Source of the DNA: Betaproteobacteria bacterium
GTDB lineage: Bacteria; Pseudomonadota; Gammaproteobacteria; Burkholderiales; SG8-41
Assembly: GCA_947486575.1 (NCBI GenBank)
Contig: CANKUB010000002.1
Span: 1-64,000 of the forward strand
Reading direction: 5' to 3'
Length of the DNA stretch: 64,000 bases
This document shows positions 1 through 64,000 of this stretch, one piece after another. The translations under genes were made by a program, and so were the position numbers. The notes under the pieces were generated by a model. That model had not been told where the DNA came from. It saw only the letters and a list, made by a program, of their open reading frames with translations, and did no database searches. The stretch's first letter is position 1, and every line of letters starts with the position of its first letter.

Positions 1-105
1 CTTGTGACGTACTACCTCCGCCTTGAATTCCACCGTAAATACGCGACGCTTCAACTGCTCTTTCTTGATGACTTCTAGTGCGCTATGCTGCTTGTCTGCT
101 TTCAT
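1..105 (-). CDS. Transposase OrfA (IS3-type), N-terminal 35 codons
   Basis: ATG at 105 opens a frame of 35 codons that runs off the left edge. The end of it, RRVFTVEFKAEVVRHK, is the start of the helix-turn-helix of IS3-family OrfA proteins (typical pattern R-x-F/Y-x-x-E-F-K-x-E-V-V). OrfA binds the terminal repeats and, fused to OrfB by programmed frameshifting, makes the transposase. A purine-rich AAAGAGAAATC lies directly upstream of the start. Partial gene; whether the full element is intact cannot be seen. Confidence 0.7.
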   Translation of the reverse strand, partial: MKADKQHSALEVIKKEQLKRRVFTVEFKAEVVRHK

Positions 106-149
106 GATTTCTCTTTTGTTAAGTCATCCATGAGAAGCTTACAGGATCA
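1..149 (-). mobile_element. IS3-family-like insertion sequence, one end only
   Basis: The first 149 bases read on the minus strand as the left end of an insertion sequence: a terminal TG at position 149 (TGATCCTGTAAGCTTCTC read inward), about 44 bases of leader, then a transposase OrfA start codon at 105. Immediately to the right, fdhA homology begins without a break. The rest of the element lies outside the window, so the second inverted repeat and the target duplication cannot be checked. IS3-type elements characteristically end in TG...CA, which fits the border proposed at 148/149. The family call rests on the OrfA sequence and the terminus, not on a database match. Confidence 0.72.
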
Positions 150-2373
150 TGCCGCAGAGGCGCATCCGGTATCGATGCTGCACACTTTGCATGCCAAGGA
201 AAACGGCGCGAAAGTCATTTGTGTTGATCCGCGCTTCACCCGTACGGCGGCCAAGGCGGATAAGTACTACCGCATACGGTCCGGTACCGATGTGGCATTT
301 TTGATGGGCATGATGCACCACATCTTTAAAAACGGCTGGGAAGACAAGGAGTACATTGCCGCGCGTGTTTATGGCATCGATAAGGTGAAGGAAGAGGCAG
401 CCAAGTGGACGCCGGAGGAAGTTGAGCGCGTTACCGGCATGAAAGAAGCCGAAGTGCGCGATGTGGCTGAAACCATGGCCAAAAACAAGCCGAGCACCAT
501 CATTTGGGCGATGGGGCAGACGCAGCATACCAATGGCAATGCGATTGTGCGCGCTTCGTGCATTTTTCAGCTGGTGCTGGGGAATGTGGGTGTGTCGGGC
601 GGCGGCACGAATATTTACCGCGGTCACGATAACGTGCAGGGTGCGACTGACGTCGGCCCGAACCCGGATTCGTTGCCGGGTTATTACGGCCTGGTGCCGG
701 GTGCTTGGGCGCATTTTGCCAAGGTCTGGGGTGTTGATCTGGATTGGATCAAGAAGCAATTCCCAACGCCCGCCATGATGGAAAAGCCGGGCCTTACCGT
801 ATCGCGCTGGATCGATGCGGTGCTGGAAAAGAATGAACTGATTGATCAAGATTCCAACCTGAAAGCTGTGGTGTTCTGGGGGCATGCGCCGAACAGCCAG
901 TCGCGCGGCAAGGAAATGATTGACGCCATCAAGAAACTGGAATTGCTGGTGGTGGTTGATCCCTATCCTTCAGCAACCGCGGCGATGGCCGCCATGTCGC
1001 GGCAGGATGGCGTGTATTTGCTACCAGCGGCTACCCAGTTGGAGTGCTCGGGTTCAGCCACCGCGTCGAACCGGTCGATTCAGTGGCGCGAAAAAGTGAT
1101 CGAGCCGATGTTTGAATCGCGTACGGATCACATGATCATGTATCAGTTGGCGCAGAAATTTGGCTATGCCGATCAGTTGCTGGGTAAACAGTCGGATGGC
1201 AAGTTACGCATCAAGCTGACCAAAGGTGCCAAAGGCATGGACGAGCCGGATGTCGAAGATATTCTGCGCGAGATTAATCGCAGCGTATGGACCATCGGCT
1301 ATACCGGGCAATCGCCCGAGCGTTTGCAAGCGCACATGCGCAACATGCATGTGTTTGACGTGAAGACCCTGCGCGCCAAAGGTGGCAAAGATGCCAAGAC
1401 GGGCTATGTGCTGGATGGCGATTATTTCGGATTGCCGTGGCCCTGTTTTGGCACGGCGGAGATCAAGCACCCAGGCTCGCCGAATCTTTACGACAACTCA
1501 CGCCATGTGATGGATGGCGGCGGTAATTTTCGTGCCAATTTCGGCGTGGAGCGCGATGGCGTATCGTTGCTGGCGTCGGATGGTTCGCACTCGAAGGGTG
1601 CCGAAATTACCACGGGTTATCCGGAATTCGACCACGTACTGTTGAAGAAATTGGGCTGGTGGGACGATCTGACCGAGGTTGAGCAAAAAGCAGCTGAAGG
1701 CAAAAACTGGAAAACCGATCTATCCGGTGGCATTCAGCGTGTGGCGATGAAGCATGGTTGTCATCCGTTCGGCAATGCCAAGGCGCGCGCGGTGGTGTGG
1801 AATTTTCCGGACCCGGTGCCACTGCATCGTGAGGCGCTGTATTCGCCACGGCCTGATCTCATCGACAAATACCCGACCCATGCCGATCAGAAAAACCGCT
1901 GGCGTTTGCCGGTACTGTTCAAGAGCGTGCAGGATGCCAACAAGGATGCGGTCAAATCGTATCCGTTGGTGATGACCAGTGGTCGCTTGACGGAATATGA
2001 AGGCGGCGGCGACGAAACACGGTCAAATCCGTGGCTGGCAGAATTGCAGCAAGAGATGTTTGTTGAGATCAATCCCAAGGACGCCAACGATCGCGGCGTG
2101 CGCAATAACGAGTATGTCTGGGTGGAGTCGCCAACCAAGGCGAAGCTGAAGGTGAAAACGCTGGTGACCGAGCGCGTAGGCGCGGGCACGGTATTCCTGC
2201 CGTTCCATTTTGCGGGCTGGTGGCAGGGGTTGGATCTGCGTGACAAGTATCCGGAGGGCACTGCGCCGATCGTGCGCGGTGAAGCCGTCAATACGGCAAC
2301 CACCTACGGCTATGACATTGTAACGATGATGCAGGAAACCAAGACCACGCTGTGCCAGGTTTCACGGGCCTAG
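150..2373 (+). pseudogene. fdhA: Formate dehydrogenase alpha subunit, 5'-truncated by IS
   Basis: This is the large molybdopterin (or tungstopterin) subunit of a respiratory-type formate dehydrogenase, which oxidises formate to CO2. The open frame technically starts at 85 inside the insertion sequence; family similarity begins at AAEAHPVSML (from 151), the segment that normally follows the GSN of the cofactor-binding core. About 740 residues remain: the middle Mo-bisMGD domains and the C-terminal dinucleotide-binding domain (from YPLVMTSGRLTEYEGGG, near 1957, to the stop). The N-terminal [4Fe-4S] domain and the Cys/Sec active-site region, about 200 residues in the family, are absent, so this fragment cannot be active alone. 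It is followed after 29 bases by fdhB. The alternative is that the border is an assembly join at a repeated IS copy and that the true gene is intact. Confidence 0.82.
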
Positions 2374-2402
2374 CCAACGACAATAACTCGGAGAAACGGA
2401 TC

Positions 2403-3050
2403 ATGGCACGGATGAAATTTTTGTGTGACAGCGAGCGCTGCATCGAATGTAATGGCTGCGTGACGGCCTGCAAGCAGGAGCACGAAGTTCCCTGGGGCGT
2501 CAATCGCCGTCGTGTGGTCACCATGAATGACGGTGTGGCGGGCGCGGAAAAATCGCTGTCCGTGGCGTGCATGCACTGTACCGATGCGCCCTGTATGTCG
2601 GTGTGCCCGGTCGACTGCTTTTACACGACATCCGAGGGCGTGGTATTGCATGACAAAGACCCGTGCATCGGTTGCGGTTATTGCTTTTATGCGTGTCCGT
2701 TTGGCGCACCGCAATTCCCGCAGGATGGTGCATTTGGTATGCGCGGCAAGATGGATAAATGCACCTTTTGCGCTGGTGGGCCTGAAGCCGATAACTCTGC
2801 CGAGGAATTTCAGAAGTACGGCCGTAACCGTTTGTCAGAAGGCAAGTTACCTGCGTGTGCTGAAATGTGTTCGACCAAGGCGCTGCTTGGCGGGGATGCG
2901 GATGAGGTTTCGAATATTTTCCGTGATCGCGTGATGAACCGTGATGGCAAGGGCGCAGGTGTCTTTGGCTGGGCTACCGCCTATGGCAAGGGCGACGCCA
3001 AGCCCTCAGCTCAGGAAAAAGTCACACCCAAAGTGGAGGCCAAGCCATGA
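2403..3050 (+). CDS. fdhB: Formate dehydrogenase beta subunit, four [4Fe-4S] clusters
   Basis: Electron-transfer subunit of formate dehydrogenase, 215 residues, passing electrons from the alpha subunit to the membrane cytochrome b. Cysteines come in the four-cluster ferredoxin pattern: C8 and CIECNGC (13-19) with C23; C56/C59/C64/C68; C88/C91/C94/C98; C120/C123 with C152/C156. The start at 2403 follows a good ribosome site (CGGAGAAACGG); the longer frame upstream overlaps the end of fdhA and is not needed. The tail after residue 190 is Lys/Ala/Pro-rich with no hydrophobic anchor, unlike FdnH-type subunits that end in a membrane helix. Its stop overlaps the start of the next gene (ATGA), indicating translational coupling. 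Confidence 0.92.
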   Translation: MARMKFLCDSERCIECNGCVTACKQEHEVPWGVNRRRVVTMNDGVAGAEKSLSVACMHCTDAPCMSVCPVDCFYTTSEGVVLHDKDPCIGCGYCFYACPFGAPQFPQDGAFGMRGKMDKCTFCAGGPEADNSAEEFQKYGRNRLSEGKLPACAEMCSTKALLGGDADEVSNIFRDRVMNRDGKGAGVFGWATAYGKGDAKPSAQEKVTPKVEAKP

Positions 3051-3271
3051 AGGCCATTTTGATTTTCGCGGGAATTGCGTTGGGATTGCTGGTTGCAGGT
3101 TGCGGCGATAGGCCCGTCGCGACGGTCTACAAAAAGGGTGAGTATTCTGGCAAACGAGATACCCAGCCCTGGATTGGAGAACCGTTCAAGGGTGACCGGC
3201 TGGCGTGGGAACGGGCCATCAAGGCGCGCTCGAACGGTCAAAACGAATACTCGCGCGCAGCCACGAAGTAA
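3047..3271 (+). CDS. Small lipoprotein in formate dehydrogenase operon
   Basis: A 74-residue protein whose start overlaps the fdhB stop. Residues 1-19 form a lipoprotein signal with lipobox LVAGC (lipidated Cys at 19), so the mature protein of about 56 residues should be attached to a membrane facing the periplasm. It is hydrophilic, rich in Lys, Arg, Gly and Trp (W42, W54), with no recognised domain. Its position between the iron-sulfur and cytochrome subunits suggests an assembly or structural role in the formate dehydrogenase complex; this is inference from context only. Confidence 0.75.
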   Translation: MKAILIFAGIALGLLVAGCGDRPVATVYKKGEYSGKRDTQPWIGEPFKGDRLAWERAIKARSNGQNEYSRAATK

Positions 3272-3291
3272 CGGACTCAGGAGAGAGAGCC

Positions 3292-4332
3292 ATGAACCGG
3301 ATGCGTCTGACACGGTGGGTGAGTTGCCTGTTTGTCATGTTGACCGCTTTGTGCGGCACTGCACATGCGCAGACGCCTGATGGCGCGCAGCAGCAAGCAC
3401 AACGCCAGCAAACACAGCCGGGGAATAATGCACCGGTGTGGCGTGACGTACGGGGTGGCGAAAATCCCTATCAAACCACGCAAGTGCGAGGACGTGAAAC
3501 GGCCGTATTGATTCAGTCAGGCGGTGAAACCTGGCGGCAGACGAGGCGCGTGTTTACCTATTATGGCGGATGGGTGCTGGCCATAGTGCCGCTGCTGATC
3601 GGCTTATTTTACTGGCGCAAGGGTGCCATCAAGCTGAAAGAAAAACCGACAGGTCGTTTGATGGCGCGTTTTACCGACTGGCAGCGCATGATTCACTGGA
3701 CGGTAGCGATCACGTTTTGTGTGCTGGCGCTGTCAGGGTTGATCATGTTATTCGGGAAGTATGTGCTGATGCCGGTATTCGGACGAACGTTGTTTTCGTG
3801 GCTGGCGATTTTGTGCAAGAACCTGCATAACTTTGTCGGGCCGGTGTTTGCGCTGGCGTTGATCCTGATGATATTGACGTTCATCAAGGACAATTTTCTC
3901 AAGATTTATGACTTCAAGTGGATTGCGAAACTTGGTGGAATCGTGTCCGGTGAGCATGTTCCATCGGGGCGCTTTAATGCGGGTGAGAAATTGTGGTTCT
4001 GGGGCGGTGTAATGTTCCTCGGAATCGTTGTCAGCGCGACAGGATTTGTACTTGATTTCGCAAATTTTGGTCAGGGTAGAGAACTCATGCAGCTGGCAAA
4101 CGTTGTCCACGCGGTGTCAGCAATGATGTTTGTGGCGGCGTTCTTTGGCCATGCCTACATGGGTACTCTCGGTACGGAAGGTGCCTATCAGGCGATGCGG
4201 CAAGGCGTGGTCGATGAAACCTGGGCGAAAGAACACCACGACATCTGGTACCAGGAAATGATTAATTCAAAATCGTCGACGGTTGCGGGCGCGCAAGGCT
4301 TGGTAATCCCTACAACGATCAAGCAAGGATGA
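3292..4332 (+). CDS. fdhC: Formate dehydrogenase gamma subunit, cytochrome b556
   Basis: Membrane di-haem cytochrome b that takes electrons from FdhB to quinone, 346 residues. ATG at 3292 lies after GGAGAGAGAGCC; this start gives a clean signal peptide ending in AHA. A long periplasmic Gln-rich stretch (residues about 26-85) precedes four to five membrane helices, the first near VLAIVPLLIGLFYW and others near WTVAITFCVLALSGLIML, FVGPVFALALILMILTF and MFLGIVVSATGFVL. His residues for haem are seen in the IHW, NLHNF, VVHAV and FGHAYMG contexts, as in the FdoI/FdnI family. It overlaps the next gene by ATGA. The N-terminal periplasmic extension is longer than in E. coli FdnI but common in betaproteobacterial relatives. 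Confidence 0.88.
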   Translation: MNRMRLTRWVSCLFVMLTALCGTAHAQTPDGAQQQAQRQQTQPGNNAPVWRDVRGGENPYQTTQVRGRETAVLIQSGGETWRQTRRVFTYYGGWVLAIVPLLIGLFYWRKGAIKLKEKPTGRLMARFTDWQRMIHWTVAITFCVLALSGLIMLFGKYVLMPVFGRTLFSWLAILCKNLHNFVGPVFALALILMILTFIKDNFLKIYDFKWIAKLGGIVSGEHVPSGRFNAGEKLWFWGGVMFLGIVVSATGFVLDFANFGQGRELMQLANVVHAVSAMMFVAAFFGHAYMGTLGTEGAYQAMRQGVVDETWAKEHHDIWYQEMINSKSSTVAGAQGLVIPTTIKQG

Positions 4333-4589
4333 AAGCGATGAATGCACCCAAACTATGGAAGTGGATGCCTGCGTTACTCGTCTGCGGCGCTGTAGGATTG
4401 GCGTATGCAAAATTGCCGCCACCGCCTCCGGTTGATCCGGAGAAAGCCGCGGAAGCTAAAGCAAAAGCCGCTGACGCCACCAAGAAGGCGCGCGAGCTTG
4501 AAGAGAAATATATGGATCGCGCAGTAGAGCGCTACAAAAAAGAAAAGGGCGTCAAATCCGCTGTCGCGCCGATTGCTACAAAAAAATAG
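4329..4589 (+). CDS. Small exported Lys/Ala-rich protein of fdh operon
   Basis: An 86-residue protein, start overlapping the fdhC stop (an in-frame ATG at 4338 is also possible). An N-terminal hydrophobic segment (WMPALLVCGAVGLAYA) looks like a signal peptide; it is followed by a proline run (LPPPPPVDP) and a highly charged Ala/Lys/Glu helix of about 45 residues. No domain is recognised. As the last gene of the formate dehydrogenase unit it may be a periplasmic accessory of the complex. The following 134 bases (4590-4723) contain no gene, and I see no convincing terminator there. Confidence 0.65.
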   Translation: MKAMNAPKLWKWMPALLVCGAVGLAYAKLPPPPPVDPEKAAEAKAKAADATKKARELEEKYMDRAVERYKKEKGVKSAVAPIATKK

Positions 4590-4723
4590 ACGGCCATTTC
4601 TGTAGCTTCTGCAGCATTGGTGAATTACTCCAGGTTGTTGCTCTGGTTGGCGTTTAGTTGCAGTCGAGAATAAGTCGGCATTAGCGCCGCAATAGAGAAG
4701 CCTGTGTAGAATGAGCGGCTTCC

Positions 4724-5428
4724 ATGAATGACTTATCACAGGCGCTGGCCGCCGCTACCCATTTGGTTGTCAGTGCAGACGCGAATCTGCTTGTGATCGT
4801 CAGTCGCAGTCTTCAGGTCAGCTTTGCAGCCGTCTTGATTGCTGCAGCCATAGGCCTGCCAGCGGGCGCAATTCTCGCGACCACACGAATCCCCGGACGC
4901 CAGGCGGTGGTTGCGCTGCTCAATGCTTTGATGGGTTTGCCACCGGTGGTGGTAGGACTGCTTGTCTATCTGCTGCTTTCACGTGCCGGGCCACTGGGTG
5001 AATTGGGTTTGCTGTTCACGCCGACGGCAATGATCATTGCGCAGGCCGTATTGATTACACCCATTGTTGCAGCCTTGTCGCGACAAGTGATTGAAGACGC
5101 GTGGCGTGAGTATGAAGAGCAGCTGCGATCACTCGGTGCAGGCACGATGGCGGCCGCCATAACATTGCTATGGGACACGCGTTTCGCCCTGGCGACGGTG
5201 GTACTGGCAGGGTTCGGCCGCGCGGCTGCGGAAGTGGGTGCCGTGATGATCGTTGGCGGCAATATCGATGGTGTGACACGCGTAATGACCACCGCCATTG
5301 CGCTGGAAACCAGCAAAGGGGATTTGCCGCTGGCATTGGCCCTGGGCATTGTTTTGGTGGCGATTATTCTCAGCGTGAATCTGCTGGCCCATTGGGTCAA
5401 GCTGATTGCGCAGCGACACTACGGGTAA
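4724..5428 (+). CDS. tupB: Tungstate ABC transporter permease
   Basis: Membrane subunit of a TupABC-type tungstate importer, 234 residues. About five to six helices are visible (SFAAVLIAAAIGLPAGAIL, ALLNALMGLPPVVVGLLVYL, AMIIAQAVLITPIVAAL and others). The cytoplasmic coupling loop reads EQLRSLGAGTMAAAITLLW, the EAA-type contact to the ATPase. The family is distinguished from ModB by its clustering with a TTSTEQSGL-type receptor just downstream. The gene order here is B-C-A instead of the common A-B-C. The ATPase gene follows after 6 bases. A tungstate supply next to formate dehydrogenase makes sense because many formate dehydrogenases use W or Mo. Confidence 0.87.
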   Translation: MNDLSQALAAATHLVVSADANLLVIVSRSLQVSFAAVLIAAAIGLPAGAILATTRIPGRQAVVALLNALMGLPPVVVGLLVYLLLSRAGPLGELGLLFTPTAMIIAQAVLITPIVAALSRQVIEDAWREYEEQLRSLGAGTMAAAITLLWDTRFALATVVLAGFGRAAAEVGAVMIVGGNIDGVTRVMTTAIALETSKGDLPLALALGIVLVAIILSVNLLAHWVKLIAQRHYG

Positions 5429-5434
5429 TTCACG

Positions 5435-6139
5435 ATGTTGCCTCTGAAACTTGAAGCGCTGGGCTTTGCCGCGGGTGGGCGTGAGATCATAAAATCGATC
5501 ACGTGTGAAATCCATTCAGGTACGCGCACCGTCATTCTGGGGCCTAATGGTGCAGGCAAGAGTGTTCTGATGCGGTTGTGCCACGGCTTGCTGCAACCTA
5601 CCGCAGGCCTCGTCACCTGGATGCAGGAAGGCGCCATTCGACGGGTGCGCAGACAGGCGATGGTATTTCAGCGGCCCGTCATGTTGCGCCGCTCCGCTAT
5701 GGGCAATGTCATTTACGCCCTCAAACTCGCGGGCATTGCCGCAGAAGAAAGCCGATTGCGGGCTGAAGACGTGCTCGAAGCCGTGGGCCTTGCCAATGTA
5801 GCCACACGTCCCGCGCGTGTGTTATCCGGCGGCGAACAGCAGCGCCTGGCACTCGCACGTGCATGGGCGCTGGGGCCGGAAGTATTGTTTCTCGACGAGC
5901 CGACCGCGAACCTGGACCCGAACGCCACACGCGATATTGAAAGCATCATCAGCGCCATACATGCCAGCGGCACCAAGATTATTATGACAACACACAGCCT
6001 GGGGCAAGCGCGCAGGCTCGGTGATGAAATTCTGTTTTTGAGTGATGGGCAGCTGGTAGAGCGTGCGTCGGTCGAAATATTTTTCAGGCAGCCGCAGTCA
6101 CTCGAAGCAATAGCTTTTTTGCGCGGGGAACTACCTTGA
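5435..6139 (+). CDS. tupC: Tungstate ABC transporter ATP-binding protein
   Basis: ATPase of the tungstate importer, 234 residues. Walker A GPNGAGKS (about residues 34-41), signature LSGGEQQRLALARA (about 129-142), Walker B LFLDEP followed by TANLD, and a switch His in TTHSLGQA are all present, so it should be active. It lacks the C-terminal TOBE regulatory domain seen in ModC. The stop overlaps the tupA start (TGATG at 6137-6141), consistent with one operon. Confidence 0.9.
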   Translation: MLPLKLEALGFAAGGREIIKSITCEIHSGTRTVILGPNGAGKSVLMRLCHGLLQPTAGLVTWMQEGAIRRVRRQAMVFQRPVMLRRSAMGNVIYALKLAGIAAEESRLRAEDVLEAVGLANVATRPARVLSGGEQQRLALARAWALGPEVLFLDEPTANLDPNATRDIESIISAIHASGTKIIMTTHSLGQARRLGDEILFLSDGQLVERASVEIFFRQPQSLEAIAFLRGELP

Positions 6140-6963
6140 TGCTGAAAAATATATCATTTAAAAACATATACTTATGTTTGTTTTTGTTAATCGTGATGAG
6201 TGCGCAGGCGCAGGATAAATTCATCACCGTAGCTTCAACCACATCCACCGAGCAATCTGGTTTATTCAAACATCTGCTGCCGATGTTCGAGAAAAAATCC
6301 GGCATACAAGTGCGCGTGGTCGCGCTCGGCACCGGGCAGGCACTCGACATGGCGCGGCGCGGCGATGCGGACGTGGTGTTTGTTCACGACAAAGACGCTG
6401 AAGAAAAGTTTCTTGCCGATGGCTTTGGCGTAAGGCGCTTTGAAGTGATGTACAACGATTTTGTATTGGTCGGCCCCAAAAGTGACGCTGCCAGGATTGC
6501 AGGCAGCAAAGACATCATCGCTGCCTATAAAAAACTCGCCGATGCCAAAACACCGTTCACCTCACGCGGCGATAAAAGTGGTACGCACGCCGCCGAGATA
6601 CGTCTGTGGAAAGCGGCGAATGTCGATCCGCAATCCGGCAAAGGATCGTGGTATCGCGAAACCGGCTCAGGCATGGGGCCGACGTTGAATACGGCGTCGG
6701 CGATGAACGCGTATGCGTTTACGGATCGCGGCACATGGCTCGCGTTCAAGAATCGCGGCGAACTTGTGATCGTGGTTGAAGGCGATCAGCGCCTGTTCAA
6801 TCAATACGGCGTGATGCTGGTGAATCCGGCGAAGCACGCGCACGTAAAAAAAGAATTGGGGCAGGCGTTTATCGACTGGCTGGTTTCAGCCGAAGGCCAG
6901 CAGACGATTGCGAGTTATAAAATCGGCAGCGATCAATTGTTTTTTTCGAACGCAAAAAAATAG
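6139..6963 (+). CDS. tupA: Tungstate-binding periplasmic protein
   Basis: Substrate receptor of the tungstate importer, 274 residues. A signal peptide (YLCLFLLIVMSAQAQ) ends near residue 25. The mature protein opens with the oxyanion-binding segment ASTTSTEQSGLF and later has TSRGDKSGTHAAE, both typical of TupA rather than ModA. ATG at 6139 is chosen because it gives the usual overlap with tupC; TTG at 6136 is the only alternative. The signal-peptide codons are strikingly AT-rich (AAAAACATATACTTATG) and resemble the dispersed motif described elsewhere in this window. It converges with the minus-strand DsbA-like gene 20 bases away; no terminator hairpin is evident. Confidence 0.9.
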   Translation: MLKNISFKNIYLCLFLLIVMSAQAQDKFITVASTTSTEQSGLFKHLLPMFEKKSGIQVRVVALGTGQALDMARRGDADVVFVHDKDAEEKFLADGFGVRRFEVMYNDFVLVGPKSDAARIAGSKDIIAAYKKLADAKTPFTSRGDKSGTHAAEIRLWKAANVDPQSGKGSWYRETGSGMGPTLNTASAMNAYAFTDRGTWLAFKNRGELVIVVEGDQRLFNQYGVMLVNPAKHAHVKKELGQAFIDWLVSAEGQQTIASYKIGSDQLFFSNAKK

Positions 6964-6983
6964 TGCGTCTGGTGGTGAGGTGG

Positions 6984-7634
6984 TTAGGTGAGCAGCGCTT
7001 CTTTCGGTCGCATGCCTTGTTTTTCCATCACGGATTGCAGCACTTCGTAGTAGTGCCAGCCGTTGATGCGGGTTCTGCCCAGAAATAGGGTGGGCGTGCT
7101 GGTGATGCCGATGCGTTGCGCCTGCTTGACGGCATCCAGCGCACGCTCGGCGTAGTGACCTTCAGCCAATGCCGTTTCAAGTTCGGATGCATCCAGGCCC
7201 ACGCGTTCTGCGGCAGAGAGCAGGGTATCGATTTCGCCGATGTCGCCACCTTCTGTCCACATAACATCGTAAATAGCTGTTTTATATGGGAAATCAAGGC
7301 CGTAGTCGCAGGCGAATTCAAGCGCTTCAAAGGCGTGGAAGCTGTATTGCCGCTTTTCGGGATACTGTCGTATGCGCGCAAACTGGTCGGGCGCCATTTC
7401 CTTCATCCACGCATTGCGGCGCTCGGCTTTGGCTGTAGCATCGGCGCTGTTGTCGCGCGCGCAGCCTTCGGGTGGCGTATCCGGGTGCAGCCAGTGTGGG
7501 CGCCACATCGGCGTGACGCCGTACTCGCTGGCCAGGCGGTCGATTTGCTCGACTGCCAGAAAGCTGTAGGGGCATACAAAATCCGCAAAAACAGCTACAC
7601 GAAACGGTTCTTTGATTTCAACGGTTGTTGTCAT
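6984..7634 (-). CDS. DsbA-fold oxidoreductase (FrnE-like)
   Basis: A 216-residue thioredoxin-superfamily protein of the DsbA/2-hydroxychromene-2-carboxylate isomerase group. The DFVCPYSFLA segment (about residues 18-27) holds a CPYS motif with only one Cys, in place of the CxxC of classic DsbA; the cis-Pro region is ITSTPTLFLG near 173. No signal peptide, so it is cytoplasmic, as in FrnE relatives. ATG at 7634 is preferred over the GTG one codon up, with GGAG 7 bases before it. The substrate is not predictable. It is followed in the opposite direction by tupA. Confidence 0.75.
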   Translation of the reverse strand: MTTTVEIKEPFRVAVFADFVCPYSFLAVEQIDRLASEYGVTPMWRPHWLHPDTPPEGCARDNSADATAKAERRNAWMKEMAPDQFARIRQYPEKRQYSFHAFEALEFACDYGLDFPYKTAIYDVMWTEGGDIGEIDTLLSAAERVGLDASELETALAEGHYAERALDAVKQAQRIGITSTPTLFLGRTRINGWHYYEVLQSVMEKQGMRPKEALLT

Positions 7635-7648
7635 CACATGTCTCCAGT

Positions 7649-8419
7649 TTAAATGGCTCTGGCCATGGCGGCTGCAGCTTCTACCGCGAGACCTTCGCCG
7701 GTTATACCGCCTTCGAGTGCATCTTTGTCAAACGTCAAGAATGCCACGCTTGCCCCCGCATAGCCAGTGATAATCGGTTCAACGGCCTCGTTACTGCGTA
7801 CATAACGAAATCCCGGCGGGCCGATTTCCTGCCCGCCCACGATAACGGAACCTTCAAGCACAACCTCGTAGCGCCCGAAAACCGGCGCGGGCATTGACAG
7901 TGCCGCGTGCGCTGGCGTGCGCGTAACCACTGCAGCAGGACCAAAATCCGGCGGCATCAACAGTTTGAATGTTCCATCCTCCAGGCCAGGAAATGGCTGC
8001 CACTGACTATCCGACGCCAGTGACGCAAACAGCCGACCGCTCAAATTGATCTGACGCCGCGCGTCGTGATTGGTCATCGCAATAATGCCGCCGGCGCGAG
8101 GGTGCAGCACCAGCATATCGTGGCTGCCCGACACCGCGAACGGGCCGTACGGCATTTTGTGATCGGTATAGTGAATCGCCAGCGATTCCAGATGTTTAAC
8201 GCCGCGCGGAAAATCCATCGCGCCGTTGAGCAGCAGTTGAAACTGCGACGTCAGATGCATGTGCGCATAAACGGATGGACAATCGTCGAAGCGGAATCGC
8301 ATCGCCTCCGGGCCGCCATCATCGCCGGGCAGCAGCACCTGGCAGGCGAACGCAACGCCTTCGGAAACACTGCGTTTCCAGGGGGCGTTCGCGGAATCGA
8401 CGATGTAGCTTTGTTGCAC
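7649..8419 (-). CDS. Uncharacterised cupin-like protein
   Basis: A 256-residue protein without signal peptide or membrane segments. The sequence (MHLTSQFQLLLNGAMDFP, then LAIHYTDHKMPYGPF and later ALSMPAPVFGRYEVVLEGSV) looks like two beta-rich cupin-type halves, with His residues at HMH and HYTDH that could bind metal. I do not recognise the family and give no function. It is upstream of and probably cotranscribed with the DsbA-like gene (15-base gap), and divergent from the ModE-like gene. Its location inside the Mo/W region may be incidental. Confidence 0.6.
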   Translation of the reverse strand: MQQSYIVDSANAPWKRSVSEGVAFACQVLLPGDDGGPEAMRFRFDDCPSVYAHMHLTSQFQLLLNGAMDFPRGVKHLESLAIHYTDHKMPYGPFAVSGSHDMLVLHPRAGGIIAMTNHDARRQINLSGRLFASLASDSQWQPFPGLEDGTFKLLMPPDFGPAAVVTRTPAHAALSMPAPVFGRYEVVLEGSVIVGGQEIGPPGFRYVRSNEAVEPIITGYAGASVAFLTFDKDALEGGITGEGLAVEAAAAMARAI

Positions 8420-8512
8420 TTGACAGGCGATTTTGATGAGTAAAAACGTATTGTATGTAACCTATGCGATGATTGCAAAAGCAGAAAATTCCAATGGACA
8501 GAGAGGCAGACG

Positions 8513-8893
8513 ATGCGTTATCCAGGACTCACGTTACGCATTCTGGGCGCGGGTAATCCGGCGATGGGGCCCGCAATGGGGCCAGGCAAGGCCGCACTGA
8601 TTTCTCAGATCGTAGCCAGTGGTTCGATTTCAGCCGCCGCGCGCAACATGGGCATGTCATATCGACGCGCGTGGCAACTGGTAGAAGCCATCAACGCCAG
8701 TTTCACTGAGCCGGTGGTGCTGACGGCGATTGGCGGCAAGCGCGGTGGTGGCGCGTCCGTGACAGACTTCGGGCGGCAATTGGTGGCGCAATTTCATGCT
8801 ATGGAAGACAAAGCTTCGGCAGCGATTGCGGATGATATCGCCCGGCTGTCGCAGCAATTGCGCAAGCCCATTGCGCGAGGCAAGGTTCGCTAG
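8513..8893 (+). CDS. modE: ModE-like regulator, DNA-binding domain only
   Basis: A 126-residue protein matching the N-terminal winged-helix of ModE: GKAALISQIVASGSISAAA, GMSYRRAWQLVEAIN and the wing GGKRGGGASVTDFG. In E. coli ModE (about 260 residues) two molybdate-binding TOBE repeats follow; here the protein ends soon after the dimerisation helix, so molybdate sensing must come from another protein or the regulator is ligand-independent. It lies directly upstream of a ModE-box at the modA promoter (8931-8956), which strongly supports DNA-binding to that site. Ribosome site GAGAGG precedes the ATG. Confidence 0.85.
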   Translation: MRYPGLTLRILGAGNPAMGPAMGPGKAALISQIVASGSISAAARNMGMSYRRAWQLVEAINASFTEPVVLTAIGGKRGGGASVTDFGRQLVAQFHAMEDKASAAIADDIARLSQQLRKPIARGKVR

Positions 8894-8911
8894 CCCGCAC
8901 CGCGTTTTTGA

Positions 8912-8956
8912 TTGCACAATGACAGGGAACTCGTTATATTCTTTTATATATAACGA
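8912..8956 (+). promoter_or_regulatory. modA promoter with ModE operator
   Basis: A sigma70-type promoter is seen as TTGCAC (8912-8917), 17 bases, TATATT (8935-8940). Lying over the -10 is a perfect 9-bp inverted repeat, TCGTTATAT (8931-8939) and ATATAACGA (8948-8956), separated by 8 bases. This matches the known ModE operator pattern of enterobacteria (two TATAACG half-sites in inverted arrangement). Binding there would block RNA polymerase, the classical molybdate-responsive repression of modABC. The start codon of modA is 23 bases downstream of the operator. Confidence 0.88.
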
Positions 8957-8971
8957 TAACGACGGCAACAG

Positions 8972-8993
8972 ATAACTGTATGTTTTTATTGAA
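8972..8993 (-). repeat. Dispersed A-rich motif, copy at modA start
   Basis: On the minus strand this reads TTCAATAAAAACATACAGTT AT, close to the recurring motif of this window. It spans the modA start codon, so part of it is coding for the signal peptide. Confidence 0.5.
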
Positions 8994-9774
8994 TAAAGTT
9001 TTATCTCCTTTATCAGATATATCACTCCTGGCAGCCCTGTGGGTGTTTACCTTGCCTGGCGCATTTGCACAGACAGGCGCGGACACGACCATTTACGCGG
9101 CAGCCAGCCTGAAGGAAGGTCTCGATACTTTGGCCCGGCAATTCGCAAGGCAGGGCGGAGGCAGCGTGCGCATGTCGTATGGCGCCAGTTCTGCGCTTGC
9201 ACGGCAAATTGAAAAAGGCGCACCAGCGGATATGTTTATTTCCGCTGATCTTGAGTGGATGTATTATCTCGATCAACGCAAGCTTATACTTGCGGGTTCA
9301 CGGGTAAACCTGTTGTCGAACCGGCTGGTGCTGATTGCGCCTGCCGACAGCAAAACGGTTTTGACGATTGCACCAGATTTTCCGCTCGCGGTGGCGCTGG
9401 GTGTGAATCGGCTGGCGATGGCCGATCCAGCCAGCGTGCCCGCCGGCAAGTATGCCAGGGCCGCGCTGCAGAAGCTTGGTGTGTGGCCTGCGATTGCGCC
9501 CAAGCTGGCTCCGGCTGAAAACGTGCGTGCCGCGTTGGCGCTGGTAGCCCGCGGCGAAGCACCGTACGGCATTGTTTATCGCACCGATGCGATTGCCGAG
9601 CGCAAGGTGCGTGTGGTTGGCGAGTTCCCGGCAAACTTGCATCCGCCGATTGTTTATCCGGCAGCGTTGCTCGCCGACAGGCGCTCCAAATCCATTGATG
9701 AATTACTGCGTTTTTTGCAATCACCCGGAGCGCGCGCGGTGTGGCGTGAGTATGGTTTTGTGGTTGAAGGGTAG
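8980..9774 (+). CDS. modA: Molybdate-binding periplasmic protein
   Basis: Receptor of the ModABC molybdate importer, 264 residues. The signal peptide ends near GAFAQTG (about residue 30). Mature motifs include AAASLKEGLD (oxyanion-binding Ser), SYGASSALARQIEKGAPAD and later ENVRAALALVARGEAPYGIV, all characteristic of ModA. A weak ribosome site precedes the ATG. First gene of modABC, under the ModE operator just upstream. The gene for ModB starts two bases after its stop. Confidence 0.93.
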   Translation: MFLLNKVLSPLSDISLLAALWVFTLPGAFAQTGADTTIYAAASLKEGLDTLARQFARQGGGSVRMSYGASSALARQIEKGAPADMFISADLEWMYYLDQRKLILAGSRVNLLSNRLVLIAPADSKTVLTIAPDFPLAVALGVNRLAMADPASVPAGKYARAALQKLGVWPAIAPKLAPAENVRAALALVARGEAPYGIVYRTDAIAERKVRVVGEFPANLHPPIVYPAALLADRRSKSIDELLRFLQSPGARAVWREYGFVVEG

Positions 9775-9776
9775 CC

Positions 9777-10484
9777 GTGATATCGGGCGAAGAAATCGGC
9801 ATCATTTTACTCAGCCTGAAGGTCGCGCTGTGGAGCGTGGCCATCAGCGTGCCGTTCGGTCTTGCGGCGGCGCATGTGTTGGCGCGCCGTGATTTCTGGG
9901 GCAAAAGTCTGTTCGATGCGCTGGTGCATTTGCCGCTGGTGTTGCCGCCAGTGGTGGTGGGTTACTGGTTGTTGCTGCTGTTCGGGCGGCGCGGACCGTT
10001 GGGTGCATTTCTCGAAGAATGGTTTGGTATTGCGGTGGCGTTTCGCTGGAGTGGCGCGGCGATTGCCAGTGCGATCATGAGCTTTCCGTTGATGGTGCGC
10101 GCGATGCGTTTGTCGATGGAAGCAATTGACCCCAAGCTTGAAGCGGCCGCGCAAACGCTGGGCGCGGGGCGCCTGGGCGTTTTGCTCACCATTACGCTGC
10201 CGCTGGCGATGCCGGGTATTTTGACCGGCATGCTACTGGCGTTTGCGCGTAGCCTCGGCGAATTTGGCGCAACGATTACCTTTGTCTCCAACATTCCGGG
10301 CGAAACGCAAACGTTGCCGCTGGCGATTTACGCTTTATGGCAGGTGCCGGGTGGCGAATCAGCGGCGCAGCGCTTGTGCGTGTTGTCGTTGATACTCTCG
10401 CTGGCGGCGTTGCTGTTTTCCGAAGCATTGGTGCGTCGCGCAAATCGCCGCATCAAGGGTTACGATGCTGTCCGTCGAAATTAA
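9777..10484 (+). CDS. modB: Molybdate ABC transporter permease
   Basis: Membrane subunit of the molybdate importer, 235 residues, starting at GTG 9777. Five or so helices with the ModB signature LVHLPLVLPPVVVGYWLLLL, and the coupling loop EAAAQTLGAGRLGVLLTITL, are seen. Its end overlaps modC by 20 bases, so translation of the two is likely coupled. Confidence 0.93.
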   Translation: MISGEEIGIILLSLKVALWSVAISVPFGLAAAHVLARRDFWGKSLFDALVHLPLVLPPVVVGYWLLLLFGRRGPLGAFLEEWFGIAVAFRWSGAAIASAIMSFPLMVRAMRLSMEAIDPKLEAAAQTLGAGRLGVLLTITLPLAMPGILTGMLLAFARSLGEFGATITFVSNIPGETQTLPLAIYALWQVPGGESAAQRLCVLSLILSLAALLFSEALVRRANRRIKGYDAVRRN

Positions 10485-11544
10485 TCACGAGCAAGGCGAC
10501 TTCAGCCTCGACGCTGTGTTTGAATGCGGCGCGGGTGTGACGGCGCTTTTTGGTCGTTCAGGTGCGGGCAAAAGCAGTCTGGTCAACGCCATCGCGGGGC
10601 TGATACGTCCGCGCAAAGGCCACGTCGTGTTCGACGGTGAAACGTTGTTTGATTCAGCGCATGGCATCCACGTCCGCGCGGGAAAGCGGCGCTTTGGTTA
10701 CGTGTTTCAGGAAGGGCGTTTGTTTCCGCATTTCACTGTTCAGCAAAATCTTGTTTATTCTCACTGGTTTGATCGCGCGTTGTATTCGGCGAGTGATTTC
10801 GCACATGTGGTTGAACTGCTGGGCATCGGCGAATTATTGCAGCGTCGCCCAGCGCAATTATCCGGCGGCGAAAAGCAGCGCGTCGCCATTGGCCGCGCGC
10901 TGCTGGCCAAACCTCGCTTGCTGTTGCTGGATGAGCCGCTGGCCTCGCTCGACGCCGAACGCAAGCATGAAATTTTGCGCTATCTGCGTTTGCTGCGCGA
11001 CGAGACGCGCATCCCGATGATTTACGTCAGCCACGCGGTCGAGGAGGTGCTGGAGCTTGCCGATCAAGTGGTGCTGCTGGCGTCGGGCCGCGTGGTTGCT
11101 AGCGGTAGTGTAGAAGCGGTGATGGGACGGCCTGATCTGCGCCCATCGTCTGGCGTGTTTGAAGGCGGCGCGGTGATTGAGACGCACGTTATCGGCATTG
11201 ATCTCGAAGACGGTCTTGCCACGCTGGGTTTTGATGGCGGCACGCTGACGGTTGGCAATTTTGATGCACAAGCGGGTGAGCGTGTGCGGGTGCGCATACG
11301 CGCACGCGAAGTGTCAATTGCGCTGGTGCCGCCGCAGCAGATCAGCATTCAGAATATTTTGCGTGGCAGGATTGCTGCGATTGATGAAGCGCGCAGTGGT
11401 CGCGTCACGGTGATGATTGCAGTGGGTGCCGCAATGCTGCGTTCAGGCATTACACGGCGCTCCGCGCGCCAGCTTGCGTTGGTGCCGGGAATGGATGTCT
11501 ACGCGTTGATCAAGGCGATATCCCTTGACCGGCACAGTGGATAG
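10465..11544 (+). CDS. modC: Molybdate ABC transporter ATP-binding protein
   Basis: ATPase of the molybdate importer, 359 residues. Walker A GRSGAGKSS (about residues 28-36), signature LSGGEKQRVAIGRALL, Walker B LLLLDEPLASLD and switch His in VSHAVEE are intact. The C-terminal 70 residues form a TOBE/MOP domain (from about SIQNILRGRI), which in this family binds oxyanion and can inhibit transport. Because the ModE-like protein here lacks such a domain, ModC carries the only clear molybdate-sensing domain in the cluster. mobB follows after 49 bases. Confidence 0.93.
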   Translation: MLSVEINHEQGDFSLDAVFECGAGVTALFGRSGAGKSSLVNAIAGLIRPRKGHVVFDGETLFDSAHGIHVRAGKRRFGYVFQEGRLFPHFTVQQNLVYSHWFDRALYSASDFAHVVELLGIGELLQRRPAQLSGGEKQRVAIGRALLAKPRLLLLDEPLASLDAERKHEILRYLRLLRDETRIPMIYVSHAVEEVLELADQVVLLASGRVVASGSVEAVMGRPDLRPSSGVFEGGAVIETHVIGIDLEDGLATLGFDGGTLTVGNFDAQAGERVRVRIRAREVSIALVPPQQISIQNILRGRIAAIDEARSGRVTVMIAVGAAMLRSGITRRSARQLALVPGMDVYALIKAISLDRHSG

Positions 11545-11558
11545 CCGTAGAATAATAA

Positions 11559-11580
11559 TCAATAAAAACAAATACTTACA
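11559..11580 (+). repeat. Dispersed A-rich motif, copy between modC and mobB
   Basis: Reads TCAATAAAAACAAATACTTA CA, the reference copy of the recurring motif. It lies 13 bases upstream of the mobB start codon and in the same orientation as that gene. Confidence 0.6.
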
Positions 11581-11593
11581 TTCACTTCTTGTC

Positions 11594-12091
11594 ATGAAAA
11601 TATTTGGCTTTGCCGGTTACAGCGGCAGTGGCAAAACCACGCTGATCGAGAAATTGATTCCGTTATTCACGGCGCGCAATCTTAAAGTGTCGTTAATCAA
11701 GCACGCGCATCACACCTTTGATGTGGATACGCCGGGCAAAGATTCATATCGTCATCGGCACGCGGGTTGCGCTGAAGTGCTGGTCACGTCGTCGCGGCGC
11801 TGGGTACTGATGCACGAATTGCGCGGCGAGGCCGAACCGGATTTGAATGAGCAGATCATGCACTTGTCGCCGTGCGATTTGCTGCTGGTTGAGGGTTTCA
11901 AGCATGATCCGATTCCAAAGATCGAGGTCTATCGTGCGGTGACGGATGAGCCGTTGTTGCATCCGCATGACGCAAACGTGGTGGCGGTGGCGAGTGACGC
12001 GCCGTTAAACACTGCGCTGCCGCAGCTTGATCTTAACCAGCCGCAGCAAATTGCAGACTTTATGTTGAAGCATCTGGGATTTGACGCATAA
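11594..12091 (+). CDS. mobB: Molybdopterin-guanine dinucleotide biosynthesis GTPase
   Basis: A 165-residue P-loop protein that assists MobA in attaching GMP to molybdopterin, forming the bis-MGD cofactor used by formate dehydrogenase. Walker A GYSGSGKTT is at residues 8-16, followed by SLIKHAHHTFDVDTPGKDSYRHRHAG (shown in part: KHAHHTFDVDTPGKDSYRH), the MobB family signature. ATG at 11594 gives the normal N-terminus; the longer frame upstream overlaps modC and adds unconserved residues. Placement behind modABC fits cofactor supply. Confidence 0.92.
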   Translation: MKIFGFAGYSGSGKTTLIEKLIPLFTARNLKVSLIKHAHHTFDVDTPGKDSYRHRHAGCAEVLVTSSRRWVLMHELRGEAEPDLNEQIMHLSPCDLLLVEGFKHDPIPKIEVYRAVTDEPLLHPHDANVVAVASDAPLNTALPQLDLNQPQQIADFMLKHLGFDA

Positions 12092-12098
12092 TATCGAT

Positions 12099-12353
12099 AT
12101 GATTACCTTGCTTTATTTTGCACGACTGCGTGAAGCCTTTGGCATGGCGTCTGAACGAATCGTATTGTCTGCGGATACCCGTACGCTTGAAGGCGTACGC
12201 ACAATGCTGGCGGCACGCGGCGGCGCGTGGGCGCACGAGTTAACCGCGGGGCGTGCATTTCGTGCGGCGGTTAATCAATCGATTGCCAGCGGCGATACAC
12301 CGATAAAAGACGGTGATGAAGTGGCGTTTTTTCCGCCGGTGACAGGGGGCTGA
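12099..12353 (+). CDS. moaD: Molybdopterin synthase small subunit
   Basis: An 84-residue ubiquitin-fold sulfur carrier. The C-terminus FFPPVTGG ends in the required Gly-Gly, which is thiocarboxylated and donates sulfur to precursor Z (cPMP) inside the MoaD-MoaE complex. ATG at 12099 (ITLLYFARLREAFG) is the conserved start; the few in-frame codons upstream overlap mobB. moaE begins 6 bases after its stop. Confidence 0.93.
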   Translation: MITLLYFARLREAFGMASERIVLSADTRTLEGVRTMLAARGGAWAHELTAGRAFRAAVNQSIASGDTPIKDGDEVAFFPPVTGG

Positions 12354-12359
12354 GAAAAC

Positions 12360-12821
12360 ATGGCTGTTCGTGTGCAAGCCGAAGATTTTGATGTCAGCGC
12401 GGAAATCGCCACGCTGCGCAAAGATAATCCGCGCATCGGTGCGATTGCGAGCTTCATTGGCGTGGTGCGGGATTTGAACGAAGGCGACAGCGTTGCGGAG
12501 ATGACGCTGGAGCATTATCCCGGCATGACGGAAAAATCCGTCGAGGAAATTATCATGCAGGCGCGTGGCAGCTGGCAGGTAATGGATGCGCTGGTAATCC
12601 ATCGCATTGGCACATTAAAGCCGCTGGATCAGATTGTGCTGGTGGTGGTGACCAGCGCCCATCGAGGCGACGCGTTTGCAGCCTGCGAGTTCATCATGGA
12701 TTTTCTGAAAACGCGCGCGCCATTCTGGAAAAAAGAACAAACCGGCAAGGGTGCGCGCTGGGTTGATGCGCGGGCCGCTGACGATGCAGCGGCGGAACGC
12801 TGGCAGAAACAAGGTGAGTAG
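12360..12821 (+). CDS. moaE: Molybdopterin synthase catalytic subunit
   Basis: A 153-residue partner of MoaD that converts cPMP to molybdopterin. Family motifs: GAIASFIGVVRD (about residues 26-37), LEHYPGMTEKS, HRIGTL, VTSAHRGDAF and FWKKEQ, the last carrying the conserved lysines of the active site. Standard length (E. coli 150). Tightly linked to moaD upstream and crcB 3 bases downstream. Confidence 0.94.
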   Translation: MAVRVQAEDFDVSAEIATLRKDNPRIGAIASFIGVVRDLNEGDSVAEMTLEHYPGMTEKSVEEIIMQARGSWQVMDALVIHRIGTLKPLDQIVLVVVTSAHRGDAFAACEFIMDFLKTRAPFWKKEQTGKGARWVDARAADDAAAERWQKQGE

Positions 12822-12824
12822 TCC

Positions 12825-13211
12825 GTGAACGCCACGGGGTTGATGGCGGTAGGCGCAGGTGCCGCGATCGGCGCGTGGCTACGCTGGGTGCTAAGTTTGG
12901 GCCTGAACGCCCTTCTGCCCAATTTGCCGCTGGGTACTTTGACTGCAAATCTCGTGGGCGGTTTTTTGATCGGTGTGGCAGTTGAATTGTTTACCTTGCA
13001 CCCGGTGCTTGCGCCCGAGATTCGGCTGTTTGTGATCACCGGGTTTCTGGGCGGGCTGACTACCTTCTCGACGTTTTCGGCCGAAGCGGTCAGCCTGATA
13101 CAACGTGATCAATACGGCTGGGCCTTCGCATTGATCGGCACGCATTTGCTGGGGTCGCTGCTGATGACCTTGTTGGGTATTGCTGTAGTGCGGGCGTTTA
13201 TAAATTATTGA
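12825..13211 (+). CDS. crcB: Fluoride ion channel CrcB/Fluc
   Basis: A 128-residue membrane protein starting at GTG 12825, with four helices and the Fluc motifs GAWLRWVLS (about 15-23), [13 protein letters not shown] and [15 protein letters not shown]. Fluc dimers export fluoride. No fluoride riboswitch space exists upstream, since it begins 3 bases after moaE; it seems to be expressed from the mod/moa unit. Confidence 0.93.
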
Positions 13212-13230
13212 ATAAAAACAATAACTTATA
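13208..13230 (+). repeat. Dispersed A-rich motif at crcB 3' end
   Basis: Reads TTGAATAAAAACAATAACTT ATA and overlaps the crcB stop codon, in the 43-base gap between the convergent crcB and HD-GYP genes. Confidence 0.5.
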
Positions 13231-13254
13231 ATAAATGCAATACCCAATTTTCAG

Positions 13255-16200
13255 CTAAGGTTTACGTGACTTAGAGGCTGTAGTTTGCCATTCGCCGTCG
13301 AGTCGTAACTTCAGCGGGGTAGTGGGGCCAAGGTCGATGGCTGGCTTACCTGCTGGCGACGTAAGCGCCGTGCCTGCAACACCTGCAACAGGCACCGGCG
13401 CTTTGGATGCGGCAAAGTAGGCGCCACCACCGACAGCGGCCACCAAGGCAGCAGCGGCCAATACTCGCTTGGACAGCGCGCGCCGCCTGTCACCCGCCAA
13501 AAGGTCGCGTGGTTTTCCGAGCAGTGCCTTTTCAGCCTTTTCGCGGCTTGCCGTTGCTTTTGCCAAAGTTTGCTGGGCACGGATGCGAGCCTGTTCTTCC
13601 GTGTAAGCGCGGTCTTTCGCCTCTTTCGCCTGACGCGCGACTTCTTCCGCAGCAGCTTCTTCCTTGCTGCGCTCTTCAGCGGCCATGCGCGCCTGCTCAT
13701 CCGCCGCTTCCCGTTCTACAGCCAGGTGTGAGGCGCTGGATTCAGCTTGAAAGCGCTGCTCTGCTGCCAGTTTTGCGGCTTCTTCTTCGATCTGCCTTTG
13801 TCTGGCAGCATCGATGGCAGCGGTTTCCGCATCCGCACGCGCCTGAGCTTGTGAGCGCAACGCTTCTTCTGCATTTTTTGTTGCGAGTGCGGCAGCCGCA
13901 AGCGCGTGCTCGGCCTCGGCACGTGTGGTGGCGGCTTGCGTGGCTTCTGCTTCAGCGGCTACCAGCGCGCTGGATTTTGCGGCAGTTTCCTGCTCGGCGG
14001 CTATGCGCGCGGCGGTGGCGCGCTGTGCCGCAACCTCAACTTCTGCAAGCGCCAGAGACTGTTCGGCGGCAGTAATTTCGGCGGCTGCACGCTGTGCTAC
14101 GGCGTCCTGCGCCGCTTGTTCGCTTGCTTCGCGATGGCGCAACGCTTCAATCGCTGTTGCTTCAGCATTAACGCGAGTCTGTATTGCTGCGTGCAGCGTT
14201 TCTTCGGCGTTTTTCGCTTTGAGCGCAGCGGCTGCAAGCGCGTGATCGGCCGCCGCTCGGGCTGTGGCAGCTTGCGTCGCTTCTGCTTCGGCGGCAATCA
14301 GCGAGCTCGAACTTGCGGCAGTGTTCTGCTCGGCGGCTATGCGCGCAGTGGTGGCTTGTTGCACAGCGGCTTCCGCTTCTGCAAGCGCTCTAGACTGTTC
14401 AGCGGCCATAATTTCGGCGGCTGCACGCTGTGCAGCGGCGTCCAGCGCCGCCCGTTCCCTGGCCTCGCGTTGGCGCAACGCTTCAATCGCTGTTGCTTCT
14501 GCATTGACGCGAATTTGTATTGCCGTGTGCAGCGTTTCTTCGGCGTTTTTCGTTTCGAGTGCAGCGGCTGCAAGCGCGTGATCGGCGTCCGCTCGGGCTG
14601 TGGCAGCTTGCGTGGCTGCTGCTTCAGCATCTATCAGCAATGTGGATTTTGCGGCGGTTTCCTGCTCAGCGGCTATGCGTGCTGCTGTGGCATGTTGTGC
14701 CGCGGCCTCTGCATCGGCACGCGCCCTGGCTTGGTCGGTGGCGGCACGTTCGGCTACCGCGCGTTGCTCCGCAACGTGCTGCGCGGCGCGTTCGCCGGCC
14801 TCGCGCTGGTGGGCGGCTTCAAGCGCCTGGGCTTCCACGGCTGAGCGTTCCTGCGCTTGCAGGAGCAAGGCTTCTTCTTCGGCTTTGTGTTCAGCTGCCA
14901 GGCGTTCAAGTTCCTGTTCAGCTGCCAGCTTTTGCTGTGCGGTATGTTGTAACTCTGCTTCGGCTTTGGCCTGCGTTTTTGTCGCGCGTTTCGCTGCCGC
15001 GTTTTCTGAGATGATTTTCTGCGTGGAGTCGAGCGCCAACAGGTTGGATTGCGTGGCGCTCTTGGCTTCTTCAACCAAACGCCGTGTTTGCGCAATGATC
15101 GCTTCCACCTTGGCGCGTGCGCTCATGCTTTGATGCGCTTCGGCTTCGGCTGCTTCGCGCTGCTGTAGCAGTTGCAGCGCTTCGTTCTCGTTGTGCGCGC
15201 GCGTTTCGGCGGCACGCGCGGCTTCGGCCTCTGCAGCGGCACGGGCTTGCGCCTGCTCGGTGGCGGCACGTTCGGCTTCCACGCGCCGCGCAGCCTGAAG
15301 CTCAGCCTCTTGTTCCACGTGGGCGCGCGCCTGAGCCAGTTCCGTGGCATCACGCTCAGCCTCGGCCCGCTCCTTGGCATGGCGTTCGGCTTCCTGTTCG
15401 CTTTGCTGTCGTGCTTCGGCGGACTGAATGGCAGCTTGTTCGAGATGTTCGCGTTCTTTCGCCGCCGTCAGCAGACTGGCTTCGGCATCGGCGCGTTTTT
15501 GCGCTTCTATGCGTAGCGCGTCTTCGGCTTGCTGGCGCTCAGCCGCCGCTATGGCAGCGGCACGTTCGGCCTCTGCCCGTTGTTGAATGGTGCGGGCGGT
15601 TTCGGCTTCTGCCTGGGCTTGTTGTTGTACCAGTGCCTGCGCCTCGGCTTCTTTGTCGGTGAGTTGTGTTGCCTCTTGCAACGCGAGCAAATTGGTTTGT
15701 GTGCGGCTGTTGGCGCGTTCGATTTGCGCCAGGGCATGGGCAATGATGGCCTCGGCCTTGTTGCGCGCTTCTACGTGTTCTGTGGTTTGCTTTTCAGCGG
15801 CCTGACGCGCTGTGGATAGGCGGGCTGCTTCGATTTCGGCGGTAGCGCGTTCTTCGGCGGCTTTTCTTGCGGCAGCCTCGGCAGTTGCGCGTGCCTGGGC
15901 CTGGTCAAGCAAGGCTTGTTCGGCTTCAGCGCGTTTGTGCGCCAGCCGTGCGGCTTCTTGTTCGGCAGTAGTACGGGCTTCGGCCGTCCGCTTGAAGGCT
16001 TCTTCGGCCAGTTGTTTTTCGCTTGCTGAACGCACAGCCTCAAGCTCGGCTTGATTCCGTTGACGCGCGATACGCAAGGCGCGTTCTTCGTCGGCGGTGG
16101 CTTTTTGCAGCTTTGCCACGCCTTCGGGGTCGCGGTTTGCTGCTGGATTGACTGGCGCTAATGAACGCTTGTCGGGCGCACTTGGCGAAGCAAAATCCAG

Positions 16201-17253
16201 GTCAACGAGATCCCCCAGCTGATCGGCGTAGGTGTCGCGTATCGAACGCATCTCGGGCAGCACTTGCTTGAGGGCTGTAACGATTTGCGGGTCGAATTGC
16301 GTGCCCGACGCACGCTCAATCAGCGAGACAGCGCCATCGATGGGCAGTGGTTCCTGGTGAAAGCGAGTGACGGTCAACGCCTCGAAGGTATCCACCAAAG
16401 CCATCACGCGGCCCGGCCACGGAATATCTTCGCCTTTGAGTCCCTTGGGATAGCCGTTGCCATCCCAGCGCTCGTGGTGGGTGAGCGCGAGCGTGCGCGC
16501 CAGCGCCAGCAGCGGGTCGTCGTGTACGCCGATGATTTCAGCGCCGATTTCCGCATGTTTTTTCATCTGCTCCCACTCGGGGGCGGAAAGGCCGCTGCTT
16601 TTGTGGAGTACCTGCGCAGGCACGCCGAGCTTGCCGATGTCGTGCAGCGGCGCAGCCTTCATCATCAAATCGGACAGCGTTGGCTGGGCACCGGCGGCGT
16701 CGGCGAGCAGGCGCGCATAGTGGCCTAGACGAACCACGCGGTTGCCGACGGCTGTGCTTTCGTGGTACTCCATGGTGCGCGCCAGACGGCGCACTAGTTG
16801 CACGCGGGCGGTTTCGAGCTCGGCGGTACGCTCGCGCACGAGGGATTCCTGCTCACGGCGGCGGTACGATAGCTCAAGGTGGTTGCGTACGCGTGCGCGC
16901 AGCACCTCGGCGTTAAGGGGTTTGATGATGTAATCGGCGGCGCCCAGCTGGAAGCCTTTGACGATATCGGCGGGCTCATCTTTGGAGGTCAGAAAGATGA
17001 CCGGTATTTCAGCGGTGGCAGCGGTAATCTTCAATGCCCTGCAGACGTCATGCCCGCTGGCACCGGGCATTTCCACATCAAGCAGGACCAGATCGGGAAC
17101 GGGTTTTTCGAGTGCGCGCTTTAACGCCGAGCGACCATCTGAAGCGGGGCGGATAGTGTAGGTATCCTGCAGCACTGACGTGACCAGATCACGGATGTCT
17201 TCCGTATCGTCGACGACGAGAATGGTGAGTTTTGCGGGTGACTCATTCGCCAT
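13255..17253 (-). CDS. Giant REC/HD-GYP protein with long coiled coil and membrane anchor
   Basis: 1332 residues. The N-terminus is a response-regulator receiver (DD at 15-16, phospho-Asp D59 in LLDVEMPG, K111). An HD-GYP cyclic-di-GMP phosphodiesterase domain follows (HDIGK 204-208; HHERWDGNGYP 259-269; LVDTFEALT 287-294), with catalytic residues present. After a linker, residues about 385-1240 are an Ala/Glu/Arg/Gln-rich helix rich in heptads, predicted coiled coil. A single membrane segment (VLAAAALVAAVGGGAYFAAS, about 1264-1283) and a 49-residue Pro/Thr/Ser tail end the protein. HD-GYP regulators are usually 350-550 residues, so the coiled coil is extraordinary. The C-terminus may be periplasmic with the rod spanning the cytoplasm; it could serve as a scaffold, for instance in polar or cell-envelope organisation (inference). 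No sensor kinase is adjacent. Confidence 0.9.
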   Translation of the reverse strand: MANESPAKLTILVVDDTEDIRDLVTSVLQDTYTIRPASDGRSALKRALEKPVPDLVLLDVEMPGASGHDVCRALKITAATAEIPVIFLTSKDEPADIVKGFQLGAADYIIKPLNAEVLRARVRNHLELSYRRREQESLVRERTAELETARVQLVRRLARTMEYHESTAVGNRVVRLGHYARLLADAAGAQPTLSDLMMKAAPLHDIGKLGVPAQVLHKSSGLSAPEWEQMKKHAEIGAEIIGVHDDPLLALARTLALTHHERWDGNGYPKGLKGEDIPWPGRVMALVDTFEALTVTRFHQEPLPIDGAVSLIERASGTQFDPQIVTALKQVLPEMRSIRDTYADQLGDLVDLDFASPSAPDKRSLAPVNPAANRDPEGVAKLQKATADEERALRIARQRNQAELEAVRSASEKQLAEEAFKRTAEARTTAEQEAARLAHKRAEAEQALLDQAQARATAEAAARKAAEERATAEIEAARLSTARQAAEKQTTEHVEARNKAEAIIAHALAQIERANSRTQTNLLALQEATQLTDKEAEAQALVQQQAQAEAETARTIQQRAEAERAAAIAAAERQQAEDALRIEAQKRADAEASLLTAAKEREHLEQAAIQSAEARQQSEQEAERHAKERAEAERDATELAQARAHVEQEAELQAARRVEAERAATEQAQARAAAEAEAARAAETRAHNENEALQLLQQREAAEAEAHQSMSARAKVEAIIAQTRRLVEEAKSATQSNLLALDSTQKIISENAAAKRATKTQAKAEAELQHTAQQKLAAEQELERLAAEHKAEEEALLLQAQERSAVEAQALEAAHQREAGERAAQHVAEQRAVAERAATDQARARADAEAAAQHATAARIAAEQETAAKSTLLIDAEAAATQAATARADADHALAAAALETKNAEETLHTAIQIRVNAEATAIEALRQREARERAALDAAAQRAAAEIMAAEQSRALAEAEAAVQQATTARIAAEQNTAASSSSLIAAEAEATQAATARAAADHALAAAALKAKNAEETLHAAIQTRVNAEATAIEALRHREASEQAAQDAVAQRAAAEITAAEQSLALAEVEVAAQRATAARIAAEQETAAKSSALVAAEAEATQAATTRAEAEHALAAAALATKNAEEALRSQAQARADAETAAIDAARQRQIEEEAAKLAAEQRFQAESSASHLAVEREAADEQARMAAEERSKEEAAAEEVARQAKEAKDRAYTEEQARIRAQQTLAKATASREKAEKALLGKPRDLLAGDRRRALSKRVLAAAALVAAVGGGAYFAASKAPVPVAGVAGTALTSPAGKPAIDLGPTTPLKLRLDGEWQTTASKSRKP
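13870..14760 (-). repeat. 336-bp internal repeats in the coiled-coil gene
   Basis: Near-identical segments recur at exactly 336 bp: CTCGGCGGCTAT at 13993-14004, again at 14329-14340, and CTCAGCGGCTAT at 14665-14676; AACGCTTCAATCGCTGTTGC recurs at 14141 and 14477. The unit encodes 112 residues (from ADHALAAAAL through EATQAATAR), that is 16 heptads, so copy-number change would keep the coiled-coil register. Edges are degenerate, so the boundaries given are approximate. Confidence 0.85.
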
Positions 17254-17302
17254 GGCGTTTTTTCATCAATAAACCAATATTTTCAAACGCAACCCGGCTG
17301 GA

Positions 17303-17854
17303 TCAACGTACGGCGGCGGCAATTTTTTGTTCAATTTGCGTGCGCCACTGTTCACGCGTGGTGAATCCGGGGGTATCGCGACAATGTTTTTCGATACTGG
17401 ACCATAGTTGATCGTCGGGCTGATCGAGATCAACCGCCAGGCGATGCGGTTGCGGCACGTACCAGGGCGTATCGATCAGCAATTCCACGCGATTTTTTTC
17501 CGGATCAAGAAAATATACCGACAGTGCATTGCCATGCGTAATCGGGCCAAGCATGGTGATCGCTTCGTGTTTCAAACCGTGAAACATTTCACGCAACGTG
17601 GTTAGACTATCCACGCGAAATGAAATTTGATTGATCACGTTGAAACCAAGTTCGGCTGGCTTGCCCGTGGCGAACACCAGTTGATGATGTTCTCGCGGAT
17701 CACGCGTCATGAATACAATCGAGCCGCCGTCATCGCGGTCGCCACGATCAGACACGACAAACTTGAGAAAGCGTGTGTAAAAATCCACCATTTTGGCAAT
17801 ATCGGTGACGAAGTACCCGACGTGGCTGAGCGCCAGCGAAAATCCTTGTGCCAT
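17303..17854 (-). CDS. VOC-family (glyoxalase/extradiol dioxygenase-like) protein
   Basis: A 183-residue vicinal-oxygen-chelate protein: HVGYFVTDIAKMVDFYTRFL at the start supplies the first metal His, and FLDPEKNRVELLID near residue 125 supplies the Glu ligand. Such proteins are metal-dependent dioxygenases, isomerases or lyases; catechol 2,3-dioxygenase-like members often work in aromatic degradation. The substrate cannot be told from the sequence. It is divergent from a Bug-type receptor gene 78 bases away. Confidence 0.8.
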   Translation of the reverse strand: MAQGFSLALSHVGYFVTDIAKMVDFYTRFLKFVVSDRGDRDDGGSIVFMTRDPREHHQLVFATGKPAELGFNVINQISFRVDSLTTLREMFHGLKHEAITMLGPITHGNALSVYFLDPEKNRVELLIDTPWYVPQPHRLAVDLDQPDDQLWSSIEKHCRDTPGFTTREQWRTQIEQKIAAAVR

Positions 17855-17932
17855 GGTTACTTGCCCAGGAAATGTAGATGAGAGAATGTATCATACCAAC
17901 TACCGCTCAGGTCGCGCGATCTCATTGAAAAT

Positions 17933-18985
17933 ATGCGAGTTATTCTACATTTTGCCAGGTGCTGTAACGCGCACGCGGTCGCGCGTTTATGCACCCGGTT
18001 GGCGGGTCAGGCGCTGCTGGTGGCGGGGATAGGCGTGTGTCCGACAGCGGGCTTTGCTCAGCCGCAGGCGCAATCTGTAACAGAAGGTTTACGTTCGCGT
18101 CCGATACGTATCATTGTCGCGTCAGGTGCAGGTGGCGGCACTGACATTACGGGGCGGCATGTGGCAAAAACCATGGGCGAGCTGATGCGCCATACCGTGT
18201 TGGTGGAAAATCGCCCCGGCGCAGGGTCGGCTACCGGTACAGAGTTCGCGGCCAAGGCCACACCTGACGGACATACGCTGCTGGTGTCGAGTGGCAGTTC
18301 GATGGTGATGAACGGCATCTTGTACAAAAATCTGCCCTACAACGCGCAACGCGATTTTGTGGCAGTGGGTTTCATTGCCGCCTATCCATTTTTGTTGATT
18401 GCACGCGCGGATTTGCCTGTGGATAGTCTGGCCGATCTGATGAAATACGCCAAAGAGCGTCCCGGCAAACTGACGTTTGGTTCTGCCGGCGTGGGTTCCG
18501 TGCAGCACGTGTGGGGCGCGCTGCTTTTTAGAAGCATGGGCCTGGACCTGCTGCATGTGCCGTACAAAGGCGCGGCAATGGCGGCGCAGGAGATTATCGG
18601 TGGCCGTATCGATTTGATGTTTGACAACCTGTCAGCCGCACGTATTCCGGCGGGCGCAGGACGCGTGAAAGCGCTGGCGGTATCGTCCACGCGGCGTGCG
18701 AGTCAAATGCCCGCAGTAGCGACGGTGAACGAGAGTGGCGTTGCCCGTTTTGACGGCGAAAGCTGGATGGGCATGTTCGCACCGGCTGCGACGCCCGTTG
18801 CGACCGTGAACGCGTTGCGCAAAATTATTGCAGATGTGGTGCGCGATGCGCAGTTTGCCGCACGTATTGAAGCCGCCGGTGGACGCACGATGAACATACC
18901 GCCGCAACAGCAACAAGCGTTTCTGCGCAACGAAATCGAACGCTGGGGCGCGTTAATCAGGCAATATGGCGTTTCAGCGGAATGA
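17933..18985 (+). CDS. Tripartite tricarboxylate receptor (Bug/TctC family)
   Basis: A 350-residue periplasmic solute-binding protein. A long N-terminal segment with a hydrophobic core ends at AGFAQ (about residue 43), consistent with a signal peptide preceded by a basic stretch. Motifs VENRPGAGSATGTEFAAKA, PYNAQRDFVAVG and LLHVPYKGAA are typical of Bug proteins, which bind carboxylates such as tricarboxylates, nicotinate or amino acids. No TctA/TctB membrane genes are nearby, so it is an orphan, as is common in betaproteobacteria. Confidence 0.88.
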   Translation: MRVILHFARCCNAHAVARLCTRLAGQALLVAGIGVCPTAGFAQPQAQSVTEGLRSRPIRIIVASGAGGGTDITGRHVAKTMGELMRHTVLVENRPGAGSATGTEFAAKATPDGHTLLVSSGSSMVMNGILYKNLPYNAQRDFVAVGFIAAYPFLLIARADLPVDSLADLMKYAKERPGKLTFGSAGVGSVQHVWGALLFRSMGLDLLHVPYKGAAMAAQEIIGGRIDLMFDNLSAARIPAGAGRVKALAVSSTRRASQMPAVATVNESGVARFDGESWMGMFAPAATPVATVNALRKIIADVVRDAQFAARIEAAGGRTMNIPPQQQQAFLRNEIERWGALIRQYGVSAE

Positions 18986-19017
18986 TGTTGCTCGCTGAAG
19001 GCGTACGCGGTTAATTC

Positions 19018-19036
19018 GTAACTATTTGTTTTAAAT
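19018..19036 (-). repeat. Dispersed A-rich motif upstream of cNMP gene
   Basis: On the minus strand reads ATTTAAAACAAATAGTTAC, a shortened copy of the recurring motif, 37 bases upstream of the start codon at 19073 and opposite in direction to that gene. Confidence 0.45.
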
Positions 19037-19048
19037 GACAATTTTCAA

Positions 19049-19065
19049 TATGCAACCTATGTGAT
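19049..19065 (+). promoter_or_regulatory. Shared 17-bp element, second copy
   Basis: TATGCAACCTATGTGAT differs from TATGTAACCTATGCGAT at 8454-8470 (upstream of the modE-like gene) in only two C/T positions. Both lie just ahead of regulatory genes. Function unknown; it could be an operator for one of them. Confidence 0.3.
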
Positions 19066-19072
19066 AAGCCCC

Positions 19073-20122
19073 ATGATCGATCTTGCAGAAATTTTGCGAC
19101 GTGTGCCTTTGTTCGCCGGACTGGATGCCGACGACTTGCGCTATGTGTTGAGTGTCGCGCGGCAGATCAGCTATGCGCCGGGCGTGTTGCTGGTGCGTCA
19201 GGGGCAACCTGCCGATAGCGCGCTAATCATGGAGCGTGGCCATGCGCAAGTGGTCAATGCTTTGCCCGGCGGTGGCGAAACGGTGGTGGCTGATGTCGGG
19301 CCCGGCAGTGTGCTGGGCGAGACCGCGCTGCTCGATAGCGGGGTGCGCATGGCCAATGTGGTGGCGCGCGCGCCGACCGCGTGTTTGAGCATGGAACGCG
19401 ACGCTTTCCGCATGCTGATCGCGCAGGGGAATCAGGCGGTGCTGGCGATTAATCATCGCATTACGCTGACGTTGTGCCAACGGTTGCGCGAATTGAACGG
19501 CAAAATACTGGCAGTGAGCGCACCGGAAAATCTGCCCCTGGCAGCAGTGCGCCATACGCACGAGCGGCGTGCCTGTGATTTTGACTATCGCGCTTTTCTC
19601 GGCGTGCTGCCCGCCTTGCATCATTTCAGCCCGGAAGATATTGATGAATTGCTGAGTGCCGCTCAGGTGTTTGACGTGCCGCGTGGCGCGCGCTTGTTTG
19701 AAGCGGGCACACCGAGTGAGGCGTGTTATGTGGTGGTGCGTGGTGCGCTAGAAATCAGCCGTGATCAAAACGGCGCGCACCGGCGTATCGGCATACTGGG
19801 GCCGGGGCGCCTGTGCGGTGTGCTCGGCTTGATCGAGGGGCAGCGGCATAGCATGTCCGCAACGGCGCGTGAGCATGCGACGCTGCTGGAGTTGCCGCGT
19901 GCTGCATTTATGCGGTACTACAAAAATGAGTACAGCGGCGGCGCGCGTGGCGCGCTCAAATTCCAGCGGGTGATTAATCAGGAATTATTACAATCGCTGT
20001 CGCGCACCAACAATCACTTGACGAGTTTGATCAGTCAGGCGCGCATCCGCAATCACGTGCAGCATGCGGATGACCTGCAACTTGCGCTGGTGGAGCAGGA
20101 GTGTCGCACCGGCGTGCGCTGA
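19073..20122 (+). CDS. Double cyclic-nucleotide-binding-domain protein
   Basis: 349 residues holding two Crp-type sensor domains: the first (about 15-130; VLLVRQGQPADSALIMERG, then PGSVLGETALLD) and the second (about 185-300; ARLFEAGTPSEACYVVVRG, then GPGRLCGVLGLIEG). There is no C-terminal helix-turn-helix, no kinase or cyclase domain and no membrane segment. It therefore may act by protein-protein contact. ATG at 19073 is preferred to the GTG at 19061 by similarity of the beginning to other domains. It ends 8 bases from the convergent dehydrogenase gene. Confidence 0.8.
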   Translation: MIDLAEILRRVPLFAGLDADDLRYVLSVARQISYAPGVLLVRQGQPADSALIMERGHAQVVNALPGGGETVVADVGPGSVLGETALLDSGVRMANVVARAPTACLSMERDAFRMLIAQGNQAVLAINHRITLTLCQRLRELNGKILAVSAPENLPLAAVRHTHERRACDFDYRAFLGVLPALHHFSPEDIDELLSAAQVFDVPRGARLFEAGTPSEACYVVVRGALEISRDQNGAHRRIGILGPGRLCGVLGLIEGQRHSMSATAREHATLLELPRAAFMRYYKNEYSGGARGALKFQRVINQELLQSLSRTNNHLTSLISQARIRNHVQHADDLQLALVEQECRTGVR

Positions 20123-20129
20123 CCACCCG

Positions 20130-21020
20130 CTAATTTTTTTTGCGTCGCCGCCGCAGTTCCTGAATCACGACCGAATTATCCAGCTGACCTTCGCCATGGG
20201 CGATGCAGCTTTCAACAAGCTGGACGTATTGCGTGGCCAGCGGTAGTTCCTGCCCTATGCGCGCGGCAACTTCGTGCATCAGCTTGAAGTCTTTCAGCGA
20301 TTGCGTCAGCCACGCGTGCGGCGTGAAATCGCTCTCGACCATTTTCATGCCGCGCGTGTCCATGGCGCGCGAATAGACGGCAGAGCTTTTCATCACTTCG
20401 AGCAGTGGCGCCAGTTCCAGCCCCATCGATTCGGCGAAGGCGAGGCCTTCTGCCATGACGGCTCGGTTCAGTCCGCCGACGAGATTGATCGCAAGTTTGG
20501 CGCGTCCGCCGGAGCCGGCCGGGCCCAGGTAAAAGTGTTGCCTGCACAAGGCATTGAGCACCGATGCTGCGATGTCCATCGTGGCGCGATCACCGCCAAC
20601 CAGTGCCACGCCGTTGCCTTTGGCGATCTGGTCACTGTTGCCGGAGAGCGGTGATTCGAGGAAGCGTATGCCGCGTTTTTCGACGCGTGCGGCGAGGGCT
20701 TCAATGCGGTCAGGATCGCAGGTGCTGGTGCAGATAACAAGTTGATCGCTGCCTAGCGCGGCGCCGCCTTGTGCGACCGGCGATTCCAGCAAGGCTTCTA
20801 CCTGATCGGTATTGAACACCGCAAGCACAATAATCCTGCAACGTTCGCCGACCGCTTGCGCGGAGGTGCAGGCCACGCCGCCCATTTGCGCAAGATTGTC
20901 TCGACGCTCAGCGGCGACGTCATATCCGGCCACTGAAAATCCGGCATGCAGCAAGCGTTTTGCGAGCGCAGTGCCGATCAATCCAAGGCCGATGACACCG
21001 GTTATTTCCGCTGGGGCCAT
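20130..21020 (-). CDS. NAD(P)-dependent beta-hydroxyacid dehydrogenase family
   Basis: A 296-residue member of the 3-hydroxyisobutyrate/tartronate-semialdehyde reductase family. GLGLIGTALAKRLLHAG (about 11-27) is the Rossmann dinucleotide loop; CTSTCDPDRIEAL and ESPLSGNSDQIAKG match the substrate region; GGRAKLAINL carries the catalytic Lys. It starts at ATG 21020 with a dispersed motif directly ahead. The neighbours (a Bug receptor upstream on the same strand) suggest oxidation or reduction of a small hydroxy acid; the exact substrate is open. Confidence 0.86.
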   Translation of the reverse strand: MAPAEITGVIGLGLIGTALAKRLLHAGFSVAGYDVAAERRDNLAQMGGVACTSAQAVGERCRIIVLAVFNTDQVEALLESPVAQGGAALGSDQLVICTSTCDPDRIEALAARVEKRGIRFLESPLSGNSDQIAKGNGVALVGGDRATMDIAASVLNALCRQHFYLGPAGSGGRAKLAINLVGGLNRAVMAEGLAFAESMGLELAPLLEVMKSSAVYSRAMDTRGMKMVESDFTPHAWLTQSLKDFKLMHEVAARIGQELPLATQYVQLVESCIAHGEGQLDNSVVIQELRRRRKKN

Positions 21021-21024
21021 TTTC

Positions 21025-21046
21025 TGTAACTATTTGTTTTTATTAA
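21025..21046 (-). repeat. Dispersed A-rich motif upstream of dehydrogenase
   Basis: On the minus strand reads TTAATAAAAACAAATAGTTA CA, 20 of 22 matches to the 11559-11580 copy; it ends 4 bases before the ATG at 21020. Confidence 0.6.
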
Positions 21047-21048
21047 GT

Positions 21049-22044
21049 TTATTGGGGCTCTATTTTTGCTGTCTTGATGATTTCAGCAAATCGTTTGAGA
21101 TCGGCTTTGAACAGTTTGGCAAACTCCGCCGGTGTAGCTGCGGCAGGGTCATAGCCTGTGCTGGTGAAGGTTTCGCGCAATGAACCACTGGCGTCAAAGG
21201 CCTTGCGTACTTCGGCTTGATAACGATTGATGATGGTTGCAGGTGTTTTAGCTGGTGCAAACATGGCGTGCCAGCCCGTGTCGAAGGTGTAGTCAGGAAG
21301 GCCGCTTTCCATGATGGTGGGTAAATCCGGCAGCGACGAAATTCGCTTTGCTCCGGTAAATCCGATGCCGCGCAGTTTGCTTGATTTAATATGCGTTACT
21401 GCCACCGTTGCACCGGGGAAGTTCAGGTGCACTTCGCCACCCAAAATGGCAGTCAGCACCGGTCCGCCCCCCTTGTAGGGCACATGCAGCAGTTCGATGC
21501 CCGCTTTCTGCGAGAGCAATTCACCGGCCAGATGCTGGCCGTTGCCGATGCCTGCCGAGCCGTAGCGCAAGCGCTGCTTTTTCGCGAGCGCGACCAGTTC
21601 CTTGATATTACTGGCTGCCACCGATGGATGTGCCGCCAGTATGTAACCCAGGCCATTGGCGTAGTTGGTAATCGGGACGAAATCTTTTTCGCTGTCGTAG
21701 GGCAGCTTTTTATACATCGCCGGATTCACTGCAAACGCGATTGACGTGGCGAGCAGGGTGTAGCCATCCGGTGCGGCTTTGGCCACAATGTCGCAGCCCA
21801 CGATACCGTTGGCGCCGCCGCGATTGTCAACCACCAGCGGTTGCCCCATCGATATTTCCATCTGCCGTGCGAGCTGGCGAATATAAGTGTCTACGTTGCC
21901 ACCGGCGGGAAAGGGCACCACTACGCGAATGGGGCGCGTGGGGAAAGCCTGTCCTGAGCCGGGCGAAGGGTTTTGTGCATGCACACTGGCAATACAAAGG
22001 GCGCAAAGGGCGCCAACACTTTGCGCGATTAGATACGAACGCAT
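21049..22044 (-). CDS. Tripartite tricarboxylate receptor (Bug/TctC family)
   Basis: A 331-residue periplasmic receptor with a signal peptide ending at SVHAQ (about residue 24). Family motifs: FPTRPIRVVVPFPAGGNVD, VVDNRGGANGIVG, LPYDSEKDFVPI and ELLHVPYKGGG. It is upstream of the hydroxyacid dehydrogenase on the same strand (28-base gap) and divergent from the TRAP-type receptor gene. No transporter membrane subunits are nearby. Confidence 0.9.
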   Translation of the reverse strand: MRSYLIAQSVGALCALCIASVHAQNPSPGSGQAFPTRPIRVVVPFPAGGNVDTYIRQLARQMEISMGQPLVVDNRGGANGIVGCDIVAKAAPDGYTLLATSIAFAVNPAMYKKLPYDSEKDFVPITNYANGLGYILAAHPSVAASNIKELVALAKKQRLRYGSAGIGNGQHLAGELLSQKAGIELLHVPYKGGGPVLTAILGGEVHLNFPGATVAVTHIKSSKLRGIGFTGAKRISSLPDLPTIMESGLPDYTFDTGWHAMFAPAKTPATIINRYQAEVRKAFDASGSLRETFTSTGYDPAAATPAEFAKLFKADLKRFAEIIKTAKIEPQ

Positions 22045-22165
22045 GATTTTTCTCCGAGGATGAGCTTGCTGCTGCGCGCCGACGTGAACTCAAAGTGGCG
22101 CATTTTTCGTGAGAAAATGATACCACGCACCAATGCGGCTTAAGTGAAATTTCCGGGAAAATTAC

Positions 22166-23086
22166 GTGACGACGATACTCAAATTTGGCGGCTATCAAAA
22201 ACCCGCTTCGATACACAATCTGGCAGCGACACGGTTTGGTGAATTGCTGCGCGAGCGTCTGGGCGCTTCGCTTGATTTTCAGTTGATCGGCGACGTGCTG
22301 GCGCTCGGTCGCAAATCCGGCGACCTGCCGGGCATGGTCGAAAGCGGCGAGTTGTCGTGTTGCTACATTTCGACCGTGCGCTTTACACGCTGGGTACCAG
22401 AACTGGCAGTGATTGACCTGCCGTTCGTGGTGCGCGACCGGGCCACGATTCAGCGGGCCATCAATGGCGCGTTGGGTGCTTATTTCAGGCAGCGTTTTGC
22501 CGAATCGTCGCCGTTCCGTTTGCTGGGCCTGTGGGATAACGGCTTCAGGCATTTGACCAACCGGGTGCGCCCGATCCACACGCCAGCCGATTGCAAAGGC
22601 CTCAAAATACGCACGCAGATGAGCGCCTCGCACGGCGAAGCGCTGTCGGCACTGGGCTTTGTGCCGATACCGGCAGACGTCAAGGAATTCACCGAACAGA
22701 TTGGTGATGACCGCTTTGATGCGCAGGACAACCCGCTGACCAATACCTACAACTTTGGTGTTCACAAGTTTCACCGGTACATCACGATGAGCGGCCATTT
22801 CTTTGGCGCGTCCGCAATGATCTGTAACGCGGCGCACTATGCGGCTTGGCCCGCTGAGGTGCGCACGGCGGTCGATGAATGTGCGGTCATTGCCACTGCC
22901 TACCAGCACAAGCGCGCGGGGGAAGAAGATGTCGTAATACGCGCCAAGCTGGATCCGCGTGAAAATGAAATCGTGGAACTAACACCTGCGGAACATGCCG
23001 CATTTGTCGCGGCGATGGAACCGGTGCTGGCGAAGTATCGTGGCACGCTCGACACGAAGCTGTTCAATATGCTGGCAGGTGCCTGA
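22166..23086 (+). CDS. TRAP-type (DctP family) solute-binding protein without signal peptide
   Basis: 306 residues matching DctP receptors through the whole length (GDLPGMVESGELSCCYIS, GLWDNGFRHLTN, CKGLKIRTQMS with the carboxylate-binding Arg, QDNPLTNTYNFGVH). Normally such receptors are exported, but this one begins directly with the mature fold (ILKFGGYQKP), and an in-frame TGA at 22145-22147 leaves no room for a leader upstream. It starts at GTG 22166. No dctQ/dctM genes are near. It could be a cytoplasmic binding protein or enzyme derived from DctP, or have lost its export signal. The Gfo/Idh gene follows one base later. Confidence 0.82.
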   Translation: MTTILKFGGYQKPASIHNLAATRFGELLRERLGASLDFQLIGDVLALGRKSGDLPGMVESGELSCCYISTVRFTRWVPELAVIDLPFVVRDRATIQRAINGALGAYFRQRFAESSPFRLLGLWDNGFRHLTNRVRPIHTPADCKGLKIRTQMSASHGEALSALGFVPIPADVKEFTEQIGDDRFDAQDNPLTNTYNFGVHKFHRYITMSGHFFGASAMICNAAHYAAWPAEVRTAVDECAVIATAYQHKRAGEEDVVIRAKLDPRENEIVELTPAEHAAFVAAMEPVLAKYRGTLDTKLFNMLAGA

Positions 23087-23087
23087 C

Positions 23088-24047
23088 ATGATCAATGCGG
23101 CCATCGTAGGCATCGGTTGGTGGGGCCAGAAAATTGTCAGTGCCGTGCAGGGGAATAGTACGCGTAGCACGCGCATGCGATTCATTCGCGGGGTGAGCAA
23201 AGAGCCGGATTCGGTTCGGGAATTCACCCAGCGGCACGGCATTCTTCTCTCGACCGAGCTGGAAGATGTGTTGCGCGACCCAGCGGTGCAAGCGGTCGTG
23301 CTCGCTACACCACATTCATTGCATACCGAGCAGATTGTTGCCTGCGCCAAGGCAGGCAAGGCGGTGTTTTGCGAAAAGCCGCTGGCATTGCACAAGGCCG
23401 ATGCGGAACGTTCTGTTACCGCCTGCGAAGCGGCGGGCGTTTTGCTCGGCATAGGTACCAACAAGCGCTTCTGGCCCTGCATGCGGGAACTGCGGCGTGT
23501 GGTGGATAGAGGCGTGCTGGGCCGCTTGCTGCATGTCGAAGGTCACTACAGCAATGAAAATACCGGCAAACATTTTTCGTCATGGCGCACTAATCCTGAC
23601 GAAGCACCGGCCGCCGGACTCACCGGGTCGGGCATACACGTGCTTGATGCGCTGGTGAGTTACGCCGGGCCCGCGCGCCGTGTGCATGCGCAGGTGCTTT
23701 CGCTGCAACCGCAACCGAGCCCGCTGGATACCGTTACCGTACTGTTTGAGTTTGAGCGTGGGCTGAGCGGCACTCTGGCGGCTATTCGTTCAACGCCGTT
23801 TTACTGGCGCATCCACGTGTTTGGCAATGAAGGCTCAGCCGAGGCGCTGGGCGAAACCGAATTGGTGGTGCGGCTTAACGGTAAAGCGCCGCAGCGATTT
23901 ACCTATGAGCCGGTGGATTCGCTGGCGGCAGAGTTCGAGGCGTTTGCCGACGCGGTGGCAGGGCGTGCGACCTACCCGATTTCTGGCGAGGAAATGATTG
24001 CCACCATTGCCGCGTTTGAGGCAGTGGTGGCGTCGGTCAAAGCCTAA
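23088..24047 (+). CDS. Gfo/Idh/MocA-family oxidoreductase
   Basis: A 319-residue NAD(P)-dependent dehydrogenase. The N-terminus INAAIVGIGWWGQKIV is the nucleotide-binding loop and FCEKPLAL (about residue 95) the EKP motif with catalytic Lys; GSGIHVLDAL holds the second-domain His. Substrates of the family include sugars, inositol and other cyclic alcohols, so none is assigned. It is coupled to the receptor gene (one-base gap). It converges with the decarboxylating dehydrogenase gene. Confidence 0.88.
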   Translation: MINAAIVGIGWWGQKIVSAVQGNSTRSTRMRFIRGVSKEPDSVREFTQRHGILLSTELEDVLRDPAVQAVVLATPHSLHTEQIVACAKAGKAVFCEKPLALHKADAERSVTACEAAGVLLGIGTNKRFWPCMRELRRVVDRGVLGRLLHVEGHYSNENTGKHFSSWRTNPDEAPAAGLTGSGIHVLDALVSYAGPARRVHAQVLSLQPQPSPLDTVTVLFEFERGLSGTLAAIRSTPFYWRIHVFGNEGSAEALGETELVVRLNGKAPQRFTYEPVDSLAAEFEAFADAVAGRATYPISGEEMIATIAAFEAVVASVKA

Positions 24048-24055
24048 TTGTTTTA

Positions 24056-24076
24056 TAGGTTATTGTTTTTATTGAA
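24056..24076 (-). repeat. Dispersed A-rich motif between convergent genes
   Basis: On the minus strand reads TTCAATAAAAACAATAACCT A, within the 31-base gap between the Gfo/Idh and isopropylmalate-type dehydrogenase genes. Confidence 0.5.
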
Positions 24077-24078
24077 CT

Positions 24079-25137
24079 TTATTTCATCGCTGTCACAACG
24101 GCATCACCCATCTGGGTGGTGCTGGCTTTGCCGCCCAGATCGCCGGTGAGATGCTTGCCCTCTGCAATAACTTTTTCCATGGCGTCATCCATGATTTTGG
24201 ACGCGGCTGTTGCGGCGGCATCGCCGCGCTTGCGGCCGAGCCATTCCAGCAGCATCTTGCCCGACATAATCATGGCATAAGGGTTGGCGATATTTTGGCC
24301 CGCGATGTCGGGTGCGGAGCCGTGGGTGGCTTGCGCCATCGCTTGTGTGTGTCCGGCAACCAGACCGGGTGCCAGCCCCAGCCCACCTACAAGACCTGCG
24401 CCTTCGTCCGTAAGAATGTCACCGAACTGATTGGTGGTGACCACCACGTCAAACATCTGCGGCTTCATCACCAGCTTCATCGCGAAGCCGTCGACCAGCA
24501 CTTCGTTCAGCGTCACATCGGGATACTCCGCCTGTAACTTGCGATGCTCCTCGGCGAACATACCGCACACCAGGCGATACACCGGCTCCTTGTGTACGCA
24601 GGTGACGATTTTTTTCTTGCGCGTGCGGGCGATTTCGAAGGCCTCGCGTGCGACGCGGTTGGCGCCCTTGCGTGTGACCACGCGCATGCCGATCGAAATG
24701 TCATCGTTGGGCCGAAACTCACCTGCGCCCGCGACTACCAGGCTGGATGACATCATGCCTTCCGTAGTTTCGCGCAGGAAAACGATATCTACATCTTTGT
24801 GCAGCGACGGCAGGTTCGGGTAGGATTTCACCGGCTTGATGTTGGCGAACAACTCAAATTTTTTGCGCAGCGCGGGCATCACCCAAGTGGGGTCATTGCG
24901 AGGATACGCGTTATGGCCAATCGGGCCGCAAATCCAGCCGTCGCAGGTTTTTAGCGTTTCGAGCGTGATTTTCGGCGACGCGTCACCATGCAATTCGTGT
25001 CCGCGCTTGCCGATGGGCAAGTCTATCCACTCAGCCTGCATGCCTGTTTTGGCGGCAGCCGCTTTCATGCACTTGACGGCTTCGGGAACCACTTCCAGGC
25101 CGATATCGTCGCCCAGCAATACGCCAATTTTTAACAC
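24079..25137 (-). CDS. Isocitrate/isopropylmalate-family dehydrogenase, diverged
   Basis: A 352-residue beta-decarboxylating dehydrogenase. GTG at 25137 is chosen because AAGGAG sits 6 bases before it; upstream in-frame codons are unconserved. The fold is clear (ICGPIGHNAYPRNDP, FLRETTEGMMSS, TTNQFGDILTDEGAGLVGGL, ATHGSAPDIAGQNIANP), but signatures differ from LeuB/Icd: GDDIGLEV replaces GDGIGPEV, and VHKEPVYRL lacks the Asn of the KxN motif. It is probably a tartrate- or homoisocitrate-like enzyme for another hydroxyacid; the substrate is not known. Divergent from the nitrilase-family gene. Confidence 0.82.
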   Translation of the reverse strand: MLKIGVLLGDDIGLEVVPEAVKCMKAAAAKTGMQAEWIDLPIGKRGHELHGDASPKITLETLKTCDGWICGPIGHNAYPRNDPTWVMPALRKKFELFANIKPVKSYPNLPSLHKDVDIVFLRETTEGMMSSSLVVAGAGEFRPNDDISIGMRVVTRKGANRVAREAFEIARTRKKKIVTCVHKEPVYRLVCGMFAEEHRKLQAEYPDVTLNEVLVDGFAMKLVMKPQMFDVVVTTNQFGDILTDEGAGLVGGLGLAPGLVAGHTQAMAQATHGSAPDIAGQNIANPYAMIMSGKMLLEWLGRKRGDAAATAASKIMDDAMEKVIAEGKHLTGDLGGKASTTQMGDAVVTAMK

Positions 25138-25235
25138 TGCGTTCTCCTTGAGTACTGATGACTGAAAGTTACAGAACCCGGATGATTTCATTTCACGCGC
25201 TTTCGCGCAATACTTGTCTGATGCACAATACCGAT

Positions 25236-26072
25236 ATGACGACACTAAAACTAGCCTGTCTGCAGGCCAACACCGGCAATGATCTCGCCGCCAACCTCAC
25301 CACCGTGCGCGCCATGATCCGCGAGGCCGCAACCAACGGCGCGCAATGGATACTCACCCCCGAATACACGCTGATGATGGATGGCAGCGGCCGTGTAATG
25401 CGCGAGCAAGCCTTGCCTGCCGATGGCGGTGCTTCGCTGGCAGAATTGAAGTCGATGGCGAAAGAACTAAACGTGTGGCTGTTGATTGGCTCGCTCACGC
25501 TACGTACCGGTGAAGAAGGGGAAGGCGCCGACACCCGCATCGTCAACCGTTCATTCCTGATCAATGACGAAGGCGAAACCGTCGCCACCTACGACAAGAT
25601 ACACATGTTCGATGTCACACTGCCCGACGGCAAGGTGATCCGCGAATCGTCGGCGTATCGGCCGGGTGGCACGGCGGTGACGGTAGACACGCCGCTGGGC
25701 AAAGTGGGGCTGACGATTTGTTACGACTTGCGCTTCCCGCAACTGTTTCGCACGCTGGCGCAGGCCGGCGCGCAAATCATCACCGTGCCGTCATCGTTTC
25801 AGCGCCAGACCGGCAAGGCGCACTGGCACCCGCTGCTGCAGGCGCGCGCGATTGAAAACGGCTGTTACATCATCGCGCCGGCGATGTGCGGCGAACATGC
25901 GGGCAACCGGCAGACCTTCGGCCATTCGCTGGTGGTGAATCCATGGGGCGAGGTGATTGCCGATGGCGGGGAAGGGCCGGGGATTGTTTATGCAGAGATT
26001 GATGTGGAGCGGGTGGCTGAGGTGCGCGGGATGATTCCTTCGTTGACGCATGATCGGGAATTCAAAATGTAG
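25236..26072 (+). CDS. Carbon-nitrogen hydrolase (Nit1/Nit2-like amidase)
   Basis: A 278-residue nitrilase-superfamily enzyme with the full catalytic triad: Glu in LTPEYTLMMD (about residue 43), Lys in YDKIHMFDV (about 117) and Cys in ICYDLRFPQ (about 155). The pattern DVTLPDGKVIRES and the C-terminal SLTHDREFKM tail are typical of the Nit group that hydrolyses deaminated glutathione. ATG at 25236 gives the conserved TLKLACLQ start; an ATG at 25221 is possible. Cytoplasmic. Confidence 0.87.
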   Translation: MTTLKLACLQANTGNDLAANLTTVRAMIREAATNGAQWILTPEYTLMMDGSGRVMREQALPADGGASLAELKSMAKELNVWLLIGSLTLRTGEEGEGADTRIVNRSFLINDEGETVATYDKIHMFDVTLPDGKVIRESSAYRPGGTAVTVDTPLGKVGLTICYDLRFPQLFRTLAQAGAQIITVPSSFQRQTGKAHWHPLLQARAIENGCYIIAPAMCGEHAGNRQTFGHSLVVNPWGEVIADGGEGPGIVYAEIDVERVAEVRGMIPSLTHDREFKM

Positions 26073-26141
26073 CTTGCAATAAGCGAAGCGTAGTGAACGC
26101 GGGCATTCCTACCTTGCGCGTGGCTTGCAGAACTGTAGTCG

Positions 26142-26833
26142 CTAGTTTGGCTGAGTTGTATTTTTTGAAACCAGATTGTGAAACCCAGTGTCCGCCATAA
26201 GATTCCGAACGTTGGCGGCAAAGGCATTTCTTAGAAAAATTGGAAACCCGCCGTTAATCGTTTCCTCACTACGATACGAACCTTCTGTTGTTACTTCATA
26301 GATCACCTTGCTGACGCTGCGGCTATAGATTTGCCAAGCCACACGCATTAACGTCGCCCCCTTTGCCGCAGTAGTATTTCCAATATTCGCATTTGGACTA
26401 CCGGAAAAAGGGAAACAAAGTTGGTTCTCGACTTTAGTTATCAATCCAGCAACGATAAATTCTGCTTTTTCAACAGTGGAATCCCCAAACAAGGCGTATG
26501 GATCTCCTACTACCGGATATTTGCGTAGTTCTAGTTCTTTTCTGAGGGCGTCGGTGAATTCTTCGTCAGTAACATTAAGTTGTCCACCGCGCCACCCAAG
26601 GGTTCTTCCTGGGAAACAGCCCCATCCATATTGAATTTGACCAGTAATTTCCCCGAGAGGAAGTTTGGCAATTACTTTTCGAAATGAAATGGGTTGCGCG
26701 TTAGTCACCTCTTTGATCTCAAGTGGCTTTTTGTTTCGACCGTAGTAACGGTGCCGCCAGGAACGCCACAACCGCTTAATAGGAACAACGTAAAGCTCGC
26801 AATGTATCGTTGTCGATAAGTCTCTAATTTCAT
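26142..26833 (-). pseudogene. Frameshifted lipoprotein of unknown function
   Basis: ATG at 26833 with ribosome site AAGGGAGGTG 8 bases ahead opens a frame of 42 codons beginning MKLETYRQRYIASF and reaching a lipobox LLSGC (Cys 22), then stops at 26705. About 190 further codons continue in a neighbouring frame (from LEIKEVTNAQPISFRK to stop 26142). The frames meet at a run of five A (26728-26732 on the plus strand as T). One extra A would join them into a single lipoprotein of roughly 230 residues. So this is a pseudogene, a sequencing slip, or a recoded gene. No family recognised; contains GEITGQIQYGWGCFPG and LMRVAWQIYSRSV. The DNA is clearly richer in A+T than its neighbours, suggesting acquisition. 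Confidence 0.7.
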
Positions 26834-26880
26834 TGTATTTACACCTCCCTTTTGGAGCTATAGACGCTATACAATTTAGT

Positions 26881-27015
26881 AAGACTTGGGCAACCCAACA
26901 CCTTCTCCGCAATAAAACAAAAAATCATCTGCGAGCTAACCGGCACCAGCCGCAGAATCATCGCTTCCCGGAAATACCGTTCGATGTGAAATTCCTTGGT
27001 TTAGCCCATGTCGCC
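26881..27015 (-). pseudogene. Decayed copy of acyl-CoA dehydrogenase 3' end
   Basis: This 135-base segment aligns with 27565-27700, the last codons of the acyl-CoA dehydrogenase gene, with about 15 mismatches and one single-base indel. On the minus strand it encodes TKEFHIERYFREAMILRLVP and VSSQMIFCFIAEKVLG, but a TAA stands where the intact copy has Tyr-Ala codons, and no upstream part of the gene is present. It is a remnant of a duplicated or paralogous gene end. With the intact copy it brackets the toxin-antitoxin-like pair. Confidence 0.9.
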
Positions 27016-27022
27016 GTACATC

Positions 27023-27250
27023 CTACGCCACCGCATATCGTCTAACGTCAACCTGAGCACCCGCCTGCGACAACCGTTCTGCGGTATTTAGCAGCTCGGT
27101 AGTGACCTTTGAATCGACGTAGTCTTCACCACAGTTCGGGCAAACCTGCGCGGGCACTTCGCGTATCACAAAGGTCGCGCCGTCACGCTCCAATGTAACC
27201 GTGGTGATGCCTGGTCGAGTATCCGCTTGTTTGCACACTACGCATTTCAT
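27023..27250 (-). CDS. YgiT-type zinc-finger protein (MqsA-like antitoxin)
   Basis: 75 residues from ATG 27250 (GGAGAAAGCC just upstream). Two CxxC pairs, CVVC near the start and CPNC about 40 residues on, form the zinc site of the MqsA N-terminal/YgiT family; no C-terminal helix-turn-helix is included. The start overlaps the stop of the DUF4258 gene (ATGA), so the toxin-like gene comes first. Antitoxin role is inferred from known DUF4258/YgiT pairs. Confidence 0.82.
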   Translation of the reverse strand: MKCVVCKQADTRPGITTVTLERDGATFVIREVPAQVCPNCGEDYVDSKVTTELLNTAERLSQAGAQVDVRRYAVA

Positions 27251-27522
27251 GGCTTTCTCCTTCGAAATTCGTCGTCCCATAGCGTGGGATCGGGTTCATA
27301 AACGGTAACGATAATTTTTTCATCTTCAACGGCATTATAGGCTGCTACTACGTGCAACGGACGGTTGCTGCGCCAGCCGAGCAGCAGTCGGCTTGGATAC
27401 GGTTGGTCGTCGGGATAAGCTGCGATTTCCTCCCCTTCGGTCAGCAACTCGGCAACGTCCGCATCCGTGATGCGTCGCTCGAACATGCGTCGGACGGCAT
27501 GCACGCGATAGGTTATTTTCAT
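27247..27522 (-). CDS. DUF4258 protein, putative toxin
   Basis: 91 residues from ATG 27522 (ITYRVHAVRRMFERRITDAD). It matches DUF4258 small proteins: HAVRRMFERRIT at the start, LLLGW near 60, HVVAAYNAVEDEKIIVTVYE near the end. The family resembles RelE-type toxins and sits beside YgiT antitoxins in many genomes; toxicity is an inference. A longer in-frame start within the acyl-CoA dehydrogenase tail is unlikely. Confidence 0.8.
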   Translation of the reverse strand: MKITYRVHAVRRMFERRITDADVAELLTEGEEIAAYPDDQPYPSRLLLGWRSNRPLHVVAAYNAVEDEKIIVTVYEPDPTLWDDEFRRRKP

Positions 27523-27559
27523 CGAGCGGTATCTTGTCTGCGCATTTGTAAGTAGTAGG

Positions 27560-28726
27560 TTAATAAGACTTCGGTAACCCCAACACCTTCTCCGCAATAA
27601 AACAAAGTATCATCTGCGAGCTTACCGGCGCCAGCCGCGGAATCATCGCCTCGCGAAAATAACGCTCGATGTGAAATTCCTTGGCATAGCCCATGCCGCC
27701 GTGGGTGAGCATTGCGGTTTCGCAGGCTTTGAAGCCCGCTTCGCCTGCCAGATATTTCGAGGCGTTGGCTTCGGCGCCGCAGGGTTGCTGGGTGTCGTAG
27801 AGCCAAGCCGCTTTGTAAGTCATCAGTTCGGCGGCTTCGAGTTCCATCCAGCGTGCGGCCAGCGGGTGCTGTATGCCCTGATTCTGGCCGATAGGGCGGT
27901 CGAACACGATACGTTCCCGCGCATACGCCGCGCCGCGCTTTAAGGCCGCTTTGCCCAACCCCACGGCTTCGGCTGCGACCAGGATACGCTCCGGGTTGAG
28001 GCTGTGCAGGATGTAGCGGAAGCCTTTGCCTTCTTCGCCAATGCGATCTTCGACTGGCACCTTGAGGCCGTCGATGAACACTTGATTGGAGTCGACGGCT
28101 TTGCGGCCCATTTTTTCGATTTCGTGCACTTCGACGTGCTTGCGATCCATGTCGGTGTAGAACAGGGTGAGGCCGTCGATGGGGCGCTGGCTTTCTTCAA
28201 TCGGCGTGGTGCGCGCGAGCAGCAGAATTTTATTGGTGACCTGCGCGGTGGTGGTCCAGATTTTCTGGCCCGACACGATGTAGTGATCGCCGTGGCGCGT
28301 GGCCTTGGTTTTGAGCATGGCCGTATTGAGCCCGGTATTGGGCTCGGTGACGCCGAAGCAGGCTTTGTCTTTGCCCTCGATCATCGGTGGCAGAAAGCGC
28401 TTTTTCTGCTCTTCGCTGCCGTAGACCACCACGGAATGCAGGCCGAAGATGTTCATGTGCAAGGCCGACGCGCCGGAAAATCCTGCGCCGGATTCGGAAA
28501 TGGCTTGCATCATCAGCGCGGCTTCGGTGATGCCAAGGCCCGCGCCGCCGTACTCCTGAGGCATGGCAATGCCGAGCCAGCCGTCACGCGCGAAGGCGGC
28601 GTGGAAGTCCTGCGGGAAACCGCCTTCGCGGTCTTTTTTCAGCCAGTAGGCGTCATCGAAATGCGCGCAGATTTTTTCGATGGCGGCGCGGATGGTGCGC
28701 TGGTCTTCGGTTAGGGAAAAATTCAT
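27560..28726 (-). CDS. Acyl-CoA dehydrogenase
   Basis: A 388-residue FAD enzyme. The start at 28726 (NFSLTEDQRTIRAAIEKIC) is the family norm; the three codons upstream are not conserved. FGVTEPNTGLN (about 125-135), WTTTAQVTNKILLLART, the FAD-contact LNPERILVAAEAVG and the near-C-terminal MLTHGGMGYAKEFHIERYFR are seen. Here Gly-Gly-Met replaces the usual catalytic Glu context near residue 360, so the substrate class is not assigned. It lies 47 bases downstream of the CoA-transferase gene on the same strand, suggesting joint catabolism of a CoA-activated acid. Confidence 0.9.
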   Translation of the reverse strand: MNFSLTEDQRTIRAAIEKICAHFDDAYWLKKDREGGFPQDFHAAFARDGWLGIAMPQEYGGAGLGITEAALMMQAISESGAGFSGASALHMNIFGLHSVVVYGSEEQKKRFLPPMIEGKDKACFGVTEPNTGLNTAMLKTKATRHGDHYIVSGQKIWTTTAQVTNKILLLARTTPIEESQRPIDGLTLFYTDMDRKHVEVHEIEKMGRKAVDSNQVFIDGLKVPVEDRIGEEGKGFRYILHSLNPERILVAAEAVGLGKAALKRGAAYARERIVFDRPIGQNQGIQHPLAARWMELEAAELMTYKAAWLYDTQQPCGAEANASKYLAGEAGFKACETAMLTHGGMGYAKEFHIERYFREAMIPRLAPVSSQMILCFIAEKVLGLPKSY

Positions 28727-28740
28727 ATAAATCAATTAAT

Positions 28741-28784
28741 TATGGGTTGGCTATAGGTTAGCTATAGGTTGGCTATGGGTTGGT
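28741..28784 (-). repeat. 11-bp tandem repeat, four copies
   Basis: TATGGGTTGGC, TATAGGTTAGC, TATAGGTTGGC and TATGGGTTGGT stand head to tail between the acyl-CoA dehydrogenase start and the CoA-transferase end; the last copy includes the stop codon of the CoA-transferase. Slippage there could alter spacing between the two genes or the extreme C-terminus. Confidence 0.85.
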
Positions 28785-29969
28785 TACGCCTGCGGCGCGA
28801 AGCGCCTCGATGTCAGCGACACTGTAACCCGCTTCTCGCAAGACTTCCGCACTATGCTGCCCCAGCTGTGGCGCGTGCATGCGTATCTCCGGCTGCGACC
28901 TGGACCACGTGGTCGGTATATCCATCTCGCGAATCGTGCCTTCGGTGGGGTGCTCCATCACTTTGAAAAACCCCGTCGCAGCGTGATGCGGATCGTCCAG
29001 TAAGTCATCCAGCGAATTTAACGGCATCACGGGAATGTCGGCTTCGGTCAGTGCCTGTAGCCATTCAGCAGACGTTCGCGTGGAAATTTCCTGTGCGACC
29101 CAGGCATAGAGCGCGTCGAAATGTTTGGCGCGGTTGGTGTGCGAATTGACGCGTTCATCCGTCGCAAATTCATGCTCGCGGCCCAGCAGTCTGTAAAAAC
29201 TGCGCCATTGCTTGTCGTTGTAGACCAGCGCGCACAAATAGCCGTCGCGCGTTTTGTACGGGTTACGATGGGGCGTCAGCAGGCGCGGGTAACCCATCGC
29301 AGCAATCGGTGGATCAAAGGTGCGCCCGCCCATGTGATCACTCAAAATAAACTGCGTGAGACCTTCAAACATGGGGATTTCAATCGCCTGACCTTGGCCG
29401 CTGCGTTCACGGTAAAACAATGCGGCCAGTATGGCGTGTACGGTATTCAGTCCGGTTATACGATCGGTGACAGTGGAAGGTACAAATCGCGGCTTATCCG
29501 CGCCGGCTTGTGCAAACAATGAAGGCAGTGCGACCATGCCCTGAATGATATCGTCGTATGCTGCCTTGGCGGCGTAGGGGCCGCTTTGCCGGAAGCCGGT
29601 GGAGCCGGCGTAAATGAGGCGCGGGTTGACCTTGCACACATCTTCGTACGAGAGCTTCAGGCGCGCCATCGCAGCCGGGCGCACGTTGTAGGCCAGCACG
29701 TCGGCGGTTTTCAACAAACGCAGCAGCGCGGCGTGGCCTTCGGGTTTTTTGAGATTTAAAACAATACTGCGCTTGTTGCGGTTCAAATGCAGGAAATTCG
29801 CCCCCATGCCGGGGTTGCGCTGCGCGGCGACGTAACGCGTATTGTCGCCTTCGGGTGCCTCGACTTTGATTACGTCAGCACCGTAATCGGCGAGGATCTG
29901 CGTGGCATACGGGCCGAGGATGACCGAGGTCAAGTCGATAATGCGCACGCCGTGAAGGGGGCCGCTCAT
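28773..29969 (-). CDS. CaiB/BaiF family CoA-transferase
   Basis: 398 residues from ATG 29969 (SGPLHGVRIIDLTSVILGPY). Class III CoA-transferases move CoA from one carboxylic acid to another; the catalytic Asp is in the RPAAMARLKL-to-PYAAKAAYDDIIQG region (DDIIQG), and NRNKRSIVLNLKKPEG is the CoA-contact segment. A longer reading frame upstream has no conserved content. Paired with the acyl-CoA dehydrogenase. Substrate unknown. Confidence 0.9.
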   Translation of the reverse strand: MSGPLHGVRIIDLTSVILGPYATQILADYGADVIKVEAPEGDNTRYVAAQRNPGMGANFLHLNRNKRSIVLNLKKPEGHAALLRLLKTADVLAYNVRPAAMARLKLSYEDVCKVNPRLIYAGSTGFRQSGPYAAKAAYDDIIQGMVALPSLFAQAGADKPRFVPSTVTDRITGLNTVHAILAALFYRERSGQGQAIEIPMFEGLTQFILSDHMGGRTFDPPIAAMGYPRLLTPHRNPYKTRDGYLCALVYNDKQWRSFYRLLGREHEFATDERVNSHTNRAKHFDALYAWVAQEISTRTSAEWLQALTEADIPVMPLNSLDDLLDDPHHAATGFFKVMEHPTEGTIREMDIPTTWSRSQPEIRMHAPQLGQHSAEVLREAGYSVADIEALRAAGVTNP

Positions 29970-30040
29970 GGGTAATACCACTCCGGAAATTCGTCCGCCG
30001 CCGGACGCAGTCGCAATCGTAACAGTACCGAGAAACGCGG

Positions 30041-30068
30041 TGAGACGGGCTGGGGTGAATGTTATAAT
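30041..30068 (+). promoter_or_regulatory. Candidate sigma70 promoter for surE
   Basis: A consensus TATAAT at 30063-30068 is preceded after 16 bases by TGAGAC (30041-30046), a partial -35. It sits 70 bases before the surE start, in the gap divergent from the CoA-transferase gene. Confidence 0.5.
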
Positions 30069-30137
30069 CTGCATGATGAACAAAGCGCTCAATCTTATTC
30101 GCATGACTCGTCTATCTATTGTGTCCGCAGATTGCTG

Positions 30138-30887
30138 ATGCGCATACTCATCAGCAACGACGACGGTTATTTCTCGCCTGGTATTGCCGCGCTGGCACAG
30201 GCGCTATCGGCTTTGGGCACGGTGACGGTTGTTGCGCCGGAGCGTGATCGCAGCGGCGCGAGCAATTCACTCACGCTGGATCGTCCGTTGTCGGTGCGCA
30301 CTGCTGCCAACGGGTTTCGTTATGTGAATGGCACGCCTACCGATTGCGTGCATCTGGCAGTGACAGGTTTGCTCGATACCCTGCCGGATATTGTGGTGTC
30401 TGGCATCAATCACGGTGCCAACATGGGGGACGACACCATTTATTCTGGGACGGTGGCGGCAGCGACAGAGGGTTTTTTGCTGGGCATACCCTCGATGGCG
30501 ATTTCACTGGTAGCGGCGGGCAACGATCATTACGCCACGGCAGCCGAGGTTGCGTGCAAATTGGTTGAGCGTTATGTTCGCGCGCCGTTGGGTGAACCCA
30601 TGCTGTTGAATGTAAACGTGCCTGACGTGGCTGCGCGCGATCTCAACGGAATTGAAGTGACGCGCCTGGGTAAACGCCACAAGGCAGAGCCGGTGATTAA
30701 GGCGCAGAATCCACGCGGCGACGCGATTTACTGGGTGGGTGCAGCGGGCAGTGCGCAAGATGCGGGCGAGGGCACGGATTTTTACGCGGTGGCGAATCGC
30801 CGCGTATCGATTACACCGCTGCAAGTCGATCTGACGCGTTTTACGCAAATGATGCGCGTGACGGATTGGTTGAACGCAGGTGGCTGA
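30138..30887 (+). CDS. surE: 5'/3'-nucleotidase SurE
   Basis: A 249-residue survival protein that dephosphorylates nucleoside monophosphates and polyphosphate. The N-terminal metal-binding [14 protein letters not shown] (Asp-Asp at 8-9), [13 protein letters not shown] with the phosphate Ser, [10 protein letters not shown] and [20 protein letters not shown] are all conserved. ATG 30138 is the family start. Overlaps pcm by 8 bases. Confidence 0.95.
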
Positions 30888-31563
30888 ACGCCTGATGAAC
30901 ACCAGCTATTCCGGCATCGGCATGACGTCGCAGCGTACGCGCATGCGCATGGTGGAGCGCTTGCGCCAGCAGGGCATACGTGACGAAATCGTGTTGTCGG
31001 TGATGGGGGAAGTGCCGCGTCACTTGTTTTTGGACGAAGCGCTGGCGGATCGTGCCTATGATGATAAATCGCTGCCCATAGGTTTTGGTCAAACCATTTC
31101 GCTGCCGTTTACCGTTGCACGAATGACAGAACTTGCTCGCGCCCGTGGTGATCAAAGTGATCTGAACAAGGTTTTGGAGATCGGCACGGGGTGTGGATAC
31201 CAGTGCGCGGTGCTGGCTCGCGTGGCCAAAGTGGTGCATTCGATTGAGCGGCTGGTGCAGTTGACGGCACGCGCACGCAAGAATTTGCTGAATGCGCGTG
31301 TGACCAATGCCCGATTGCGGCATGGCGATGGGCATAAGGGTATGCCGACTGAAGCGCCGTTTGATGTGATTGTGATGACAGCAGCGGCGACGCATGTGCC
31401 CAAGGCGCTGCTGGAGCAATTGGCAGTGGGTGGTAGAATGATTTTTCCGATGGTGAAGGGTGAAGAACAGCATTTGTGGTTGATCGAACGCACGGCGCAG
31501 GGCCTGCGTGAAAAGCGCATGGACGCGGTAAAGTTTGTGCCGCTGTTGCCGGGCACCGGTTGA
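30880..31563 (+). CDS. pcm: Protein-L-isoaspartate O-methyltransferase
   Basis: 227 residues starting at GTG 30880, overlapping surE; ATG 30895 is an alternative. It repairs isoaspartyl residues using S-adenosylmethionine. The motif [17 protein letters not shown] (about 100) is the cofactor loop; [18 protein letters not shown] and [13 protein letters not shown] are family blocks. Part of the stress set surE-pcm-nlpD. Confidence 0.93.
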
Positions 31564-31578
31564 TGCGAATCTGGATCT

Positions 31579-32580
31579 TTGGATAAATACGTGAGCCGTC
31601 AATTTTCGAAATGGTTTGTTGTGTTGACCGCTGTCGCAGCAGGGTTGCTTGCGGGCTGTGCCGCTACACGCCCTGCGCCGGTGTTTGAACGTGAGTCGCC
31701 TATTGCAGGGGCCAAGGTGCCGCCGAAGGCGAAAGAGGTGGTTATTGCGCCCCAGCCTCAGTCAGCGCCGGGTGCTGCTGTGGTGGTTACGCCACTGGGC
31801 GGTGCAGATGGGGCTTCGCTGTATACGGTCAAGCAGGGCGATACGCTGTTCAGCATCGCTAAAGCCAACGCTGTGGCAGTACGCGATGTGGCGGCGTGGA
31901 ACAATATCGAAGACCCTGCCAGCATACGTGTAGGCCAGCAATTGCGCCTTACCCCGCCGGGCGGTGTAATCGTTACGCCTGCGCCATCGCCATCCGTTGC
32001 TACGGCAGAGGCACGCCCTGCAGAAAGTGCTGTGGCTGATCCGAATATGAAAACGCAGCCGTTGGGACAGCGCGTGCCGTATAGCGAGCAGGCTTATGCG
32101 CAGATGTCCAAATCGACTGTGGCGGCTACGCCGGAAACCAAGACCGATGTAAAGCCCGAAACCAAGGCCGACGCCAAGCCTGATGGGAAGCCCGAGGCAC
32201 CGCGTGCCGATGGCGAAGTCGATTGGTCGTGGCCCACGGAAGGCAAAGTCATTGCAAACTTTAATGACGGCTCGAACAAGGGGATTGTGATTTCGGGTAA
32301 GCGCGGGCAAGCCGTAAACGCGAGTGCAGCAGGGCGCGTGATTTTCAGCGGCACCGGCATACGCGGCCTCGGCAAGCTGGTGGTGATCCGTCACAACAGC
32401 AACTATCTCAGCGTTTATGCGCATAACGACAATCTGCTGGTGAAAGAAGGCCAAACCGTGCGTAAAGGTCAGCGCATCGCGGAAATGGGCAATTCTGATG
32501 CCGATCAGGTCAAGCTGCATTTCGAAATTCGGCGACAGGGCAAGCCGGTTGATCCGGCAAAATTATTGCCTGCGACCTAA
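31579..32580 (+). CDS. nlpD: LysM/M23 lipoprotein NlpD
   Basis: 333 residues, start TTG 31579 (GTG 31591 possible). A lipoprotein signal with LLAGC near residue 26 anchors it in the outer membrane. A LysM domain follows (YTVKQGDTLFSIAKANAVAV, about 81-125), then a Pro/Ala/Lys-rich linker with TKTDVKPETKADAKPDGKPE, then an M23 domain from about 225. The M23 metal residues are degenerate (KLHFEIRRQG replaces HLHFEIR), as in E. coli NlpD, which activates amidase AmiC at division instead of cutting peptidoglycan. In most proteobacteria rpoS follows; here it does not. Confidence 0.9.
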   Translation: MDKYVSRQFSKWFVVLTAVAAGLLAGCAATRPAPVFERESPIAGAKVPPKAKEVVIAPQPQSAPGAAVVVTPLGGADGASLYTVKQGDTLFSIAKANAVAVRDVAAWNNIEDPASIRVGQQLRLTPPGGVIVTPAPSPSVATAEARPAESAVADPNMKTQPLGQRVPYSEQAYAQMSKSTVAATPETKTDVKPETKADAKPDGKPEAPRADGEVDWSWPTEGKVIANFNDGSNKGIVISGKRGQAVNASAAGRVIFSGTGIRGLGKLVVIRHNSNYLSVYAHNDNLLVKEGQTVRKGQRIAEMGNSDADQVKLHFEIRRQGKPVDPAKLLPAT

Positions 32581-32661
32581 TCGGTTTAGCCTGATTAAAA
32601 TGCTTTTATAAATCAATAAGTTACTGGGAATAGGCCAAATTCCTGTACACTGCACAACTTA

Positions 32662-32759
32662 TGGCGGGCCTCCCCGCATTGCATGGTAGTGAACCTGGTC
32701 AGGTCCGGAAGGAAGCAGCCAAAGCTATTCTCTGCAAGTGCCGGGGGTCAGGCTCGCCA
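32662..32759 (+). ncRNA. ffs: Signal recognition particle 4.5S RNA
   Basis: The universally conserved SRP domain IV loop GGTCAGGTCCGGAAGGAAGC is at 32697-32716, flanked by complementary ends: GGCGGGCC near 32663 with GGCTCGCC at 32751-32758 and matching inner arms (CCCCGCATTGCA with TGCAAGTGCCGGGGG). About 98 nt, bacterial short type. A T-run follows (CTCTTTTTA), and a promoter-like TTACTG / TACACT (32621-32650) precedes it. The RNA joins Ffh to target inner-membrane proteins. Confidence 0.95.
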
Positions 32760-32805
32760 CCCTCTTTTTAGATGCACCCTTGCTTGATTTACGGACTATC
32801 GTTCG

Positions 32806-34443
32806 ATGGTGACTCAAGTCCTCGCCCGCAAGTGGCGTCCCAAATCGTTTGCTGAACTCGTCGGACAAGAGCATGTTGTCCGCGCGCTGGGCAATGCGCT
32901 GAAGCAACAGCGGCTGCATCACGCGTATCTATTCACCGGCACGCGTGGCGTGGGCAAAACCACACTGGCACGCATTATCGCCAAGGCGCTGAACTGCGAA
33001 ACCGGTATCACCGACACGCCCTGCGGCCAATGCACCGCCTGCACAGAAATTGATGCAGGCCGCTTTGTTGACTTGGTGGAGCTGGATGCCGCGTCGAACA
33101 CGCAGGTGGACAACATGCGCGAGCTGCTTGAAACCGCGATGTACGCGCCATCGAGCGGGCGCTTCAAGGTCTACATCATTGACGAAGTGCATATGCTGTC
33201 GAAAAACGCGTTCAACGCGATGCTGAAAACGCTGGAAGAGCCGCCTGCACACGTTAAATTTATTCTCGCCACGACCGATCCGCAAAAAATTCCGGTGACG
33301 GTGTTGTCGCGCTGCCTGCAATTCAATCTGAAGCAGATTCCGCAGCAGCAGATTGCTGGCCGTCTGGCGTATGTGCTTGAAGCCGAACAAGTAGCGTTTG
33401 AAGCGCCCGCGCTGGCATTGATCGCACGCGCGGCGCAGGGCAGCCTGCGTGATTCACTGTCGCTGCTGGATCAGGCGATTGCGCATGGCGGTGGCAAGGT
33501 GGATGAGGCATCCACGCGCGCCATGTTGGGCGCGGTGGATCAACAGCATTTATTCGATATTCTGGATGCGCTCGCGCGTGGCGACGGCGCGGCCATGATC
33601 CAAAAAGCGGATGACATGGCGGCGCGCAGTTTGTCCTTTGAATCCGCGCTGATTGATCTGGGCACGCTGCTGCACCGGCTGGCGCTGGCACAGCGCATAC
33701 CCGCCACCGTGGCAGACGATGATCCTGATCGCGATACGCTGCTGGCGCTGTCAGCACAATTCGGTGCGGATGACATTCAGCTTTATTACCAGATCGTGAC
33801 CCAGGGCCGCAGTGACATCGGGCTGGCACCGGACGAATATGCCGGTTTCACCATGAGCCTGTTGCGCATGCTGGCGTTTGCGCCGGGTGCGGTACCTGCG
33901 GCGCCGGTTGCCATGGCGAGTGCGCCTAGGGCACAAAGTGCGGTGCGAGCGGTCGCGCCGCCAGCAATCCGCGTTACGGCGACGGCGGCTCCGGCAGCGC
34001 CAGCAGGGGCAGCATCCGTTGCGTCAACGCCCGTAGTATCCATTCCCGCGAGTACAACGCTCACCTGGGAAGAACTGGTGCAGCACCTGGGTATTGTGGG
34101 TCTGACCAAACAACTGGCGCAGCACTGTGAAATGGCCGTGCTGGACGCGACGCAAATTGAGTTGAATCTGCCCAAAGCGCAGGAGCATTTGCTGGCCGGT
34201 GCGCATCAAGGCAAATTGCGGGCGGCGCTGCAGCAACGCTATGGCGCGGCGTTCAAGGTGAATATCAATGTTGCCAACGTTGCACAGAACGAAATCAACT
34301 CGCCGGTGGCGATCGCCAACCGCGAGCAGCAGGAGCGTCAGGCGCAAGCTGTTCAGGAAATCCAGCGAGACCCATTCGTGCGCGAACTGGTTGATAGCTT
34401 TGGTGCGCGCGTGAAAGAATCATCGATTAAACCGAATACTTGA
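32806..34443 (+). CDS. dnaX: DNA polymerase III subunits tau/gamma
   Basis: 545 residues. Clamp-loader ATPase: Walker A GTRGVGKTTLAR (about 45-56), zinc site from CETGITDTPCGQCTAC, Walker B IIDEVHMLS, sensor TTDPQKIPVTVLSRC. The Ala-rich linker (360-425) and C-terminal tau region follow. No A-rich slippery heptamer is present, so gamma made by the E. coli-type frameshift is not expected. Lies 47 bases after ffs and upstream of ybaB-recR, the usual arrangement. Confidence 0.96.
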   Translation: MVTQVLARKWRPKSFAELVGQEHVVRALGNALKQQRLHHAYLFTGTRGVGKTTLARIIAKALNCETGITDTPCGQCTACTEIDAGRFVDLVELDAASNTQVDNMRELLETAMYAPSSGRFKVYIIDEVHMLSKNAFNAMLKTLEEPPAHVKFILATTDPQKIPVTVLSRCLQFNLKQIPQQQIAGRLAYVLEAEQVAFEAPALALIARAAQGSLRDSLSLLDQAIAHGGGKVDEASTRAMLGAVDQQHLFDILDALARGDGAAMIQKADDMAARSLSFESALIDLGTLLHRLALAQRIPATVADDDPDRDTLLALSAQFGADDIQLYYQIVTQGRSDIGLAPDEYAGFTMSLLRMLAFAPGAVPAAPVAMASAPRAQSAVRAVAPPAIRVTATAAPAAPAGAASVASTPVVSIPASTTLTWEELVQHLGIVGLTKQLAQHCEMAVLDATQIELNLPKAQEHLLAGAHQGKLRAALQQRYGAAFKVNINVANVAQNEINSPVAIANREQQERQAQAVQEIQRDPFVRELVDSFGARVKESSIKPNT

Positions 34444-34471
34444 ATATTCAATAAAATCAAAGAGATAGAAT

Positions 34472-34807
34472 ATGATGAAGAATCAATTGGCGGGGCTGAT
34501 GAAGCAGGCCCAGCAGATGCAGGAAAATATGAAGAAGATGCAGGATCAGCTCGGCACGATTGAAGTCGAAGGACAGGCGGGTGCGGGCATGGTGAAGATT
34601 ACGATGAATTGCCACTACGGCGTGCGCCGCGTGGCGATTGACGATAGCCTGTTAAAAGGCGACAAAGACGACAAGGAAATGCTCGAAGACCTGATCGCAG
34701 CGGCAATGAACGATGCCGTGCGGCGTGCGGAATCCACCAAGCAGGAAAAGATGGCTGGCATGACAGCGGGTATGCCGCTGCCGCCGGGCTTCAAGATGCC
34801 GTTTTGA
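34472..34807 (+). CDS. ybaB: Nucleoid-associated protein YbaB/EbfC
   Basis: 111 residues. The N-terminal helix [20 protein letters not shown], followed by a small beta-sheet ([20 protein letters not shown]) and a C-terminal helix, is the family pattern. YbaB dimers bind DNA and are encoded between dnaX and recR in nearly all bacteria, as here. Confidence 0.95.
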
Positions 34808-34829
34808 AGTGTTACGGGTCTGCTGAGGC

Positions 34830-35426
34830 ATGAAAGCACCCTCTGCTCTCGCAGAACTGATGATGGCGCTGCGTTGCCTGCCCGGCGTCGGCCCGAAATC
34901 GGCGCAGCGCATGGCGTATCACCTGTTGCAGCGTGATCAGGCAGGCGCTTCGCGCTTGTCAGGTGCCTTGCGTGCGGCGCTTGATCGCATACGCCATTGC
35001 GAAAAATGCAATTCGTTTGCCGAAGAAGCGCTGTGCGATTTGTGTTCGTCCACGCGGCGCGATGCCAGGCTGTTGTGCGTGGTGGAGTCGCCTGCCGATC
35101 TGTTGATGATCGAGCAGACGCAGAGTTTCAGGGGCATGTATTTTGTACTGGCCGGTGTATTGTCACCGCTGGATGGTGTAGGGCCCAAGGAGATTCATTT
35201 GGATCGATTGCTCATACGTGCCACCGATGGCGCGGTCAACGAAGTGGTGCTGGCCACCAACTTTACCGCCGAAGGTGAGGCCACCGCGCACTACGTTGGC
35301 GAATTGCTGACCGCGCGCGGACTTAAAGTCACACGTATCGCGCGCGGGTTGCCGGTGGGCGGCGAGCTGGATCATGTGGATATCGGCACCTTGGCACAAG
35401 CCGTGATTGAACGCCGTGCGGTCTGA
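34830..35426 (+). CDS. recR: Recombination protein RecR
   Basis: 198 residues. Helix-hairpin-helix [16 protein letters not shown], zinc finger [16 protein letters not shown] (about 56-71) and Toprim domain with [14 protein letters not shown] and [16 protein letters not shown] are intact. RecR works with RecFO to load RecA at gaps. Its end overlaps rluB. Confidence 0.96.
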
Positions 35427-36375
35427 TAAAAAGCGCGGCCCGCCGCGCTCGCCACGTGTCAAGCCGCGCAGACCGATGGCAGCTGCGCGCACGCCATTTG
35501 CTGCTGAAGCGGAGCAGGAACCGCGCGACGAGGACGCGGTGCTTGCGCCGCGTGCACCGCGTGGACAGCGCGGACCGCGGGCCGATGCCGCGGCGGAAAG
35601 CCAAAAGCTGCAAAAAATTCTGGCGCAAGCGGGGCTGGGTTCACGCCGCTTGATGGAAACCTGGATTGAGGCAGGGCGCATCACCGTCAACGGCAAGGTC
35701 GCAGGCATCGGCACGCGCGTAACGCCCGAGGATCGCATACACGCCGATGGCCGTGCAGTGCAGATTGCCGCAGTGGCGCAGACGCCGCGCGTGCTGCTCT
35801 ATCACAAACCGGACGGTGAGATCGTTACGCGTGATGATCCGCAAGGGCGTGAAACCGTCTTCACGCGCCTGCCAAAATTGCGTGGTGCACGCTGGCTATC
35901 GATCGGGCGGCTGGATGTCAGCACCAGCGGCCTGTTGATTTTTACCACGTCGGGCGCGCTTGCCAACACCATGATGCACCCGCGTTTTGCGGTGGAGCGC
36001 GAGTATGCCGCACGCGTTTTCGGTCAGCTTACGCAGGAGCAGGGCGCGCAGTTGCTGGAAGGCGTGGCACTGGAGGACGGTCTGGCACGCTTCGATAAAA
36101 TTGATGACGAAGGTGGCGAAGGGTCAAATCACTGGTACCGGCTGGTTGTGAGCGAAGGTCGCAATCGCGTGGTGCGCCGTTTGTTTGAAGCGGTAGGTTT
36201 TACGGTGAGCCGTTTGATGCGCGTGCGCTTTGGCGCGATACAGTTGCCGCCACGACTGAAGCGCGGGCAGATTGAAGAGTTGCCGCCTGCGGATGTTAAG
36301 CGGCTTTTGGCGTGGCTGGAAAAACCCGTTCGTGCTGAAGCTCAAACGCCTCACCGCAACGGCAGGCAGACATAG
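35416..36375 (+). CDS. rluB: 23S rRNA pseudouridine synthase RluB
   Basis: About 319 residues from GTG 35416 (TTG 35407 possible). A basic, low-complexity head of about 60 residues precedes an S4 RNA-binding domain ([20 protein letters not shown]) and the RsuA/RluB catalytic domain with [15 protein letters not shown] (catalytic Asp). RluB modifies U2605 of 23S rRNA. The C-terminus [19 protein letters not shown] is family-like. The head is shorter than in Burkholderia relatives. No scpB precedes it. Confidence 0.88.
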
Positions 36376-36423
36376 AGATATAGCGTCACAAAGATCACGC
36401 AAAGAAATTCTACCGGCTTGCGG

Positions 36424-37347
36424 TCATTCAGAATTGTTACCGGTTTTCTTTGCGTTTTTGCGTTGTAGGGGTTGTAGTTCCTCGCGCGTCAGAACAAATA
36501 CGCAATCGTCGCCACCCGAAGTCTCCGCCCACAAAAACGGCAATTTCGGCCAGGTGCGCTCCACCAGCGCGCGTGCATGTCCGCATTCCACCACCAGCAC
36601 GCCACCGGGATTGAGGTGGCTTGCGGCCTTGGTCAATATCACGCGCAGCGCATCCAGACCATCGTGGCCGGCGGCCAGTGCTAATGCGGGTTCGGCCTGG
36701 TATTCGCTTGGCAAGGTGCGCATGACGGCGCTGCGCACGTAGGGCGGGTTGCTGATGATGAGATCGTAGCGGCGTTGATTCAGCCTGGAAAAGTAGTTTG
36801 AAAACAATAAGTTAACGCGTTTTTTTAACCGGTGTTTTTTAACGTTGATGGCCGCTACTTGCAGCGCGCCCGGCGAAACATCAGTGGCATCCACCATGGC
36901 CTGGCGAAAGCGTTTGGCGAGCAGAATGGCGAGGCAACCCGAGCCGGTACACAGATCGAGTGCCGTGTGTACGTCGCTGACTGCCGGCAGAAAGGGAAAA
37001 TCATCGTCGAACAATAGTTCAGCAATATAGGAACGCGGCACGAGCACGCGTTCATCGACAAAAAACTGTTGAGTTCCCAGCCACGCCTCCTGCGTAATAT
37101 ACGCGGCGGGCTTGCGTTCCTTGATGCGCCGTTCGAACAGGGCGAGCACACGCGCTGCATCCGCTGCGACCACCGTGCGTGCAAGCGGCAACTCATCGAG
37201 CGGCAATTTGAGTGCGTGCAGCGTCAGGTAAATGGCTTCGTCGCGCGCATTGGTTACGCCATGGCCAAACGCGAGGTTGGCTTGTGTGAACGACTTTATG
37301 CCACGATTGACCAAACTGCCCACCGTAGTGGGCGCGACCGTGGGCAC
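36424..37347 (-). CDS. prmB: 50S ribosomal protein L3 glutamine methyltransferase
   Basis: 307 residues from GTG 37347. Cofactor loop ALDLCTGSGCLAILLAKR (about 128-145) and active-site IISNPPYVRS (about 197-206), where the Asn-Pro-Pro-Tyr binds the glutamine side chain. Charged C-terminal tail. It methylates Gln150 of L3, by family knowledge. It follows pilU on the same strand. Confidence 0.92.
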   Translation of the reverse strand: MPTVAPTTVGSLVNRGIKSFTQANLAFGHGVTNARDEAIYLTLHALKLPLDELPLARTVVAADAARVLALFERRIKERKPAAYITQEAWLGTQQFFVDERVLVPRSYIAELLFDDDFPFLPAVSDVHTALDLCTGSGCLAILLAKRFRQAMVDATDVSPGALQVAAINVKKHRLKKRVNLLFSNYFSRLNQRRYDLIISNPPYVRSAVMRTLPSEYQAEPALALAAGHDGLDALRVILTKAASHLNPGGVLVVECGHARALVERTWPKLPFLWAETSGGDDCVFVLTREELQPLQRKNAKKTGNNSE

Positions 37348-37354
37348 GACGGGC

Positions 37355-38539
37355 CTAATTCAATGCATCAAGATTGAGCTTGATGCTTGAGATGTCTTGC
37401 GGCGGCTTGGGCATGCCTTGCGGCGATTCGCCTGCTGGCGTGGGCTTGGATTTATCGTTTTTGTTGGCCATGGCATTGTCGATCAGCCAGCGCAGGTTGG
37501 TAGGGGAATCTGAGTTGGCGAGTGCTTCGTCGAGCGTAATCGTGCCTGCGACGTAATGCTTGAACAGCGCTTGTTCAAAGGTTTGCGAGCCGGGCGCCAT
37601 GCTTTGTTCCATGGCTTCCTTGATTGCGCCAATTTCGCCTTTGTTGATCAATTCCTGAATGAACTTGGTGTTCAGCATCACTTCCACTGCAGGCACACGA
37701 CGCCCGTCGGCGGTGCGCACCAGACGCTGCGATATCACGCAGCGCACACCGATGGCGAGATCTGAAAGCACGGCATCGCGCATATCGCGCGGGAAAAAGT
37801 TAATGATGCGGTTCAGTGCGTTGTAACTGTTGTTGGCGTGCAGCGTGGTCATGCACAGGTGGCCCGTTTGTGCAAACAGGAGCGCACTTTGCAGTGTGTC
37901 CTTGTCGCGCACTTCGCCGATCATAAGCAGATCGGGGGCTTCACGCATGGCACTGATCAGTGCCGCTTCATACGAGAGCGTATCGACGCGCACTTCGCGC
38001 TGATTGACGATGGATTTTTTGTGCTTGAAGGCAAATTCCACCGGGTCTTCAATCGTGAGTATGTGGCCGGGGCGTGTGGCGTTGCGATAATCGATCATCG
38101 ACGCCATCGTGGTGGATTTACCCGAGCCGGTTGATCCCACGATCAGGATCAGCCCGAGTTTTTCCATGATCACTTCTTTCAGCACATCCGGCAGACCCAG
38201 TGAATCGAATGCGGGAATTTCCGGTTTGACGTAGCGAATCACCATCGCGGTGGTGTTGCGCTGCTGAAAAATATTGATACGGTAGTTGCCCATCGCACCG
38301 TCGGGGCCGGGTTCGCCGCGCCGTGCGAAGTTCATTTCGTGAATTTCGTTGAATTCCTTGGTTTGCTGCGGATTCATCAATTCGTAGCAGATGGCATGCA
38401 CCTGATCAGGCATGAGCCGTTGATCGTTTATCGGCATCACCACGCCATTGATCTTGATCTGTATCGGCGCGCCACAGGTGAAGAACATGTCCGATGCCTG
38501 CTTATCGGCCATCAGTTTGAATAGCGGCGTAACAAACAT
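37355..38539 (-). CDS. pilU: Type IV pilus retraction ATPase PilU-like
   Basis: 394 residues. The PilT/PilU-type N-terminal PAS-like domain (ASDMFFTCGAPIQIKINGVV) and RecA-type domain with Walker A VGSTGSGKST (about 132-141), Asp box TIEDPVEF, Walker B LLMIGEVRDKDT and His box TGHLCMTTLHANN are intact. PilU boosts pilus retraction with PilT; the extended C-terminus after LINKGEIGAIKEAMEQSM favours PilU. No pilT is adjacent. Confidence 0.88.
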   Translation of the reverse strand: MFVTPLFKLMADKQASDMFFTCGAPIQIKINGVVMPINDQRLMPDQVHAICYELMNPQQTKEFNEIHEMNFARRGEPGPDGAMGNYRINIFQQRNTTAMVIRYVKPEIPAFDSLGLPDVLKEVIMEKLGLILIVGSTGSGKSTTMASMIDYRNATRPGHILTIEDPVEFAFKHKKSIVNQREVRVDTLSYEAALISAMREAPDLLMIGEVRDKDTLQSALLFAQTGHLCMTTLHANNSYNALNRIINFFPRDMRDAVLSDLAIGVRCVISQRLVRTADGRRVPAVEVMLNTKFIQELINKGEIGAIKEAMEQSMAPGSQTFEQALFKHYVAGTITLDEALANSDSPTNLRWLIDNAMANKNDKSKPTPAGESPQGMPKPPQDISSIKLNLDALN

Positions 38540-38587
38540 GATTTTTCTCCCGGTGTGTGGCGTCTGCTATGAAACGATACGGAATCG

Positions 38588-39409
38588 CTAGTCTGCCCGC
38601 AATAGATCGTTGATGCTGGTTTTGGCTCGAGTCTGCGCATCAACCTGTTTCACAATGACGGCGCAGTATAAATTGCATTTGCCGTCGGAAGAAGGCAGCG
38701 ATCCGGGCACCACCACTGAGCCTGCCGGCACGCGGCCATACAACACTTGCCCCGTCTCGCGATGAAATATTTTCGTGCTTTGCCCGATGAATACGCCCAT
38801 CGAAATCACGGCACCGGTTTCAACGATCACGCCTTCGACGATTTCGGAGCGCGCGCCGACAAAGCAATTGTCTTCGATAATGGTCGGATTCGCTTGCAAC
38901 GGCTCCAGCACACCGCCGATACCTACGCCGCCGGAGAGGTGCACATTCTTGCCGATTTGCGCACATGAGCCGACGGTGGCCCAGGTATCGACCATCGTGC
39001 CCTCGTCAACGTACGCACCGATGTTGACGAACGACGGCATGAGAATGACGTTTTTGGCAATGTATGCGCCACGGCGTGCGGCAGCGGGCGGCACCACGCG
39101 ATAGCCTGCCTGCTGAAAGTCTGCCGCAGAAAAATTGCTGAATTTCGACGGCACTTTGTCGTAGTACTGCGAGTACCCGTCTTTCAACACGGCGTTGTCT
39201 TGCAGTCTGAACGATAACAGCACGGCCTTTTTCGCCCATTGTTGCGTTACCCACTCGCCGTTAATTTTTTCGGCCACGCGTAACTTGCCGCAGTCGATTT
39301 GATCAATGGTTTCGTTAACCGCATCGCGTACCGCTTTGCTGGCGCTGGCGGGCGAGATATTAGCGCGGTCATCCCACGCCTGCTCGATGGTAGTCTGTAA
39401 GGTTGACAT
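38588..39409 (-). CDS. dapD: Tetrahydrodipicolinate N-succinyltransferase
   Basis: 273 residues from ATG 39409, with AAGGAG 5 bases upstream. Left-handed beta-helix repeats are visible ([60 protein letters not shown]). It catalyses the succinylation step of lysine/diaminopimelate synthesis. dapC lies directly upstream on the same strand; dapE is not present at this locus. Confidence 0.95.
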
Positions 39410-39410
39410 T

Positions 39411-39432
39411 GTAACTCCTTGTTTTTGTTTAC
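39411..39432 (-). repeat. Dispersed A-rich motif between dapC and dapD
   Basis: On the minus strand reads GTAAACAAAAACAAGGAGTT AC, overlapping the dapC stop and containing the dapD ribosome site. It matches the recurring motif except where AAATAG is AAGGAG. Confidence 0.45.
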
Positions 39433-40619
39433 AATTTTTCAATAAAATCACGTATGCGGCGAGCGCTTTCGGCGCACTCATCGAGTGATGAAACCAGCGC
39501 GACGCGTACACGATTCTTGCCGGGATTAACCCCCTGCGATTCGCGTGCGAGGTAGCTGCCGGGCAACACCGTGACATTCTTGTCGATAAACAGCCGCCGC
39601 GCAAATGCTGTGTCGCTGATGGATGTGGGCAGCCACAAATAAAATGCTGCATCGGGCAGCGTAACATCGCATACCGGTTGCAGTATCGATAGCGCCACGT
39701 CGAATTTTTCGCGATACAAACGGCGATTTTCGATGACATGATTTTCGTCACCCCACGCTGTTGCGCTGGCCATTTGCACCGGCCCGCTCATGGCGCAGCC
39801 GTGGTAAGTGCGATAGTGCAGGTATTTTTGAATGATTTCCGCGTCACCCGCGACAAAGCCAGAGCGCATGCCCGGCACATTGGAGCGTTTGGACAAGCTC
39901 GAAAACATCACCAGCCGCTTGAAATCACTGCGTCCGAGTTGTTGCGCAGCAGCCAGCGCGCCCAGCGGCGGCTGGCCTTCCTGAAAATAAATTTCAGAAT
40001 AACATTCGTCCGAAGCAATGATAAAGCCGTATTGGTCTGACAACTCAAACAATGCTTTCCATTGCGCCAGCGGCATCACCGCGCCGGTAGGGTTGCCCGG
40101 CGAGCAGGTAAAAATCAATTGCGTGCGCTGCCACACCGATTCAGGCAAATCACTGAAGTTCGCCGCATAATGGTTTTCAGCCAGACTATTCAAAAACAGC
40201 GGCGTCGCGCGGCCCAGCAGCGCCGCCCCTTCGTAAATTTGATAAAACGGGTTGGGGCAGATCACCACGGGATCCGGCTTGCGCGGATCAATCACCGCTT
40301 GTGCAAACGCGAACAATGCTTCGCGGCTGCCGTTTACCGGTATTATTTGTGTGGTTGCATCCAGATCAACGTGATAACGGCCCTTGGCCCATCGTGCAAT
40401 GGCGTTGCGTAACTCAGGCACACCGGCGGTCAACGGATAGCTGGCCATGCCGGCAAGGTTATCGATCAGCGACTGCTTGATGAAATCCGGCGTGGGATGG
40501 CGCGGCTCGCCGATGTAGAGTGAAATCGGCGAAAGATCAGGATTTGGCTTTGCGCCGTCAAGCAGAGCGATGAGCTTCTGAAACGGATAGCTCTGTAGTT
40601 TTTCCAGGTCGGGATTCAA
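39429..40619 (-). CDS. dapC: Succinyldiaminopimelate transaminase
   Basis: 396 residues from TTG 40619. Class I PLP aminotransferase; the Lys that binds PLP is in [14 protein letters not shown], and [37 protein letters not shown] are conserved. Catalyses the transamination step of diaminopimelate synthesis, paired with dapD. No better start is seen upstream. Confidence 0.9.
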
Positions 40620-40708
40620 CGATAACTTTCGAATGGTCGCGCTGCCTGCGTGCGCGATTGAGGCCGTGAATTTAATGCAAGGTGCGGATTATAAAGCGAT
40701 TTTACAGG

Positions 40709-41137
40709 CTATCGTGTATTCGCATTCGGTGCGGACGACGCTAATGCGGGCAAACGGCCAACGCGCCATCCACGTGCTGCATGTTCGGCAACCACCGTCG
40801 TAAATATGCCGCCGCGAACGTAAAAATGTGCGGTAAGGCGCATGAAACGCGGGGCCAGCGCCGTGACCAGATCATCCAGTATGCGATTCGTCACAGCTTC
40901 GTGAAATGTGCCTTCGTTGCGAAACGCCCCCATATACAGTTTGAGACTCTTCAGTTCAACACAGTGCTTTTCCGGCACATAATCCAGCATCAGGGTGGCG
41001 AAATCCGGCTGCCCGGTTTTTGGGCAAAGGCATGTAAATTCAGGGATTTCCATGTGAATGCGATAATCGCGGCGCGGTGCCGGATTGGGAAATGTTTCAA
41101 TCGGCCTGAAATCGTTTTTTGGAGGCTGGCGTGGCAT
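40709..41137 (-). CDS. queF: NADPH-dependent 7-cyano-7-deazaguanine reductase
   Basis: 142 residues from ATG 41137. The motif [15 protein letters not shown] contains the nucleophile Cys (residue 38) and Asp (45), and [20 protein letters not shown] is the substrate block. Makes preQ1 in queuosine synthesis. Short (YkvM) type. Divergent from smc. Confidence 0.93.
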
Positions 41138-41232
41138 TTTCGACAAGAGGTATACTGGTAAATCAGTTAGAATTGCGCGCTAAATTCGGTAACGGATTAT
41201 AACCCCCGCTCAACTCTAGTCGAAGTAAGAAA

Positions 41233-44200
41233 TTGCGCCTCACACATATTAATCTTGCCGGTTTTAAATCGTTTGTAGACCCCACCCAGATCCCGGTGCC
41301 GGGCCAACTGGTTGGCATTGTCGGGCCGAATGGCTGCGGCAAATCCAACGTCATTGATGCAGTGCGTTGGGTACTGGGTGAGACCTCGGCGCGGCATTTG
41401 CGCGGCACCACCATGCAGGACGTGCTGTTCAACGGTTCCGGCAACCGCAAACCGGTTAATCGCGCGAGCGTCGAATTGTTGTTTGACAACAGTCTGGGCA
41501 AAGCCGCGGGGCAGTGGTCGTCATACGGCGAAATTTCCGTCAAGCGTGTGCTGGAGCGGGAGGGTGATTCGACGTATTACATCAACAATATTGTGGTGCG
41601 TCGCCGCGATATCGCCGATATATTTCTCGGTACCGGCCTCGGTGCGCGGGCGTACGCGATCATTGAACAGGGCATGATTTCGCGCGTTATCGAAGCCAAG
41701 CCTGAAGAATTGCGCGTGTTTCTTGAAGAAGCGGCTGGCGTATCGAAATATCGTGAGCGTCGCAAGGAAACCGAAGCGCGGCTGCGTGACACGCGCGAAA
41801 ACCTGCTGCGTGTGGATGACATCCGGCAGGAACTGACCAAGCAACTTGAACATCTGGGCGAGCAGGCCGAAGTTGCCCGTAAATACCACGAGTTGCAAGG
41901 TGAGTTGGCGACTTCACAGAATCTGCTGTGGTTTACACGCAAGAAAGAAGCCGTATCCGCACGGGCGCGCCACGCACGGGAAATCGAACGCAGTGGTATC
42001 GAACTCGAAGCAGAAACCGCGCGTTTGCGCGAGGCGGAAAAGCGACTCGAAGAATTGCGCAGTGAACATTACAAAGCGGGCGATGCGCTGCATGCCTGTC
42101 AGGGCGCACTCTATGAGGCCAATGCCGAAGTGGCGAGGCTTGAGCAGCAGATCACGCATGTGCGCGACAATCGCGGGCGTATCGAACATCACATTTCAAC
42201 GCTGCGCGCGCAGCACGATGACAATCAATCGCAATTGATTGCCGCGCAGCGCGGGCTGGATGAATCGCGCGAAGTACGTGCGCAAGCGGACGAGCGCGTA
42301 CACACAAGCGAAGCCGAAGCGCAGGCACAAGGTCAAAAATTGCCACTGGCAGAAGAAGCGCATCGCGCCAGTTACAACCGGCGCGAAGAAGTGCAGCGCA
42401 GTCTCGCGCAAGTGCAACAGCGTTTGCAGGTGGAGCAAACACAAAGCGGGCACGCGGTGCGGCTGCTTGAGCAATTTGCGCTGCGCCAATCGCGACTGAC
42501 CGATGAACGTGCGGCGTTGCCCGTGGCGGATGGCGATGCACTGGCGCAATTGACCGAGCGCACAGCGCAATGCGAGCAACAACTCGAAGAATGGCGTGAG
42601 CGCCTGCAGGCGAGTGAAGCGCAAATTCCGGCCCTGGAGCAAGCCGTCAACGAGCGACAGGCGGAACTTGGGGCGGCGATGCGCACACGGGCTTCAGTGG
42701 AGGCGCGCATCAATGCCTTGTCGCAATTGCAGGCACGGTTGGCGAAAGGCGCCAACGGTGCGGACATGGAAAGCTGGCTTGCCGCACGCAATCTGGATAA
42801 AGCGCCGCGCTTCTGGCAGGGCATCGAAATTGCAGCGGGCTGGGAAGATGCGCTTGAAGCCGTGTTGCGTGAGCGATTGAATGGTATTGCGCCGGGTCAT
42901 GTGGACAGTGCCGCTGATTGGTTGACGCAGCCGCCTCCCGGAAAATTAACGATGGTGGATGCCGCTGCACAACCCGTTGCGTCAACAGAGGTGACGGGCC
43001 TTGAACCCTTGAAGCGCCACGTGACCTGCCGTAACGTCAATCTTGAGGCCGTGGTTGACGATTGGCTGCACGACGTTTATACCGTGCCGGATACCGCAAC
43101 GGGCATGGCGTGTCGCGCGCAATTACCGCCGGGCGGCATGCTGGTGTCGGCCAATGGTTATGTATTTTCCCGACACAGCGTGACGTTTCATGCCCCTGAT
43201 AGCGAATTGCACGGGGTGCTGTCGCGCCAGCGCGAAATCGAAAAACTACAAGGTGAATTTGAAGCCGAAAGCGCCATTGTTGAAAACCTCAATTACGCGG
43301 TGGCCGATGCCCGCGAGGCCGTTGAGCGGTGCCGCAGCGAAGCGGTTGAATTGCGCAGTGGCGTTAACAACGCGCAGAACGAGTTTCATGCGGTGCAGGT
43401 CGAGGCGGTGCGATTGTCAGAGCAGGCGCAGCGTGCCACGCAACGCGGCGAACAAATTGCCTCTGAAATCGCCGAAATCGTGGCGCTGGTATTGACCGAA
43501 ACACAAAATCGCAACGCTGCGGATTCCGCGATGGCGCAGTTGCAGCATGAGCGTACCGCGTTTGCCGCGCAGGTTGAGCAATCCGCTGAGGACTACCGCA
43601 ACGCAGAAACAGCCCTTAACGCGCAGCGTCAAATGGCGGAACAGGCGCGGCGTGCGCATCAAGAGTCGTTATTTTCGCAGAAGACAATTATCAATAGAAT
43701 TAATGAGATAGATCAATCCATTCAACGCTTGAGCACGTCAATTTCGGCGCTTGAATCGAGCATCAGCGAATCTGAAACCGACTTGAATGGTTACGATGAA
43801 GCGCCGTGGCAGGAGCAGCTTCAAGCCATGCTTGAAACGCGCGTGACGCGTGAGCAGGCGCTGGCGCTGGCACGAGATGCGCTGGAAGGCATGGATACGC
43901 AGTTGCGGGGTATTGAGCAGGAACGTGTGACGTCCGAAGAAAAACTGGGGCCGTTACGCGAGCGTATCGCCGAAGTGCGACTGAAGGAACAAGAGGCTCG
44001 CCTGACCGAAGAGCAATATGCACAGCAGCTGGTAGAGGCGGGCGCGGACGAAGTGGCGTTGGCCGATTTGCTGGAAAAAGGTACGCGCTCGAATGCGCTG
44101 CAAACCGAAATCAACCGCATCAACGAAGAAATTCGCGCGTTGGGGGCGGTCAATCTGGCAGCACTGGAAGAATTAAAGGCCGCGTCTGAGCGCCGTGATT

Positions 44201-44757
44201 ATCTGGACGCGCAATCCAAAGATTTAACCGAAGCGATGGCTACACTGGAAGACGCCATCAAGCGCATTGATCGTGACACGCGTGAAAGGCTGCAAGCGAC
44301 GTTTGATGAAGTGAACCGGCATTTCAGTGAGATGTTCCCTGTTTTGTTCGGGGGTGGGCAAGCCAGGCTCACACTCACGGGTGAAGAAATTCTCGATTGC
44401 GGTGTGCATGTCACTGCGCAACCCCCGGGTAAGAAAAATGCATCGATTCATTTGCTGTCGGGCGGCGAAAAGGCGCTGACGGCGTTGTCGCTGGTATTCG
44501 CCATGTTCCGCTTGAATCCGGCGCCGTTTTGTTTGCTCGACGAGGTGGATGCGCCGCTGGATGATTCCAACACCGAACGCTTCTGCGAACTGGTGAAAAA
44601 AATGTCGGATAATTCGCAATTCCTGTTTATCAGTCACAACAAAATTACGATGGAAATGGCCAATCAATTGCTGGGTATTACCATGCAGGAGCCTGGCATC
44701 TCGCGTGTGGTGGCGGTGGATATCGAAGAAGCGTTGAAGTTGTCCGAGGCGGCGTAA
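41233..44757 (+). CDS. smc: Chromosome segregation ATPase SMC
   Basis: 1174 residues starting at TTG 41233 (MRLTHINLAGFKSFVDPTQ is the family start). Walker A GPNGCGKSN at about 34-42; long coiled coils at about 170-500 and 650-1000 flank a hinge; ABC signature LSGGEKALTALSLVF and Walker B CLLDEVDAPLD near the C-terminus. A candidate promoter TTGCGC / TATAAC lies at 41173-41203. Works with ScpAB in condensing DNA; upstream of zipA and ligA, a standard betaproteobacterial order. Confidence 0.95.
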   Translation: MRLTHINLAGFKSFVDPTQIPVPGQLVGIVGPNGCGKSNVIDAVRWVLGETSARHLRGTTMQDVLFNGSGNRKPVNRASVELLFDNSLGKAAGQWSSYGEISVKRVLEREGDSTYYINNIVVRRRDIADIFLGTGLGARAYAIIEQGMISRVIEAKPEELRVFLEEAAGVSKYRERRKETEARLRDTRENLLRVDDIRQELTKQLEHLGEQAEVARKYHELQGELATSQNLLWFTRKKEAVSARARHAREIERSGIELEAETARLREAEKRLEELRSEHYKAGDALHACQGALYEANAEVARLEQQITHVRDNRGRIEHHISTLRAQHDDNQSQLIAAQRGLDESREVRAQADERVHTSEAEAQAQGQKLPLAEEAHRASYNRREEVQRSLAQVQQRLQVEQTQSGHAVRLLEQFALRQSRLTDERAALPVADGDALAQLTERTAQCEQQLEEWRERLQASEAQIPALEQAVNERQAELGAAMRTRASVEARINALSQLQARLAKGANGADMESWLAARNLDKAPRFWQGIEIAAGWEDALEAVLRERLNGIAPGHVDSAADWLTQPPPGKLTMVDAAAQPVASTEVTGLEPLKRHVTCRNVNLEAVVDDWLHDVYTVPDTATGMACRAQLPPGGMLVSANGYVFSRHSVTFHAPDSELHGVLSRQREIEKLQGEFEAESAIVENLNYAVADAREAVERCRSEAVELRSGVNNAQNEFHAVQVEAVRLSEQAQRATQRGEQIASEIAEIVALVLTETQNRNAADSAMAQLQHERTAFAAQVEQSAEDYRNAETALNAQRQMAEQARRAHQESLFSQKTIINRINEIDQSIQRLSTSISALESSISESETDLNGYDEAPWQEQLQAMLETRVTREQALALARDALEGMDTQLRGIEQERVTSEEKLGPLRERIAEVRLKEQEARLTEEQYAQQLVEAGADEVALADLLEKGTRSNALQTEINRINEEIRALGAVNLAALEELKAASERRDYLDAQSKDLTEAMATLEDAIKRIDRDTRERLQATFDEVNRHFSEMFPVLFGGGQARLTLTGEEILDCGVHVTAQPPGKKNASIHLLSGGEKALTALSLVFAMFRLNPAPFCLLDEVDAPLDDSNTERFCELVKKMSDNSQFLFISHNKITMEMANQLLGITMQEPGISRVVAVDIEEALKLSEAA

Positions 44758-44772
44758 CAGGGCGATGGGGTT

Positions 44773-47926
<3,154 letters not shown>

Positions 47927-47950
47927 TTATTTTAAAGCACACTCACAGCC

Positions 47951-48715
47951 ATGTTAGCCATAATCGGTGGCAGCAGTCTTGATCGCTTGAGCGCGCTCGC
48001 CGATGTGCGGCGTGTTGAAATGGCTACGCCCTCTACACCATACGGTGCGCCGTCAGGTCCATTGATTTTCGGCAAACTGGCTGGACGCGATATTGTTTTT
48101 CTGGCGCGCCACGGCGAAAATCACAGTGTGCCGCCGCACAAAATCAATTATCGCGCCAATCTGTGGGCGTTACAGGCGCACGCTGTTACACAGGTTGTTG
48201 CGGTAGTGACGGTTGGTGGTATCGGCGCACATTTCACAGCGGGGGCGTTGGCCGTGCCCGATCAAATTATAGATTACACGTGGGGGCGTGCAGCGACCTT
48301 TTTCGATGGTGAAGTTGGCGGCGATCGTGCGCTTGTCAAGCACATCGACTTCACAAAACCGTACGATGAGCCGCTACGCCAATGCATTCTGCGCGCGGCA
48401 CAGCGTGTTGAAATACCACTGCACGATGGCGGCACGTACGCCACTACGCAAGGGCCGCGCCTCGAAACGGCAGCAGAGATACAGCGTCTGGCGCGCGATG
48501 GTGCGCACATGGTCGGCATGACGGGCATGCCTGAAGCCGCGCTGGCGCGCGAATTGAATCTGCAGTACGCGGCGCTGGCGCTGGTGGTCAACGCCGCCGC
48601 TGGTACTGGCACAAGTGCGCAGGCGATTGATCTACCGGCTGCCGAAGCGCTGGCGCGCACGGCGATGGCACAAGTGGTGCACATACTGAGTGAGGTGGCA
48701 AACGTTGGCAATTAA
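47951..48715 (+). CDS. S-methyl-5'-thioadenosine/thioinosine phosphorylase
   Basis: 254 residues. Purine nucleoside phosphorylase family type 2: [20 protein letters not shown] (phosphate contact), [20 protein letters not shown], and [20 protein letters not shown] with [15 protein letters not shown]. The MTIP subgroup of Pseudomonas prefers methylthioinosine; I cannot decide between MTI and MTA. It recycles methylthioadenosine. Its end overlaps def. Confidence 0.85.
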
Positions 48716-49238
48716 ACCGGTACTGCGCATGGGTGACCCACGGTTGCTGGAGCCGTCAAAGCCGATCAAAAAATTCCGCACAGCAGAATTGCGTAATCTC
48801 ATCACTGACATGCGCGACACCATGGCATCGCTCAAGGGCGCGGGTTTGGCCGCACCGCAAATCGGCGTAAATTTGCAGGTGGTGATTTTCGGTATTGAAT
48901 CAAATCCCCGCTACCCTGATGCTGAATCGGTGCCGTTCACGATTTTGGTTAATCCGAAGCTCACCCCTGTCGACAAAGAGATCGAGGAGGGCTGGGAAGG
49001 CTGCCTTTCCGTGCCGGGGATGCGCGGGCTGGTGCCGCGTTTTCTCAATCTGCGGTATCAGGGCTTTGACGAGAACGGAAAAAAAATAGACCGTACGGTT
49101 GACGATTTTCATGCGCGCGTGGTGCAGCACGAGTGCGATCATCTGGCGGGTATTTTGTACCCGATGCGCATACGCGACATGCGCAATTTCGGCTATACGG
49201 CGGAATTGTTTCCCGACGAAGATATTGCTGACGATTAA
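48705..49238 (+). CDS. def: Peptide deformylase
   Basis: 177 residues from TTG 48705 (GAGG 8 bases ahead); a GTG at 48690 is less likely. Three family motifs are intact: [16 protein letters not shown] and QHECDHLAG, supplying metal ligands Cys and two His and the catalytic Glu (here QHECDH keeps the Glu). Removes formyl from N-terminal Met. Its TAA overlaps the TAA of glnD on the other strand. Confidence 0.93.
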
Positions 49239-51823
49239 ATTTTCAGCGTCTCAATCAAATCGTTTTCCATGCGCACGACCTTTTTCGGATCGTTAAGCGC
49301 CTCGCCAGTAATCAAAAACGTGTCTTCGGCGCGCGAACCCAGCGTGTTGATTTTAGCGGTGTGCAGGTCAATGCCATAGGCCAGAAATACGCGTGCAATG
49401 CGCGACAGTAGTCCCGGGCGATCACCCGCAATGATAGAGAGCACCTGATACACGCCGCGATCATCTTTTTGAATACGGACTTCGGGCGAGATCGGAAAGT
49501 GCTTTAACTGGCGCGACAGACGTGGTTTGGTCAGCGGCGGCAGCGGTGCTTTCAAGCGCAGGCGTTCGCCTAACTCGTGCTCGATATAGGCTGTGAGATC
49601 GCGATAATCTATATCGGCGTTGCCTGCATCCTGCACCTGAAAAGTATCGAGTGCGTAGCCATAGTGTGCGGTGTAGATACGCGCTTCGTGGATGTTGTAG
49701 CGGATGCTTTCGAAAAATCCGCAGATGCGCGCAAAAAGCGCTTCTTGATCTTGCACATACACCATCACCTGCAGGCCTTCACCTGCGCGCGAGGGGCGTG
49801 CCTTGATGATGGGCTCGGGGACTTGCGCGCGGTAATAGAGCGTGCGGGTGTGCCAGGCGATTTCCTGAGGGTCGTGGCGCAGAAAATACGCTGTGTCGAG
49901 TTTCGCCCAGAACGTATCGATGGATTCGTCGGCAATGCCATACAGACGCAAATTGGCGCGGGCTTCATCCTGGCGTGCGCGCTGACTGTTTTCAACCGTC
50001 GGAGCGTTGCCCGCGAGCTGGCGTTGCGTCACGAGGAACAGATCTTCCAGTAGTTTGCCTTTCCAGGCATTCCAGACTTTGGGGCTGGTGCCGCGGATGT
50101 CGGCTACCGTCAGCAGGTAAAGCGCGATAAGCCGACGCTCAGTGATAACTTTGCCTGAAAAAGAATGAATGATTTCGGGGTCCGACAAATCCTGCTTTTG
50201 CGCGGTGCTCGACATCATCAAGTGCTGCTCAACCAGCCACACCACCAAGGTGCAATCATCGCTGGACAAGCCGTGTGCTTTGCAGAATTTTGCAGCGTCG
50301 GCTTTGCCCAGGGTGGAGTGGTCGCCGCCCCGGCCTTTGGCGATGTCGTGGAAAAGCCCGGCCAGATACAGCACTTCGGGTTTGTCGAATTCCGACATCA
50401 AGCGGCTGCATAGCGGAAACTCATGGGCGAGCTCCGGCACCGCAAAACGGCGCAAATTGCGAATCACGCGCAGAATATGTTCGTCAACCGTGTAGACGTG
50501 ATACAGATCATGCTGCATCTGGCCGACGATTTTGCCAAACGCAGGCAGGATGCTGCCCAGAATGCCGAGTTGATTCATGCGGCGTAGTTCGCGGATGACG
50601 CGATCGGGGCTGCGAAAAATGTTGAGGAATTGCTCGCGATGCGTGGCATTGCGACGATAGGCTGGGCCGATGGATTTTCGCGCGCGCCATAGCGCGCGCT
50701 GCGTGTTGGCGCCAATGCCTTTGAGTTCGGAGTGCTGTTGCAGCAGCAGAAATGTTTCGAGTATGGCTTCCGGATGTTTTTCAAACGTGTCGTCGTGTTG
50801 CATGGACAGCACTTCATTGCGCAGGCCAAATCGCTCGTTCAGCGGTTGCAGTTTGATGTTGCGCACACCGGTCAGCCGCGCACGGATGTTCTGCAGCACA
50901 ATATTGTCGATCTGCGAAACCGCTTTGGCACTTTGGTAGTAGCGTTGCATGAGTTGCTCGCTGGCCAGGCGATGTGCGCGATTGCTCAGGCCAAATTTCT
51001 CGGCGAGTGCCGATTGCAAATCAAAAATCAGACGGTCTTCACGTCGCCCAGCCAGATAATGCAGGCGGATGCGCAGCATGTGCAGAAATCGTTCGTGCCG
51101 CTGAATTTCGCGCGATTCGGTTTCGGTGATGAGGCCGCGGCGTACCAGATCGGCCCAGCTTTTGCCAAAACCGGTGGCGCGCGCAATCCACAAAATGTGA
51201 TGTAAATCGCGCAGTCCACCCGCGCTTTCCTTGACGTTGGGCTCAAGATTGGTTTCGCCAAAACGCACATGGCGTTGCTGCTGCTCCAGGCGCTTGGCCT
51301 GCATGAAAACCATGGGTTCCAGCGCTTCAGTGGTGGCTGTTACATATTGCTTATAGCGCTTGCGATTGCCCGCCAGCCAACGGGATTCCAGCATGCTGGT
51401 TTGCGCAGTAATATCCTGGCGCGCGATTTCAACGCATTCTTCTATGGTGCGCACACTGTGACCGGTGTCGAGACCGATATCCCACCAAGCGCCGACCAGT
51501 GCCTGCAATTTTTCCTGTAACGCTTCGTCTGCCGGCGCATCCAGAAGGATCAGCAAATCAATGTCAGAGTAGGGGAAAAGTTGCCCACGCGCATAGCCGC
51601 CCACTGCGACCAGCGCCAGACCTTCCGGGATATCGTGCGCCTGCCACACCGCTCGCAGCAATTGATCGACCAGGACACAGTGTTGGCGTAATAAATCGGG
51701 TGCCGATGGCCGGGATTCAAATGCGCTGCGCAGGGTGAGGCGGCCCGCGTCGAGCAATTTCTTGAAATGATGCGTCGGTTGCAGCGGGCTAACTTCCGTC
51801 GAACCTGGCAGTGCGTCAGGCAT
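49235..51823 (-). CDS. glnD: [Protein-PII] uridylyltransferase / UR
   Basis: 862 residues. Nucleotidyltransferase domain ([20 protein letters not shown], about 72-91), HD hydrolase domain ([16 protein letters not shown], about 490), and two C-terminal ACT domains ([38 protein letters not shown]) that sense glutamine. Controls nitrogen status through PII. Directly downstream of map, as in other betaproteobacteria. Confidence 0.95.
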
Positions 51824-51828
51824 AGTTG

Positions 51829-52626
51829 TCAGGCGACGGCAGGTGGCGCGGGCATGCCCGGAGAAACCGTCAGCACTTCAAAGCCGGTTTCGGTGACCAG
51901 TATCGTGTGCTCCCACTGCGCCGACAGGCTGTGATCCTTGGTGACAATGGTCCAGCCATCCGCAAGCCCGCGTATATCTGCACGACCCGCGTTGATCATC
52001 GGCTCGATAGTGAATGTCATGCCCGCTGACAAAGGCACGCCAGTGCCGGGCCGCCCGTAATGCACTACCTGGGGATCTTCGTGAAATTTTTTGCCGATAC
52101 CGTGCCCGCAGAATTCGCGCACCACGCTGAAACCGTTGCCTTCGGCGTAGCTTTGAATCGCGTGGCCCACATCGCCCAGTCGTGCGCCGGGTGCAACCTT
52201 GCGGATGCCGCGCCACATGCATTCATAGGTAATTTCGCACAGCCGTTTGGCCTGTATCGACGGCATGCCGACATAAAACATGCGGCTGGTGTCACCGTGA
52301 TAACCGTCTTTGATGACGGTGATATCCACGTTGACCACATCGCCGTTCTTGAGTTTTTTCTCGCCCGGAATGCCGTGGCAGATTACGTGGTTAACTGACG
52401 TGCAAATCGATTTTGGATAGGGTGAGTAACCCGGCGGACAATAGTTCAGCGGCGCCGGGATGGTTTTCTGTTCGTTCACCATGTAATCGTGACAGAGCTG
52501 GTCGATTTCGTTGGTGGTTCGTCCTGCGACGATATAGGGCGCGATAAAATCGAGTACTTCGGCGGCGAGCTTGCCCGCGACGCGCATTTTTTCAATGTCT
52601 TGAGGGGATTTAAGTTCTATGGGCAT
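51829..52626 (-). CDS. map: Methionine aminopeptidase, type I
   Basis: 265 residues from ATG 52626. Metal ligands are present: VDITVIKDGYHGDTSRMF, CGHGIGKKFHEDPQV, TIEPMIN and WEHTILV. Removes the initiator Met. The longer upstream frame is not conserved. Divergent from rpsB, sharing the 382-base gap; glnD follows with a 5-base gap. Confidence 0.95.
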   Translation of the reverse strand: MPIELKSPQDIEKMRVAGKLAAEVLDFIAPYIVAGRTTNEIDQLCHDYMVNEQKTIPAPLNYCPPGYSPYPKSICTSVNHVICHGIPGEKKLKNGDVVNVDITVIKDGYHGDTSRMFYVGMPSIQAKRLCEITYECMWRGIRKVAPGARLGDVGHAIQSYAEGNGFSVVREFCGHGIGKKFHEDPQVVHYGRPGTGVPLSAGMTFTIEPMINAGRADIRGLADGWTIVTKDHSLSAQWEHTILVTETGFEVLTVSPGMPAPPAVA

Positions 52627-52647
52627 GCTGTGACCGTGCGGCGCACG

Positions 52648-52667
52648 GTAAGTCCTTGTTTTTATGA
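52648..52667 (-). repeat. Dispersed A-rich motif upstream of map
   Basis: On the minus strand reads TCATAAAAACAAGGACTTAC, 22 bases upstream of the map start codon. Confidence 0.45.
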
Positions 52668-52753
52668 TAGGTGTTGGGAACGCTTGGACATGAACCGAGG
52701 TAGCCATTGTAATTCAGGATGACGCAACCTGAATCCAGTAAAACGGGATTATC

Positions 52754-52775
52754 CATAAGTATCTGTTTTTACTCG
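52754..52775 (-). repeat. Dispersed A-rich motif, second copy in map-rpsB gap
   Basis: On the minus strand reads CGAGTAAAAACAGATACTTA TG less one end base; the core TAAAAACAGATACTTA is 15 of 16 to the reference copy. Confidence 0.5.
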
Positions 52776-52818
52776 AAAAGTTAAACATCCCTGGTTATTG
52801 CCCCGCTAAACGCTTCGT

Positions 52819-52848
52819 TTGAAATAGGTACAATTTCCATGTTAAAAT
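52819..52848 (+). promoter_or_regulatory. rpsB promoter
   Basis: TTGAAA (52819-52824), 18 bases, TAAAAT (52843-52848): a good sigma70 promoter, leaving a leader of about 150 nt before rpsB. Confidence 0.65.
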
Positions 52849-52935
52849 AACGAGTTAGCTGAATTCGGCATTGTCGGTTTTCGCCGGGAACTGGAATTAG
52901 CTACCAATACCCACATCCGCCCCGTAATGTTTACA

Positions 52936-52996
52936 TTTGGGTGTTCAAAGAATGATGTTTGTCTTTGAATATTGGTGGATGGAGGCTCAACCCAAA
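52936..52996 (+). promoter_or_regulatory. Structured rpsB leader, candidate S2 autoregulation site
   Basis: Two nested inverted repeats: TTTGGGT (52936-52942) with ACCCAAA (52990-52996), and inside TTCAAAG (52944-52950) with CTTTGAA (52963-52969). The outer stem ends 12 bases before the start codon, so its folding would affect access to AGGAG. In E. coli the rpsB-tsf operon is repressed by S2 at its leader; the same role here is inferred from position only. Confidence 0.45.
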
Positions 52997-53008
52997 CAGG
53001 AGTAGTTT

Positions 53009-53752
53009 ATGTCAGTCACTATGCGTGAAATGCTGGAATGCGGCGTTCACTTCGGGCACCAAACCCGGTTCTGGAACCCGCGCATGGCCCCGTATATCTT
53101 CGGCCATCGTAATAAAATTCATATTGTCAATCTTGAGAAAACGCTTGAGATGTATCAGGCGGCGATCAAGTTTGTGCGTCAATTGACTGCCAATCGCGGC
53201 ACCATATTGTTTGTTGCTACCAAGCGTCAGGCGCGCGAGATTATCCGCGAAGAAGCGCTGCGTTGCGCCACACCGTTTGTTGATGACCGTTGGCTGGGCG
53301 GCATGCTCACCAACTATAAAACCGTCAAGCAATCGATCAAGCGTCTTAAAGACATGCAGGCGATTGTTGCCGATGGCTCGGTTGAAAAACTCATCAAAAA
53401 AGAAGCGCTGATGTTTCAGCGTGAGTTGATCAAACTTGAGCGCAGCCTGGGCGGCATTAAAGATATGGATGGCCTGCCGGATGCGTTGTTCGTGATCGAC
53501 GTGGGCTATCAAAAAAATGCCATCGCGGAAGCGAACAAGCTGGGCATTCCGGTGATTGGCATTGTCGATACCAATCACACACCCATCGGTGTGGATTACG
53601 TGATTCCGGGTAACGACGACTCCAGCCGCGCGATTCGTTTGTATGCGCGCGGTATGGCCGATGCCATTCTCGAGGGCCGTAACGACAGCTTGCAGGAAAT
53701 TGTGGCGCCAGCCGGCGGCGAAGAATTCGTCGAAGTCGAAGAAGCCAAGTAA
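53009..53752 (+). CDS. rpsB: 30S ribosomal protein S2
   Basis: 247 residues. [38 protein letters not shown] and [17 protein letters not shown] are S2 signatures. AGGAG lies 8 bases ahead of the ATG. Followed by a terminator-like hairpin and tsf. Confidence 0.98.
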
Positions 53753-53771
53753 CTCGGGTGCTCACATGATC

Positions 53772-53807
53772 AGGGGCAGCTCGAATACGTGAGCGCCCCT
53801 TTTTTTT
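53772..53807 (+). terminator. Hairpin with T-run between rpsB and tsf
   Basis: AGGGGCAGCTC (53772-53782) pairs with GAGCGCCCCT (53791-53800) with one bulged A, followed by eight T (53800-53807). It should act as a partial terminator, lowering tsf relative to rpsB, since no new promoter is evident before tsf. Confidence 0.8.
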
Positions 53808-53824
53808 AACGGATGGAGTTTGTA

Positions 53825-54730
53825 ATGGCTGAAATTACCGCAGGTATGGTGAAAGAATTGCGCGAGAAGACCGACGCGCCGATGATGGAATGCAAAAAAG
53901 CGCTGACCGAAGCTGCTGGTGACATGAGCAAGGCGGAAGAAATTCTGCGCGTAAAGCTCGGTAACAAGGCAACCAAGGCCGCTTCGCGTGTAGCCGCTGA
54001 AGGCGTGGTGGCGATGTTTATCGCAGCAGATGGCAAGTTGGGCGCGATGCTTGAAGTGAATTGCGAAACCGATTTTGTGGCGAAGAACACGGATTTCCTG
54101 GCGTTCTCTGGCGCGTTGGCCAGCATGATTGCGGACAAAAATCCGGCAGACGTTGCTGCGTTGTCGGCACTGGATCTGAAAGGCACGTCAGTCGAAGAAA
54201 CCCGCAAGGCGCTGGTTGGAAAGCTCGGCGAAAACGTCAGTCTGCGGCGCTTCACGCGCGTGGCGGCGAAGGGGCAACTGGCGAACTATATTCACGGAGG
54301 CGCAAAAATCGGTGTGATGGTCGACTTGGTGGGGGGCGCTGACGGCATGGGCAAGGATCTCGCCATGCACATCGCTGCGAGCAAACCCAAGGCGTTGGAT
54401 GCGTCTGGTGTGGCGGCCGATGTGATTGAAACCGAGCGTCGTATCGCGACAGAGAAAGCAGCCGAGGACGCGGCCAAGTCGGGCAAGCCGATTACGCCTG
54501 ATATTTTGTCCAAGCGCGTGGAGGGCTCGGTGCAGAAAGTTCTCAAGGAGCTCACACTGCTCGGTCAGCCATTCGTCAAAAACGACAAGCAAACGGTGGA
54601 GCAATTGCTCAAGGCGAACAATGCTTCTGTTGCCTCTTTCACGCTGTATATCGTGGGTGAAGGGCTTGAGAAAAAGAAGGACGATTTTGCGGCAGAGGTT
54701 GCAGCCGCGGTCAGCGCCGCCAGTAAATAG
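53825..54730 (+). CDS. tsf: Elongation factor Ts
   Basis: 301 residues from ATG 53825 (GGATGGAG 7 bases ahead). [20 protein letters not shown] and [13 protein letters not shown] are diagnostic; the latter contacts EF-Tu. Exchanges nucleotide on EF-Tu. Confidence 0.97.
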
Positions 54731-54732
54731 TA

Positions 54733-54752
54733 TTTAAAAGCAAAAACTTACA
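54733..54752 (+). repeat. Dispersed A-rich motif, weak copy before pyrH
   Basis: TTTAAAAGCAAAAACTTACA resembles the recurring motif (AAAACTTACA end conserved) 12 bases before the pyrH start. A weaker match. Confidence 0.3.
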
Positions 54753-54764
54753 GGATATCTGAAA

Positions 54765-55484
54765 ATGCCGGACAAACCCGTCTACAAGCGCATACTCGTC
54801 AAACTGAGCGGCGAGGCGTTAATGGGCGAGGATAGTTATGGCATTAATCAGGGCGTGATTGAGCGTATTGTTGGCGAAATTGGCGACGTGGCGAAACTCG
54901 GCGTTGAAATTGCAGTGGTGATAGGCGGCGGCAATATTTTTCGAGGTGTGGCGCCGGCAGCCGCGCACATGGATCGCGCGACAGCTGATTACATGGGCAT
55001 GCTCGCAACTATCATGAACGCATTGGCATTGCAGGATGCGATGCGCCGCGCCAACATTATCAGCCGTGTGCAATCGGCGTTGAATGTTGAGGCCGTAGTT
55101 GAGCCTTATATTCGCGGCAAAGCGATGCGCTATCTTGAAGAAGGCAAAATCGTGATTTTTGCGGCGGGTACAGGTAACCCGTTTTTTACTACCGATACAG
55201 CAGCAGCGTTGCGTGGTATGGAAATCAACGCCGAGTTGGTGTTGAAGGCGACCAAGGTGGATGGCGTCTATAGCGCTGACCCAAAAAAAGACCCCACGGC
55301 GGTGCGCTATAAAAAGCTCACGTTTGATGAGGCGATCATCAAAAATCTCAAGGTGATGGATGCCACGGCGCTGACGTTGTGCCGTGATCAAAGGCTGCCG
55401 ATCAATGTGTTCAGCATTTTTGAAGCGGGTGCGTTAAAGCGCGTAGTGACGGGTGCGGACGAAGGCACGATGGTTGTTGCTTAA
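54765..55484 (+). CDS. pyrH: Uridylate kinase
   Basis: 239 residues. [14 protein letters not shown] (about 5-18), [26 protein letters not shown] and [13 protein letters not shown] are family blocks. Phosphorylates UMP to UDP. Between tsf and frr as usual. Confidence 0.97.
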
Positions 55485-55513
55485 AAAATAAGGTTGAATC
55501 AGCGGAGAAAATC

Positions 55514-56071
55514 ATGATCGCCGATATCAAGAAAATTGCCGAACAGAAAATGAAAAAGTCGCTGGAGTCGCTGAAAATGGACTTGGCGAAAGTGCGTACG
55601 GGCCGCGCGCATGCGGGCATACTCGATCATGTGATGGTGGATTACTACGGCACGCCGACGGCGATTCCGGGTGTGGCCAGCGTGACATTGATTGACGCGC
55701 GCACCATTGGCGTCACACCGTGGGAAAAAAAGATGACCAACGTGATCGAAAAAGCCATCCGTGACGCCGATCTGGGGTTGAACCCCAGCACTACCGGCGA
55801 AATCGTGCGCGTGCCGATGCCTTCGCTGACGGAAGAACGCCGCCGTGATCTGACCAAAATCGTAAAAGGCGAAGGCGAAAATGCAAAGGTGGCGGTGCGC
55901 AATGTACGTCGTGATGCCAACACGCAATTAAAAGACCTGCTCAAGAAAAAATCCATCGCGGAAGACGATGAACGCCGCGCGCAAGAGGATATCCAAAAGC
56001 TGACCGACCGCCACATCGCTGATATCGACAAGGCGTTGCAGGTGAAGGAAGCTGAATTGATGGCGGTTTAA
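55514..56071 (+). CDS. frr: Ribosome recycling factor
   Basis: 185 residues. [32 protein letters not shown] and [15 protein letters not shown] are diagnostic of RRF, which splits post-termination ribosomes with EF-G. The ribosome site GCGGAG lies 8 bases upstream of the start. Confidence 0.97.
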
Positions 56072-56076
56072 TCGCT

Positions 56077-56856
56077 GTGGCCACGCTTCCCAGCTCCACG
56101 CAAATTGTGCCTGATGCGCCGCAGATTCCGCGGCACATTGCTGTCATCATGGATGGCAACGGACGCTGGGCAAAAAATCGATTCATGCCGCGCATTGCAG
56201 GGCACAAGCGCGGTGTGGAATCCGTGCGTAACGCCGTGCGTGCGTGTGCTGAGCGTGGTGTGCAATACCTGACGTTATTCGCTTTCAGCAGCGAAAACTG
56301 GCGGCGGCCTAAAGATGAAGTCAAATTCCTGATGCAGTTGTTTATGCACGTGCTTGAAGCAGAAGTATCCAAGTTACACCGGAATAATATTCGTTTGAAA
56401 ATCGTCGGCGATCTCTCCCAGTTTGATGAAAGGCTGGTGCAGCTGGTTCGTGAGGCAGAAGAAAAAACTAAAAATAATCAACAGCTTACGTTAACTGTGG
56501 CAGCCAATTACGGTGGTCGTTGGGATATTCTTCAGGCGCTGAATCACCTGGTGCGAGCACATCCCGAAAAAGCGGGTAACTATAGCGAGAGTGATTTCGC
56601 GCCGTATTTGTCGATGCAAGACGCGCCAGAGCCGGATCTCTTCATACGAACTGGTGGCGAAAAGCGCGTGAGCAATTTTTTGTTGTGGCAACTGGCGTAT
56701 ACCGAACTGTATTTCACCGACATGCTGTGGCCCGATTTTGATGCGGCAGCACTGGATACTGCTATCGCTTCCTATCAGCAGCGCGAACGCCGCTATGGGC
56801 GAACCAGTGAGCAGTTGCAGGGCGACGTACCACAGCGCGGCATGGCTGGTGGCTGA
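56077..56856 (+). CDS. uppS: Undecaprenyl diphosphate synthase
   Basis: 259 residues from GTG 56077, 5 bases after frr. [16 protein letters not shown] (catalytic Asp), [14 protein letters not shown] and [20 protein letters not shown] are the family motifs. Makes the C55 lipid carrier for cell-wall polymers. Confidence 0.96.
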
Positions 56857-56895
56857 TTTTCATCCGCTGTTATTGGCGCGTACTGGCTGAGGTAG

Positions 56896-57705
56896 ATGCT
56901 TAAAACGCGCGTTCTTACCGTTGCAATACTACTGCCGCTGTTTATTGTGGCATTGTTTTATTTTCCCGTTACGGTGTGGGCGCTATTTGTGGCATTGCTG
57001 GCGTTAATCGCCGCTTGGGAGTGGGGCGGGCTTGCGGGGTGGGGCGCCATGGCACGCATGGCATACGTCGGCCTTATTGCGGGATGCGGTGTGCTGCTGT
57101 GGCAGTTTGGTTACGTTGATCCGCGCAGTGGGGACATGGTGTATCCAGTAGTGCTTGGCGTTTCATTGATATTCTGGATGGTGTTGGCACCGCTGTGGCT
57201 CGCGCGCAATTGGCGTATTCAGTCGTCTGTTGTACTCGCAGTAACTGGTGCCATTCTGTTGCTGCCGCTGTGGCTGGCCCTGGTGTGGTGGCAGCAAAAG
57301 CCCATGCTGCTGTTGATGCTTATGTCCATCGCGTGGGTGTCTGACACCGCAGCGTATTTATGTGGTCGGCGTTGGGGGCGGCGCAAACTGGCAGTAACCA
57401 TTAGTCCGGGCAAGACCTGGGAGGGCGTCTTTGGTGCGGTCGTGGCCGTCAGCGCCTATTATTTTATTTTGCAGGTGACCGCCCCGGGGCTTCCGGTGTT
57501 GCTGCAGGGCATCGCGGGATTCGGCTTGTTTTTATTCAGCATGGTGCTGGGCATAGAGGGCGATTTGTTTGAATCGTGGATCAAGCGCACTGCGGGCGTA
57601 AAAGACAGCGGCAGTATTTTTCCAGGGCATGGCGGTGCGCTCGATCGCATTGACGCGCTGACCGCGAGTATGCCACCGGTAACGTTGCTGCTGCTGATGC
57701 TTTAA
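56896..57705 (+). CDS. cdsA: Phosphatidate cytidylyltransferase
   Basis: 269 residues, seven to eight membrane helices. The C-terminal motif SIFPGHGGALDRIDAL is the CDP-diacylglycerol synthase signature; ISPGKTWEGVFGAV precedes it. First step of phospholipid headgroup synthesis. Confidence 0.95.
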   Translation: MLKTRVLTVAILLPLFIVALFYFPVTVWALFVALLALIAAWEWGGLAGWGAMARMAYVGLIAGCGVLLWQFGYVDPRSGDMVYPVVLGVSLIFWMVLAPLWLARNWRIQSSVVLAVTGAILLLPLWLALVWWQQKPMLLLMLMSIAWVSDTAAYLCGRRWGRRKLAVTISPGKTWEGVFGAVVAVSAYYFILQVTAPGLPVLLQGIAGFGLFLFSMVLGIEGDLFESWIKRTAGVKDSGSIFPGHGGALDRIDALTASMPPVTLLLLML

Positions 57706-57717
57706 ACTCCCTTCCGC

Positions 57718-58947
57718 ATGCAAAATCTGACTATTCTCGGATCTACAGGCAGCATCGGCGTAAATACGCTGGATGTAGTTGCGCGCCATCCGCAACGCTT
57801 TCGCATTGTTGCGCTGACAGCAAAATCGCGCACAGATGTACTGCTTCGACAGTGCAAACAGTTTACACCGCAGTTCGCTGTTTTGACCGATGCGGAAGCG
57901 GCAAAAGCCTTTGAGCAAAGTGTGAAAGAAGCAGGCTTGTCCACGCGTGTGTTGTGTGGTGTTGAAGCGCTGGAAAAAGTAGCGCGCCTGCCGCAAGTGG
58001 ATACCGTGATGGCTGCAATCGTCGGCATTGCGGGCTTGCGGCCCACATTGGCGGCGGCGGGCAGCGGCAAAAAAGTACTGCTGGCAAATAAAGAGTCGCT
58101 GGTCACAGCGGGTGGTTTGTTCATGGATACCGTGCGTAGCCACGGCGCGACCTTGCTGCCGATTGATAGCGAACACAATGCGGTGTTTCAATCGCTGCCG
58201 CGTGATTTTGATGGCAATCTTGCGCGCTGTGGCGTGCGACGAATCTTGCTGACTGCTTCGGGTGGCCCGTTTCGCACGCTACCGCTGGATCAATTTGAGG
58301 GCATCACGCCGGATCAAGCGTGCGCGCACCCCAATTGGGTTATGGGGCGCAAAATTTCCGTCGATTCAGCCACCATGATGAACAAGGGGCTGGAGGTCAT
58401 AGAAGCGCATTGGCTATTTGGCGCGCCGCCGCAAAGCATTGAAGTGGTAGTACATCCTGAGAGCATTGTGCATTCAATGGTTGCCTACGTGGATGGCTCG
58501 GTGATCGCGCAACTCGGTAATCCGGATATGCGCACACCTATCGCACATGCGCTGGCCTACCCGGAGCGCATCACCAACGGCGTTGATATTCTTGATCTAA
58601 CGGCAGCAGGCACGCTGCATTTTGAAAAGCCTGACTGGGGACGTTTTCCCTGTCTGGCGCTGGCGTTCGAGGCGTTGCGCGCGGGCAATGGTGCTGCCAC
58701 GGTGCTGAATGCAGCCAATGAGGTAGCCGTGGAACGTTTTCTCGAACAGAAGTTGAAATATCTGGATATTCCGCACCTGATCGAGGCTGTGCTGACCACG
58801 GTACATGCGTCAGCAGCGCATAGCCTCGATGATGTGCTCGCGCTTGACCATGAAGCGCGCGAACAGGCGTGGCAGTGGGGGCGCCCCAGTAACACGGCCA
58901 TAGGCGGTCGAGTTGCGGGAACCATTGCGGTGGTGGTGCAGTCCTAA
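57718..58947 (+). CDS. dxr: 1-deoxy-D-xylulose 5-phosphate reductoisomerase
   Basis: 409 residues. [14 protein letters not shown] is the NADPH loop; [18 protein letters not shown] and [20 protein letters not shown] hold the metal and substrate sites. Second enzyme of the MEP isoprenoid pathway, feeding UppS. Confidence 0.96.
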
Positions 58948-58960
58948 CAAGCTGATTATC

Positions 58961-60334
58961 ATGGGCATCATACTTTTCAAATTTGCGGCGTTTTTGCTGG
59001 CACTGGGCGTGCTGGTAGTGATTCATGAGCTGGGCCATTACTGGGTGGCACGCTGGTGCAACGTCAAGGTGCTGCGATTTTCAGTAGGCTTCGGCAAGCC
59101 ACTGAAAACGTGGGTGCGCGGGGCCGACAACACCGAGTGGGTGTTAGCAGCTGTGCCGCTGGGTGGCTACGTCAAAATGCTCGATGAGCGTGAATCGCCG
59201 GTTGCGCCCAAGGAATTGCCGCGAGCGTTTAACCGGCAAACCGTGTGGAAGCGTATCGCCATTGTGCTGGCAGGGCCCGTAGCCAATCTGCTGTTGGCAA
59301 TTGCCCTGTACTGGGGGCTATTCATGCACGGCGTGCCGGGCGTGCGACCCGTCGTGGGTGCGCCAGTGGCTTCAAGCGCTTCGGCAAAAGCGGGTTTTGT
59401 CACAGGCGATACGATTACCAGCGTGGCTGGCGAGCGGGTGTCTACCTGGCAGGATGCGCGCTGGGTATTGCTGAAAAATGCTGTGCATAAGCAGGTTGTA
59501 GCCGTGCAAGTCACGACGGATACCGACGATACGGCAACACGCAACCTCGATATGTCAGGGCTGACTGCGGCTGATCTCGATGGCGATTTTCTCAAGGTGC
59601 TGGGGGTAACGCCCTTTCAGCTCAAGGCGCCACCGGAAATCGCACGTATCGCGGCAGGCAGCGCGTCGGAGCGCGCAGGCTTAAAAGCGGGTGACGAAAT
59701 CGTCGCGTTGAACAATGTGCGTTTGGAATCGGTTGAGCATGCCATAAAAATCATTCAAGCGCATGCAGGCAAGGTGTTGATCGCTGAAATTCGTCGCGAT
59801 GGCATTGTATTGCCGCCTCTGGAAGTTACCCCCGAAGCGACTGCCGAAGCAGACGGACGTCAGATGGGGCGTATTGGCGCGATGTTGCAGCCGCTGCAAA
59901 AAGTGTTCAGTAAATACCGCGTGGAAGTGCGCTATGGCCCCATCGATGGCCTGGGCCAGGCGATAATGAAAACTTGGGACACATCGATATTCAGTCTGAA
60001 AATGCTGGGCAAAATGGTGACGGGAGAAGTCTCGCTGAAAAATCTCAGCGGGCCGATAACCATAGCCGATTATGCGGGGCAATCCGCGCAACATGGCTGG
60101 ATTGCCTATCTGGTGTTTCTGGCACTGATCAGCATCAGTCTCGGCGTGTTGAATCTGCTGCCGATCCCGTTATTGGATGGGGGGCATTTGATGTATTATA
60201 TCGTTGAGGTTTTCAAGGGCACTCCGGTGTCGGAGCAAGTCATGGAAATCGGGCAGCGTGTTGGCATGGGTCTGCTGTTACTCATGATGGCATTTGCGCT
60301 CTTCAATGATGTTAATCGACTGATAAGCGGCTAG
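58961..60334 (+). CDS. rseP: Site-2 intramembrane metalloprotease RseP
   Basis: 457 residues from ATG 58961. HExxH is in VVIHELGHYWVAR (about 20-32); two PDZ domains lie in the periplasmic middle; the second metal site is in LLPIPLLDGGHLMYY. Cuts anti-sigma factors and remnant signal peptides. Standard dxr-rseP-bamA order. Confidence 0.95.
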   Translation: MGIILFKFAAFLLALGVLVVIHELGHYWVARWCNVKVLRFSVGFGKPLKTWVRGADNTEWVLAAVPLGGYVKMLDERESPVAPKELPRAFNRQTVWKRIAIVLAGPVANLLLAIALYWGLFMHGVPGVRPVVGAPVASSASAKAGFVTGDTITSVAGERVSTWQDARWVLLKNAVHKQVVAVQVTTDTDDTATRNLDMSGLTAADLDGDFLKVLGVTPFQLKAPPEIARIAAGSASERAGLKAGDEIVALNNVRLESVEHAIKIIQAHAGKVLIAEIRRDGIVLPPLEVTPEATAEADGRQMGRIGAMLQPLQKVFSKYRVEVRYGPIDGLGQAIMKTWDTSIFSLKMLGKMVTGEVSLKNLSGPITIADYAGQSAQHGWIAYLVFLALISISLGVLNLLPIPLLDGGHLMYYIVEVFKGTPVSEQVMEIGQRVGMGLLLLMMAFALFNDVNRLISG

Positions 60335-60337
60335 TTC

Positions 60338-62641
60338 ATGGCATTTAGCTTTTTGCACTCATGGCGTTTCAATTTCTGCCTGATCTGCGCTGCCCTATGC
60401 ACCTCACTTAACGCCCCGGCTGCGCTGGCAATGGATCCTTTCGTCATCAAGGACATCCGGGTCGAGGGCCTGCAACGCACCGAAGCCGGCACCATTTTCA
60501 GCTATCTGCCCGTGCGTGTGGGCGACACGCTTACTGACGAAAAATCTTCCGAGGCGATTCGTTCGTTGTTTGCCACCGGGTTTTTCAAGGACGTTACGCT
60601 GGAAGTTGATGGCAACGTGCTGGTTGTGGTGATTCAAGAGCGGCCCTCGATTGCGCAAGTTGATTTTACCGGTGTCAAGGAATTCGACAAAGAAACCCTG
60701 AACAAAGCCATGCGGCAAATCGGTTTGGCCGAAGGCCGTATTTTTGATCGCGGCACGGCAGATCGTGCAGAGCAGGAGTTAAAACGCCAATACCTGACGC
60801 GCGGTAAATACGCGGCTGAAGTTACGACAACCGTCACCCCGCTGGAGCGCAATCGCGTATCGGTGAATTTCACTGTGGTGGAAGGCGACTCCTCTAAAAT
60901 CCGCCAGATTTCAATTATTGGCGCCAAGGCATTTACCGAGAAACAGTTGTTGAGTCTGTTTGTGCTGCGTGAGCCTGGGTTGTTAACCTGGTATAGCAAA
61001 CAGGATCAATATTCTCGTCAAAAACTGTCAGCAGACCTGGAAACATTGCGTTCGTATTACCAGGATCGTGGCTACCTGGAATTCAACATTGATTCGACGC
61101 AGGTGTCGATTACACCTGATAAAAAAGATATTTATATCACCGTAAGTATTATCGAAGGTGAAAAATACAACGTTGCCGACGTCAAAATCGAAGGACAGTT
61201 GCTGATACCCGAAGCGGAAATCCGCAAGCTGATAACGGTGAAGCAAGGTGACGTGTTTTCCAGGGTAAGGCTTAACGAATCAACCAAGAAAATTACCGAA
61301 CGCCTAGGCAACGATGGTTATGCCTTTGCCAATGTAAACGCCGCGCCTGAGCTCAATAAAGAAAAGCGCGAAGCCATCTTTACTTTTTTCATCGATCCGG
61401 GTCGCCGTGTTTATGTGCGGCGCATCAACATTGGCGGCAATAGTCGCACTCGTGATGAAGTGATCCGTCGCGAGATGCGCCAAATGGAAAGCGCGTGGTA
61501 TTCAGGCGAAAACATCACGACCTCCAAGCGTCGCGTTGACAAGCTGGGCTACTTTACCGAAGTGAATGTGGAAAACCCGGCAGTGCAGGGCACTACGGAT
61601 CAGGTGGATGTGAATTTCACGGTGGTTGAAAGGCCTACCGGCAATATTTTGCTGGGTGCGGGATTCGGCAGCGGATCGGGTATTGTGTTGTCGGGGTCTA
61701 TATCGCAAAATAATATCTTTGGCTCGGGCAAGCATCTGTCGGTTCAGGTCAGCGGCAGTCAATTCAATAAAATTTACTCGGTGTCCTTTACTGACCCCTA
61801 TTTCACTGCGGACGGTGTAAGTGTTGGTTATGATTTGTACCATCGCAAGATCGATGCACAAGGCAGTAATCTGGGTGAATATGTCACAAAGACCACTGGC
61901 GCTGGTGTGCGCTTCGGTGTGCCGATTAGCGAAATTGACACCATTCAATATGGTCTTGCGTTTGAGGAAACCAGCATTACGACTTTTCCCACAAGTCCAT
62001 TGTTCTACACGGATTACGTGAGCTCGTTTGGACCGCGCAATACGGCGTTCATGCCCAGCGTGGGCTGGGTGCGGGATGGCCGTGACTCGCTGATTTATCC
62101 CATGTCAGGCACGTTTCAGCGTGCATTTGCTGATGGGGGCTTGCCGGGGGGCACGTTGCGGTATTACCGGATGAACTATCAGTACCAGCGCTATTTCCCG
62201 ATGACAAGAACGACGGCGCTGATGTGGAATGGCGAGATCGGTTATGGCGACGGTTATAGCGGTAAATCCCTGCCGTTTTTCAAGAATTACTTTGCAGGCG
62301 GCGTATCGTCGTTGCGGGGTTACCGGCTGAATACGGTGGCACCGCGTGACGCCAACGGTGATCCGCGCGGCGGCAATCGTAAATTGTTGACCAATCTGGA
62401 ATACCTGTTTCCGTTTCCAGGGTTGAACAATGACAAGTCGGTCAGATTGAGCGCATTCTTTGATGCGGGTGGTGTGTCCGACAATAAATTTGATTCCAGC
62501 GCACTGCGCTACTCAACCGGCGCGGCACTGGCCTGGGTGTCACCATTTGGCCCGCTGAAATTCAGCATCGGGGTACCTTTGATTAACAAGTTGAATGATA
62601 AGCGGCAAATATTTCAGTTCACGTTTGGTGGCGCGTTTTAG
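60338..62641 (+). CDS. bamA: Outer membrane assembly factor BamA
   Basis: 767 residues. A signal peptide ends at APAALAM (about 31). Five POTRA domains (from FVIKDIRVEGLQRTEAGTIF) precede a 16-strand barrel; the conserved VRGF-type loop reads SSLRGYRLNTV, and the C-terminus ends FQFTFGGAF with a terminal Phe. Inserts beta-barrel proteins. Confidence 0.97.
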   Translation: MAFSFLHSWRFNFCLICAALCTSLNAPAALAMDPFVIKDIRVEGLQRTEAGTIFSYLPVRVGDTLTDEKSSEAIRSLFATGFFKDVTLEVDGNVLVVVIQERPSIAQVDFTGVKEFDKETLNKAMRQIGLAEGRIFDRGTADRAEQELKRQYLTRGKYAAEVTTTVTPLERNRVSVNFTVVEGDSSKIRQISIIGAKAFTEKQLLSLFVLREPGLLTWYSKQDQYSRQKLSADLETLRSYYQDRGYLEFNIDSTQVSITPDKKDIYITVSIIEGEKYNVADVKIEGQLLIPEAEIRKLITVKQGDVFSRVRLNESTKKITERLGNDGYAFANVNAAPELNKEKREAIFTFFIDPGRRVYVRRINIGGNSRTRDEVIRREMRQMESAWYSGENITTSKRRVDKLGYFTEVNVENPAVQGTTDQVDVNFTVVERPTGNILLGAGFGSGSGIVLSGSISQNNIFGSGKHLSVQVSGSQFNKIYSVSFTDPYFTADGVSVGYDLYHRKIDAQGSNLGEYVTKTTGAGVRFGVPISEIDTIQYGLAFEETSITTFPTSPLFYTDYVSSFGPRNTAFMPSVGWVRDGRDSLIYPMSGTFQRAFADGGLPGGTLRYYRMNYQYQRYFPMTRTTALMWNGEIGYGDGYSGKSLPFFKNYFAGGVSSLRGYRLNTVAPRDANGDPRGGNRKLLTNLEYLFPFPGLNNDKSVRLSAFFDAGGVSDNKFDSSALRYSTGAALAWVSPFGPLKFSIGVPLINKLNDKRQIFQFTFGGAF

Positions 62642-62668
62642 CGCTGTTTCAGTGCAAGGATAATAGGT

Positions 62669-63172
62669 ATGCGTAACCTGAAGATGACATCGGTTTTGAT
62701 TTTCTCGCTGCTGCTGGTGTGCGGCGTTCAAGCGGCTGATCTGAAAGTCGGCTTTGTCGATGCCGAGCGCGTCAACCGTGAATCCGCGCCAGCTGATGAG
62801 GCCAGCAAGCGCCTCGAAAAAGAGTTTCAGCCGCGCGTGTCGGAAATCCAGCGTCGTGAAGGCCAGATCAAATCCGCGCAAGCACAGTTTGAGAAAGATG
62901 CGCTGACCATGAGCGAGAACGATCGTCGCAGCCGGGAGCAGGAAATGTCGCGGCAAATCGTGGACCTACAGCGCTTACAACGTGAGTTTCAGGAAGACCT
63001 GAATCTGCGACGCAATCAAGAGCTTGGGGGGTTGCTTGAGCGTGCCAATAAAATCATTCGGCAGATCGCAGAATCCGAGAAATATGATCTTATTTTGCAG
63101 GAAGCCGTCTATCGCAGCCCGCGCATCGACATTACAGATCGGGTGTTGAAGGCACTTGCCGGCGGAAAATAG
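62669..63172 (+). CDS. skp: Periplasmic chaperone Skp/OmpH
   Basis: 167 residues. A signal peptide ends at VQAAD (about 23); KVGFVDAERV and a long charged helical pair follow (tentacles of Skp). Carries outer-membrane proteins to BamA, next to bamA as expected. Confidence 0.93.
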   Translation: MRNLKMTSVLIFSLLLVCGVQAADLKVGFVDAERVNRESAPADEASKRLEKEFQPRVSEIQRREGQIKSAQAQFEKDALTMSENDRRSREQEMSRQIVDLQRLQREFQEDLNLRRNQELGGLLERANKIIRQIAESEKYDLILQEAVYRSPRIDITDRVLKALAGGK

Positions 63173-63269
63173 CGTCGCTTGTCCAGCTTGCTCAATGGTT
63201 TCGCTCGCGGGGCCAATGTGCTCGTGACGAAATGCTGCGTATTTTCACGTGACAGGGTCGGTACGCACC

Positions 63270-64000
63270 GTGATATCACTTAGCCTCGGCGAAATTGTTC
63301 GCACACTCGGTGGTAAAGTTGAAGGCAATGCCGAAACGCGAATTGAGAAAATTGGCACGCTGGAAGGTGCCGACGCATCGTCTATAGCCTATCTCGCCAA
63401 CGAGCGATTTCTTGGCGCTCTGCATGCAACGCATGCTGGTGCTGTGATCCTGGCAACCGATCAGTGCAACGCAACGCAGTTGCCTCGTATAGTGTGCGGT
63501 AACCCGCATGCTTATTTTGCGCGCGTGACCGCGTTGCTGCATCCTGTCGCAAACGCTGTAGCGGGCATACATCCGCGCGCAACGGTAGATTCCTCGGCCA
63601 CGCTGGGTAGCGGTGTTAGTGTCGGCCCCAACGTGGTTGTGGGCTGCGACGCGCACATCGGTGAGGGTGTGAGCATTGGTGCGAATTGTTATGTGGGCGA
63701 TGGCGTTACTATCGGCGCTGGTACGCGACTATGGCCCGGTGTGGTGATCTATCACGAGTGCCGGATTGGCGAACGTGTTGTATTACATGCGGGGGTGGTA
63801 ATCGGCGCAGATGGCTTTGGCAACGCGTGGGATATCGATCATTGGGTTAAAGTACCGCAAATAGGTCGTGCCATCATCGGTAACGACGTTGAGATTGGCG
63901 CAAATACCACCGTCGACCGCGGAGCAATTGATGACACCGTGATCGAAGACGGCGTGAGGCTCGATAATCTCATCATGATCGCGCACAACGTACATGTGGG
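63270..64000 (+). CDS. lpxD: UDP-3-O-acylglucosamine N-acyltransferase, partial
   Basis: The first 243 codons, running off the right edge (family about 345). Start GTG 63270 (GTG 63249 in frame is an alternative): the beginning SLGEIVRTLGGKVEG is conserved. N-terminal uridine-binding domain, then left-handed beta-helix hexapeptides (GIHPRATVDSSATLGSGVSV), GADGFG, and DRGAIDDTVIEDG before catalytic His in IAHNVHVG. Third step of lipid A synthesis; fabZ and lpxA would be expected next. Confidence 0.94.
   Translation, partial: MISLSLGEIVRTLGGKVEGNAETRIEKIGTLEGADASSIAYLANERFLGALHATHAGAVILATDQCNATQLPRIVCGNPHAYFARVTALLHPVANAVAGIHPRATVDSSATLGSGVSVGPNVVVGCDAHIGEGVSIGANCYVGDGVTIGAGTRLWPGVVIYHECRIGERVVLHAGVVIGADGFGNAWDIDHWVKVPQIGRAIIGNDVEIGANTTVDRGAIDDTVIEDGVRLDNLIMIAHNVHV

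Follow-up and report, generated by a model that had tools for sequence, protein, structure and literature searches.

A REC-HD-GYP protein with replaced metal ligands, a long proline-free rod and a C-terminal membrane segment, confined to one genus among the genomes sampled

RpfG has been named the first demonstrated phosphodiesterase of the HD-GYP family; it has glycine and phenylalanine at the positions equivalent to E185 and H189 of PmGH and probably contains a two-metal site (PMC4159591). The activity of PmGH was lost on replacement of H189 or D183 by alanine and lowered by the same change at E185 (PMC4159591). The HD-GYP domain of DvhD, in which metal ligands are missing, is a pure c-di-GMP receptor that does not hydrolyse the nucleotide (PMC13090378).

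In the window, the 64,000-nucleotide stretch of contig CANKUB010000002.1 that was analysed here, positions 13255-17253 of the minus strand form a single ATG-started open frame of 1,332 codons (Table 1). The product continues for about 1,000 residues past the HD-GYP domain, whereas the usual REC-HD-GYP layout stops soon after it. The REC-HD-GYP module is itself of a known type and the novelty within the family is the rod. As the original prediction had suggested, a search of open-licence papers retrieved no description of a REC-HD-GYP regulator with a long rod and a tail anchor.

Layout and distribution of the gene

The Pfam search of the 1,332-residue protein gave two matches, Response_reg at 11-123 (E 7e-25) and HD_5 at 168-324 (E 8e-27), and no match after residue 324. 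The order of the parts is REC, stalk helix, HD-GYP, a Pro-rich linker, the helical rod, the membrane segment and the tail. The architecture originally read from the sequence was borne out by the Pfam domains, the membrane segment and the absence of proline from the rod. An AlphaFold2 model built with 56 relatives (mean pLDDT 91) showed REC, the 51-residue stalk helix and the HD-GYP bundle, and the placement of HD-GYP directly after REC and the stalk helix was common to Pfam, the model and the fold matches in the PDB. The receiver had been described as intact, and the residues for phosphorylation, D15, D16, the phosphoacceptor D59, T89 and K111, were indeed all present in the alignment of the eight orthologs.

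Table 1. Features of the gene and its product (positions in the window)
Feature	Position	Strand	Residues	Remarks
Whole gene	13255..17253	-	1,332 aa	start ATG, stop TAG
Receiver (REC) domain	16885..17223	-	11-123	Pfam and alignment
Predicted signalling/stalk helix, REC to HD-GYP	16759..16911	-	115-165	51 aa; AlphaFold2
HD-GYP domain	16282..16752	-	168-324	HD 204-205, H233, HH 259-260, GYP 267-269, D288
Altered metal-ligand stretch AVGNR	16738..16752	-		A168, R172 at PmGH E185, H189 positions
Gln300 at PmGH K317 position	16354..16356	-	300	RFHQ for RPYK; same codon is TAG in ortholog G012
Pro-free Ala/Glu/Gln/Arg-rich helical rod (predicted)	13513..16125	-	377-1247	14-residue repeat AxxRAxAExxA
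Tandem repeat inside rod	13857..14809	-		336 bp (112 aa) x 2.8 copies, 78% match
Conserved juxtamembrane helix EERSKEEAAAEEVARQAKEAKDRAYTEEQAR	13585..13677	-	1193-1223	
Membrane segment VLAAAALVAAVGGGAYFAAS	13405..13464	-	1264-1283	N-in/C-out by charge
C-terminal tail, Pro/Ala-rich, predicted disordered	13258..13404	-	49 residues	PLKLRLDGEWQ at 1313-1323

An ortholog was found at the same locus, adjoining fluC, in 8 of the 14 genomes of the genus, with REC-HD-GYP parts that were 79-91% identical. The gene order around the locus is largely common to the carriers; the upstream neighbour varies between genomes, so the genomic context points to no pathway; no rpf genes were present among the open frames adjoining the gene in the window. 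The VOC gene at 17303-17854 was considered as a conserved operon partner of this gene, which was rejected, since in the other carriers the VOC matches lay on other contigs. At the fluC locus of five non-carriers no remnant of the gene was left, and in at least three of these five a DEAD-box helicase gene directly follows fluC.

Outside the genus, the fused form was absent from the strong matches, the only ones listed by the searches and hence a survey that a much diverged copy could escape, in 74 family genomes and in samples of 399 genomes each from the order and the phylum. In the order sample, a profile of the tail (A2) likewise matched nothing beyond the genus. HD-GYP frames of 630-916 codons exist elsewhere in the phylum; the five that were inspected were rejected as examples of the same design, as their extra length lay upstream and only 88-102 residues followed GYP. 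The architecture is real, conserved and restricted to the genus of the window organism among the genomes sampled.

The REC-HD-GYP module is the best conserved part of the protein, with pairwise dN/dS values of about 0.05-0.1 in well-separated pairs and 0.1-0.2 in the closest pairs. Those for the rod, about 0.1-0.4, are rough because many of the comparisons approach saturation at synonymous sites. The orthologous rods keep the frame in all eight genomes, and this conservation together with the purifying selection ruled out a chance or non-coding frame.

The HD-GYP metal site and its origin

The modelled HD-GYP domain had its closest PDB fold matches in PA4781 (4r8z), PmGH (4mcw) and DvhD (9rbz), the best being PA4781 (TM-score 0.87 against 4r8z_A, by target length). 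The PmGH positions H-D, H250, HH, GYP and D305 are retained. Nonetheless, and contrary to what had originally been supposed, the domain is not intact. Alanine (A168), arginine (R172) and glutamine (Q300) stand at the E185, H189 and K317 positions, in an alignment that has a one-residue insertion just ahead of the ligand stretch, R172 being the residue from which the E185 position was counted back. Every ortholog thus has replacements at one substrate residue (K317) and at two of PmGH's eight metal ligands; R172 occurs in all eight and A168 in seven, with lysine in the remaining one. The H189 position is a histidine in 100 of the 109 other REC-HD-GYP relatives. The trinuclear HD-GYP phosphodiesterases (E/D-T-G group) have all eight of the PmGH ligands, and the window protein, with alanine and arginine at two of them, falls outside that group.

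The designation of the protein as a c-di-GMP phosphodiesterase is accordingly weakened, but it does not fall, because RpfG, without the same pair, is counted as active. One reading, near to the original prediction, is that the protein is an active RpfG-type c-di-GMP phosphodiesterase with a two-metal site that is merely placed at the membrane by its anchor, at no fixed distance. Several observations are in keeping with it, 1) H204, D205, K208, H233, H259, H260, Y268, D288 and R297 are kept in the alignment, 2) RpfG manages without the E185/H189 pair (PMC4159591), so the window domain may still be active, and 3) the top structural match, PA4781, is a two-metal protein. Against this, alanine at H189 was fatal to PmGH (PMC4159591), the D183 position (essential in PmGH) and the D308 position are both glutamate in the window protein, as K317 is glutamine, and two short sister forms described below lack the histidine of the HD pair too, as if the clade were drifting from catalysis. 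We regard this reading as rather unlikely. The PmGH mutants and RpfG point in opposite ways, so that the sequence alone cannot choose between an enzyme and a receptor. With its metal site partly altered, the protein may be a tethered switch and not a standard enzyme, and R172 and Q300 may weaken the binding of c-di-GMP as well as its hydrolysis.

Short relatives of about 370 residues, from genus g64 in another family of the order, have arginine at the R172 position and a similar DLDF/DLNF end. In a maximum-likelihood tree, the eight fused and three short proteins formed one clade (100/99) within the REC-HD-GYP proteins of the order, which shows a common origin, and arginine replaces the first metal histidine in every fused ortholog and in the three short relatives. 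By this tree the window protein is a descendant of RpfG-type REC-HD-GYP response regulators. Two of the short forms (L132 and L133) have also lost the histidine of the HD pair. Since the closest relatives are short and have the same altered site, an RpfG-like regulator appears to have existed before the rod and anchor were attached to it; most simply, the change in the metal site is the older event and the rod with its anchor was acquired in this genus.

The same organism also encodes an ordinary REC-HD-GYP protein of about 385 residues with GNH at the ligand position (G000:C210).

Rod, membrane segment and in-frame TAG codons

The huge Ala-rich extension noted at the outset corresponds to the longest Pro-free stretch of the protein, 871 residues with 33% Ala and 15% Glu, whose frame is kept in eight genomes. 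Identity within the rod peaks at lags of 14, 28, 42 and 112 residues, the last being the 336-bp tandem repeat. An assembly artefact is unlikely, although the exact number of repeats is less sure in a rod that contains 2.8 copies of this repeat matching at 78%. Measured between two fixed landmarks, the rod has 386 residues in G004, 450 in G003, 588 in G012, 812 in the window, 860 in G001 and 939 in G002, a figure that includes N bases; that for G007 (1,035) is inflated by a frame break near its end, and the G006 ortholog is split across two contigs. The REC-HD-GYP parts of G003, G004 and G012 are 94-96% identical and yet their rods have 450, 386 and 588 residues. A rod that changes in length between close species is unlikely to be a fixed-distance ruler, and a flexible or adjustable tether fits better. 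A range of 386 to about 940 residues contradicts the idea that the rod places c-di-GMP breakdown at one set distance from the membrane.

The single membrane segment predicted near the C-terminus is the only stretch that stands out clearly, with a Kyte-Doolittle mean of 1.93 over residues 1264-1282 against 1.43 for the runner-up, and is conserved in the eight orthologs, where the mean is 1.55-1.99, the net charge before the segment is +1 to +5 and 39-55 residues follow it. One C-terminal segment with positive charges on the cytoplasmic side is the pattern of an N-in, tail-anchored inner-membrane protein; with these charges N-terminal of the segment, the rod is expected in the cytoplasm and the 49-residue tail in the periplasm. 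The C-terminal part was modelled as one helix to residue 1245, a membrane-segment helix and a disordered tail, with low confidence past the first helix. All eight orthologs keep the juxtamembrane helix, the membrane segment and, in the tail, the P..L..D..W pattern (DxxW).

A second alternative is that the protein forms filaments or a polar scaffold in the manner of AglZ and FrzS, the rod assembling and REC only setting the location. A REC domain joined to a coiled coil of 1,076 (AglZ) or 235-258 (FrzS) residues is a known design (PMC4546325, PMC1974792), and the Ala-rich rod with its regular 14-residue periodicity would suit such an assembly. The receivers of AglZ and FrzS are non-phosphorylatable and no HD-GYP domain is present, while the window receiver is complete and REC-HD-GYP is the part that selection has kept best; the variation in rod length between orthologs also speaks against a scaffold, which we consider improbable.

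A coiled coil encoded by a separate gene would have contradicted the original prediction, and in the window it is excluded by the single frame. But in three of the eight orthologs one in-frame TAG lies between the rod and all or most of REC-HD-GYP. In G012 the TAG is codon 300, inside HD-GYP, where the other orthologs have Gln; in G001 it is codon 397, at the start of the rod, where the window protein has Gln; and in G007 it is codon 363, in the linker, where the window protein has Pro. The frame remains open past these codons for a further 800-1,060 codons or so, and G007 has a frame-breaking insertion near its end as well. Although the tree places G001 and G007 as sisters, their stops differ, so the TAG events look independent.

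Decoding of TAG as an amino acid in the genus was ruled out, as TAG ends 12 of 43 conserved genes of the window and this gene itself. As a control, ortholog pairs on the same contigs were compared, and in 115 of them, covering 41,355 codons, no premature stop fell inside a real gene; the flagged cases were located ahead of the actual start codon, at the gene end or within an antisense ORF judged spurious. Three TAG codons in 9,431 against none in 41,355 gave p = 0.006 in a rough, post hoc test, and general MAG sequence error is an unlikely source of the TAGs. A separate start for the rod after the TAG was also rejected; a sequence resembling a ribosome site accompanied a single candidate (G012, codon 78), which was unconvincing. 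The TAG codons could be real truncations, releasing REC-HD-GYP in G001 and G007 and inactivating it in G012, or recent decay, or metagenome consensus errors. With the rod lost in three of eight orthologs, and part of HD-GYP in one of them, the full-length product would not always be needed.

These stops, at different sites and separating or truncating REC-HD-GYP, lend some credit to a third alternative, a rod that is being gained and lost as a largely neutral extension driven by repeats, while REC-HD-GYP does the work; the range of rod lengths, the internal tandem repeats and the short relatives that manage without a rod agree with it. Neutrality is hard to reconcile with rod dN/dS values of about 0.1-0.3 in most pairs and with not one proline in 871 residues. 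Nor would a useless extension keep its far end, the juxtamembrane helix, the membrane segment and the D..W of the tail, in eight of eight orthologs, and this alternative appears as doubtful as the scaffold. Least probable of all is the composite picture of a tail-anchored, phosphorylation-gated c-di-GMP receptor that is no longer a standard enzyme, in which the number of repeats sets the rod length and the TAG codons in some lineages free the module from the membrane, with tethered and free forms both in use.

Proposed mechanism and comparison with known systems

The interpretation that we tentatively favour is an RpfG-type regulator with an altered metal site that serves as a module responsive to c-di-GMP and controlled by phosphorylation, carried on a flexible, tail-anchored tether. 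A histidine kinase would phosphorylate D59 in REC and the stalk helix would relay the change to an HD-GYP dimer, which we infer binds c-di-GMP and perhaps hydrolyses it slowly by a two-metal site. The rod would tie the module to the inner membrane over as much as about 0.13 micrometre, taking 1.5 A for each of 871 residues, holding it within reach of membrane partners and leaving the rod surface open for binding, while the conserved DxxW tail might dock to something in the periplasm.

According to current thinking, signalling by c-di-GMP hinges on local pools that arise from the location of enzymes and receptors. A regulator whose membrane reach is set by an evolutionarily adjustable rod would be a natural test of this idea, with the short sister proteins as the matched rod-less control. 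The new HD-GYP clade, with arginine for the first metal histidine, is also useful for sorting HD-GYP enzymes from receptors.

The window protein shares the order of REC and HD-GYP with RpfG of Xanthomonas and other REC-HD-GYP regulators, and RpfG is also without the E185/H189 pair (PMC4159591), but the regulators of this type found here stop soon after HD-GYP and have neither rod nor membrane segment. PA4781 (4r8z) and PmGH (4mcw) have the same HD-GYP fold and most of the active-site residues; unlike the window protein, both keep the first histidine ligand in the alignment and neither has a C-terminal rod. DvhD of Desulfovibrio is a membrane-linked HD-GYP protein with missing metal ligands that acts as a receptor (PMC13090378). 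Its HD-GYP domain is preceded by a periplasmic dCache and a cytoplasmic PAS domain, whereas the input of the window protein is REC and its anchor is C-terminal, after the rod. AglZ and FrzS of Myxococcus have an N-terminal REC and a long coiled coil (PMC4546325, PMC1974792), a layout to which that of the window protein, with HD-GYP in between and a predicted helical rod that may be a dimeric coiled coil or a single helix, bears some likeness. They differ in that their receivers are pseudo-receivers without a phosphoacceptor, with no HD-GYP and no described membrane segment (PMC4546325, PMC1974792), while the phosphoacceptor D59 of the window protein is present in all eight orthologs.

Genes around the regulator

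Two features of the window were judged by eye. The gene of a protein with two putative CRP-like domains was close to the regulator in several genomes. A putative molybdate uptake and cofactor cluster lay next to fluC, and its gene order was common in part to relatives.

Coordinates of features near the regulator and in one ortholog locus
Feature	Sequence	Position	Strand	Content
Putative molybdate cluster	window	8980-12821	+	modABC-like, mobB-like, moaD/moaE-like (by eye)
Putative two-domain protein	window	19061-20122	+	two cyclic-nucleotide-binding (CRP-like) domains (by eye)
Insertion	L115 (G007)	about 7600-8150		repeated LSAEERGKEEAA

Interrupted orthologs and record titles

An in-frame TAG was found in three of the eight orthologs (L110, L114 and L115 in genomes G012, G001 and G007, respectively), at sites that differed from one another, and the frame past each TAG stayed open far. 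In L115, a small insertion disrupted the frame close to the C-terminus, reflecting either an assembly error or real decay.

Two metagenome records titled Bordetella parapertussis (L010, L011) contained contigs, equal in length to G007:C63 and G012:C3, that matched the genus of the regulator, so the titles are probably wrong.

Short REC-HD-GYP relatives

In two short relatives from another family (L132 and L133, genomes G131 and G444), the first metal histidine (PmGH H189 position) was replaced by arginine and the HD pair read YD, substitutions which suggest that these proteins are probably non-enzymatic.
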